A stretch of 39,389 nucleotides of DNA from Deferribacter desulfuricans SSM1 (GTDB lineage Bacteria > Chrysiogenota > Deferribacteres > Deferribacterales > Deferribacteraceae). The position numbers were made by a program, and so were the translations under genes. Each line of letters starts with the position of its first letter. Positions within the stretch are counted from its first letter, which is position 1. The notes under the pieces were generated by a model. The model searched no databases. It worked only from the letters and a program-made list of their open reading frames with translations, and was not told the origin of the DNA. Below, in pieces: positions 1 through 39,389 of the stretch. The stretch is taken from contig NC_013939.1 in NCBI RefSeq assembly GCF_000010985.1, positions 2,195,001 to 2,234,389 on the forward strand. The letters run 5' to 3'.

Positions 1-437
1 TCATACCTATCATCATCCAAAATTAATTGTTTTGCAATCTTTTTTGAAAGATTTATAATAAGTGGCGCCTTTAAATTAATGGTTGCCTCTTTTGGATTTT
101 CTGGAACAACTACAATACCAAAAAATGTTAAATCAGATATATCTTTGGCCTGAAGTACTTTTAATTCTCTTTTAGGTATCCTAGGATTATAATCATTAAA
201 ATAAGTCTTAACTGGCAAAACTACAAAAGCTACATTAGGATCTTCTACAGAATGAAACCATAAGAAAGGGAAATATTCGTCATCTTCTAACAAGAGGAAA
301 TCATGCAAATCTGGGAAACCTAGCAAAGGTGAAGCAAGAGTGATTAAATCACTTTCTTTATATTTAATTTGGCCAACTTTTTTTGAATTCAAGATAAATT
401 CTTCCATCTCTTTTTCCATTAATGCTTTTTTACTCAT
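1..437 (-). CDS. fliW: Flagellar assembly factor FliW (3' end cut by window)
   Basis: The first about 145 residues are visible; the C-terminus lies beyond position 1. FliW is a small cytoplasmic protein that binds flagellin and also the RNA-binding regulator CsrA, relieving CsrA repression of flagellin translation. The visible protein has the family pattern: the segment LITLASPLLGFP near residues 27-38, then LLEDDEYFPFLWFHSVEDP, and later the ending NLKAPLIIN. The start ATG (437-435) follows a good ribosome binding site (AGGAGG, complement of 443-448). The gene begins 14 bases after the flgL stop, so it is the last visible member of the flgM-flgN-flgK-flgL-fliW unit. In many bacteria csrA follows fliW; that region is outside this window. 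Family assignment is firm. Confidence 0.93.
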   Translation of the reverse strand, partial: MSKKALMEKEMEEFILNSKKVGQIKYKESDLITLASPLLGFPDLHDFLLLEDDEYFPFLWFHSVEDPNVAFVVLPVKTYFNDYNPRIPKRELKVLQAKDISDLTFFGIVVVPENPKEATINLKAPLIINLSKKIAKQLILDDDRY

Positions 438-451
438 AATGTCCTCCTATT

Positions 452-3400
452 TTATCTTAAAAAATCTAAAATTGAAATCTGTAATAATCTTGATGTTGCA
501 GCAAGTGCTGCCTGATATGCCTGTTGTGCAAGTTGCAATTGTGTAATGGCATCTGTCATATCAACTTCTCTGGAGCCAAGATACTTAGCTTTTATTTCCT
601 CATTGCTTGTTGTAAATGTTGTGTGAAAATTTATTACGCTATCAACTCTATTTTGGCGTGTCCCAACAATTGTTAATGCTTCACCTATTTGTGTTTCAGC
701 TCTATCCAATATAGGAAGTTCATAATCAATGCCAGATCCAACTGTAGCAGTAAAAGAATCTGTTGCATATAAGTTACCTTTATCAAACCCTAACTTAACA
801 CCGTCAGCAACATCATAAGCCTCACCAGCTGTATCTAAAGTAATTTCATTTATCAACTCACCGGTTGGCTCACTACTAACCTTTATTTTTACCTCATCAC
901 CAGCTTTGTAAAATCCTAAAATGCCTTCGTAATCACCAGAGACATGCAAATTAGAAAATGAACCACTACCTGTCAAAACCAATCTGTTACCCACATTTCC
1001 AACTGTTACAGAAATACTGTTTGCATCCAATTCAGACTGAATAGCACTTTTTAGTTCACCAATACTACTATATTTTTTAGCCTTAATTGAGATATTATGT
1101 TCAGATCCATTATTATCATATATTCTCAATATTACATTTTCATTAGGATAATCTGACAAATCAATAGTTGCGTCTTTTTGACCAAAAACAGTATTAATGT
1201 AATTTGTATCTCCAAAAAATTGGTCAGCTGTATTATTATCATTAGTAGTCACGCTTATTTCTTGAGTGCCTTTTCCTGAGTGAAAAACAATTTTATTATT
1301 TTGCTCATAATAAGTAGCTTTTATCCCATATTGGATTAAAAAGTCGTCTTGGTTTAGCGTATTAATAAAAGAATCAATATTTGAAGAATTTATATTAAAA
1401 GTTTTAGATTTCAACCCACTGTCAGTTTTTAAATTTAATTTGAAATTAATTGGATTAGAAAAATCGGTTGGCGCATTTACAGAATAAGTTAATTCATTTT
1501 GTAAGTACAATTCATTTTTATTATCAAGAGATTCTACCTGATAAACCCATTTGTCGTTGTAGTTGCCTCGAAATTCCCCATCTAAAAATGGATTTGCTGT
1601 GGATTTAAAGTTTTCATCTCTCCATGCAGAAGGAGCACCTATACCACCTTGAGCAATATTTAGATTCAAAGCATCATATAAGTTTTTAAGTGTCTTAAAA
1701 ACATTAACGTTTTTCCCATCTTGAATAATATTCATATCACCAAAATTCAGATTGCTGTTGGCTTTTAAATCAAGATCAAACACGTTATCTGAAGTTAAAC
1801 TATTTGAATTTATTAGAATTTTTACACCATAACCTAAATCAACTTCTTTATCAGAATAATTTGCCTTAAAATTATTAATTTCTTTAATCGTTGATCCACC
1901 AGATGTCACTTTTAAAATATCATTTGAAGAGTCATATTCAAAATGCCAAGAGGTATCCACTCCCCCTGTGTATTTACCTGTAAAAACTACATTTTTATTT
2001 ACCTCTGGATATCCAATCCCAGTATTACTTTCGTTTAATTTTAATGTCAGCCTACTCTTACCGTCTCTTAAATCTTTTACTACAAGTTGTCCATTATCTA
2101 TATATGCGTCTACAGTGTTATCATATAAATCTTCTATAAATTTGAGGAAATCACCAACACTCTTGCTTCCTTCGTATGATGGATAAGTATCACCTCTTGG
2201 AGTTGTAAAAGCATGACCTATTAAAGCATCTGAACTATCATATATAGCAGTATCAAAATAAACATCATTACCTTTATCTACATTTAAATATTCAAGAGTA
2301 ATTTTGTAACCACTATTACTCCCAACATTCACATTAACTTTTATATTTTTAAGTAATCCTTTGATTTTTAATGCATTTTCAATATTTAGTTTAGTCGTAT
2401 CAATATCACTACCTGTACTAAAAACTGTTTCAACACCATTTATTAATAACTTTAAATTATTACCCGATACATTGTCCAAAACATTAACCATAGGAGACTG
2501 ATAATTTGTACTGTCAAAATCTTTAAAATCATCGTAGCCGACAAAGAATCTTCTCGATTTTCCAAAAGCTACAAAACCATTATTATTTGGATCTTCAAAA
2601 CCGAGTTTATTGTTTTGACTACCCTCTACGGTTAACCTCACATAAGCACCAGCTTCGGTAGTAGCCAATAAGATTTTGTCACCATCAGCATAAGCTTTAA
2701 CATAATTTTTCAAATCTTCTGACAGCTTATTATTAATAGTATCGACTACACTTTCGATATCCTGGTAGGCTTTTTGATCAAGAATTATCTTCTCACTATA
2801 ACCACCATACCCAACTATAATTGACCTTTCTTCTTCTGTAGCTGTGGTCATATCAAGATCAACACTGCTTGATGACCACAGTTTAGCAACACCTACTGGC
2901 ATACCAAGATGATCAGTACCACTTACTTCTATATAATCAGCTTCTGAAATATTAATATTGTCTATATCTAAAAACTTGGCTGTTTCGGTAATAGGTAAAC
3001 CGTTTATTGTATTAAACCCTGTCCCTTTTAGAACCCTATTAGTTGCTAAAAATACATCTTTGCCTGTTAGATTTAGTGTAACATCTTGGGAATAACCGAT
3101 TTTAGCATTTATCTTCTCCTCATCACCATGATACCTAATATCATCACCAGGTTTATAATTGAAGGAAATTTTTGCACCTTGAAATTTACTAAAATCTTCT
3201 TCTGATAATTTTATCCCAAAACCAACCCCAAGGTTAATAACTTTACCAGGTTCATATTTTACCGTCATTTCTGTAGTGGTGATATTCCCATTTTTAGCTG
3301 ATTCGTCACTGCTATTTGAATCTATAAAAACTTTATTGCCAGATGAATCGTACAAAATTACTTTTATCAAATCTGCACTTCCATTAACTTTTTGAATATC

Positions 3401-3958
3401 GACAGTATAATTCCCTTCATCTAACTCCTTTAAGTCTGCAAAAGTCCTTTTCTTTATTATCTCAACACCTTGGCTACCACTATCAACACTAACACCTTTA
3501 ATCTCTTTATCATCATAACTAAAAGGTTTAGTATCTGTTTTATACCCTGCGAAAATGTATCTTCCAAAATAATTAGCATTACCAATACTAACCATCGAAT
3601 CAAGAATATTTTTTACATCCCCTGCCAATGCCTTTCTGCTTGTCTCGTTTTGAGAATCATTTAAACCTGCAAGAGCATACTCGTTTTTTGCTTTACTGAT
3701 AAGTGATGATGCATTTTGTAACTCGTTATCTTCATTCGTTATCCAGGTCAAAGCATTATCAGCATTTCTTTTAAATTGATCCATTTCATCAATCATTCTT
3801 TGAATATTTATAGCGCTAGCGTAATAAACAGGGTCTGATTCAGGAGCTAAAAGATTTCTACCTTTATTAACTTTGTCATTGGCAAGAGTCATACGTTCCA
3901 AACTTTTTCTGATATTATTTTGGTTTTTAATATATAAAGTGTTAAATGTGACTCTCAT
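452..3958 (-). CDS. flgL: Flagellar hook-filament junction protein FlgL, giant form (1168 aa)
   Basis: FlgL (HAP3) joins the hook to the flagellin filament. The N-terminal about 150 residues (starting MRVTFNTLYIKNQNNIRKSLE, followed by NKGRNLLAPESDPVYYASA) and the C-terminal about 100 residues (ending in a helix with QLQLAQQAYQAALAATSRLLQ) are the flagellin-like D0/D1 coiled coils that are buried in the filament core. Between them lie about 900 residues of beta-rich, Asn/Asp/Gly-rich sequence containing several segments that look like flagellin hook IN motifs (around 390-470, 625-690, 870-950 and 975-1060). Enteric FlgL is just over 300 residues and some Campylobacterota forms are about twice that, so this one is unusually large. 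The start has an AGGAG site upstream and lies 9 bases after the flgK stop. The insert is presumably surface exposed; that is inference. Confidence 0.93.
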   Translation of the reverse strand: MRVTFNTLYIKNQNNIRKSLERMTLANDKVNKGRNLLAPESDPVYYASAINIQRMIDEMDQFKRNADNALTWITNEDNELQNASSLISKAKNEYALAGLNDSQNETSRKALAGDVKNILDSMVSIGNANYFGRYIFAGYKTDTKPFSYDDKEIKGVSVDSGSQGVEIIKKRTFADLKELDEGNYTVDIQKVNGSADLIKVILYDSSGNKVFIDSNSSDESAKNGNITTTEMTVKYEPGKVINLGVGFGIKLSEEDFSKFQGAKISFNYKPGDDIRYHGDEEKINAKIGYSQDVTLNLTGKDVFLATNRVLKGTGFNTINGLPITETAKFLDIDNINISEADYIEVSGTDHLGMPVGVAKLWSSSSVDLDMTTATEEERSIIVGYGGYSEKIILDQKAYQDIESVVDTINNKLSEDLKNYVKAYADGDKILLATTEAGAYVRLTVEGSQNNKLGFEDPNNNGFVAFGKSRRFFVGYDDFKDFDSTNYQSPMVNVLDNVSGNNLKLLINGVETVFSTGSDIDTTKLNIENALKIKGLLKNIKVNVNVGSNSGYKITLEYLNVDKGNDVYFDTAIYDSSDALIGHAFTTPRGDTYPSYEGSKSVGDFLKFIEDLYDNTVDAYIDNGQLVVKDLRDGKSRLTLKLNESNTGIGYPEVNKNVVFTGKYTGGVDTSWHFEYDSSNDILKVTSGGSTIKEINNFKANYSDKEVDLGYGVKILINSNSLTSDNVFDLDLKANSNLNFGDMNIIQDGKNVNVFKTLKNLYDALNLNIAQGGIGAPSAWRDENFKSTANPFLDGEFRGNYNDKWVYQVESLDNKNELYLQNELTYSVNAPTDFSNPINFKLNLKTDSGLKSKTFNINSSNIDSFINTLNQDDFLIQYGIKATYYEQNNKIVFHSGKGTQEISVTTNDNNTADQFFGDTNYINTVFGQKDATIDLSDYPNENVILRIYDNNGSEHNISIKAKKYSSIGELKSAIQSELDANSISVTVGNVGNRLVLTGSGSFSNLHVSGDYEGILGFYKAGDEVKIKVSSEPTGELINEITLDTAGEAYDVADGVKLGFDKGNLYATDSFTATVGSGIDYELPILDRAETQIGEALTIVGTRQNRVDSVINFHTTFTTSNEEIKAKYLGSREVDMTDAITQLQLAQQAYQAALAATSRLLQISILDFLR

Positions 3959-3967
3959 ATGTCACTC

Positions 3968-5722
3968 CTATCTGCCCACTGTTCCAGTACCATTAATTAA
4001 TCTATCAAGCATTTCATCAACAGCTGTGATAAACCTTGCATTAGCTTCATAAGCCTTTTGAAATTTTATAAGATTTGTAAATTCTTCATCAAGAGAAACC
4101 CCTTTTACCTCATCAAGTTTTAATGTTAATTGATTAACAGCCTCTTTTTTAGCATCAACAAAAGTATCCACCTGCTTTTTATCACTGGCAATCTGTGATA
4201 CAAAAGTTGTATAAAACTGATCAAATGTAACACCTTTTTCATCAAAAACTTCATTAAATTTTAGATTTGAAATTGCTAATGCAATCTGATTGTCCCCCGG
4301 CTCACCAGTTTTGCTAGTTGCAATAAATGAGTTATCATTTTTAACAATATCGTTAAGCTCTATAGTTTTTGCATCAGTCCCTTTGAAATAGCCATACATA
4401 CCAAGAGCTGCTAATATATTTGAGTTATCCTCGCTAAAGCTGAAAGTATATCCATCTTTTACCTGTATTTTTAACTTTCCACCTTCAGATAAATATGCCT
4501 GTATAATTCCACCACCTGCATTACCATCCGCTTGAGAAATTTTTTCGATAATAGAGTTTAAGCTATCTTTACTTGGATCAACTTCGATATCAAAATCATC
4601 CGTTTTTAAGCCATCAGAATTATAAACTGTTATCCTAAAAACCCCTTTATTAATATCGTATTGCAATTTCCCAGGATCTTCAGAAAATTTATAGCTTGGG
4701 TTTTCAACACCGTTTGTGGAAGTAATTTGGCTAAATCTTTTTAGCCCCTGTCCTAAAGAGTGTATCTGGTTTGTTTTTAAAATTAAATTCTTGGCAAACT
4801 CATCCAACGTATTTTGATACCCTTTTAAAACATCATCTCTTGCTTTTAATTCGGCATACATCCTTCCTGAGCTAATTTTATCAGTTATGTTTACTTGCGC
4901 TTTATCTATAAGATGTGCTCCCCAATAAATATCATAATGCCCATCATTCTCGTCGTTTTCTACAGCATAAAGGCTATTGGCTGTGGAACCATCAACTATA
5001 GCAATCCCTCCAATAAATACGCTCATCTGCCCATCTTCTCTTTCAAATGTTTTTATATTAACTAGCTCAGACATTTTGTTTAATAACAGTTCCCTTTTAT
5101 CTCTCATATCATTCGCATGATCACCGCCAGTTTCTGTTTTAGCAATCTGAAAGTTGTAATATGCTATATTCTCTGCCAAATCATTTATCTCCTTAACATA
5201 CTCTTTTATATTTTCATCAGATCTATTTCTAACCTCCTCTATTGATTGGTATCCATCATGTATTTTTTGTATCAAAGTTTCACTTTTCTCTATTAATGTA
5301 ACCCTTTTAACAGTTGCTTCATCAGACTTATCAGGAGCAGTATTTGATAGGTCACTCCAAGCATTAAAATACTCCTTTAATGCATCACCTAAACCGGATC
5401 CAGCCTCAAGCTCATTGAAATATGTTTCTACACTTTCTAAAGACTGCTGCAAAGACTCATAATATCTTAAGTTAGATGTAGAATCTCTTAAATTTTTGGC
5501 CAATACATCATCATAAGTTCTTAACACTGACGATACCTTAGCCCCTCTACCAAAAGGGCCAGGATGAATCAACAGAGGGATTTCTGTTTCTATGCTCAAT
5601 CTCTGTCTAGAGTAGCCTTCAGTATTTACATTCGCAATGTTATGTCCAGTAACATCGATACCAGCTTGAGAAACCATCAATCCAGAAACACCGGTCTGAA
5701 AAATACCAAATATATTAGGCAT
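3968..5722 (-). CDS. flgK: Flagellar hook-associated protein FlgK
   Basis: FlgK (HAP1) forms the first hook-filament junction layer outside the cell. The N-terminus carries the rod/hook signature (GVSGLMVSQAGIDVTGHNIANVNTEGYSRQ, residues about 13-42), and the C-terminus has the typical helix that includes VSLDEEFTNLIKFQKAYEANARFITAVDEML. The length, 584 aa, is near the enteric value. A short beta-rich insert around 360-470 resembles flagellin hook IN material. The start ATG has an AGGAGGG ribosome binding site about 5 bases upstream and lies 8 bases after the flgN stop. Its neighbours are its export chaperone FlgN and its partner FlgL, the usual functional trio. The assignment is secure. Confidence 0.96.
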   Translation of the reverse strand: MPNIFGIFQTGVSGLMVSQAGIDVTGHNIANVNTEGYSRQRLSIETEIPLLIHPGPFGRGAKVSSVLRTYDDVLAKNLRDSTSNLRYYESLQQSLESVETYFNELEAGSGLGDALKEYFNAWSDLSNTAPDKSDEATVKRVTLIEKSETLIQKIHDGYQSIEEVRNRSDENIKEYVKEINDLAENIAYYNFQIAKTETGGDHANDMRDKRELLLNKMSELVNIKTFEREDGQMSVFIGGIAIVDGSTANSLYAVENDENDGHYDIYWGAHLIDKAQVNITDKISSGRMYAELKARDDVLKGYQNTLDEFAKNLILKTNQIHSLGQGLKRFSQITSTNGVENPSYKFSEDPGKLQYDINKGVFRITVYNSDGLKTDDFDIEVDPSKDSLNSIIEKISQADGNAGGGIIQAYLSEGGKLKIQVKDGYTFSFSEDNSNILAALGMYGYFKGTDAKTIELNDIVKNDNSFIATSKTGEPGDNQIALAISNLKFNEVFDEKGVTFDQFYTTFVSQIASDKKQVDTFVDAKKEAVNQLTLKLDEVKGVSLDEEFTNLIKFQKAYEANARFITAVDEMLDRLINGTGTVGR

Positions 5723-5730
5723 AAGCCCTC

Positions 5731-6210
5731 CTAATAACCTCTACCAGCAGCTTTCTTAAAAACAGGTGTACCTTTAATATTGTAACCAGACTTTTCTTCA
5801 GTAATACCAACTTGAGAAAAGAAATCCGAAATCAATTTTAGATTTGTATTGTAAAGCATCTTGATTTTATTATTTTCCAAATAAATTTTATCAATCAAAC
5901 TTAACAGCTCATCTCTCAAACTTATAAGCTCTTCTCTTAATTTGGAATCTTCAAGATTTTTTAAAATATCATCTAAGTTATTAATTTCTTTTCCAAATTG
6001 CTCTGCTAGTTTATATTCAATCTTTTTTCTGGACTCTTCAAGCATCTTTTCTTTATAAAAAAAGGTGTCTTTTACCTTTGGTAACTCCATCATTTTGTCT
6101 ATATCCCAATTAATAATCCCTTCTTTTTCATCCATAAGTACTTGATAGAGTTCTTCATATAATTTTTTCTGATCTTTGAGCACAGAAATAAGGTCCTGGA
6201 TTGTTTCCAT
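5731..6210 (-). CDS. flgN: FlgN-like export chaperone for hook-associated proteins
   Basis: This acidic/lysine-rich, almost entirely helical protein of about 159 aa fits FlgN, the cytoplasmic chaperone that keeps FlgK and FlgL soluble and delivers them to the flagellar export apparatus. It shows long coiled-coil helices, a conserved-looking EKEGIINWDIDKMMELPKVKD region near residue 30, and a C-terminal SGYNIKGTP segment like the Tyr-Asn-x-x-Gly end of FlgN. FlgN is poorly conserved, so position between flgM and flgK is strong supporting evidence. I place the start at ATG 6210, five bases from a GGAGG site (6216-6220); ATG 6213 is also possible. An upstream in-frame TTG at 6222 overlaps that site and is unlikely. 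Confidence 0.82.
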   Translation of the reverse strand: METIQDLISVLKDQKKLYEELYQVLMDEKEGIINWDIDKMMELPKVKDTFFYKEKMLEESRKKIEYKLAEQFGKEINNLDDILKNLEDSKLREELISLRDELLSLIDKIYLENNKIKMLYNTNLKLISDFFSQVGITEEKSGYNIKGTPVFKKAAGRGY

Positions 6211-6246
6211 CATATCCTCCAAATTGTTGTCTGTTATGAGTTACAG

Positions 6247-6546
6247 TTAGAAGAGATTGTCTATCGCAAGGTTTACTATTTTTTCTGCAACTTTTTTGCC
6301 GCTAACGTCGTAAGTGCCAGATTCTATCTTTTTCTTTATTTGATCAATTTTCTCTTGTCTGATATCAGAGGCTTCTTTAACTTTTTGCTTTAAGTTTTCT
6401 ACTTTTTTTCTATCATCTGATATTTCTACTCTATCATGCTTTTCTGTCTTTACATCAGCACTTTTAGCATCTTTTTTGACATCCTTTTTGTTGTCAACTT
6501 TAACAAGGTTTTCATAACCTAACTTTACCTTATCTTCAATCCTCAT
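6247..6546 (-). CDS. flgM: Anti-sigma-28 factor FlgM
   Basis: FlgM binds and inhibits the flagellar sigma factor FliA until the hook is complete, then is exported. The 99 aa product is highly charged and likely disordered at the N-terminus (many Lys/Asp, residues 10-40). It ends in the conserved sigma-binding helices: VEISDDRKKVENLKQKVKE, then RQEKIDQIKKKIESGTYDVSGKKVAEKIVNLA. The Ile-Lys-x2-Ile-x-Ser-Gly-x-Tyr-x-Val pattern is the family hallmark. The start chosen is ATG 6546 because GGAGG ends 7 bases before it; an in-frame TTG at 6558 overlaps that site. It is the first gene after a sigma-54 promoter, which is at 6650-6671, and heads flgN-flgK-flgL-fliW. Confidence 0.92.
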   Translation of the reverse strand: MRIEDKVKLGYENLVKVDNKKDVKKDAKSADVKTEKHDRVEISDDRKKVENLKQKVKEASDIRQEKIDQIKKKIESGTYDVSGKKVAEKIVNLAIDNLF

Positions 6547-6649
6547 AATAGCCTCCAACTATACCTAAAGAGAATATCGGCACTTACAACTTAAACTTTA
6601 GCAAAAAATACAAATATAAACAACCTCTTCTAACTGCAACTAATTATTT

Positions 6650-6671
6650 TAAAGCAACTCCTATGCCAAAA
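6650..6671 (-). promoter_or_regulatory. Sigma-54 promoter for flgM-flgN-flgK-flgL-fliW
   Basis: On the minus strand the site reads TTTTGGCA-N6-TTGCTTTA, with exactly 10 bases between the -24 GG and the -12 GC. It overlaps the last codons and the stop of flgJ. Predicted transcription start is near 6642, leaving a leader of about 95 bases before flgM. It is nearly identical outside the spacer to the sites at 8846-8867 and 12037-12058. An activator (FlrC/FlgR type) would be needed and is not in this window. Confidence 0.85.
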
Positions 6672-6999
6672 TATCTTTATAATTAAATGTATTTTCAGAT
6701 AATTTTTTCCCATATTTCGAGTAATCATTTCCCACTATGCTTTTAGATAAAAAATTATAGAGTAAATCTTTAACTCCATTTTCGCTTCTTTCTGCTGCTA
6801 TTTTTGAAACTTCCATATAAAACATATCTTTATACACATCATCGGCTAAGGTTTTCTTTAATAAACCATCACCAAAATTCGTTTTACTGCTTTTAAACAT
6901 TTCATGATATAAAAGAGCTTCAAAATCTGCGCATGCTTTTTTAAGTTTTTCCAGCTGCATATTTTTCTGAGCGATACTATCAACTTTACTCACATTCAT
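6661..6999 (-). CDS. flgJ: FlgJ-type rod-binding protein (N-terminal domain only)
   Basis: This 112 aa protein matches the rod-binding domain of FlgJ, which acts in the periplasm as a scaffold or cap for flagellar rod assembly. The diagnostic segment is KLKKACADFEALLYHEMFKSSKTN (residues about 19-42), followed by GDGLLKKTLADDVYKDMFYMEVSKIAAE, both typical. It lacks the C-terminal peptidoglycan-hydrolysing (muramidase/glucosaminidase) domain of enteric FlgJ; the single-domain form is common in other phyla, where a separate enzyme cuts the wall. The start ATG overlaps the flgI stop by one base (TAATG). Its 3' end contains the sigma-54 promoter of the next unit. Confidence 0.9.
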   Translation of the reverse strand: MNVSKVDSIAQKNMQLEKLKKACADFEALLYHEMFKSSKTNFGDGLLKKTLADDVYKDMFYMEVSKIAAERSENGVKDLLYNFLSKSIVGNDYSKYGKKLSENTFNYKDILA

Positions 7000-8087
7000 T
7001 AGATAACCTCCAACTCACCTTGCAATGCACCAGCTGCCTTTATTGCCTGTAAAATTGCTATTAAATCTCTAGGGGATACACCAAGCGAATTTAATGCTTT
7101 TACTAAATCGCTAATCCTTACACCTTCTGGAATAACCATAAGTTTTGCATCTTCCTCTTTTACTTCTGTATTTTGATTTGCAGTTACTGCAGTAGTCCCT
7201 TGTGAAAATGAATTAGGCTGACTTATCTCGACAGTGTTTGTTATTTTAATTGTAAGATTACCATGAGAAACAGCGACAGTGCTTATTCTCACATCAGAAC
7301 CCATAACAATAGTCCCAGTTCTTTCATCAACAACAACTTTTGAGGAAGGTTCTGGATCAATTTCTATATGCAACACTTTATCTAAAAAGTCGTAAAAATT
7401 ATTTTTATAAGAATCAGGTATTGTTACCTTTATAGTTTTAGGAGAATCAGCAAAAGCTATCTCCTGTCTAAAATATTTATTAATTGCATTTTTTGCTTTA
7501 ATAAGATCAGAAATACTATCCCTTTCAAATGCTAGTGTTATATAATTATTGTCAAGAGTATACGGGATCTCTCTTTCAACCAATGCGCCATTAGGTATTC
7601 TACCTACTGTAGGGTGGTTTTTTACTGTTCCACCACCACCTGAGGAGACATTCATCCCGCCAACAGATAAAGGCCCTTGTGCTACTGCATAAATTTTACC
7701 ATCTGGACCTGAAAGAGGGGTCATTAACAATGTCCCACCTTCCAAACTCTTTGCATCACCAATTGATGATACCGTTACATCTACTCTTGTACCTGCTTTT
7801 GCAAAAGGGGGGAGTTTTGCTGTAACCATAACTGCTGCAACATTCTTAACCTTAACCTTATCTTTATCTACAGTAATCCCCATCCTATCAAGCATATTGA
7901 CGAGAGATTGGATAGTAAATTCGGTACCAGATTTATCACCAGTACCATTTAATCCCACCACTAAACCATAGCCTATCAGTTGGTTGTCACGTATCCCATT
8001 TACTTGAGCTATATCCTTAATTTTCACATAAGCATATGAGTTATAAGCAAAAATTATAACTATCAAAAAACTCAACAATTTTCTCAT
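6999..8087 (-). CDS. flgI: Flagellar P-ring protein FlgI
   Basis: FlgI forms the periplasmic P ring, the bushing of the rod in the peptidoglycan layer. The 362 aa product starts with a Sec signal peptide (MRKLLSFLIVIIFAYNSYA). The mature part carries family signatures: KIKDIAQVNGIRDNQLIGYGLVVGLNGTGDK, then GGTLLMTPLSGPDG, then RTGTIVMGSDVRISTVAVSHGNLTI, and a C-terminal segment VRISDLVKALNSLGVSPRDLIAILQAIKAAGAL. ATG 8087 is the start because it has an AGGAGG site 8 bases upstream and is followed at once by the signal peptide; an in-frame ATG at 8117 would put ten extra residues before it. It follows flgH by 11 bases. Confidence 0.97.
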   Translation of the reverse strand: MRKLLSFLIVIIFAYNSYAYVKIKDIAQVNGIRDNQLIGYGLVVGLNGTGDKSGTEFTIQSLVNMLDRMGITVDKDKVKVKNVAAVMVTAKLPPFAKAGTRVDVTVSSIGDAKSLEGGTLLMTPLSGPDGKIYAVAQGPLSVGGMNVSSGGGGTVKNHPTVGRIPNGALVEREIPYTLDNNYITLAFERDSISDLIKAKNAINKYFRQEIAFADSPKTIKVTIPDSYKNNFYDFLDKVLHIEIDPEPSSKVVVDERTGTIVMGSDVRISTVAVSHGNLTIKITNTVEISQPNSFSQGTTAVTANQNTEVKEEDAKLMVIPEGVRISDLVKALNSLGVSPRDLIAILQAIKAAGALQGELEVI

Positions 8088-8098
8088 CTTACAACCTC

Positions 8099-8815
8099 CT
8101 AAAATGGCCATACCCAATCAATTACATTTGCCAACCAACCTTTTTTATTCACATCGCTTAACATACCTTTGCCAGTATAAGTTATTTGTGCATCAGCAAT
8201 AGCTGTTGAAAGAACAGTATTAGTCGCATCAATATCTTTTTGCCTAATAACACCTTTTACAGAAATAATCTGTTTTTCCTGATCAACGATGATTTCTCGA
8301 TGCCCTTCAATCACAAGATTTCCAGAAGGTAAAACATCGATGACCCTTGCTGCAATAGTAGCTGTAACTTGATCAGACTTTTGTTTTTGCCCTTTTCCGT
8401 TAAAAGAATTGCTCGTTGATGCATCAATATTTGGGTCAAACTGATTTCCAGAGTTTAAAAAGTTTTTCATCCCCAAATTAGTTGGTAAACCAAGTAAATT
8501 TGTAATCCCTGTTTTATAAGAAGTAGATTTTGATGTTTTGGTGGTATTAGAGTTTGTAGCAGAAGAAGATTCTACAATCTTTACAATTACTATATCACCA
8601 ACTTTTCTCCCTTTGTAATCTAAGAAAAATGTTCCATAATTACCCATATCTGTCCATAATGATGGGGATGGTTTTTTTTGAGCTTGGTATTTTCTATATT
8701 CTTCTATCTCTTTTTTATAATCAGTAGAGGGAACCTCTGTAACCACTTTTTTAGCGCATCCATAAAACATAAAACTTAGTATGATGAGAGATATCGTAAA
8801 GTTCTTTTTCATCAT
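8099..8815 (-). CDS. flgH: Flagellar L-ring lipoprotein FlgH
   Basis: FlgH forms the outer-membrane L ring. The 238 aa product has a lipoprotein signal peptide with lipobox FYGC, so Cys20 should be lipidated. Family features include LWTDMGNYGTFFLDYKGRKVGDIVIVKIVESSSATNSNTT (residues about 54-93) and the C-terminal VIRQKDIDATNTVLSTAIADAQITYTGKG. Its presence shows the cell has an outer membrane. The start has two ATG codons in tandem (8815 and 8812); the choice is uncertain by one residue. A sigma-54 promoter lies 31-52 bases upstream. The next gene, flgI, starts 11 bases after its stop. Confidence 0.97.
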   Translation of the reverse strand: MMKKNFTISLIILSFMFYGCAKKVVTEVPSTDYKKEIEEYRKYQAQKKPSPSLWTDMGNYGTFFLDYKGRKVGDIVIVKIVESSSATNSNTTKTSKSTSYKTGITNLLGLPTNLGMKNFLNSGNQFDPNIDASTSNSFNGKGQKQKSDQVTATIAARVIDVLPSGNLVIEGHREIIVDQEKQIISVKGVIRQKDIDATNTVLSTAIADAQITYTGKGMLSDVNKKGWLANVIDWVWPF

Positions 8816-8845
8816 AAAACCCCTCTCTATTCATTTTAAAAATTA

Positions 8846-8867
8846 TAAAGCAAGAAATTTGCCAAAA
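8846..8867 (-). promoter_or_regulatory. Sigma-54 promoter for flgH-flgI-flgJ
   Basis: The minus strand reads TTTTGGCA-N6-TTGCTTTA with 10 bases between GG and GC. Predicted start of transcription is near 8838, about 23 bases before the flgH ATG. The rest of the 136-base gap between flgA and flgH (8816-8951) is AT-rich with no gene and no convincing terminator hairpin. Confidence 0.85.
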
Positions 8868-8951
8868 TTAGAATGAATTTTTTTCCTTGTTTGAAAATGT
8901 TACACAATAAAAATACAATTTTTTTATTACTTTCTAATTTCTTAAATGTTA

Positions 8952-9812
8952 TCAGTTATCTATAATTATAGCTTTTCTGCCACCCAAATATTTAGCAAAA
9001 AATATCTTTTTTGAAGAAGGGTTAGCGATTTTTACATATTTATTCCTGTATGCATTTTCCTGCAATATCCCTTTTGCTTTGATAAAAACATTCTCCCCTT
9101 TATAAAATACGGTAACATAATCCCCTTTAAAAGCATCTGGTTTCTGTATTACATACGCATTTGTTACAACCCTATTTTTAGGGATAGTTTTTTTTGCAAC
9201 AACATTGTCTATTTTTTCACACGGAAATCCACGAATTTTGGTTATTTCAACTCTCTTTTTTTCAACTTTATCAGTCAACATTTCATTTTTACTAACCCTA
9301 CTTTTTGTCACATAAACTTCTTTATACCCTCTTATATATGCATAAATTCTATATTCATGATAATATGTGGAAAGCAAAAAATAAACTGAACCGAAATAAT
9401 CATCATTCATAAATTTAAAAATTAAACCTCTGTCTTTGCTAAAATAGATATTATTTGGAATTGTTATCTTTGCAATTTCGATATCAACATCGGGAAATTT
9501 TTGTCTATAAAGCTCAAAAATTTTATTCTTAATAAAAAGTTCATCTATCTTTTGCCCATCCCTTTTTACAACAAGTAAATCCTTTGTATTAAATTTTGGT
9601 TGTTTATAGCCTTTTGATAAAAACTTTCTAACTAAACTGGTATGTATTGTTTTACTTTCACCAGGTTTAATACCACACAATATTTTATCACCTACACCAT
9701 CATAAAACAGATCATTGTCATATAAACAGTCTTTATCTATTTTTATTTCTGTAGCAAAGCTTACTGCAGCAATTAATAAAATAAAAAGTAGTATTAAACC
9801 ACTTTTTTTCAT
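8952..9812 (-). CDS. flgA: Flagellar P-ring assembly chaperone FlgA
   Basis: FlgA is a periplasmic chaperone needed to assemble FlgI into the P ring. The 286 aa product begins with a Sec signal peptide (MKKSGLILLFILLIAAVSFA). A SAF-like domain starts near residue 170 (VYVTKSRVSKNEMLTDKVEKKRVEITKI), with the usual AKKTIPKNRVVTNAYV and the final GDYVTVFYKGENVFIKAKGILQENAYRNKYVKIANPSSKKIFFAKYLG pattern of FlgA. It is longer than the enteric protein (about 220 aa) because of a longer N-terminal part. It begins 6 bases after the flgG stop and is co-directional with it, so it belongs to the lipoprotein-flgF-flgG-flgA unit. Confidence 0.93.
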   Translation of the reverse strand: MKKSGLILLFILLIAAVSFATEIKIDKDCLYDNDLFYDGVGDKILCGIKPGESKTIHTSLVRKFLSKGYKQPKFNTKDLLVVKRDGQKIDELFIKNKIFELYRQKFPDVDIEIAKITIPNNIYFSKDRGLIFKFMNDDYFGSVYFLLSTYYHEYRIYAYIRGYKEVYVTKSRVSKNEMLTDKVEKKRVEITKIRGFPCEKIDNVVAKKTIPKNRVVTNAYVIQKPDAFKGDYVTVFYKGENVFIKAKGILQENAYRNKYVKIANPSSKKIFFAKYLGGRKAIIIDN

Positions 9813-9818
9813 CTCAGC

Positions 9819-10607
9819 TTACCTTTTTAGATTATTTACAATTTGCAACATTTCATCACCAGTTTGTATAGCTTTTGAATTTATCTCATAAGCTCTCTGC
9901 CCAGTTATGAGATTTACCATCTCTTCGACAACATTAACATTACTCATTTCTAAAATACCTTGAGCCAATGTACCAAATCCATCCTCACCAGGGATACCAG
10001 TTGTGGGCTCTCCACTTGCTGCTGTTTGCAAATAAATATTTTTCCCAATTGATCTAAGCCCTGAAGGATTTATAAATTTTGCAAGCTCAATTTGACCAAG
10101 TTCTGTTGGCTCAGCTTCTCCAGGTAGGGTAACTGAAAGAGTACCATCCTCACCAACAATTATTTCAAGAGCATTGTCAGGAATCGCAATGTTTGGCTCC
10201 AAAAGATACCCTTCAGCAGTTACCAGATTACCATCTGCATCAACCTTAAAAGAACCATTTCTCGTATACCCAATAGTTCCATCAGGTAAAGTTACTTGGA
10301 AAAACCCATCCCCTTCAATTGCAATGTCTAGAGGGTTACCAGTTTGTTGGAAGTTACCTTGAGAAAAGATTTTCTCTGTTGAAACAACTTTTGATCCTAA
10401 ACCTATTTGAATACCTGTAGGGTGATTTATACCTGCAGCAGTAACACCACCAGCAGGTTTTAATTCTTGATAAAGCAAATCTTCAAAATTTACTCTTGAC
10501 TTCTTAAAACCTGCAGTATTTACATTAGCTAAATTATTAGAAATATTATCAATATTTATCTGTTGTGTAGTCATTCCGCTTGCTGCTGTCCATAAAGTTC
10601 TTAACAT
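9819..10607 (-). CDS. flgG: Flagellar distal rod protein FlgG
   Basis: FlgG builds the distal rod of the flagellar drive shaft. The 262 aa length is close to the enteric protein. The N-terminus has the axial-protein signature ([34 protein letters not shown]), there is a [10 protein letters not shown] and [25 protein letters not shown] core, and the C-terminus ends [40 protein letters not shown], all strongly conserved in FlgG. A strong AGGAGG ribosome binding site precedes the start, which is 22 bases after the flgF stop. Confidence 0.97.
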
Positions 10608-10629
10608 TTTTTACCTCCTAGTCACTTTT

Positions 10630-11394
10630 CTATGCTAATCTTCCAATATCATTAGAAGATTTGCTATTTATTTCATCAATTGTCTGAATCACTTTTTGAT
10701 ATGTTTCAAACCCTCTCATAGACTCAATCATAGAAACCATTTCTTTTACTGGATTAACATTGCTTCCCTCCAAATAACCCTGCCTCACACCAGGATTTGT
10801 AGATTCATCCGGCATAAAACCAATAGCAGCATAAAGATTTCTACCCATTTTTTGCATTTTTGATGGATCATCCACTTCTGCAATAAAAAGCTGATCCAAA
10901 ATAACCCCATCAACCATAATCTCACCATTTTCGGTAATAGTAACTTCGCCGTCAGGTAAAATAATACCTTCGTTATTTTCAAAATTTCTTGACAAAACTG
11001 GAAACCCATCCTGATTTACAAGCCTTCTATCTTTATCAAGTGTAAAATGACCATCACGAGTAAATCTTATTCCAAAGGGGGTTTCCACAGCAAAGAAAGT
11101 ATTTTTGTTTTCAAGAGCTAAATCGAATCTATTCCCTGTTTGCCTTAAATTCCCTGGTGAAAAATCGGTGTAAATTGAATCTAAAGAAACAGTATTATTA
11201 ATAGTTTTGTTATATTCACTAGCTTTTATAATATCTTGAGGAGTTCTTTTATCATGATACAGATAATCTCGAAATATAGCATCTTCCCTTTTGTAAGATG
11301 TTGTGTTTATGTTTGCTAAGTTATTACTGATAATTTCAAGTTTTCTGTTTTGTGCTAACATACCACTTGTTGCCGTATAAAGACCGTTTAACAT
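10630..11394 (-). CDS. flgF: Flagellar proximal rod protein FlgF
   Basis: This 254 aa protein is the second FlgG-like rod protein in the operon. It has the same N-terminal axial signature (MLNGLYTATSGMLAQNRKLEIISNNLANINTTSYKRED), a GNLRQTGNRFDLALENKNTFFAVETP core, and a C-terminal NVNPVKEMVSMIESMRGFETYQKVIQTIDEIN helix. It differs from FlgG in the degenerate core, as is typical of FlgF, which sits lower in the rod. The position directly before flgG supports FlgF. The start ATG overlaps the stop of the upstream lipoprotein gene by one base (TAATG), which points to translational coupling. Confidence 0.93.
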   Translation of the reverse strand: MLNGLYTATSGMLAQNRKLEIISNNLANINTTSYKREDAIFRDYLYHDKRTPQDIIKASEYNKTINNTVSLDSIYTDFSPGNLRQTGNRFDLALENKNTFFAVETPFGIRFTRDGHFTLDKDRRLVNQDGFPVLSRNFENNEGIILPDGEVTITENGEIMVDGVILDQLFIAEVDDPSKMQKMGRNLYAAIGFMPDESTNPGVRQGYLEGSNVNPVKEMVSMIESMRGFETYQKVIQTIDEINSKSSNDIGRLA

Positions 11395-12017
11395 TATGCC
11401 CCCCTTTCAAAGGCTTTCGGAAACTGTTTTTTTAACAAATATTCCATAGTTTTTAATGATATATATGAAGTTGGTTTTGCTGATTTTGTTGGGTAATACC
11501 AAAAATTATCATCTGAAACAGAAATACCCTTAACAACACTATAAAAAACAATGTTTTCATTTTTATCATACACAGAAATTGTTATTTGAGAAAAATTTTC
11601 ACCAAAACTTTTATCCAATGAACTTTTTAGATTTGCAAAAACTACATAATCAGCCTCATTAATATCTTCAGTAACTAACGCAAACCTGTTAAATATTATA
11701 TAATTCTTTATTACTGATTTTAACGTTTCATCATAAACCACCTTTTGACCAACAAGCTTTTTAAAGGGCATAATATAAACTTTTTTATTATTATATATTT
11801 TATTGAGTGAATGTTCTGCAGAATAAACAATTTTTACTTTTGTTTTATCATATAAGAGTGAAGAAAAATTTGTTTTTGCCTCTATTAAAGCTGCTAAATA
11901 CAAATACCCATTTGACATAGGTTTTCTAACATTTTTACTCAAACTTTCAATAGTTGTTGACTTATAAGAGCAACCTAAAAATACCAAAATAATTATGAAA
12001 GGAAAAATCTTCCTCAT
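11394..12017 (-). CDS. Unrecognised lipoprotein heading the flagellar rod operon
   Basis: I do not recognise this 207 aa protein. It begins with a lipoprotein signal peptide (MRKIFPFIIILVFLGC), so Cys16 should be lipidated. The mature part shows alternating beta strands and helices: NKKVYIMPFKKLVGQ, then a helix DETLKSVIKNYIIFNRFALVTED, then ADYVVFANLKSS and a strand SQITISVYDKNENIVFYS. That order resembles small outer-membrane lipoproteins with a TolB-N/FlgO/CsgG-like fold, but this is only a shape comparison. It is the first gene after a sigma-54 promoter and overlaps flgF by one base, so expression with the rod genes is likely. A part in building or anchoring the flagellum in the outer membrane is inferred from context alone. 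Confidence 0.8.
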   Translation of the reverse strand: MRKIFPFIIILVFLGCSYKSTTIESLSKNVRKPMSNGYLYLAALIEAKTNFSSLLYDKTKVKIVYSAEHSLNKIYNNKKVYIMPFKKLVGQKVVYDETLKSVIKNYIIFNRFALVTEDINEADYVVFANLKSSLDKSFGENFSQITISVYDKNENIVFYSVVKGISVSDDNFWYYPTKSAKPTSYISLKTMEYLLKKQFPKAFERGA

Positions 12018-12036
12018 AAAAACCTCCTGTCATATT

Positions 12037-12058
12037 TAAAGCAACCCACATGCCAAAA
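12037..12058 (-). promoter_or_regulatory. Sigma-54 promoter for lipoprotein-flgF-flgG-flgA
   Basis: The minus strand reads TTTTGGCA-N6-TTGCTTTA, with 10 bases between the GG and GC elements. Predicted start is near 12030, about 13 bases before the ATG at 12017; the ribosome binding site is AGGAGG (complement of 12023-12028). It lies back to back with the sigma-70-like hslV promoter. Confidence 0.87.
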
Positions 12059-12065
12059 ATACCGT

Positions 12066-12093
12066 TTGAAACTTTTTCCTTTTTGCATATTAT
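12066..12093 (+). promoter_or_regulatory. Sigma-70-type promoter for hslV-hslU
   Basis: TTGAAA at 12066-12071, a 16-base spacer, and TATTAT at 12088-12093. Predicted start near 12100, giving a short leader that holds the GAGGAGG ribosome binding site before the ATG at 12119. Confidence 0.6.
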
Positions 12094-12118
12094 AAGCAAA
12101 GTCAAAGAGGAGGTGCTA

Positions 12119-12646
12119 ATGTTTAAAGGAACAACAATACTTGCCGTTAAAAAAGATGGTAAGATAGCTGTGGGAGGAGATGGGCAGGTAACTTTTGGTC
12201 ATACTGTTTTAAAACACAATGCAAAAAAAGTGCGTAAGATATACAACGATAGTGTTATATGTGGTTTTGCTGGTTCTACTGCAGATGCATTTACACTGAT
12301 GGAAAGATTTGAAAAAAAACTAAACGAATATAGCGGTCAGCTTTTGAGAGCTGCTGTTGAGCTTGCTAAGGATTGGCGCACTGATAAATATCTAAGAAGA
12401 TTAGAAGCTATGATGATAGTGGCCGATAAAAATAATATTTATATATTAACTGGGAATGGTGATGTGGTTGAACCAAACAATAATGTAGCAGCAATAGGTT
12501 CAGGGGGGCCATATGCTCAGGCAGCAGCAACAGCTTTAGTGGAAAATTCTAATTTAACTGCCAAAGAAATCGTAGAAAAATCGCTTAAAATAGCAGCTTC
12601 AATCTGCATATATACAAATGATAATTTAATAGTAGAGGAGTTTTAA
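12119..12646 (+). CDS. hslV: ATP-dependent protease HslVU, peptidase subunit HslV
   Basis: HslV is the threonine-type peptidase of the HslVU (ClpQY) protease in the cytoplasm. The 175 aa product starts [27 protein letters not shown]; the first Thr of the TT pair should be exposed by cutting after a four-residue leader and act as nucleophile. Downstream, ARKVRKI-like [32 protein letters not shown] and the [25 protein letters not shown] segment are conserved. An open frame runs up to 12050, but ATG 12119 with GAGGAGG (12107-12113) upstream gives the normal protein length. It ends one base before hslU. Confidence 0.97.
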
Positions 12647-12647
12647 C

Positions 12648-13973
12648 ATGGAAAATTTAACACCTAAACAGATAGTTGCAGAACTTGATAAATATATCGT
12701 TGGACAAAAATCAGCAAAAAAAGCAGTAGCTATTGCATTAAGAAACAGATGGAGAAGACTTCAACTGCCTGAAAAATTGCAAGATGAAATTGCTCCCAAA
12801 AATATAATAATGATTGGACCAACTGGAGTGGGTAAAACTGAAATTGCTAGAAGATTAGCAAAACTAACTAAATCTCCATTCATTAAAGTTGAGGCCAGCA
12901 AATTTACTGAAGTAGGTTATGTTGGAAGAGATGTTGAGTCTATGATAAGAGATTTGACAGAAATTGCTATAAACCTTGTGAAATCTGAGAAAAAAAATGA
13001 AGTTCGTGAAAAAGCTAAAAAGAATGCAGAAGAAAGGATTTTAGACTTGCTTCTTCCTAGGCCCTCTGGTTTTGCTAGCACCCCTTCAGATGATGAAACA
13101 AGAGAAAAGTTTAGAAAAATGCTAAGAGATGGTAAACTAGATGACAGGTTTGTAGAAATTGATGTGGAAGATGCTGGCCCACAAATAGAAGTACTAACAA
13201 ATGTTGGGATGGAAGATTTAGGTGTAAATTTGCAAGATATGTTCAAAAATCTTTTCCCTGGGAAAAAGAAAAAAAAGAAAATCAAAATTAAAGAAGCTTT
13301 AGAAGTTTTAGAAATGCAAGAGGCAAATAAATTAATAGATATGGACGAAGTTAAAGCTTTAGCGATTAAAAGAGTTGAACAGTCTGGTATTGTATTTATA
13401 GACGAAATTGACAAAGTTTGTTCTAGAGATAGTGGTAGTTATAAAGGCGCTGATGTTTCTAGAGAAGGGGTTCAAAGGGATTTATTACCAATAATCGAAG
13501 GTTCAACAGTAATGACAAAATATGGGATGGTGAAAACTGATCATATCCTTTTTATCGCTGCAGGTGCTTTTCACATAGCAAAACCTTCCGATTTAATACC
13601 AGAGTTACAAGGGCGATTCCCTATAAGAGTTGAACTTGACTCATTGACAAAAGAAGATTTTGTCAGGATTCTTACAGAACCTGAAAATGCGTTAACAAAA
13701 CAGTATAAAGCCCTTTTAGCAGCAGATGGAGTTGAAATAGAGTATACACAAGATGGTATCGAAAAGATTGCAGAGATTGCAACTTATGTTAATAAAACAA
13801 ATGAAAATATTGGTGCCAGAAGGTTACACACCATAATGGAAAAACTATTAGAAGAAATTTCATTTGAAGCACCTGATATTGAAAATAAGCAAATTGTAAT
13901 TGATGCAAAATATGTAGAAGAAAAATTAACCGGTATAATAAGAGACGAAAATCTAACCAAATATGTTCTTTAA
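12648..13973 (+). CDS. hslU: HslVU protease ATPase subunit HslU
   Basis: HslU is the AAA+ unfoldase that feeds substrates to HslV. The 441 aa product has [17 protein letters not shown] at the N-terminus, Walker A GPTGVGKT (57-64), the pore motif GYVGRD (91-96), and Walker B IVFIDEID (249-256). The I domain (about 110-240) contains a lysine run (KKKKKK near 207-212). The C-terminus ends LTKYVL, which is the tail that inserts into HslV. It starts one base after the hslV stop behind a GAGGAG site, so the two are clearly co-expressed. Confidence 0.98.
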
Positions 13974-13987
13974 CAAAAGGGGCTGTT

Positions 13988-15100
13988 ATGAAAAACTTTG
14001 ATATCGACCCATTTATTGTAATGGATATCATAAGGGAATCAAGAATGTTTGATGACTCAATCCACTTTGAAGTGGGTGAGCCTGATATAAAACCGTCTCC
14101 AAAAGTTATTGAAATGATGGCAAATAAATTACAAGAATCATTCGGCTATACAGAATCTAAAGGGATATACCCTTTAAGAGAAAAGATATCAGAGTTTTAT
14201 AAAAAGAAATACAATCTTAAAATAGATCCTGAAAGAATTATCGTTACAATGGGTACATCATCTGCATTTAGCCTTGCTTTTTCACTCCTGTGTCAAAAAG
14301 ATGAATATATAGCTTTTAGTGATCCCACTTATCCATGTTATAAAAATATCGCTAAAATACTAAAAACCAATTTTATATCTATCCATGTTGATAAAACTAC
14401 AAATTATCAGATTACTGCAGATATGCTTAAAAATAAGAAAATTAAAGCTTTATTAATTTCTTCTCCAGCAAATCCCACAGGCACAATTTACGATAAGAAC
14501 AACTTAGCTGATTTAGCTAATTACTGCGAAAAAAATGGGATATATCTCATTTCTGATGAAATATATCATGGACTTGTTTATGAAAATTTTAAAGAGTATT
14601 CAGCTTTAGAATTTAATGAAAATGCTATAGTAATAAACGGATTCTCAAAATATTTTTGTATGCCTGGTATAAGAGCAGGTTGGATAATTTTACCAGAATC
14701 TTTAATTAGGATGGGGGAAATATTACAGCAAAATATGTTTATATCTGCTCCAACCATTAGTCAATATGCTGGTATTGCTGCCTTTGATTATGAATATCTA
14801 AATTATGTGAAAACAGTCTACGAAAAAAGGCGCGACTTTCTTTATAATGAGTTAAAAGATATTTTTAAAATAGAAACTGTCCCTCAGGGTGGATTTTATA
14901 TCTGGGCTAATTGTGAAGATTATACGGATAATTCTTATGAATTTTGCAAAAAAATATTAAAAGATATTAAAGTTGCTATAACTCCAGGTATCGATTTTGG
15001 AAAGAATAACACTGACAAGTATATAAGATTTGCTTTCACAAGAGAAATAACACATATGAAAGGAGGAGTCGAAAGGCTTAAAAAATATTTACTTAATTAA
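13988..15100 (+). CDS. PLP-dependent class I aminotransferase
   Basis: This 370 aa protein is a fold-type I aminotransferase of the aspartate/aromatic family. It shows VGEPDIKPSP near residue 29, the SPANPTG loop (159-165), the DEIYHGL motif (190-196) and the PLP lysine Lys221 in the NGFSKYFCMPGIRAGW segment. The exact amino donor cannot be read from the sequence; aspartate, alanine and aromatic substrates all use this fold. A GGGG ribosome binding site sits just before ATG 13988, 14 bases after hslU, so read-through from the hslVU transcript is likely. Its stop codon overlaps that of the convergent gene at 15097 by 4 bases, and no terminator is seen between them. Confidence 0.92.
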   Translation: MKNFDIDPFIVMDIIRESRMFDDSIHFEVGEPDIKPSPKVIEMMANKLQESFGYTESKGIYPLREKISEFYKKKYNLKIDPERIIVTMGTSSAFSLAFSLLCQKDEYIAFSDPTYPCYKNIAKILKTNFISIHVDKTTNYQITADMLKNKKIKALLISSPANPTGTIYDKNNLADLANYCEKNGIYLISDEIYHGLVYENFKEYSALEFNENAIVINGFSKYFCMPGIRAGWIILPESLIRMGEILQQNMFISAPTISQYAGIAAFDYEYLNYVKTVYEKRRDFLYNELKDIFKIETVPQGGFYIWANCEDYTDNSYEFCKKILKDIKVAITPGIDFGKNNTDKYIRFAFTREITHMKGGVERLKKYLLN

Positions 15101-15546
15101 TTTATATTATTTTGTTGAAATCTTATAAATTTAGATATAATTATCGCTACCAAAAAAGCCAAAAGAATTCTTGTTCCTAAAATAATAAAGCCGTTTCCTC
15201 CTATAGCAACAAAAAGTAGTGTATCCTCAAACACAGCATGACAAACTGATAAAAACAGGCTGGATAATAAAATATCTTTACTGCTCATCTTGCCACTCAT
15301 TGCATTTCTAATCAAAACACCAGCACCATAAGCTATCCCCAAAACAAGACCAACCACCATTGTAATTGTAGAATTAGGTGTAAATCCCACTTTTTTCAAA
15401 GGCCTTTGTAAAACTTCCTGTATTTTGTTATAAAGTTTTGAATCTTCAAAAAATTCATAAACTATCATTATAAAAACTATTACTAAAAAAAGTTTTAAAG
15501 AAAGTCTAAATGCATTCGTAGCTGATGTTATTAAATCAAATTCCAT
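15097..15546 (-). CDS. Gate-domain (nucleoside recognition) membrane protein, second of pair
   Basis: This 149 aa membrane protein has about four hydrophobic segments and matches the Gate domain style once called nucleoside recognition: LIT-SATNAFRLSLKLFLVIVFIMIVYEFFE near the N-terminus, then RPLKKVGFTPNSTITMVVGLVLGIAYGAGVLIRNA and a conserved-looking VCHAVFEDTLLFVAIGGNG. SpmB of sporulating bacteria is a larger relative. It overlaps the upstream partner gene by 16 bases, so the two halves probably work as a heteromer. The transported or sensed substrate is unknown. Confidence 0.75.
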   Translation of the reverse strand: MEFDLITSATNAFRLSLKLFLVIVFIMIVYEFFEDSKLYNKIQEVLQRPLKKVGFTPNSTITMVVGLVLGIAYGAGVLIRNAMSGKMSSKDILLSSLFLSVCHAVFEDTLLFVAIGGNGFIILGTRILLAFLVAIIISKFIRFQQNNIN

Positions 15547-15959
15547 ATTAAATTCACCATAATCCCAGTAATTATTGCTAAAATAACTCTAAAACTAATC
15601 GTAATATAAAGTTTTACACCCGATTTTGATAAAACCACCCCTTCCACAATAAGGTTATGCGCGATCCCCAATACTATCCCAATAATAGTAATCTGTTTTA
15701 CCGATAAATCCATTGCAGCCATAGAACCAAGTGCAGGATACAGATTTATCAAAAACCCAGAAACCAAAACTATTGCTGCTTCTCCAGGCAACCCCATTAG
15801 TTTTGTAATAGGCTCAAAAATAAAGCTAATTTTATCAAGAAAACCTATAGCTTTTAAAAAATCTATCAAAACATAAAATGGGAATGTATATATTATTATT
15901 TTACTACTAATAGATAACCCTTTTTTAAAGCCATTGAATAACTTATCTAAAAGACTCAT
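15531..15959 (-). CDS. Gate-domain (nucleoside recognition) membrane protein, first of pair
   Basis: This 142 aa membrane protein resembles its downstream neighbour in size and fold. It has about four hydrophobic segments; landmarks are LSISSKIIIYTFPFYVLIDFLKAIG, MGLPGEAAIVLVSGFLINLYPALGSMAA and IVLGIAHNLIVEGVVLSKSG. The internal likeness to SpmA/SpmB-type Gate proteins is clear in pattern but the function is not known. It starts behind an AAGGGG site only 25 bases after the nhaB terminator hairpin, so it has almost no room for its own promoter. Confidence 0.75.
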   Translation of the reverse strand: MSLLDKLFNGFKKGLSISSKIIIYTFPFYVLIDFLKAIGFLDKISFIFEPITKLMGLPGEAAIVLVSGFLINLYPALGSMAAMDLSVKQITIIGIVLGIAHNLIVEGVVLSKSGVKLYITISFRVILAIITGIMVNLIWNLI

Positions 15960-15984
15960 TTTCCCCTTTTTAAAATATTAAAAA

Positions 15985-16004
15985 AGGTGGGGACAAGCCC
16001 ACCT
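15985..16004 (-). terminator. Rho-independent terminator after nhaB
   Basis: On the minus strand AGGTGGG (16004-15998) pairs with CCCACCT (15991-15985) around a 6-base loop, followed by a run of T. It starts 5 bases after the nhaB stop. Read-through would be needed to express the two Gate-domain genes downstream unless a promoter overlaps it. Confidence 0.8.
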
Positions 16005-16009
16005 AATTT

Positions 16010-17551
16010 TTATAGAAAGTATATCGTAGCAAGCAAGCCTGTAATTGTCATTGTTACTGTATATGGAAAAGCAAGTTTAACCATCTCCATGTAGGATAAT
16101 CTAATTACTGGAGCAAGTGCTGAGGTTAACAAGAAAAGAAATGCAGCCTGACCATTTGGTGTGGCAACAGAAGGTATATTTGTCCCCATATTTATTGATA
16201 CAGCAAGTTTCCATAAATGCTTTATCTGTTCCATCTGTTCAGCTGTTGCTTTGTGCAAATTTTCTCCTAAAAGGGGAACTATATCTTTAAAGTGATTAAC
16301 CGTTTCACTCATATAAACTGTAGCTACGAAAACATTATCACTTATTGCAGACAAAGCACCATTAGCTAAAAAGTAAGCTGCTAGCTGTTTTGTCCCTTCA
16401 AGCCCTAAAACATAGTCAATGACAGGTTGAAACAGATGATTTGAATGAATCACTGCAACTATAGTAAAAAAAACAACAAGAAGGGCTGTAAATGGCAGCG
16501 CCTCTTCAAAAGCATGACCAATTCTGTGCTCATCAATTATACCGTTAAATGCAGTAAGTAAAATTATCACCATTAATCCAATTAGTCCCACTTCGGCAAC
16601 ATGTAAAGCAAGTGAAATAATTAAAAGTACACCAACAATTGCCTGAACAATTAGTCTCATTTTGGCTCTATTATCAAAACTTTTATTCTGATCCTCAACA
16701 TAATCTACTAATACTTTTCTAACATTTTCTGGCATTTTGTAGCCATAGCCAAAAAGCTTAAACTTTTCTAAAAGAAAACATGTAATAATACCCACAAATA
16801 GCACTGGGATAGAAACTGGTGCACAGTTTATAAAAAAATCCATAAAATGCCATCCAACCATATGTCCAATAAGCAAGTTTTGTGGCTCACCAACAAGTGT
16901 GGTGGCTCCACCAAGTGCAGTTCCAACTGCTCCATGCATCATTAAATTTCTAAGGAAACCTCTAAACTCATCCAAATCTCTCCTGTTCTCAGCTTTTATC
17001 TCTTCATCAGTTTTTACCGAATGATCATCATGAAAACCTTTTCCAGAAGCAACCTTATGATATATATTATAAAAACCGTAAGCTACGGTTATAATGACCG
17101 CTGTTACTGTAAGAGCATCTAAAAAAGCAGATAAAAAAGCACCAAGGAATGAAAAAACCAATGAAATTGCAATTTTTGATCTAATTTTCGTTAATAATCT
17201 TGAAAATAAAAACAATAAACCTTCTCTCATAAAATAAATACCAGCAACCATAAACATCAAAAGCAATATAACAGGAAAATTATGTAATGTTTCTTTGTAA
17301 ACTAAATGAGGATCTGTCATCCCTATCACAACAGCTTCAATAGCCAATAAACCTCCCGCAGGAAGCGGATAACATTTAAGAGCCATCGCAAGAGTAAAAA
17401 TAAATTCTGCTATTAAAACCCATCCAGCAATAAAATGTCCTGCTGTAAAATACAAAATAGGGTTAATAATAAGAAACAGTATGATAGTATTTTTGTACCA
17501 GCTCGGGGCTTCACCTAAAAAGTTTAACTTAAAAGCTTTTGTTAAAGTCAT
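16010..17551 (-). CDS. nhaB: Na+/H+ antiporter NhaB
   Basis: NhaB is an inner-membrane sodium/proton antiporter. The length (513 aa) equals that of the Escherichia coli protein, and the sequence is family-like throughout: [24 protein letters not shown] near the start, [15 protein letters not shown]-type [21 protein letters not shown], the [12 protein letters not shown] segment, [17 protein letters not shown], and a C-terminal [34 protein letters not shown]. About a dozen membrane segments are present. The start has a strong GGAGGGAAGG site. It is transcribed away from the WalJ-like gene and ends in a clear terminator. Confidence 0.96.
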
Positions 17552-17642
17552 AACCTTCCCTCCATAAAATTTTAAAAACTTCTACCTTATTTTTAACAAA
17601 CAATCAACTAAAACAGTTTTTTATCTGTAATGAAACTAATTG

Positions 17643-17671
17643 TTGATTTTAGCCGCTTTTCAAATTAATAT
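17643..17671 (+). promoter_or_regulatory. Sigma-70-type promoter, possibly giving a leaderless mRNA
   Basis: TTGATT at 17643-17648, a 17-base spacer, and TAATAT at 17666-17671. The expected start is at about 17678, at or next to the ATG at 17679. The divergent gap 17552-17678 otherwise holds only the nhaB ribosome binding site and an imperfect AT-rich inverted repeat. Confidence 0.5.
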
Positions 17672-17678
17672 TTAACCT

Positions 17679-18446
17679 ATGATGTTTATGAACATAATTT
17701 CATCTGGAAGCAAAGGTAATTGTTATTCAATATGTACTGATGATTCAATAATAATTATTGATATTGGAGTATCACTTACAAGAATATTAAACTCTTTAGA
17801 GGAAAATGAACTAAAAAATAAAGATTTATTTTTGTTTCTCACACACGAACATATCGATCATACAAAAGGTTTAAGGACATTCATCAACAATTTTTCACCA
17901 AATGTTTTCTGTAGCATGGGTACAGCATTAGAAATATCTAAAAAATACGAACTTGATCCATCAAATTTTTATATCCTTGATGAACAAAAGCTTTATAAAA
18001 TAGATGGTTTCGAAGTGGCACCTTTTAAAGTATTGCATGATGGAGCAGAGCCATTCGGTTATCATTTTATAATTGACGGCAAAGGGGTAACATTTTCCAC
18101 AGACTTAGGGGTCATAACAGATGATATAATCGACTTTTTAAATGATTCTCATTTAGCAATAGTGGAATCTAACTATGAAGACACATTGTTACAAAATGGT
18201 AATTATCCAGGATTTTTAAAAAACAGAATAAAGTCTGTAAAAGGGCATCTTTCAAACAAGCAGGCAATTAATGCACTTAGCATGTTAAATACAAAGAAGT
18301 TACAGACAGTTTATTTAGGACATATTAGCGAAGAAAACAATAGATACGATATCATCGAAAAATATGTAAGCTATTGCAATTTAACCTTCAACTTCACAAC
18401 TAAATACTTAAAACAGGAAGAAAGTGTAAAAAATATACCAATATAA
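17679..18446 (+). CDS. Metallo-beta-lactamase-fold hydrolase, YycJ/WalJ-like
   Basis: The 255 aa product has the start pattern of the YycJ/WalJ group (NIISSGSKGNCYSI) and the zinc motif HEHIDH at 56-61 (HxHxDH). Further ligands are likely His in VLHDGAEPFGYH and Asp in TFSTDLG, with a late VYLGHISEENN. Proteins of this group act on nucleic acids (5'-3' exonuclease activity is reported for some) and in Firmicutes are linked to the WalRK region, but the role here is not known. Three in-frame ATG codons (17679, 17682, 17688) compete as start; none has a Shine-Dalgarno site. It is followed after 15 bases by the NhaD-like gene. Confidence 0.88.
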   Translation: MMFMNIISSGSKGNCYSICTDDSIIIIDIGVSLTRILNSLEENELKNKDLFLFLTHEHIDHTKGLRTFINNFSPNVFCSMGTALEISKKYELDPSNFYILDEQKLYKIDGFEVAPFKVLHDGAEPFGYHFIIDGKGVTFSTDLGVITDDIIDFLNDSHLAIVESNYEDTLLQNGNYPGFLKNRIKSVKGHLSNKQAINALSMLNTKKLQTVYLGHISEENNRYDIIEKYVSYCNLTFNFTTKYLKQEESVKNIPI

Positions 18447-18461
18447 GATGGAGGATGACCT

Positions 18462-19850
18462 ATGGATGCGCATGTAGCACATGAAGCAGCAAGTGGAAGC
18501 ACTCAATTAATAATTGCATCAGTCATATTCTTCTCAGCTTATGCAATAATCGTGTCTGAAAAAATCCACAGGACAATTGTAGCACTATTAGGTGCAGGTA
18601 TAATGATATTTTTAGGGATCCTGCATCAAGAAGAGGCCATCTATGGACTTTTACATACTGATGCAGCTGGAAATATTCATCGAAGTGGGGGAGTCGATTT
18701 TAACACCCTTGGGCTTTTAACCGGTATGATGATTATTGTGGCAATAACAAAGAAAACTGGCGTTTTTCAGTATACCGCAATAAGGGTAGCAAAATGGGCA
18801 AAAGGGGAGCCATGGAAAATTTTAGTTGGTTTATCAGTGGTAACAGCAGTTTTTTCTGCATTTTTAGATAATGTAACCACCGTTTTACTTATAGCACCTG
18901 TAAGCTTGTTGATTGCTGATGAGCTTGAAATAGATCCTTATCCAATACTTTTTGCTGAAATACTTTCATCAAATATCGGTGGTACAGCTACATTAATTGG
19001 TGACCCACCAAACATAATGATAGGTAGTGCCACACATCTTACATTTAACGATTTTATTTTAATGTTAACACCTGTTGTTGTTGTAATCTTCATAGCCACT
19101 ATATTCTTGCTAAAAATCATTTTTAAGAAAAAAATGATTGTCAAAGAAGAAAATAAAACAAGAATACTTGCTATGAATGAAAAGGAATCTATCACTGATC
19201 CAAAACTTTTAAAAAAGTGTGGAGTCGTATTAGGGCTTGTTATTCTTGGATTCGTAATTGCACACCCTCTAGGAGTGGAACCTGCTACAATAGCAATCAC
19301 CGGAGCCGCACTCCTTTTCCTTTTAATGAAAGCAGAAGGGGAAGAGATGCATCACATCTTTGGCGAAGTGGAGTGGGTTACTATCTTCTTCTTCTTAGGA
19401 CTCTTTATACTTGTAACAGGTATTGAAAAAGCTGGATTAATAAGACTCATGGCAGAAAAAGTATTAGAATTCACCCAAGGGAGTAAGACCATTGCAGGAA
19501 TGTTGATACTTTGGGTATCTGCTGTCGCAAGTGCCATTGTGGATAACATTCCATTTGTTGCTACCATGATACCTTTGATAAAAAATCTTGCTCCTCATCT
19601 ACAAGGAGCTCCAACAGACCCAGAACAATTTAAACTCTGGACAGAAGGACTCTGGTGGGCATTATCACTTGGTGCATGCTTAGGAGGTAATGGAACACTC
19701 GTTGGAGCAAGTGCTAACTTAATTGTAGCTGGATTTGCTGAAAGGGCAGGTAAACCGATAACTTTTATGAAATTTACTAAACTTGCTTTTCCTCTAATGC
19801 TTGTATCTATATTTATTTCGATGATTTATCTGTTAATATTCTTCTTATAA
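18462..19850 (+). CDS. ArsB/NhaD-family ion transporter
   Basis: A 462 aa membrane protein of the ion transporter superfamily. It has about 11-12 membrane segments and two inverted-repeat signatures: FLDNVTTVLLIAPVSLL with SSNIGGTATLIGDPPNIMIG in the first half, and IVDNIPFVATMIPLIKNL with SLGACLGGNGTLVGASANLIVAG in the second. These match NhaD-type Na+/H+ antiporters and related ArsB/P-protein permeases. Near the N-terminus a His-rich MDAHVAHEAASG stretch precedes the first membrane span. Substrate (sodium versus other ions) is not settled by sequence. It sits 15 bases after the WalJ-like gene, with a GATGGAGG site, and is followed by a strong terminator. Confidence 0.9.
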   Translation: MDAHVAHEAASGSTQLIIASVIFFSAYAIIVSEKIHRTIVALLGAGIMIFLGILHQEEAIYGLLHTDAAGNIHRSGGVDFNTLGLLTGMMIIVAITKKTGVFQYTAIRVAKWAKGEPWKILVGLSVVTAVFSAFLDNVTTVLLIAPVSLLIADELEIDPYPILFAEILSSNIGGTATLIGDPPNIMIGSATHLTFNDFILMLTPVVVVIFIATIFLLKIIFKKKMIVKEENKTRILAMNEKESITDPKLLKKCGVVLGLVILGFVIAHPLGVEPATIAITGAALLFLLMKAEGEEMHHIFGEVEWVTIFFFLGLFILVTGIEKAGLIRLMAEKVLEFTQGSKTIAGMLILWVSAVASAIVDNIPFVATMIPLIKNLAPHLQGAPTDPEQFKLWTEGLWWALSLGACLGGNGTLVGASANLIVAGFAERAGKPITFMKFTKLAFPLMLVSIFISMIYLLIFFL

Positions 19851-19856
19851 AATAGG

Positions 19857-19882
19857 ATGGGGGGGGTATCCCCCATTTTTTT
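19857..19882 (+). terminator. Rho-independent terminator after the NhaD-like gene
   Basis: ATGGGGG (19857-19863) pairs with CCCCCAT (19870-19876) around a 6-base loop and is followed by a T run to 19882. It lies 6 bases after the stop codon at 19850 and directly before the ribosome binding site of the next gene. Confidence 0.85.
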
Positions 19883-19893
19883 GAGGTGCTAAT

Positions 19894-20379
19894 TTGTTCT
19901 TTAAAACGATATTAATTATTTTGCAGTCTTTATCAATAATTACAACACTTTTCGGTTTACCAGGTAATATAATTTCTTTAGTTTTTCCATTGATTGCCTA
20001 TTTATTACACTGGATTACGTTTAAATATTTTATTATCGTTTTAATATTAATTGTTTTAGGTGAAATCTTAGAATTTTTTGCAGGGCTTTTTACTACAAAA
20101 GCTGATGGACTTGAAAAAGGTACTTACACTTTTTCTATTATTACAGGGATTATATTGAGTATTTTTATGGCACCTTTTTTATTGGGTATTGGAGCTTTAA
20201 TTGGTGCTTTTTTAGGAGCATTTTTAGGGGCTGTAGTCTTTGAATACTTTAAACATGCAGATATGAATAAAGCCATAAAAAGAGGTATTGCTGTTTTTAA
20301 AGGTAGAGTCCTTGGAACTTTTATCAAACTAGCTATAGGTTTTTCTACAGTAATTATAATGGGTGTAAATCTATTTTAA
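19894..20379 (+). CDS. DUF456-family membrane protein
   Basis: A 161 aa, very hydrophobic protein with about four to five membrane segments and glycine-rich helices. The segments LPGNIISLVFPLIAYLLH, LGEILEFFAGLFTTKADG and GALIGAFLGAFLGAVVFEYFKH fit the DUF456 family, of unknown function. It starts with TTG (19894-19896), chosen because GAGGTG (19883-19888) lies 5 bases upstream and no ATG is near. Its last 9 bases overlap the convergent permease gene. Since a terminator precedes it closely, expression may depend on read-through. Confidence 0.82.
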   Translation: MFFKTILIILQSLSIITTLFGLPGNIISLVFPLIAYLLHWITFKYFIIVLILIVLGEILEFFAGLFTTKADGLEKGTYTFSIITGIILSIFMAPFLLGIGALIGAFLGAFLGAVVFEYFKHADMNKAIKRGIAVFKGRVLGTFIKLAIGFSTVIIMGVNLF

Positions 20380-20877
20380 CAAGCCGTTTATAAAGTTTGC
20401 AATAATTCCTGCTAAAATTGGGAAAAATATTGTACTTACAACTCTTAATACGGTAAATTTTAATCCCAAAATCCCTATTTCAAGAGGGAGTCTTGCAACA
20501 CCCCATATTGACCACGCTGTCACAAAAGATATCATTGCTCCAATAGAAGCCCCTTTTTCCATAAGTGAAAGAGCTAAAGGGAAACTAACATAAGGGCCAC
20601 CTGGAGTAAGGGCTCCAGCAATTGCTGCAGCAACTATACCTTTTAAACCTGAACCTTCTCCAAAAAATTTTACAATAAACTCTTTTGGAACTAATACCTG
20701 CACAAAGCCTGCAATAATAAATGCGAAAACAAGAAGCAGTAACATATTTTTAAACATATTAAAAGAGATATTAAAACCTTTGGCAACAGATGCTTCTTTA
20801 TTAAAGTATGCCAAAATAATTAAAAATATTGCCAATGATGCCATGATAATTGAAGGTATAATCAGATTATTTTTCAT
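20371..20877 (-). CDS. Small permease of the YraQ/DUF318 type
   Basis: A 168 aa membrane protein with about five hydrophobic segments. The pattern FIIAGFVQVLVPKEFIVKFFGEGSGLKGIVAAAIAGALTPGGPYVSFPLALSLMEKGASIG is typical of half-size YraQ-like permeases (once UPF0718/DUF318), whose substrates are mostly unknown. The family is usually about 300 aa with two repeats; this protein carries one. Its start overlaps the stop of the GNAT-like gene by 4 bases, so it is translationally coupled to it and to the oxoamine synthase gene before it. Confidence 0.78.
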   Translation of the reverse strand: MKNNLIIPSIIMASLAIFLIILAYFNKEASVAKGFNISFNMFKNMLLLLVFAFIIAGFVQVLVPKEFIVKFFGEGSGLKGIVAAAIAGALTPGGPYVSFPLALSLMEKGASIGAMISFVTAWSIWGVARLPLEIGILGLKFTVLRVVSTIFFPILAGIIANFINGLLK

Positions 20878-21992
20878 AGCTCTTTAGAATAAATTCTATA
20901 GGTTTTATAAACATATGCACCCATCTTTTCCAGAGCTAATCTCATGGGCTTATTAGTTTCCAATATCCAGGAAAGCTCACCTTTATAAAATCCGTGTTTA
21001 AACCCATTTTCGAATGTCTTATAGTATAAAAGATAATCTAGCCCTTTCCCTCTGAATTTTTCCACGATACCAAGTGTTATCACTCTTGCAAAATCTATTT
21101 TCTTAAAATTTTTAATAAATTTAAAAATACCAAAAGGGAAAAGCCTTCCTTTCAATTCTATTAAAATCTGATTGATATCAGGTAAAGTGAGAGAAAACCC
21201 CACGGGCTCCCCTTCATATTCTGCAATTATACACAAATCAGGGATTAATATACTTTTTAGATTTTTTGCCATGAAATCAAACTCTTTCTCAGTCATGGGG
21301 ACAAAACCCCAGTTTTTCTCCCATGCACTATTATAAACCTTTTTTACCTTATCTAATTCCTCATTAAATCTTTTCATATTTATAGAGCGCAAATCAACTT
21401 TTAGCCTCTCCCTTAAGAGTTTATAAGCTCTCTTTGCCCTTTCAGGGAAATCCTCAACCTCAATCTTATATGCTAATAAATCCATCTCTTTTGAATATCC
21501 ATTTGATTCTATCAATGCTGGGTAATAGTCATAATTATATGTCATCATTACTACTGGTGGTTCATCATATCGATTCATTAAAACACCGACTTCATGATTG
21601 GTGGAGAAATTAAAAGGGCCAATAACCTTTTTTATCCCTTGTTGTCTAAGAAAATTTTCAACTTTTTCAAAAAGACTCTTCGTCACATCTAAGTCGTTAA
21701 TTGAATCGAAAAAACCAAAATAACCAGTTTTTTCACCATGAAACTCTATAAAGTTATAATCAATAATACCAGCTATTCGCCCAACCAATTTTCCATCTTT
21801 TTCAGCCAAAAAATATTTTACCTTTGCATGTTCGAAAAAAGGGTTTTTTTTAGGATTAAAAAACTCTTTTCTTTCCATTTTAAGATGGTGGACATAATAA
21901 GGGCAATCTTTATAAAGGATATGTGGAAAATTTATAAAGTCACCAAGATTTGAATCAATATTAAGCTCAGTAATTCTTACTGGTGAATTCAC
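20874..21992 (-). CDS. GNAT-fold acyltransferase-like protein
   Basis: A 372 aa cytoplasmic protein of a widespread GNAT-superfamily group. The N-terminal half has [20 protein letters not shown] (45-64) followed by [12 protein letters not shown] (67-78) and a distinctive [15 protein letters not shown] block (125-139). A second GNAT-like half has [17 protein letters not shown] and an acetyl/acyl-CoA loop [15 protein letters not shown], then a final [16 protein letters not shown]. The acyl substrate is not known. Bacterial ceramide synthase of Caulobacter is also GNAT-like, so with the SPT-like neighbour an N-acylation step is possible; this is inference. Overlaps of 4 bases with both neighbours show tight coupling. 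Confidence 0.8.
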
Positions 21993-23173
21993 ACCAAAAC
22001 ACCAAGCTGTCTTGTCACTTTCTCAATTTTCTCTAAGGCAAAATCTATTTGCTCAAAGGTATGATTGGCCATCACAGACAATCTTATAATCGCTTTTCCT
22101 GGCTCCACAGCAGGAGTAACAACAGGATTTACAAAAACACCTTCATTTAAAAGCATCATACACGCTTTGAACACATCCAAGTCTGTACCTATCTGAACAG
22201 GTATAATTGGGCTTACACTTTTACCTGTATCAAGACCAAGCTCTTGCAGCCCCTTTCTAAGCCTGTTTGTATTTGCCCAAAGTTGATCTATCCTTTCAGG
22301 CTCACTCTTCATAATTTCTAAAGCAGCTTTCACTGCAGCTGCATTAGCAGGTGACATAGAAGCAGAGAAAATCAGTGACCTAGAGTGATGCTTTAAATAA
22401 TCTATCACTTCTTTAGTAGAAGCAATAAAACCACCAAGTGAAGCAAATGATTTTGAAAACGTCCCCATGATTATTGCTACTTCATCAGTTAAACCAAAAT
22501 GATCAGATGTACCTCTACCATTTTTACCAAAAACACCGATACCGTGAGCATCATCAACCATTACTTCAGCGTTATATCTTTTTGCAAGCTCGATAATGTT
22601 TGGAAGATCAGCTAAATCCCCCTCCATACTATAAACACCATCAACAACTATCAACTTCCCTCTATCATATTCCAAAGATGACAGTAACTTTTCTAATGCA
22701 TTTATATCATTATGAGGGAATCTAAACATTTTACCAAGAGTTAATCTGCAACCTTCTATAATGGATGCATGAACAAGCTTATCTACTATCACATATTCAT
22801 TTCTACCAACAAGTGGAGCTATTGCTCCCTGATTTGCTTGAAAACCTGTAGAATAAAGTATAGCTGCTTCTTTTCCAACAAACTCAGCCAGCGCCTCTTC
22901 TAACTCTATATGAATATCAAGAGTACCATTTAAAAACCTTGAGCCAGCGCAACCCGTACCATATTTTTTAATAGCTTCAATTGCTGCTTCTTTTACTTTT
23001 GGATGATTAGTAAGTCCAAGATAAGAGTTTGAGCCTAGCATCAAAACTTTTTTGCCATTTATATAAACTTCTGTATCTTGCTCTGACTCAATTACTCTAA
23101 AATAGGGGTATAATCCCAACCTTCTGACCTTTTCTGCTTCATCAAAGCTGTACACTTTGTCAAATAAAGCCAA
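21989..23173 (-). CDS. Alpha-oxoamine synthase, serine palmitoyltransferase/KBL-like
   Basis: A 394 aa PLP enzyme that joins an amino acid to an acyl thioester with loss of CO2. Landmarks are [17 protein letters not shown] (48-64), [22 protein letters not shown] (71-92), His135 which should stack on PLP, DDAHGIG (207-213), and the PLP lysine Lys241 in [13 protein letters not shown]. The N-terminal [21 protein letters not shown] is close to what I know of Bacteroidota-type serine palmitoyltransferase, more than to BioF; glycine C-acetyltransferase (KBL) is the main alternative. No biotin genes are near. It heads a coupled operon with a GNAT protein and a permease and has a promoter at 23218-23246. 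Confidence 0.85.
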
Positions 23174-23217
23174 TCAATCCTCCCAAAATATTATCAAATT
23201 TTATTTATATTAATATT

Positions 23218-23246
23218 ATAATATCAGAATTATTTTTTATTGTAAA
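23218..23246 (-). promoter_or_regulatory. Sigma-70-type promoter for the oxoamine synthase operon
   Basis: On the minus strand TTTACA (23246-23241), a 17-base spacer and TATTAT (23223-23218). The -35 lies inside the 3' end of the cysteine desulfurase gene. The -10 region lies in a perfect 12-base AT palindrome (23213-23224). Expected start near 23211, with a GGGAGG ribosome binding site before the ATG at 23173. Confidence 0.5.
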
Positions 23247-24390
23247 GTGGCGACATCATTCTTAATTTTTCGACACTCTTTTTTATTATTTCAACGGCCT
23301 TATCAGCTTCTTCTAAAGTATTAAATCTTCCAAAGCTAAATCTAAGTGCCCCATGAGCATCTACAGGATCTACGCCAATAGCATAAAGCACATGAGAAGC
23401 ATCTACGCTATCTGATGTGCATGCACTACCAGTGGAGCAGCACACCTCATTAGCATAAACCATAAGCGCTTCACCTTCTATATATTTAAAGGTAATATTA
23501 GATATACTACAAACCCTTTTTTCTTTATGACCATTTAAAATAGTTTCAGGAATTTCATTTAATATTCTACTCTCAAATCTATCTCTAACTTCCTTTATCT
23601 TTTTAATATCGCTTTCCAGCTCATTGTCTATTATTTCACACGCTTTAGCTAACCCTATAATGTAAGGGACATTTTCAGTACCAGCTCTTAGCCCATATTC
23701 GTGATGCCCACCATGAATAACAGGCACCATAAACTCTTTCACCCTTTCATCCACATACAAAACACCTATACCCTTTGGTGCATATATTTTGTGCCCAGAG
23801 AATGTTAATAGATGAACACCCAGTTTGTTCACATCAACTTCCATCTTGCCCATAGCTTGTACAGCATCTGTGTGAACCAAAACATCATGCTCTCTTGCAA
23901 TCTTTGATATTTCCTCTATTGGCTGAATTGTTCCTATTTCATTGTTTGCAAGCATAACAGAAATCAAAATAGTTTCTTTTTTTATCGCTTTTTTTAATTC
24001 ATCAATATCTATAATCCCATTCTTATCTACAGAAAGATAAGTAACTTCAAACCCTTCTTTTTCTAAAAACTTACATGTTTCCAAAACAGCTTTGTGCTCT
24101 ATTTTAGATGTAATTATATGATTACCTTTATGTTTTAAACCATAAGCAACACCCTTTATTGCTAAATTATCAGACTCTGAACCACTTGCTGTAAAAATAA
24201 TTTCCTGAGGTTCTGCTTTTATGCTTTTTGCGACTGTCTCTCTTGCCTTTTCCACATCTTCTCTTATTTCTCTACCTAAAGCATGGATGCTTGAAGGGTT
24301 AGCGAATTTCTCTTTAAAATATGGTTGCATAGCCTCAACGACTCTAGGATCTATTGGGGTTGTTGCACTGTTGTCAAAATATATATACAT
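23230..24390 (-). CDS. Cysteine desulfurase (IscS/NifS family)
   Basis: A 386 aa PLP enzyme that takes sulfur from cysteine as a persulfide for Fe-S clusters and other thio-products. Landmarks: IYFDNSATTP at the start, EHKAV (99-103), HTDAVQA (173-179), the PLP lysine Lys201 in SGHKIYAPKG, RAGTEN (235-240) and the catalytic Cys324 in STGSACTS. The loop around Cys324 is of the long, flexible IscS/NifS type. It follows the Rrf2 regulator by 1 base and that overlaps cysE, giving a cysE-rrf2-desulfurase operon. No iscU/nifU scaffold gene follows. Confidence 0.95.
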   Translation of the reverse strand: MYIYFDNSATTPIDPRVVEAMQPYFKEKFANPSSIHALGREIREDVEKARETVAKSIKAEPQEIIFTASGSESDNLAIKGVAYGLKHKGNHIITSKIEHKAVLETCKFLEKEGFEVTYLSVDKNGIIDIDELKKAIKKETILISVMLANNEIGTIQPIEEISKIAREHDVLVHTDAVQAMGKMEVDVNKLGVHLLTFSGHKIYAPKGIGVLYVDERVKEFMVPVIHGGHHEYGLRAGTENVPYIIGLAKACEIIDNELESDIKKIKEVRDRFESRILNEIPETILNGHKEKRVCSISNITFKYIEGEALMVYANEVCCSTGSACTSDSVDASHVLYAIGVDPVDAHGALRFSFGRFNTLEEADKAVEIIKKSVEKLRMMSPLYNKK

Positions 24391-24391
24391 T

Positions 24392-24820
24392 TTATTCCTC
24401 CACTTTATACTTATTTTTTAATCCATATACTAAATCATAAAAAGTAATCTTTGATAAATAATTTTCAATTATATTCTTCAGGTCAAACCAAATCCAATTT
24501 ATACTGCAATCTCTCGATCTATCACACCCTTCTTCTTCTACACAATCAACAGGCTTTATAACTCCATCCATAACTTCTACAACATCAAGTAGAGTTATCT
24601 CATTTAACGGTTTACTAAATATATAACCACCATATATTCCTCTCACAGAGTTAACAATACCTGCTTTCATTAGATTAGAAAAAAGTCTTTCTAGATATTT
24701 CATAGAAATTGATTCCATCTCAGAAACTTTTTTCAAGGACACAGGTGTTTTATCTCCACCTGCTAAAGCGAGGGCATACAAAGCCCTTATAGCATATCTA
24801 CTTCTTGTCGTTACTTTCAT
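24392..24820 (-). CDS. Rrf2-family regulator, IscR-like with Fe-S cysteines
   Basis: A 142 aa winged-helix DNA-binding protein. The N-terminus has the Rrf2 pattern ([17 protein letters not shown]), a recognition helix region [28 protein letters not shown], and the wing. Three cysteines, Cys93, Cys99 and Cys105, have the same spacing as the [2Fe-2S] ligands of IscR (92, 98, 104). It therefore probably senses Fe-S cluster status and controls its own operon; CymR, a related cysteine regulator, lacks these ligands. Its start overlaps the cysE 3' end by 23 bases. I could not find a convincing IscR-type operator upstream of cysE. Confidence 0.92.
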
Positions 24821-25469
24821 ATTTTTCCACCTTTTTTTGAAGAGTTTTTATCTCTTTTTCAAGCTCAACAACTCTATCAACAATACAGTTTATTGCGTTA
24901 GCTACAGGATCAGGCAGTTTATCATGGTCAAAATCAAGCAGTTTTCTATCTTTTTTAGTCACAACTCTGCCAGGAATTCCAACAACAGTAGAATTGGGCG
25001 GAACTTCCTTAACTACAACAGAATTAGAACCAATTTTAGAGTTTTCACCAACAGTAAACGGTCCCAACACCTTAGCTCCAGAACCAATTACCACATTATT
25101 ACCAATTGTAGGGTGCCTTTTCCCTTTATTAAGGCTAACGCCGCCAAGTGTTACCTGATGATATATTGTCACATTATCCCCAATCTCTGCTGTTTCACCA
25201 ATCACTACACCCATACCATGGTCTATAAAAAACCTTTTACCTATTTTAGCACCGGGGTGTATTTCTATTCCTGTTAAAAATCTAGAGATATGTGAAACAA
25301 ACCTACCAAGAAAATAAAGTTTATGCTTCCACAACCAATGTGCAACTCGATGAAAAATATTGGCATGAAAACCTGGATAGCAAAAAATGATTTCCCATAC
25401 ACTTCTTGCTGCTGGATCCTTTTCAAAAATATTATTAATTTCTTCTTTAAACCATCTGATTAAGCCCAT
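24798..25469 (-). CDS. cysE: Serine O-acetyltransferase
   Basis: CysE makes O-acetylserine from serine and acetyl-CoA, the first step of cysteine synthesis. The 223 aa product is of the short form lacking the long N-terminal domain of enteric CysE. The C-terminal half is a left-handed beta-helix of hexapeptide repeats ([52 protein letters not shown]). His84 in DHGMG is the expected catalytic base. It ends with a Lys/Glu coiled-coil tail. It heads the operon with rrf2 and the desulfurase, linking cysteine supply to sulfur use. The start is ATG 25469 with a GGTAGG-like site. Confidence 0.96.
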
Positions 25470-25503
25470 AATACCTACCCTGAAAGTAGTGTTTTACCTG
25501 AAA

Positions 25504-25536
25504 AAATAAGGGGTTCAAAAACTGAACCCCTTATTT
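25504..25536 (-). terminator. Rho-independent terminator after the ferredoxin gene
   Basis: A 14-bp perfect stem (AAATAAGGGGTTCA at 25504-25517 with its complement at 25523-25536) has a 5-base loop. On the minus strand a T run follows it. It lies 20 bases after the ferredoxin stop and separates it from cysE. Confidence 0.92.
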
Positions 25537-25556
25537 AGCCAGATAAATTATCTCTC

Positions 25557-25739
<183 letters not shown>

Positions 25740-25755
25740 TTAAAGTATATCTTTC

Positions 25756-25784
25756 TTAATAATAACCATTGTTAATAAAGTCAA
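25756..25784 (-). promoter_or_regulatory. Sigma-70-type promoter of the ferredoxin gene
   Basis: On the minus strand TTGACT (25784-25779), a 17-base spacer and TATTAA (25761-25756); expected start near 25749, about 22 bases before the ATG at 25727. Confidence 0.72.
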
Positions 25785-25812
25785 CAACTTTTCTAATAAA
25801 TTTGAAATAAAC

Positions 25813-25842
25813 TTGATATTGATTTTTTAAGCAAAATATATA
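25813..25842 (+). promoter_or_regulatory. Sigma-70-type promoter for the Sm-like gene and NUDIX gene
   Basis: TTGATA at 25813-25818, an 18-base spacer and TATATA at 25837-25842. A ribosome binding site GGAGGG follows at 25864-25869 before ATG 25875. Confidence 0.5.
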
Positions 25843-25874
25843 TTCTTAACGCACAAAAAGAACAGGAGGGAAAA

Positions 25875-26219
25875 ATGGCTTATGAAATAAAGATGGTAAA
25901 GTTAGTTAGTGGAGATACTGTTATTGGCAACTTTGATGAAGAAAATAATGTATTAAAGGACGTCGCTGCTGTTCAAACTATACCAGTAGGTGGCTCTGGT
26001 GTCCAAATAGCGCTCCTTCCATTTGGATTCCCTTTTGAAGATGAAATAGGTGGTGAAATTTCTTCTGATAAAATACTTTATGAATACAAAAAAATCCCTG
26101 AAGAGTTAAAAAATAAATATTTAGAAGCAAAAAGTAATATAAAAATTACTTCAAACCTTGACGGTATCACACCTCCTACAAATGGGAACAACCCAGGTGG
26201 CAGCGGACTTATTTTATAA
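25875..26219 (+). CDS. Small protein with Sm-like N-terminal half, function unknown
   Basis: A 114 aa protein I cannot assign to a named function. The first 60 residues (KMVKLVSGDTVIGNFDEE, then NVLKDVAAVQTIPVGGSG and QIALLPFGFPFEDE) have the strand order and the early Gly-x-x-Val-x-Gly spacing of Sm/LSm folds, as in Hfq-like proteins; this is pattern matching only. A linker with EEIPEEL-like KIPEELKNKYLEAKSNI forms a helix, and the C-terminus is Gly/Asn/Pro-rich and likely flexible (TPPTNGNNPGGSG). It begins a plus-strand cluster, ending one base into the NUDIX gene start (TAATG). If the fold is right, RNA binding or a ring assembly is possible. Confidence 0.72.
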   Translation: MAYEIKMVKLVSGDTVIGNFDEENNVLKDVAAVQTIPVGGSGVQIALLPFGFPFEDEIGGEISSDKILYEYKKIPEELKNKYLEAKSNIKITSNLDGITPPTNGNNPGGSGLIL

Positions 26220-26758
26220 TGAATAAACACTGGCAACTGCTTAAAATCGAGCAAAAATATCAAGACCATGTCCTTGGTATAGAGCATAAGCATTTCAAAT
26301 TTTTAAAAAATGGGGAGCAATCCCCTTTCTGCTCTATAAAAACGAAAAACTGGGTAGTAATAATACCTCAAACTGATGATGGAAAATTTATACTTGTAAA
26401 ACAGTTTAGGTTTGCAATCGAAGATACCACCATAGAGTTCCCCGGTGGAGCGATAGATTTTAATGAAGAACCTCTCAAAGCGGCAAAAAGGGAGCTACAA
26501 GAAGAGACAGGATTTATTTCTGATAACTTCATAGAGTTGGGATATCTACACCCAAATCCAGCTATATTATCAAACAAATGCTACATTTTTGCTGCTTTAA
26601 ATTGTAAAAACACACAAAAAACTAATTTTGATAAATTTGAAGATATTGAAATAGAGCTGTGGGATAAAGACCAATTAGAATCAGCAATATTGAAAAATGA
26701 GATTACACATTCAATAGTTGTTGCTGCTTATACTAAATTTTTACTTTATAATAAATAA
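26219..26758 (+). CDS. NUDIX hydrolase, ADP-ribose pyrophosphatase-like
   Basis: A 179 aa hydrolase. The full NUDIX box is present (G-x5-E-x7-REL-QEETGF; about residues 79-101, beginning GGAIDFNEEP), with the three glutamates needed for Mg2+. The region before it, VVIIPQTDDGKFILVKQFRFAIEDTTIEFPGG, resembles ADP-sugar pyrophosphatases of the NudF group. It would cut ADP-ribose or a related nucleoside diphosphate sugar; the exact substrate is inferred. The start codon overlaps the previous stop (TAATG) and lacks a strong ribosome site, so translational coupling is likely. Confidence 0.88.
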   Translation: MNKHWQLLKIEQKYQDHVLGIEHKHFKFLKNGEQSPFCSIKTKNWVVIIPQTDDGKFILVKQFRFAIEDTTIEFPGGAIDFNEEPLKAAKRELQEETGFISDNFIELGYLHPNPAILSNKCYIFAALNCKNTQKTNFDKFEDIEIELWDKDQLESAILKNEITHSIVVAAYTKFLLYNK

Positions 26759-26767
26759 CTCTTTTTA

Positions 26768-26795
26768 TTGAAACTATTTCTCAATCATGTATATA
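26768..26795 (+). promoter_or_regulatory. Sigma-70-type promoter for mutS and following genes
   Basis: TTGAAA at 26768-26773, a 16-base spacer and TATATA at 26790-26795 (a TATATT two bases on is equally possible). It lies in the 75-base gap before mutS. Confidence 0.5.
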
Positions 26796-26833
26796 TTTAA
26801 TAAATTACAAACTTGGGAGAAAATCCGCTAATT

Positions 26834-29389
26834 ATGGTATCAAAAGAAGCAAAATTAACCCCCATGATGAAACAATATTATGAGGTAAAAGAAAAATACC
26901 CTGACTGTATAATTTTCTTTAGAATGGGGGATTTTTATGAGATGTTTGATGATGATGCCATTGATGCATCAAAAATACTTGGTATTGCACTAACATCTAG
27001 AAATAAAAATGATGATAACCCTATCCCCATGTGTGGCGTGCCATACCACTCTTATCAGACCTATCTTGACAAACTCATATCTGCTGGGAAAAAAGTAGCA
27101 ATCTGCGAACAGCTTGAAGACCCAGCTACAGCTAAAGGTATTGTAAAAAGAGGAGTTATAAGAGTTGTTACACCTGCAACAGTAATAGAAGAAGAGTCCA
27201 TAAAAAGTGCTGACTTTAATTTTCTTTTATCGTTTTACTATACAAACAATACATATTTTATAGCACTAATTGATACTTCTACAGGAGACCTTTTCATATC
27301 TGAAACAAAAAATATCTTCTCAGTGATTGATAAATGGGATCCAAAAGAGATTATAGGAAATAAAGACTTGAATATAAAAAATGTAAATTTTCAGCTTTTA
27401 AACTACTCCACTTTTGAAAAAACCGTTAAAATGACAATTTTTGACCATTTTAATATACAAAGTTTTACTTCCATAGGCATAGACAACACAAATAACGCTA
27501 TACCGATCTATTTTGCATTAAAGTATCTTGACTCACTCCTACTTGATGTCACCTTAAAAAAACCTGTTTATCTCAATCTAAACGATGAGCTATATTTGGA
27601 TTCAATCGCTGTAAATACGCTTGAATTAGTAAAAAATCAAAGAGATGGCTCAGTTAAAAACACACTATTTCAAGTTTTAAACTTTTGTAAAACTGCTCTT
27701 GGAGAAAGATTATTAAAATTCACACTTTTAAGACCTTTGCGTGATTTAAACAAAATCAAATACAGACAAAATGTCGTTGAAGCATTTATCTTTGATCAAG
27801 AGTTAAAAAACAACATTCAAAATCTTTTGAAAAATGTATATGATATAGAAAGAATTGCATCTAGACTTTCTGCAAAAAGAGCAAATGCTAGAGATCTTGT
27901 CTGGTTAAAAAATTCCATAAAGGTACTACCAGAAATAAAAGCTTATCTTATAAATTCTAACGATCCTATTTTGAAAGAGTTTGGTGAACAGTTTGATAAT
28001 TTAGAGGATATTTATGAACTAATTGATAAATCTATTGTAGATGACCCACCTTTGCAAATAACGGCTGGTGGTATTATTAAAACTGGTTTTAATAACCATA
28101 TAGATGAGCTCAAAAAAGTAAAAGATGACAGCACAACACTGTTAGCAAGAATAGAGCAAAAAGAGCGTGAAAAGACTGGAATTACAAATTTAAAGGTCAA
28201 ATACAACAAAGTATTTGGATATTATATTGAAGTATCAAAATCTCATTTATCAAAAGTACCTGATTATTTCATCAGGAAACAAACCCTCGTAAATGCAGAA
28301 AGATTCATAACTGATGAGCTAAAAGAGCTCGAAGTAAAAATTTTAGAAGCGGAATCGAAGCTCACAGAACTTGAATATCAACAATTTATCGAAATAAGAG
28401 AAAAAGTTGAAAAAGAGATAGAAAGAATAAGAAGTCAGGCTAATAAGATTGCACTACTTGATATGTTGTTATCCTTTTCAGAAGCAGCTATAAGATACGA
28501 ATACACCAAACCACATATTAATGATAGCAATGAAATAAAAATCATAGAAGGCAGGCACCCTGTAATTGAGCAAACAATGAATGAACCATTTGTACCAAAT
28601 GACATATTTATAAATACCGAAAAGGATAGATTACTTATTATTACTGGCCCAAATATGGCTGGTAAAAGTACATATTTACGTATGACTGCTCTAATTACAA
28701 TACTTGCACACACAGGATCATTTGTCCCAGCAAAAGAAGCTAATATAGGGTTAGTGGATAGGATTTTTACAAGGATTGGTGCTAGCGACAACCTTGCAAA
28801 AGGGGAATCCACTTTTATGGTAGAAATGGTGGAAACCGCAAATATTTTAAACAATGCCACTGAAAAGTCACTTATAATCTTGGATGAAATAGGAAGAGGG
28901 ACATCTACTTATGATGGTCTATCAATTGCCTGGGCTGTAGCTGAATACATCTCAAAATATATAAAAGCAAAAACACTTTTTGCCACACACTATCACGAGC
29001 TAACAGATATTGCATTAACCACTTACGGTGTAAAAAATTACACAATAGAGGTTAGAGAGTGGAACGATGAAGTTATTTTTCTAAGAAAAATAATTCCAGG
29101 CTCTGCTGATAGAAGCTATGGAATTCATGTGGCAAAATTAGCTGGCCTTCCCGAAGAAGTTATAAATCGAGCAAATGAAATATTAGCCACATTGGAAAAA
29201 AATGAATTTTCTATAGACGGTTCCCCAAAACTTGCCAAAAAAAGTGAAGTGGTTATTAGAGAACCTGTGCTAATCTTTGAAGATCATCCTGTTATTGAAG
29301 AGCTAAGAAATATAGATATCAATAATATGACACCACTTGAAGCATTAAATACACTTGCAAAACTAAAAGGGATGCTAGAAGATGCATAA
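26834..29389 (+). CDS. mutS: DNA mismatch repair protein MutS
   Basis: MutS recognises mismatched bases and, with MutL, starts repair. The 851 aa product has the mismatch-reading motif FRMGDFYEMF (Phe-x-Glu, near residue 30-39), the domain II/III region, and the ATPase domain with Walker A GPNMAGKST (about 604-612), then STFMVEMVE and DEIGRGTSTYDGLSIAWA, ending with the helix-turn-helix region. The start is placed at ATG 26834; an upstream TTG (26813) lacks a ribosome site because the GGGAG lies after it. The spacing from GGGAG to ATG is slightly long. It overlaps the next gene by 8 bases. Confidence 0.97.
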   Translation: MVSKEAKLTPMMKQYYEVKEKYPDCIIFFRMGDFYEMFDDDAIDASKILGIALTSRNKNDDNPIPMCGVPYHSYQTYLDKLISAGKKVAICEQLEDPATAKGIVKRGVIRVVTPATVIEEESIKSADFNFLLSFYYTNNTYFIALIDTSTGDLFISETKNIFSVIDKWDPKEIIGNKDLNIKNVNFQLLNYSTFEKTVKMTIFDHFNIQSFTSIGIDNTNNAIPIYFALKYLDSLLLDVTLKKPVYLNLNDELYLDSIAVNTLELVKNQRDGSVKNTLFQVLNFCKTALGERLLKFTLLRPLRDLNKIKYRQNVVEAFIFDQELKNNIQNLLKNVYDIERIASRLSAKRANARDLVWLKNSIKVLPEIKAYLINSNDPILKEFGEQFDNLEDIYELIDKSIVDDPPLQITAGGIIKTGFNNHIDELKKVKDDSTTLLARIEQKEREKTGITNLKVKYNKVFGYYIEVSKSHLSKVPDYFIRKQTLVNAERFITDELKELEVKILEAESKLTELEYQQFIEIREKVEKEIERIRSQANKIALLDMLLSFSEAAIRYEYTKPHINDSNEIKIIEGRHPVIEQTMNEPFVPNDIFINTEKDRLLIITGPNMAGKSTYLRMTALITILAHTGSFVPAKEANIGLVDRIFTRIGASDNLAKGESTFMVEMVETANILNNATEKSLIILDEIGRGTSTYDGLSIAWAVAEYISKYIKAKTLFATHYHELTDIALTTYGVKNYTIEVREWNDEVIFLRKIIPGSADRSYGIHVAKLAGLPEEVINRANEILATLEKNEFSIDGSPKLAKKSEVVIREPVLIFEDHPVIEELRNIDINNMTPLEALNTLAKLKGMLEDA

Positions 29390-29897
29390 ATATGCGGTAT
29401 TGAAATATCTGTTTTCGCACCCTTTATTTTTAGCAAATTTTATAATAGCATATTTACCAGAATGGTTATTTTTTATTCTATATCTAAAAAATAAAATAAA
29501 CTTAAAACAGCTGATTTTTCTAATATTAGTTAGAATTTTTGCAAAATGTTATATAGAATCAAAACCTCTATCAAAAAATGCTACAATAGAATTTTTCAAA
29601 AAAGTTCTTTCATCATTTTTTTCGGCTGTTTTTTCATTATTAGCTCTGTTACTGATTTTTACTCTTGCAATCCTTGCAAAATATAAGCTTATGATTTTAA
29701 CAATAATTATTTTTATAACCTTTATACTGCTAAAAAGTGAAATCAGCATCTCTCAAGGATTAAAAATCTTTTTAATAAATCTTGTATGGATACTACCTTT
29801 ATTAAATCCAAACGAAATAGTTTTAACCCTATCAATTTTAATATTTTTAACACTATCAGTTATACATTATTCTAAAAAAATGGAGATAGCTATATGA
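29382..29897 (+). CDS. Small membrane protein, unrecognised
   Basis: A 171 aa hydrophobic protein with about five membrane segments (near 15-33, 42-56, 75-98, 100-115, 127-160) and a lysine-rich loop around 56-73. I do not recognise a family. It overlaps mutS by 8 bases at its start and the rlmB-type gene by 4 bases at its end, so it is translated with both. Nothing in the sequence points to DNA repair or RNA modification, so the linkage may be only transcriptional. Confidence 0.78.
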   Translation: MHKYAVLKYLFSHPLFLANFIIAYLPEWLFFILYLKNKINLKQLIFLILVRIFAKCYIESKPLSKNATIEFFKKVLSSFFSAVFSLLALLLIFTLAILAKYKLMILTIIIFITFILLKSEISISQGLKIFLINLVWILPLLNPNEIVLTLSILIFLTLSVIHYSKKMEIAI

Positions 29898-30565
29898 TAA
29901 TTTATGGTAAAAACCCGGTAAAAGAAGCTTTAAAAAGTAAAAAGGTTAGAAAGGTTTTTTTCAGAGAACAGAAAATATTTGATGTAGGTAATACCCCTTT
30001 TGAAATAGTAAGCAAATCAGAATTTGATAAAAAGTTTTCTAAACATGCTCAATCGGTAGCTGCTGAAGTCGATTTTAGGTATTACGATTTTGATGAGGTT
30101 TATGAAGATATTGTATTAGAAGAAAATGTAGCAGTTCTCGATAAAATTCAGGATCCGCAAAATTTTGGGGCAATTGTTAGAGCAGGGCACTGCTTTGGTA
30201 TCAACTATTTCATAATACCAAAACATGGTAGCTCTTCTGTAACCCCTGCTGTTTTTAAGGCCAGTGCAGGAAGTATCATTTATTCAAAAATTGTAAAAGT
30301 GACAAATATTGCAAAAACACTTGATAAACTCCTTGATGCTGGTTTTTTCATTACAGCAGCTGATATAAATGGGAAAAAAGAGCTCTCAGAAATCAAAACA
30401 ACCAAGAGAAACTGTATTATCTTAGGCTCAGAAGGGGAAGGAATTAGATCAAATGTTTTAAAAAGAGCGCACATAACTTTTAAAATAGAAATGACAGGGA
30501 AAATAGACTCATTAAATGTTTCACAATCAGCTGCAATCACTTTTTATCACTTTTTTAAAGGGTAA
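29894..30565 (+). CDS. rlmB: SpoU-family RNA 2'-O-methyltransferase, RlmB-like
   Basis: This 223 aa enzyme is a SPOUT/TrmH-type methyltransferase that uses S-adenosylmethionine to methylate a ribose 2'-OH. The N-terminus (IIYGKNPVKEALKSKKVRKVFF) is the RNA-binding substrate domain typical of RlmB. The knot motifs are LDKIQDPQNFGAIVRAGHCFG (motif 1, Asn-Arg-x2), ILGSEGEGIR (motif 2) and MTGKIDSLNVSQSAAI (motif 3). RlmB would modify G2251 of 23S rRNA; a related RNA target is possible, so the symbol is likely, not certain. It overlaps the membrane-protein gene by ATGA and is followed after 3 bases by the pseudoenzyme gene. Confidence 0.87.
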   Translation: MIIYGKNPVKEALKSKKVRKVFFREQKIFDVGNTPFEIVSKSEFDKKFSKHAQSVAAEVDFRYYDFDEVYEDIVLEENVAVLDKIQDPQNFGAIVRAGHCFGINYFIIPKHGSSSVTPAVFKASAGSIIYSKIVKVTNIAKTLDKLLDAGFFITAADINGKKELSEIKTTKRNCIILGSEGEGIRSNVLKRAHITFKIEMTGKIDSLNVSQSAAITFYHFFKG

Positions 30566-30568
30566 AAT

Positions 30569-32320
30569 ATGGCAATCAAAGAAGCTTTAATCAGAAACGG
30601 TTTTTATGAAGCTGAAAAAGAAAGTAAAGAATATTTTTATATAAAAAATAGCTATGACGATAACTTTGGTTACATCTCCGTTTATAGCGAAGATTTTTTC
30701 ACCGTTTTAATAAAAGGCACATTCAAAAACTTTATTTTAAAGGTTAAAAACAGTGGTGCCCTTGATAAAAATGCATATATGAAAATAGCTGAAGCCGTAA
30801 CGTCCTTTGAACGGGAAATAGATGAACACTTAGAAATAAAGGTTTTTTTTGAAGATAACAAATTATATTTGTTAGATTTTAAAGTATTACCAAAATCTAA
30901 ATACCTTTTTGATAGAAGGAAAAACACCTCTTTTACCCCTTTAACAAATGTGGAATATTCCCTTTTCCATGATAGTTTGATTAAGGGGAAAACTTTGTAT
31001 CTAAACGGTTTCTTTAATAATATTTTTCCAGAAACTTTATCCCCTTTTTCTGCAAGTTTATTTAAAACTTTTGAAGAAGTTTTAAACCCATTTTTCGCTG
31101 AAAATGACATAAAAACGTTATCACCATCTATAAAGCATATTTTTAATAAACCATATATCAACCTGGATGCTATTAATCTTGCCTATTTTACACTGAAAAG
31201 TAATGAGCACTTCTTCCTTTTAAATTTTGCTCCACACCTTTATCTAAAGCTTAAAAAAGTAAAATTTAAAGATGTGAATTTAGACATCTTAAGAGAAAAA
31301 TCTATTGAAGAATTTTTTAAAGATATTGATGAAAATATTAATAAACTCACTTATGAAACCCTACTTGAAAATCTATTTATTATTGCTGCCAATATGTTTG
31401 CAGTTTTTGCTGTATTTTTCTTCAAATTCACTAACCATTTTTTACAGATTTATAACAAAGTAGAAAATTTAGATGTTGCACTAAAATTGATATATCTTAC
31501 AAAAAATAACTCCCTTCTAAAAAAAGAATTAGGGTTATATCCATTTTTTGATTTTAATATACAAAAAATAAAAGTATTGCCATTTGAATATGATGTAGAA
31601 AAAATAGAGGTTCTAATAAAAAACATACTGCCAAAAAGTAAATATATCCTTGGCAAAAATAAAATTATTAAAAACACCAAAGAAATACATAATCTTTTGG
31701 AAATAAGAGATAAGCTGATAATAAAGGCAAATGAAGCATTTGACAAAATAAAATCTATTATTAATGAAAAAATAAATGAGCTCTGCTCAGAAAATAAACT
31801 AAGGGAAAATCTCGATATTCGATTTCTTGAGATAAACAGTTTAAATGACTTAATAAACGATAACTACTTTGCAAACTATATCTTTAATTACACATTTAAA
31901 AAATGGCAATATGAACGGTTTTCTTTACAAATTACCCCAACAGAAATCTTCGAAGAGGATATACAAGAAACTCAAAAAATTATATCAAACTTCTTTGAAA
32001 AAAATAGGGATAAACAAGAATTTAAACCACTAATATTTTTTGAAAAAGAGAGAAAAGGGAATTTAACACACATAAACAGCTTAGAAAAAGTTGAAAAAGG
32101 GGGATTTTGTTATTCAAAAGGTGTATCCTTACCTATGCTAAAAAATATCAATGATTATGACTGCGTAATCGTTGAATCTGCACCACTTTTTTCATATCTT
32201 ATAGAATATGCAACAATTTTTGATAAAACTGTTATTACAGGGCTAAAAAATGTACCTTTAATATTAAAAGGGAAAAAATTGCATCTAAAAGATGGTATAT
32301 TAAGGGTTTTAGATGAGTGA
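30569..32320 (+). CDS. PEP-synthase/PPDK-like pseudoenzyme, catalytic residues lost
   Basis: This 583 aa protein follows the layout of PEP-synthase-related enzymes but degraded. Segment 83-108 (EIDEHLEIKVFFEDNKLYLLDFK) resembles the end of the ATP-grasp domain, where active enzymes read like DIEWA-x-LYLLQ-x-RP. Next come PETLSPFSASLF (154-165) and FNKPYINLD (192-200), then long helices (about 385-435), and a C-terminal segment from about 500 resembling the mobile PEP-utilising domain. There the phospho-histidine position (Ser-His-x-Ala) reads Ser542-Tyr543, so the swivelling His is absent. The front of the ATP-binding domain is also missing. Probably not a phosphotransferase; it may bind or scaffold. 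It overlaps the next gene by 8 bases. Confidence 0.7.
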   Translation: MAIKEALIRNGFYEAEKESKEYFYIKNSYDDNFGYISVYSEDFFTVLIKGTFKNFILKVKNSGALDKNAYMKIAEAVTSFEREIDEHLEIKVFFEDNKLYLLDFKVLPKSKYLFDRRKNTSFTPLTNVEYSLFHDSLIKGKTLYLNGFFNNIFPETLSPFSASLFKTFEEVLNPFFAENDIKTLSPSIKHIFNKPYINLDAINLAYFTLKSNEHFFLLNFAPHLYLKLKKVKFKDVNLDILREKSIEEFFKDIDENINKLTYETLLENLFIIAANMFAVFAVFFFKFTNHFLQIYNKVENLDVALKLIYLTKNNSLLKKELGLYPFFDFNIQKIKVLPFEYDVEKIEVLIKNILPKSKYILGKNKIIKNTKEIHNLLEIRDKLIIKANEAFDKIKSIINEKINELCSENKLRENLDIRFLEINSLNDLINDNYFANYIFNYTFKKWQYERFSLQITPTEIFEEDIQETQKIISNFFEKNRDKQEFKPLIFFEKERKGNLTHINSLEKVEKGGFCYSKGVSLPMLKNINDYDCVIVESAPLFSYLIEYATIFDKTVITGLKNVPLILKGKKLHLKDGILRVLDE

Positions 32321-33290
32321 TTTCAAAGAGCATTGTGATAAAGTATCAGATTGTATGCAAAAAACAGAAACTCAGTCAGTCTTTAACGAGCTTGAAAAAA
32401 CAAAGAAAGACAAAATTGCTGGGATGATAGCTGGAAATATAATTGGGGATATGCTTGGAATTACGCAAGAAGGGTGTTTCCCTACAATAAAACCATACCC
32501 TCCCATAAAATTAGAAGGGGAATATCAAAAAAATATCATAGGTGGTGGTCATCTAAATTTAAATGCAGGTGATTGGAGTGATGACACATCTATGCTAATA
32601 GCTCTTGCCACATCCTTAGATGAAAAAAGGGTTGTGGATGAAAACAGTGAAAGGAAGCATTATCTCAAATGGTTTTATAATGGTGAATATTCTTCTACAA
32701 ATACAGCAATTGGGATTGGTAAAACCACTTATAAAGCATTAAAAACTGGAAAACCTCAAAAAGATAGATTATCAAATGGCAATGGTGCTTTAATGCGCTC
32801 AAGTATCATTACAGCTTATTATCTTGATAAAACCGATAAAGAGTTAATAGAAGATTCAGCAAAGTCTGCTTCTGTAACCCATGGACATCCAATAGCGCTA
32901 TTTACAAACAGTATATATAACCTTTTATTAAAATATCTCATTTTAAATTACCCACTTGAAGAAGCTTTAGAAAAAGTAAAAAATACATTTTACGATATAA
33001 TAGAAGATATAAACCCAATCTTTGAAGAACCTGATATTTATACAACAACCCCCTATTGCGTAACAACATTACAAACTGCTATCTGGCTAAATATGGAATC
33101 AAAAAATTTTGAAGAAGCTGTTTTAAAAGCAATAAATATTGGAGGAGATACTGACACAATCGGTGCAGTAACAGGAGCAATTGCTGGAGCAATTTACGGT
33201 TTTGAATCAATCCCAAAAAGGTTTAAAAAATACCTGTTTAAACCTCCACTTACAAAATACACATCAATTATGAAATTTTTTATTGTTTAA
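32313..33290 (+). CDS. ADP-ribosylglycohydrolase (DraG/ARH family)
   Basis: A 325 aa protein with the binuclear Mg2+ site of this family: SDDT at 89-92 and GGDTDT at 277-282, followed by GAVTGAIAGAIYG. Also present are GMIAGNIIGDMLG (37-49) and VTHGHPIAL (188-196). Such enzymes remove ADP-ribose from proteins or other ADP-ribosylated molecules; DraG reactivates nitrogenase reductase in nitrogen fixers, but no nif genes are here, so the target is unknown. It overlaps the pseudoenzyme gene by 8 bases and converges with wtpB with a 27-base overlap. The first about 33 residues are extra to the core fold. Confidence 0.93.
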   Translation: MSDFKEHCDKVSDCMQKTETQSVFNELEKTKKDKIAGMIAGNIIGDMLGITQEGCFPTIKPYPPIKLEGEYQKNIIGGGHLNLNAGDWSDDTSMLIALATSLDEKRVVDENSERKHYLKWFYNGEYSSTNTAIGIGKTTYKALKTGKPQKDRLSNGNGALMRSSIITAYYLDKTDKELIEDSAKSASVTHGHPIALFTNSIYNLLLKYLILNYPLEEALEKVKNTFYDIIEDINPIFEEPDIYTTTPYCVTTLQTAIWLNMESKNFEEAVLKAINIGGDTDTIGAVTGAIAGAIYGFESIPKRFKKYLFKPPLTKYTSIMKFFIV

Positions 33291-34019
33291 ATATCTGATA
33301 ATTAGAAAAATCATAATAGATAATAAAATCATAGCTGCTGCAACAGGTGCAGAATATTTAAGACCAAAATTATTAAATCTATCATAAATCAGTACAGGAG
33401 CCACCATTGGATGATAAGCAATAATTACAACAGCTCCAAACTCACCTAGCCCTCTTGCCCACATCATTAGCATACCATTGACAATATCCCTTCTTGCATT
33501 TGGTAAAACCACCCTTAAAAAGGCTGAAAACCAGTTTGCACCAAGAGTTCTGGCCACATATTCATACTTTACATCCACTTTTTTAAAACCCTCTTTTGCT
33601 CCATTTATGAGATATGGGGCTGATAAAAACATCATGGCAAATATAATTCCAATTTCACTATCAATCAGCTGTAGTTTTAAAAAACCGCTATTAAAAGCTA
33701 GCAAAATAGCAATTCCAGCTGCAGTGTGTGGTATCATTGTGGGGAGATCTATTATTGCCTCTACAACTGATTTGCCAAAAAAGTTGTTTCTGGCAATCAA
33801 ATATGCAAGAGGAACCCCAGTAAAAAATACAAATATCGTTGCAAATAAAGAAACCTTGAATGTTAGTAGGATAGAATCGATAACCTCTTTATCTTTCAAA
33901 GTTTGTAAAATATTTGTAAGCCCATTTGAATAAAAAAGTTTTAAAATGGGAAAGAGTAAGAAAAATATAATCACTCCACTTAAAAAAATAAATAAACCTT
34001 TTCCAAAACTATTTTTCAT
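33264..34019 (-). CDS. wtpB: Tungstate/molybdate ABC transporter permease WtpB-like
   Basis: A 251 aa inner-membrane permease with about five to six membrane segments. It has the LAYLIARNNFFGKSVVEAIIDLPTMIPHTAAGIAILLAF segment and the cytoplasmic coupling (EAA-like) loop EYVARTLGANWFSAFLRVVLPNARRDIVNG, which contacts the ATPase, then ARGLGEFGAVVIIAYHPM. It overlaps wtpC by 11 bases and its 3' end overlaps the convergent glycohydrolase gene; no terminator is visible. Molybdate ModB is the main alternative, but the WtpA-type binding protein in the same operon argues for Wtp. Confidence 0.88.
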   Translation of the reverse strand: MKNSFGKGLFIFLSGVIIFFLLFPILKLFYSNGLTNILQTLKDKEVIDSILLTFKVSLFATIFVFFTGVPLAYLIARNNFFGKSVVEAIIDLPTMIPHTAAGIAILLAFNSGFLKLQLIDSEIGIIFAMMFLSAPYLINGAKEGFKKVDVKYEYVARTLGANWFSAFLRVVLPNARRDIVNGMLMMWARGLGEFGAVVIIAYHPMVAPVLIYDRFNNFGLKYSAPVAAAMILLSIMIFLIIRYLNNKKFHN

Positions 34020-34998
34020 CTAAATCTCTCAATATTGAGATTTTTTTACTATCAAAACTCAAAGTTACTTTATCGCCTACCTTTAACCCTTTTTCATTAT
34101 AAGAATTACCCTTTTTAATCATCACCATTATACCATCACAATCCACATAAATTTTTTTATGATCAACAAAATAAACAATATCTTTAATTAAACCTTCTAT
34201 TTTTATTTTATTATTACTGTTTTCATAATTGATATTTATCTCTGTTGGGTCAACAGTAAAGAATGATTTATTTTTTTCTCCAATCAAACTTAGCGGCAAG
34301 ATATTTTTAAATCCTAAAAACTTTGCTGTTTCTATATGCTTTGGTCTATTTAAGATAGTTTTTACATCACCTGTTTCAATAATCTTGCCACTTTTAATTA
34401 TAGCTATTCTATTTGCAAGATAAGCTGCCTCTCTAAAATTGTGTGTAACATGTATGATTGTTATACCATATAGAGGGATAATCTTTTTTAAGTAATCCAT
34501 TATTTCATAACGAAATGTTGGATCTATAGCGCTTAAAGGTTCATCTAACAGTAAAATTTTAGGCTCTGACATCAAAGCCCTTGCCAAAGCTACTCTCTGC
34601 TTTTCCCCACCACTTAAGGTATTAATATTCTTGTTTACTAAGTTTTCTAATTTTAGAAAATTAACTAGCTCTTTAAACCTGTTATCAGTTTTATTCTTTT
34701 TGTATTTTGTGGAAAATAAAATATTTTCCTTTACATTTAAGTTTGGAAAAAGTGCGTAATCTTGATAAACAAAGCCTACCCCTCTTTTCTCAGGTGGTAA
34801 AAAGGTAATATCTTTTTCATTATGAAAAATTTTTCCTGAAACTGTTTTATGAAAACCTGCAATAGTTTCTAAAAGAGTAGTTTTGCCACTACCAGTTTCA
34901 CCCAATAAAACAAAATATTCTTTATCACCTATTTCTAAATAGTTGATACATAAGCTAAAGCTATCTCTTTTTACTTTTAGATTTTCTATTTTTAGCAT
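34009..34998 (-). CDS. wtpC: Tungstate/molybdate ABC transporter ATP-binding protein WtpC-like
   Basis: A 329 aa ABC ATPase. Walker A is GETGSGKT (33-40), the signature is LSGGEKQ (128-134) and Walker B ILLLDEP (148-154), with His at THNF. The C-terminal about 90 residues (from 235) form a regulatory beta domain (VDPTEININYENS, GLKVGDKVTLSFDSKKISIL) of TOBE/molybdate-binding type, which could sense the oxyanion. It lies 3 bases after wtpA. The family is the molybdate/tungstate/sulfate importer group. Confidence 0.9.
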   Translation of the reverse strand: MLKIENLKVKRDSFSLCINYLEIGDKEYFVLLGETGSGKTTLLETIAGFHKTVSGKIFHNEKDITFLPPEKRGVGFVYQDYALFPNLNVKENILFSTKYKKNKTDNRFKELVNFLKLENLVNKNINTLSGGEKQRVALARALMSEPKILLLDEPLSAIDPTFRYEIMDYLKKIIPLYGITIIHVTHNFREAAYLANRIAIIKSGKIIETGDVKTILNRPKHIETAKFLGFKNILPLSLIGEKNKSFFTVDPTEININYENSNNKIKIEGLIKDIVYFVDHKKIYVDCDGIMVMIKKGNSYNEKGLKVGDKVTLSFDSKKISILRDLDEK

Positions 34999-35001
34999 AT
35001 T

Positions 35002-35964
35002 CTATTCATTTTGTAAAATAGATGAATCTCCAGTAATTACAGGTGGATCAATTACATTTTGGCCATTTTTTATTAAAATATCTTTCCCTTCTTTTGATAA
35101 TAAAAATTTAATAAACTCTACAGCTCCCTTTTTGTTAACAGGCAAAAGATTTTCATGCTCAACAATAGTAATGCCATAAATCATGGGCTCCCCTTTCTTT
35201 AAAATAAAAGAACCAGGTGTTTTTCCTGTTATTTTAAAACTTACTTTGGAATAATATTCTTTAAACTTATTATCCCCCAATGAAATCTCCTTTGGAAGCT
35301 CTATATATTTTAAGCCATGCTGAATTGCTACTGACTTGTAGATAAAGAGATAATCTATAACTCCAGCTTCTAATAAACTTAATAAATCAGTCTCTTTAGG
35401 CCTTACGATTATCTTTCGTTTATTCTCCTCTCCATTTTCATAAAAATTGCCATATCCAAAAAGTTTATCGAAAAACTTATTTATATTATAAAACTTTTCC
35501 GCAAGTTTTACTACAAGCATAGTCCTGTAGCCGCATGGATCTAAATTTGGATTAGAATGCCCAACTATCACATCTTTATTTAAAAGTATTTCTGGCCAAT
35601 TAGTTGAATTAATAACATCGCTCTTTTTAGATTTTTCTGTGTAAGCTATAGCCATCTCATTTGTAGCAAAATGAATATTAAATTTTGCATATTCAGGGAT
35701 TAACAGGTTATCTATTACTTTATAATCTGCACTTGCAACTATATCAGCTGGTTTGTGAAGTTCAGCCACTTTTCTTGCACAAAGCCTGCTTCCTGCTGCT
35801 TCCCTTATAACATCATACTGAGGGTATTTTTCTTCAAACCTCTTTTCAAGTTCAGCAAAAGGTTTACTGAGACTTCCTGCATGGAAGATAATAATCTTTT
35901 CTTTAGCAAAAAGCGTTAAACTCAAAAAGATAACAAAAAATGATATTTTGATAACAAATCTCAT
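35002..35964 (-). CDS. wtpA: Tungstate/molybdate-binding protein, archaeal WtpA type
   Basis: A 320 aa periplasmic binding protein with a signal peptide (residues 1-20, ending LFA). IIFHAGSLSKPFAELEKRFEEKYP (25-48) and AAGSRLCARKVAELHKPADIVASADYKVIDNLLIPEY (56-92) are close to archaeal WtpA; NPNLDPCGYRTM follows, with Asp142 a likely metal-oxyanion contact. It binds tungstate or molybdate tightly for the WtpBC importer, which would feed tungsten or molybdenum enzymes. At the place where I recall Glu in FEYRSVA of archaeal WtpA, this protein has Ile208 (FIYKSVA). It lies 10 bases after the dnaA stop. Confidence 0.93.
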   Translation of the reverse strand: MRFVIKISFFVIFLSLTLFAKEKIIIFHAGSLSKPFAELEKRFEEKYPQYDVIREAAGSRLCARKVAELHKPADIVASADYKVIDNLLIPEYAKFNIHFATNEMAIAYTEKSKKSDVINSTNWPEILLNKDVIVGHSNPNLDPCGYRTMLVVKLAEKFYNINKFFDKLFGYGNFYENGEENKRKIIVRPKETDLLSLLEAGVIDYLFIYKSVAIQHGLKYIELPKEISLGDNKFKEYYSKVSFKITGKTPGSFILKKGEPMIYGITIVEHENLLPVNKKGAVEFIKFLLSKEGKDILIKNGQNVIDPPVITGDSSILQNE

Positions 35965-35974
35965 TTAAACCTTC

Positions 35975-37306
35975 TTAATTATAAAGACTTTTTTCGAGAA
36001 TTTTAATAGTTTCCTGCAACTCTTTATCTTTTTTTAACTTTTTTTCAATACTGTTAATGGAATGTAAAACTGTTGAGTGATCCCTACCTCCAAAAATTTC
36101 ACCAATTTCGCTTAAAGAACAGTTGAGTTTTTCTCTCATTAAATACATCGCTATCTGTCTTGGATAGGCAATACTTTTTGTTCTTTTTTTAGATTTAAGC
36201 TCAGATAATTTTACATTAAAATATTCCGTAACCACTTTTAGAATTGTATCAAATGTTATTATCTTATCCTTTTTAATCAAAAACCTATCAAGAGTTTTTT
36301 TTGCAAGCTCAATAGTGATAGGCTCCCCGTTAAAAGATGAATATGCTGATAATCTAATTAATGCACCTATAAGTTCTCGGACATTGTCACTTTTAAGATT
36401 TTCTGCTATAAATAGTGCCACCTTTTCATTTAAATCTATATTCATTAATTCTGCCCTTTTCATCAAAATAGCAGTTTTTTCTTCAACAGATGGTGGCTGA
36501 ATATCAGCAATTAATCCCCAAGCAAACCTCGTTGTCAGCCTTTCTTCCATCTCAGGGATTTCTGCTGGTGTTTTATCAGAAGTCAAAATTATCTGCTTTT
36601 GAGAGTCATAAAGAGAATTAAAAGTATAGAAAAACTCCTCTGTACTTCTCTGTTTTCCAGCTAAAAACTGAACATCATCAAAAAGTAAAACATCAACTTT
36701 TCTATATTTTTCTCTAAATTCATCCATCTTTTTAGATTTTAGTGCAGAAATCATCTCATTAGTAAAATTTTCACTTGATATATAAAGAACTCTTAATTTA
36801 GGAAACTTTTCAAGCAATCTATTCCCTACAGCATGCATCAAATGTGTTTTACCTAGACCAACACCACCATATATAAAAAGTGGATTATAAGTATGAAAAT
36901 ATCCATCTGCCACTGCCATACAAGCAGCATGAGCAAAATTGTTTGAATTACCCACAACAAAATTATCAAAAGTATACTGCTTATTAAGATTAGTTGTATA
37001 GACATCAATAGTAACAGAAGATGAAACAGTTTGTGCTGTATGTTTTTTCTGTTTTGTTGACGATTTAGTAACAACCTGTATGGTTTGTGCTTCTATTGAT
37101 AATGTTTCATTGAATATCTTTTTTACCACATTCAAATATTTTTCTTCAAACCAATTTTTATAAAGTCTATTTGGTGCAATCAATTGAATAAAATCTCCAC
37201 GTAACTCACCTACTTTAATAGGCTTTAGCCAAGTATTAACCTCTTGCTCAGAAATATGATTTTTTGCTTCTTTTAAAACTTCTTCCCAGATTTTATCGCT
37301 ACCCAT
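35975..37306 (-). CDS. dnaA: Chromosomal replication initiator DnaA
   Basis: DnaA binds and opens the replication origin. The 443 aa product has domain I (IWEEVLKEAKNHISEQEVNTWLKP), a short Ser/Thr/Lys linker (about 80-105), the AAA+ domain with Walker A GGVGLGKTH (147-155) and Walker B LLFDDVQF (Asp210-Asp211), and the DNA-binding domain ending in the DnaA signature GGRDHSTVLH (406-415). Its start ATG overlaps the ilvA stop by 8 bases, and wtpA follows after 10 bases. No dnaN, recF or gyrB is nearby, and no DnaA-box cluster is visible in the adjacent sequence. Confidence 0.98.
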   Translation of the reverse strand: MGSDKIWEEVLKEAKNHISEQEVNTWLKPIKVGELRGDFIQLIAPNRLYKNWFEEKYLNVVKKIFNETLSIEAQTIQVVTKSSTKQKKHTAQTVSSSVTIDVYTTNLNKQYTFDNFVVGNSNNFAHAACMAVADGYFHTYNPLFIYGGVGLGKTHLMHAVGNRLLEKFPKLRVLYISSENFTNEMISALKSKKMDEFREKYRKVDVLLFDDVQFLAGKQRSTEEFFYTFNSLYDSQKQIILTSDKTPAEIPEMEERLTTRFAWGLIADIQPPSVEEKTAILMKRAELMNIDLNEKVALFIAENLKSDNVRELIGALIRLSAYSSFNGEPITIELAKKTLDRFLIKKDKIITFDTILKVVTEYFNVKLSELKSKKRTKSIAYPRQIAMYLMREKLNCSLSEIGEIFGGRDHSTVLHSINSIEKKLKKDKELQETIKILEKSLYN

Positions 37307-38498
37307 TTATTTTTGCCTCAAAACCTTTCCTGTTTAATTCTGATATTATTTTCTCAATATGTTCAAACCCTTTTGTTTCAAGATCTAAAATAACTTTTGT
37401 GTAATTTACTGGTAAGTTTGCATCAAACCTGTGATGCTTGATATCAAGGATATTTGCCTGCAACTTTGCAACTACAGATGTAACTGTTGCCAGTGAGCCT
37501 GGCATATCTTTTACATTAACAATTATCTGACAAAATCTGCCAGTAGTTACCATCCCTTTATTTATAATTCTAGAAATTAGATTTACATCGATATTTCCAC
37601 CAGAGATAACCACCGCAGTTTTCTTATTCTTCACATCAATCTTATTTTGAAGAATTGCTGCAATACCAACAGCTCCTGCACCTTCAACAACTAGCTTTGA
37701 TTGCTCTATTAACTGTAAAATAGCGTAAGCAATCTCATCATCAGTAACAGTCAAAACATCATCCATATAATTTTCACAAAATTCAAATGTCTTATCACCA
37801 ACTCTTTTGACAGCTATCCCTTCAGCAATAGTTGCAGAAGAGCTCAATGTAACAACCCTCTTTCTTAAGTGTGAATAATACATGCCAGCTGCATTATCAG
37901 CTTGAATACCAAAAACCTTTATTTCTGGCTTGACATGCTTAAAATAAGAAGCGATACCTGATATTAATCCCCCACCACCAATTGGAACCAAAACCTGATC
38001 AATATCTATACCTTCCATATATATTTCATGAGCTATTGTTCCTTGACCTGCAATAACATCTAAATCGTCAAAAGGATGTATAAGATACAAACCTTCATTT
38101 TCAGCTATTTCAATAGCTTTATTATAAGCTTCATCATAGTTTTTCCCATGTAAAACGACTTTTGCACCATATTTTGATGTATTAACGACCTTTATTAAAG
38201 GAGTAATTTCAGGCATAACTATTGTTGCATTAATCCCTATTAATTTAGCGCCAAACGCAACACCCTGAGCGTGATTGCCAGCTGATGCTGCAATTACCCC
38301 CTTTTCACATTTATATTTATTTTTCAACATACAATTTAGAGCGCCTCTTATCTTAAAAGAACCCGTTCTTTGAAGGTTTTCAAGTTTTAAATAAATATCC
38401 CCACCTTTTAATTCACTAAAAATATTTGAATAGTAAAGAGGGATATTCTTTATATAATTTTTTATTCTATCATAAGCGTTGATTATTTCTGTGTACAT
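37299..38498 (-). CDS. ilvA: Threonine ammonia-lyase (threonine dehydratase), with ACT domain
   Basis: A 399 aa PLP enzyme converting threonine to 2-oxobutanoate, the first step to isoleucine. Landmarks: LKLENLQRTGSFKIRGAL with PLP lysine Lys49, SAGNHAQGVAFGAKL, the phosphate loop VPIGGGGLISGIA, and EGAGAVGIAAIL. A single C-terminal ACT domain (from about 325, QIIVNVKDMPGSLATVTSVVAKLQANILDI) gives the medium-length form; enteric IlvA is longer. The start has no Shine-Dalgarno site and lies right at the predicted transcription start, so the mRNA may be leaderless. Its 3' end overlaps dnaA by 8 bases. Confidence 0.93.
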   Translation of the reverse strand: MYTEIINAYDRIKNYIKNIPLYYSNIFSELKGGDIYLKLENLQRTGSFKIRGALNCMLKNKYKCEKGVIAASAGNHAQGVAFGAKLIGINATIVMPEITPLIKVVNTSKYGAKVVLHGKNYDEAYNKAIEIAENEGLYLIHPFDDLDVIAGQGTIAHEIYMEGIDIDQVLVPIGGGGLISGIASYFKHVKPEIKVFGIQADNAAGMYYSHLRKRVVTLSSSATIAEGIAVKRVGDKTFEFCENYMDDVLTVTDDEIAYAILQLIEQSKLVVEGAGAVGIAAILQNKIDVKNKKTAVVISGGNIDVNLISRIINKGMVTTGRFCQIIVNVKDMPGSLATVTSVVAKLQANILDIKHHRFDANLPVNYTKVILDLETKGFEHIEKIISELNRKGFEAKING

Positions 38499-38506
38499 AA
38501 TATATT
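38479..38506 (+). promoter_or_regulatory. Sigma-70-type promoter of the SDR gene
   Basis: TTGATT at 38479-38484, a 16-base spacer and TATATT at 38501-38506. It lies partly inside the 5' end of ilvA, with its -10 directly adjacent to the -10 of the opposite promoter. Confidence 0.5.
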
Positions 38507-38534
38507 TTTATACATGATGAGAAATAATAGTCAA
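38507..38534 (-). promoter_or_regulatory. Sigma-70-type promoter for ilvA-dnaA(-wtpACB), leaderless
   Basis: On the minus strand TTGACT (38534-38529), a 16-base spacer and TATAAA (38512-38507). The expected start is at about 38500, within two bases of the ilvA ATG at 38498, leaving no room for a ribosome binding site. Confidence 0.65.
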
Positions 38535-38557
38535 TTAAATTTGAGGAGAGAAATGTT

Positions 38558-39307
38558 ATGAATAAAAAAGCATTAGTTACATCAGGTAGTAAAGGGCTTG
38601 GAAAAGCTGTAGTAGACAAACTTGTGGAAAATGGGATAAAAACTTTTTGGACAACATCTAAAAATTTAAAATATGATAATAATGACAACAGTTTAAGCAT
38701 ACCAATAAAATGTGATATATTTAATAAAGATGATGTTGAAAACTTGTTGAATATTATTAAAAAAGAAAAGTTTGATTTATTAGTTATAAATTCTCCTGGT
38801 CCAAAGGCAGGCAATGTATTCGAAATAACCGAAAACGATTGGAAATCTCATTTTGATTCCGTATTTTTAAATCCTGTAAAAATTATGGAAGAAGCTGCTA
38901 AGTTTATGATGGATAAAAAGTTTGGTAGAATATTAGTTATTACAAGTGTATCTGTAAAAAAACCTATTGATAATCTTCTCTTATCAAACTGCTTGCGAGC
39001 AGCTCTCACAAGTTATGTTAAAGCATTAGCAAAAAAGTTGGCTCCTTTTAACGTTACTGTAAATACTATAGCACCTGGTTACACTTTAACAGAAAGGGTT
39101 GATTATTTAATAAAAGAAAAAATGAAAACAATGAATAAAAGTTATGAAGAGATGTACCAAGAATTAGCTTCTCAAATACCTGCAAACAGAATTGCTGATG
39201 TCAAAGAATTTTCGAGTGCTGCATATTTCTTATTATCAGACGAAGCTTCTTATATAACGGGTACAACATTAACAGTAGATGGCGGTTTCACTGATTACCC
39301 TTTTTAG
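38558..39307 (+). CDS. SDR-family protein with atypical active site
   Basis: A 249 aa Rossmann-fold protein similar to 3-oxoacyl-ACP reductases (FabG). It starts with a nucleotide-binding loop TSGSKGLG (8-15) instead of TGGxxGIG, and NNAG is replaced by NSPG (78-81). The catalytic serine region is ITSVSV, but the Tyr-x3-Lys pair aligns to Ser143 and Arg147 in LLLSNCLRAAL. The end SEASYITGTTLTVDGGF is normal for FabG. This matches an atypical SDR subgroup; reductase activity is therefore uncertain. The start has GAGGAGAG (38543-38550) upstream and is divergent from ilvA. Confidence 0.88.
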   Translation: MNKKALVTSGSKGLGKAVVDKLVENGIKTFWTTSKNLKYDNNDNSLSIPIKCDIFNKDDVENLLNIIKKEKFDLLVINSPGPKAGNVFEITENDWKSHFDSVFLNPVKIMEEAAKFMMDKKFGRILVITSVSVKKPIDNLLLSNCLRAALTSYVKALAKKLAPFNVTVNTIAPGYTLTERVDYLIKEKMKTMNKSYEEMYQELASQIPANRIADVKEFSSAAYFLLSDEASYITGTTLTVDGGFTDYPF

Positions 39308-39389
39308 TTGAAAACAGTGTTTATACTATAGTTAATAATCGGTACACAACTATTAAACATTTTTTATATGTTAATAAGTGGATACTTTT
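39308..39389 (+). other. Non-coding right edge with short AT-rich repeats
   Basis: After the SDR stop there is an AT-rich stretch with two copies of GTTAATAA (39331-39338 and 39370-39377) and an imperfect inverted repeat GTTAATA/TATTAAAC (39331-39358) followed by a T run, which might act as a weak terminator. No gene is visible. Confidence 0.3.

Follow-up and report, generated by a model that had tools for sequence, protein, structure and literature searches.

This locus raises the question of what is left for a dikinase-like protein to do when the front of its ATP-binding domain and its phosphate-carrying histidine are gone, and when its gene runs into that of an ADP-ribosylglycohydrolase. 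Pseudoenzymes are common, and degenerate members of known superfamilies are a known kind. The window, meaning the whole stretch of DNA analyzed, comprises 39,389 nt of the forward strand of Deferribacter desulfuricans SSM1 (contig NC_013939.1, positions 2,195,001 to 2,234,389). This genome consists of two contigs with a total of 2,542,933 bp, and the window lies on the contig of 2,234,389 bp. The protein is referred to here as the pseudo-dikinase, and the features discussed are collected in Table 1.

Table 1. Features of the pseudo-dikinase locus and of related loci (window positions unless a locus is given)
Feature	Position	Strand	Basis
RNA 2'-O-methyltransferase gene, upstream, RlmB/TrmH-like by inspection	29894..30565	+	ORF
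Pseudo-dikinase gene	30569..32320	+	ORF, 583 aa translation; orthologues across the order
C-terminal remnant of ATP-grasp (PPDK_N) domain, residues 1-110	30569..30898	+	Aligns with the end of ATP-grasp domains
Central acceptor-binding domain, RPH type, shortened, residues ~111-480	30899..32008	+	hhalign
Codons of Arg380-Asp381, aligned with RPH-Lm Arg666-Glu667	31706..31711	+	Profile alignment
Swivel (PEP-utilising mobile) domain, residues 484-583	32018..32317	+	Model and Foldseek
Codon of Tyr543, site of the phosphorylated His	32195..32197	+	Profile alignment, full length and swivel alone
ADP-ribosylglycohydrolase, DraG-like, 325 aa	32313..33290	+	PF03747, 5.9e-55
Intervening protein of family f7, 303-316 aa	L057:7006-7920, L069:6876-7823, L049:6949-7866	-	ORFs

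Pfam and NCBIfam returned nothing usable for the window pseudo-dikinase, Pfam giving no match at all, and a single-protein scan of genome contigs with it found no match. Comparisons were made with a profile of 40 orthologues (alignment A1), to which all residue tallies refer. Among PDB sequences, the top match of this profile was the Listeria rifampin phosphotransferase, weakly (E ~0.08) and in two collinear pieces. Full-length proteins (835-1012 aa) that carry PPDK_N and PEP-utilisers domains were matched in collinear pieces with E-values down to 7.7e-14, a value that applies within a small set of ORFs. Profile-profile alignment related positions 71-586 to positions 246-847 with 99% probability, at an hhalign score of 152.9; 20 column-shuffled controls and one reversed control did not exceed 24.8. 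Each domain alone also exceeded its own shuffled controls (35.3 vs 20.0, 110.2 vs 24.6 and 31.5 vs 17.3), the central part reaching a probability of 97.9%. The AlphaFold (AF2) model of the protein has a mean pLDDT of 91.1 and a pTM of 0.90, and the top six PDB matches in a Foldseek search with this model were all RPH-Lm (E 1e-11 to 3e-9). A viral fold search gave nothing significant.

The first-pass annotation had read the layout of a PEP synthase/PPDK relative along the protein, and the profile alignment, the shuffled controls and Foldseek agree on the relationship to dikinases. Its assignment to the superfamily stands, but the closest relatives are RPH-type dikinases, in which the His domain comes last. 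Alignment and model indicate that the pseudo-dikinase is collinear with these enzymes, its His domain being C-terminal, and that it is less like PEP synthase or PPDK. In the latter two, the His domain is central and a pyruvate-binding domain forms the C-terminus (PMC4844700). What they have in common with the pseudo-dikinase is the ATP-grasp remnant and the swivel domain superfamily; their PEP/pyruvate-binding C-terminal domain is absent from it, and the swivel is its last domain. The landmarks picked out earlier each have a counterpart block in the full-length relatives: PETLSPFSASLF corresponds to the "P..vtPltwSi" block, FNKPYINLD corresponds to "GRxYfN", and the helical linker closes with a block matching "EDIFFL..EI".

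Besides the fold, RPH-Lm (PDB 5FBS/5FBT/5FBU/5HV1-3; PMC4844700) shares with the pseudo-dikinase the order of ATP-grasp, acceptor domain and C-terminal swivel, as well as the blocks PxxxSP, GRxYxN, the Arg-acid dyad and EDIFFL. RPH-Lm is 867 aa long as against 583 aa, the pseudo-dikinase being without the ATP-grasp front. In the latter, the catalytic His is replaced, the Glu of the dyad has become Asp, and the site of Lys670, the neighbor of the dyad, is mostly hydrophobic or occupied by small polar residues, with Lys not kept. Unlike for RPH-Lm, there is no reason to expect rifampin binding. RPH-like dikinases have been called a large unexplored group (PMC4844700).

RPH-Lm binds the phosphates of ATP through Lys22, Arg117 and Thr136, and its His825 carries the phosphate (PMC4844700). 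About 200 ATP-grasp residues are absent from the pseudo-dikinase, including the segment that holds these three phosphate-binding positions. Of a complete RPH-type ATP-grasp domain (~314 aa), the alignment, which starts at model position 71, recovers just the final part. The earlier claim that the end of an ATP-grasp domain is retained is borne out by its alignment with the end of the PPDK_N domains of full-length relatives. The claim that the front is missing is likewise upheld, as the profile alignment covers only the domain end and a stop codon lies directly upstream. A missed N-terminus was considered and ruled out: an in-frame TAA (30563-30565), which is the stop of the methyltransferase gene, lies 6 nt upstream of the ATG with 3 nt between, so a longer N-terminus is impossible. 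The same order of methyltransferase and pseudo-dikinase genes is found in a congeneric genome (G001). The 40 orthologues conserve neither the sites near Glu297 of RPH-Lm (IEW) nor the LQaRP motif.

The second loss concerns the histidine. In the alignment, Tyr543 falls precisely at the position of the catalytic His, both over the full length and with the swivel domain alone, as had been proposed. In the orthologues this column holds Tyr in 22, Leu in 5, Phe in 5, His in 4, Pro in 3 and Ala in 1, and such variation indicates that the position is unconstrained. The phosphorylatable His of the GGxLSH motif is absent from the window protein, and where His does occur (4/40) the preceding Gly-Gly is lacking. 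The four His-bearing orthologues (L036, L054, L058, L070) are scattered. Conservation of the loss, which the first-pass annotation had put forward for checking, is therefore found in 36 of the 40 orthologues, but it is not uniform. The near-identical sisters L058 (SHAAEFA) and L059 (SLAAEFA) differ at this very column, a natural example of free variation. Overall, the parts needed for ATP binding and phosphate carriage in the known dikinase mechanism are missing. That the resemblance is coincidental, or that this is an active divergent dikinase, is hardly credible and is refuted by the data unless the model is wrong. The lack of any Pfam family match would fit such a reading, but the profile, the shuffled controls and two Foldseek searches all point the same way; moreover, the half that binds ATP is physically missing, and the His column shows no conservation.

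The remaining domains tell a different story. The central domain holds P154-P159 (PETLSP), K194-N198 (KPYIN), D328, H374, R380-D381, R450, P457 and D464. The dyad Arg666-Glu667 of RPH-Lm is essential for the second phosphotransfer, to the acceptor (PMC4844700). At the aligned positions of the orthologues, Asp381 is found in 40/40 and Arg380 in 33/40, with Lys in a further 3/40, that is, Arg or Lys in 36/40. The first-pass annotation had staked its reading on a PEP-utilising mobile-domain fold at the C-terminus, and the structure model shows this fold. The swivel fold is intact (TM ~0.75 to RPH-Lm); modeled alone, the domain has a pLDDT of 89 and retrieves the phosphohistidine domains of RPH-Lm, pyruvate kinase, Enzyme I and PPDK in Foldseek, with TM of 0.72-0.77 for the best. 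The best single match is the extra C-terminal domain of Bacillus stearothermophilus pyruvate kinase (2E28, TMq 0.72), a likeness limited to that domain, which is attached there to pyruvate kinase. The two halves of the dikinase have thus had different fates, with the energy input gone and the acceptor dyad kept.

Of the 46 genomes of the order, 42 have an orthologue of the pseudo-dikinase, in most cases one copy per genome; searches of two genomes from the same class and three from the same phylum gave none. The remaining four genomes of the order are G005 and G012, which belong to one family, G026, which is 76% complete, and G036. For G036, a gap in the assembly may account for the absence: in its relatives G013, G027, G030 and G038, only a few kb separate the gene from the end of a contig. 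G022 has an additional short match where a contig ends, most simply explained by an assembly break. An RPH-like protein of 783 aa in G036 (L119:7147-9498, minus strand) was considered as a full-length counterpart and rejected, as it has its own His (in an SH motif), glycan-synthesis-type neighbors and no match to the family profile. This dikinase is flanked by genes of sugar-nucleotide and glycosyltransferase type, an adenylylsulfate-kinase-like gene adjoins it, and a glycan precursor is a possible substrate.

Identity to the window protein ranges from 22 to 46% among the 40 orthologues, and ten residues are invariant: E129, P186, S187, D328, L377, D381, R450, P457, D464 and G558. For eight close orthologue pairs with estimable dS, dN/dS is 0.07-0.21 over the whole gene and 0.04-0.59 per domain (0.04-0.41 for the swivel domain); in a ninth pair, synonymous sites are saturated. 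All three domains are thus under purifying selection. The low ratios indicate that the gene is maintained, and a decaying pseudogene was ruled out by whole-gene values below 0.22 in the estimable pairs.

These conservation data bear on two other explanations of what is being maintained. One is a purely structural or scaffold protein without a small-molecule ligand, the dyad being kept for helix packing or domain docking. Its fast divergence, faster than that of the glycohydrolase by branch lengths, is what would be expected without chemistry. Such a role is nevertheless unlikely, since an Asp stands in all 40 orthologues exactly at the catalytic Glu position, while the neighboring Lys site is mostly hydrophobic. 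The other is that the pocket gained a different catalysis, such as hydrolysis of a phosphorylated or nucleotide compound, through D381 together with E129, D328, H374, R450 and D464. Six of the ten invariant columns are indeed charged or polar (E129, S187, D328, D381, R450, D464). We consider this explanation decidedly improbable, as there is no known catalytic motif and some conserved positions are fold positions in active dikinases (P457/P743 and S163/S331 of L080).

The start of the glycohydrolase gene overlaps the end of the pseudo-dikinase gene by 8 nt. Linked glycohydrolases of this subfamily occur in 13 genomes from four families, and in 13/13 the pseudo-dikinase gene immediately precedes them on the same strand, the spacing ranging from -11 to +14 nt. 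They are 48-75% identical to the window glycohydrolase and catalytically intact, with the catalytic Asp motifs DDT and GGDxDT invariant in all 13. Trees of the 13 glycohydrolases and of their 13 partner pseudo-dikinases have identical unrooted topology, and their path distances correlate at 0.88. In the other 29 genomes, the pseudo-dikinase is present without a linked glycohydrolase. The coupling proposed earlier is therefore strict from the side of the linked glycohydrolase, but the latter is not an obligatory partner. Glycohydrolase-linked members occupy separate places in the tree of all pseudo-dikinase orthologues, so an ancestral gene pair with several losses of the glycohydrolase would be the simplest account. 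The linked pseudo-dikinases share additional conserved residues (N436, Q447, Q454, E462, E546), a pattern confounded by phylogeny.

As for the identity of the glycohydrolase, it matches the DraG/ADP-ribosylglycohydrolase family (PF03747) over its full length, with invariant catalytic Asp motifs. It differs from it as a distinct subfamily with its own N-terminal extension, unlinked to DraT. No glycohydrolase outside the order exceeded 37% identity at E <= 1e-30 in 385 genomes searched, and a scan of genome contigs with the window glycohydrolase gave no match. A function as nitrogenase DraG was rejected: DraT usually has a separate glycohydrolase beside it, and two Deferribacter genomes (G000, G001) have the linked glycohydrolase while DraT is absent. 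The N-terminal extension (window 32313-32420) has a conserved V-S/A-D-C-L/M motif, to which no other glycohydrolase of the order aligns.

Glycohydrolase apart, the gene neighborhoods of the pseudo-dikinase vary between families. In the window, the pseudo-dikinase gene and dnaA (35975-37306, minus strand) are ~3.7 kb apart. In families f7 and f4 (G023), the gene is directly or one gene upstream of dnaA (loci L057, L063-L069, L072), and in G023 the two overlap. The ancestral site of the gene is likely beside dnaA. In f7, a protein of 303-316 aa with a signal-peptide-like start sits between the two genes; two copies scanned had no Pfam match.

The first-pass annotation had suggested a non-catalytic role, and the retained acceptor-side dyad narrows this towards a retained ligand pocket. 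We hypothesize that the pseudo-dikinase is a ligand-binding clamp with a regulatory or scaffold function, partnered by the glycohydrolase where that is present, and we give this reading an even chance. The protein descends from an RPH-type dikinase with ATP-grasp, acceptor-binding and C-terminal swivel domains and has lost the first half of its chemistry, namely the half of the ATP-grasp domain that binds the ATP phosphates, along with the His that is phosphorylated. It is left with the acceptor-binding and swivel domains and with R380-D381 where active enzymes hold the acceptor phosphate. A small phosphorylated or nucleotide-like ligand might then bind between the central and swivel domains, around this dyad, and the open or closed state of the clamp could be read by partner proteins. 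In lineages with the overlapping gene, the partner would be the intact ADP-ribosylglycohydrolase, recruited or controlled by the pseudo-dikinase. The 29 genomes without a linked glycohydrolase imply a core role that is independent of it. Speaking against the clamp are the loss of the Lys670 equivalent and the differing neighborhoods between families, and the dyad could be structural.

The kept dyad would also be compatible with phosphotransfer in trans, in which the acceptor pocket takes phosphate from the phosphohistidine of another protein, e.g., Enzyme I or PPDK, so that the first half-reaction is outsourced. The dyad is essential for the second half-reaction of RPH-Lm, and the genome itself encodes two PEP-utilisers-domain proteins of 581 and 875 aa. 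This scenario is very unlikely, however, as the docking site would be taken up by the protein's own His-less swivel domain, Lys670 has been lost, and no conserved pts or ppdK linkage was seen in the gene neighborhoods.

Returning to the ligand-binding clamp, a narrow literature search found no description of a conserved dikinase family that is without the energy-input half, keeps the acceptor half and has a dedicated glycohydrolase in part of an order. The family, which lacks a Pfam match, would hereby receive a first annotation, and it offers a natural experiment on what a dikinase acceptor domain does by itself. The gene pair is a candidate partner system for an ADP-ribosylglycohydrolase other than nitrogenase DraG, testable with one gene pair. 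More doubtful is the extension that pseudo-dikinases sense a phosphorylated or nucleotide metabolite across the order and control a dedicated glycohydrolase in part of it. If this sensor reading is true, the pair would represent a module that regulates reversible ADP-ribosylation and is distinct from DraT/DraG.
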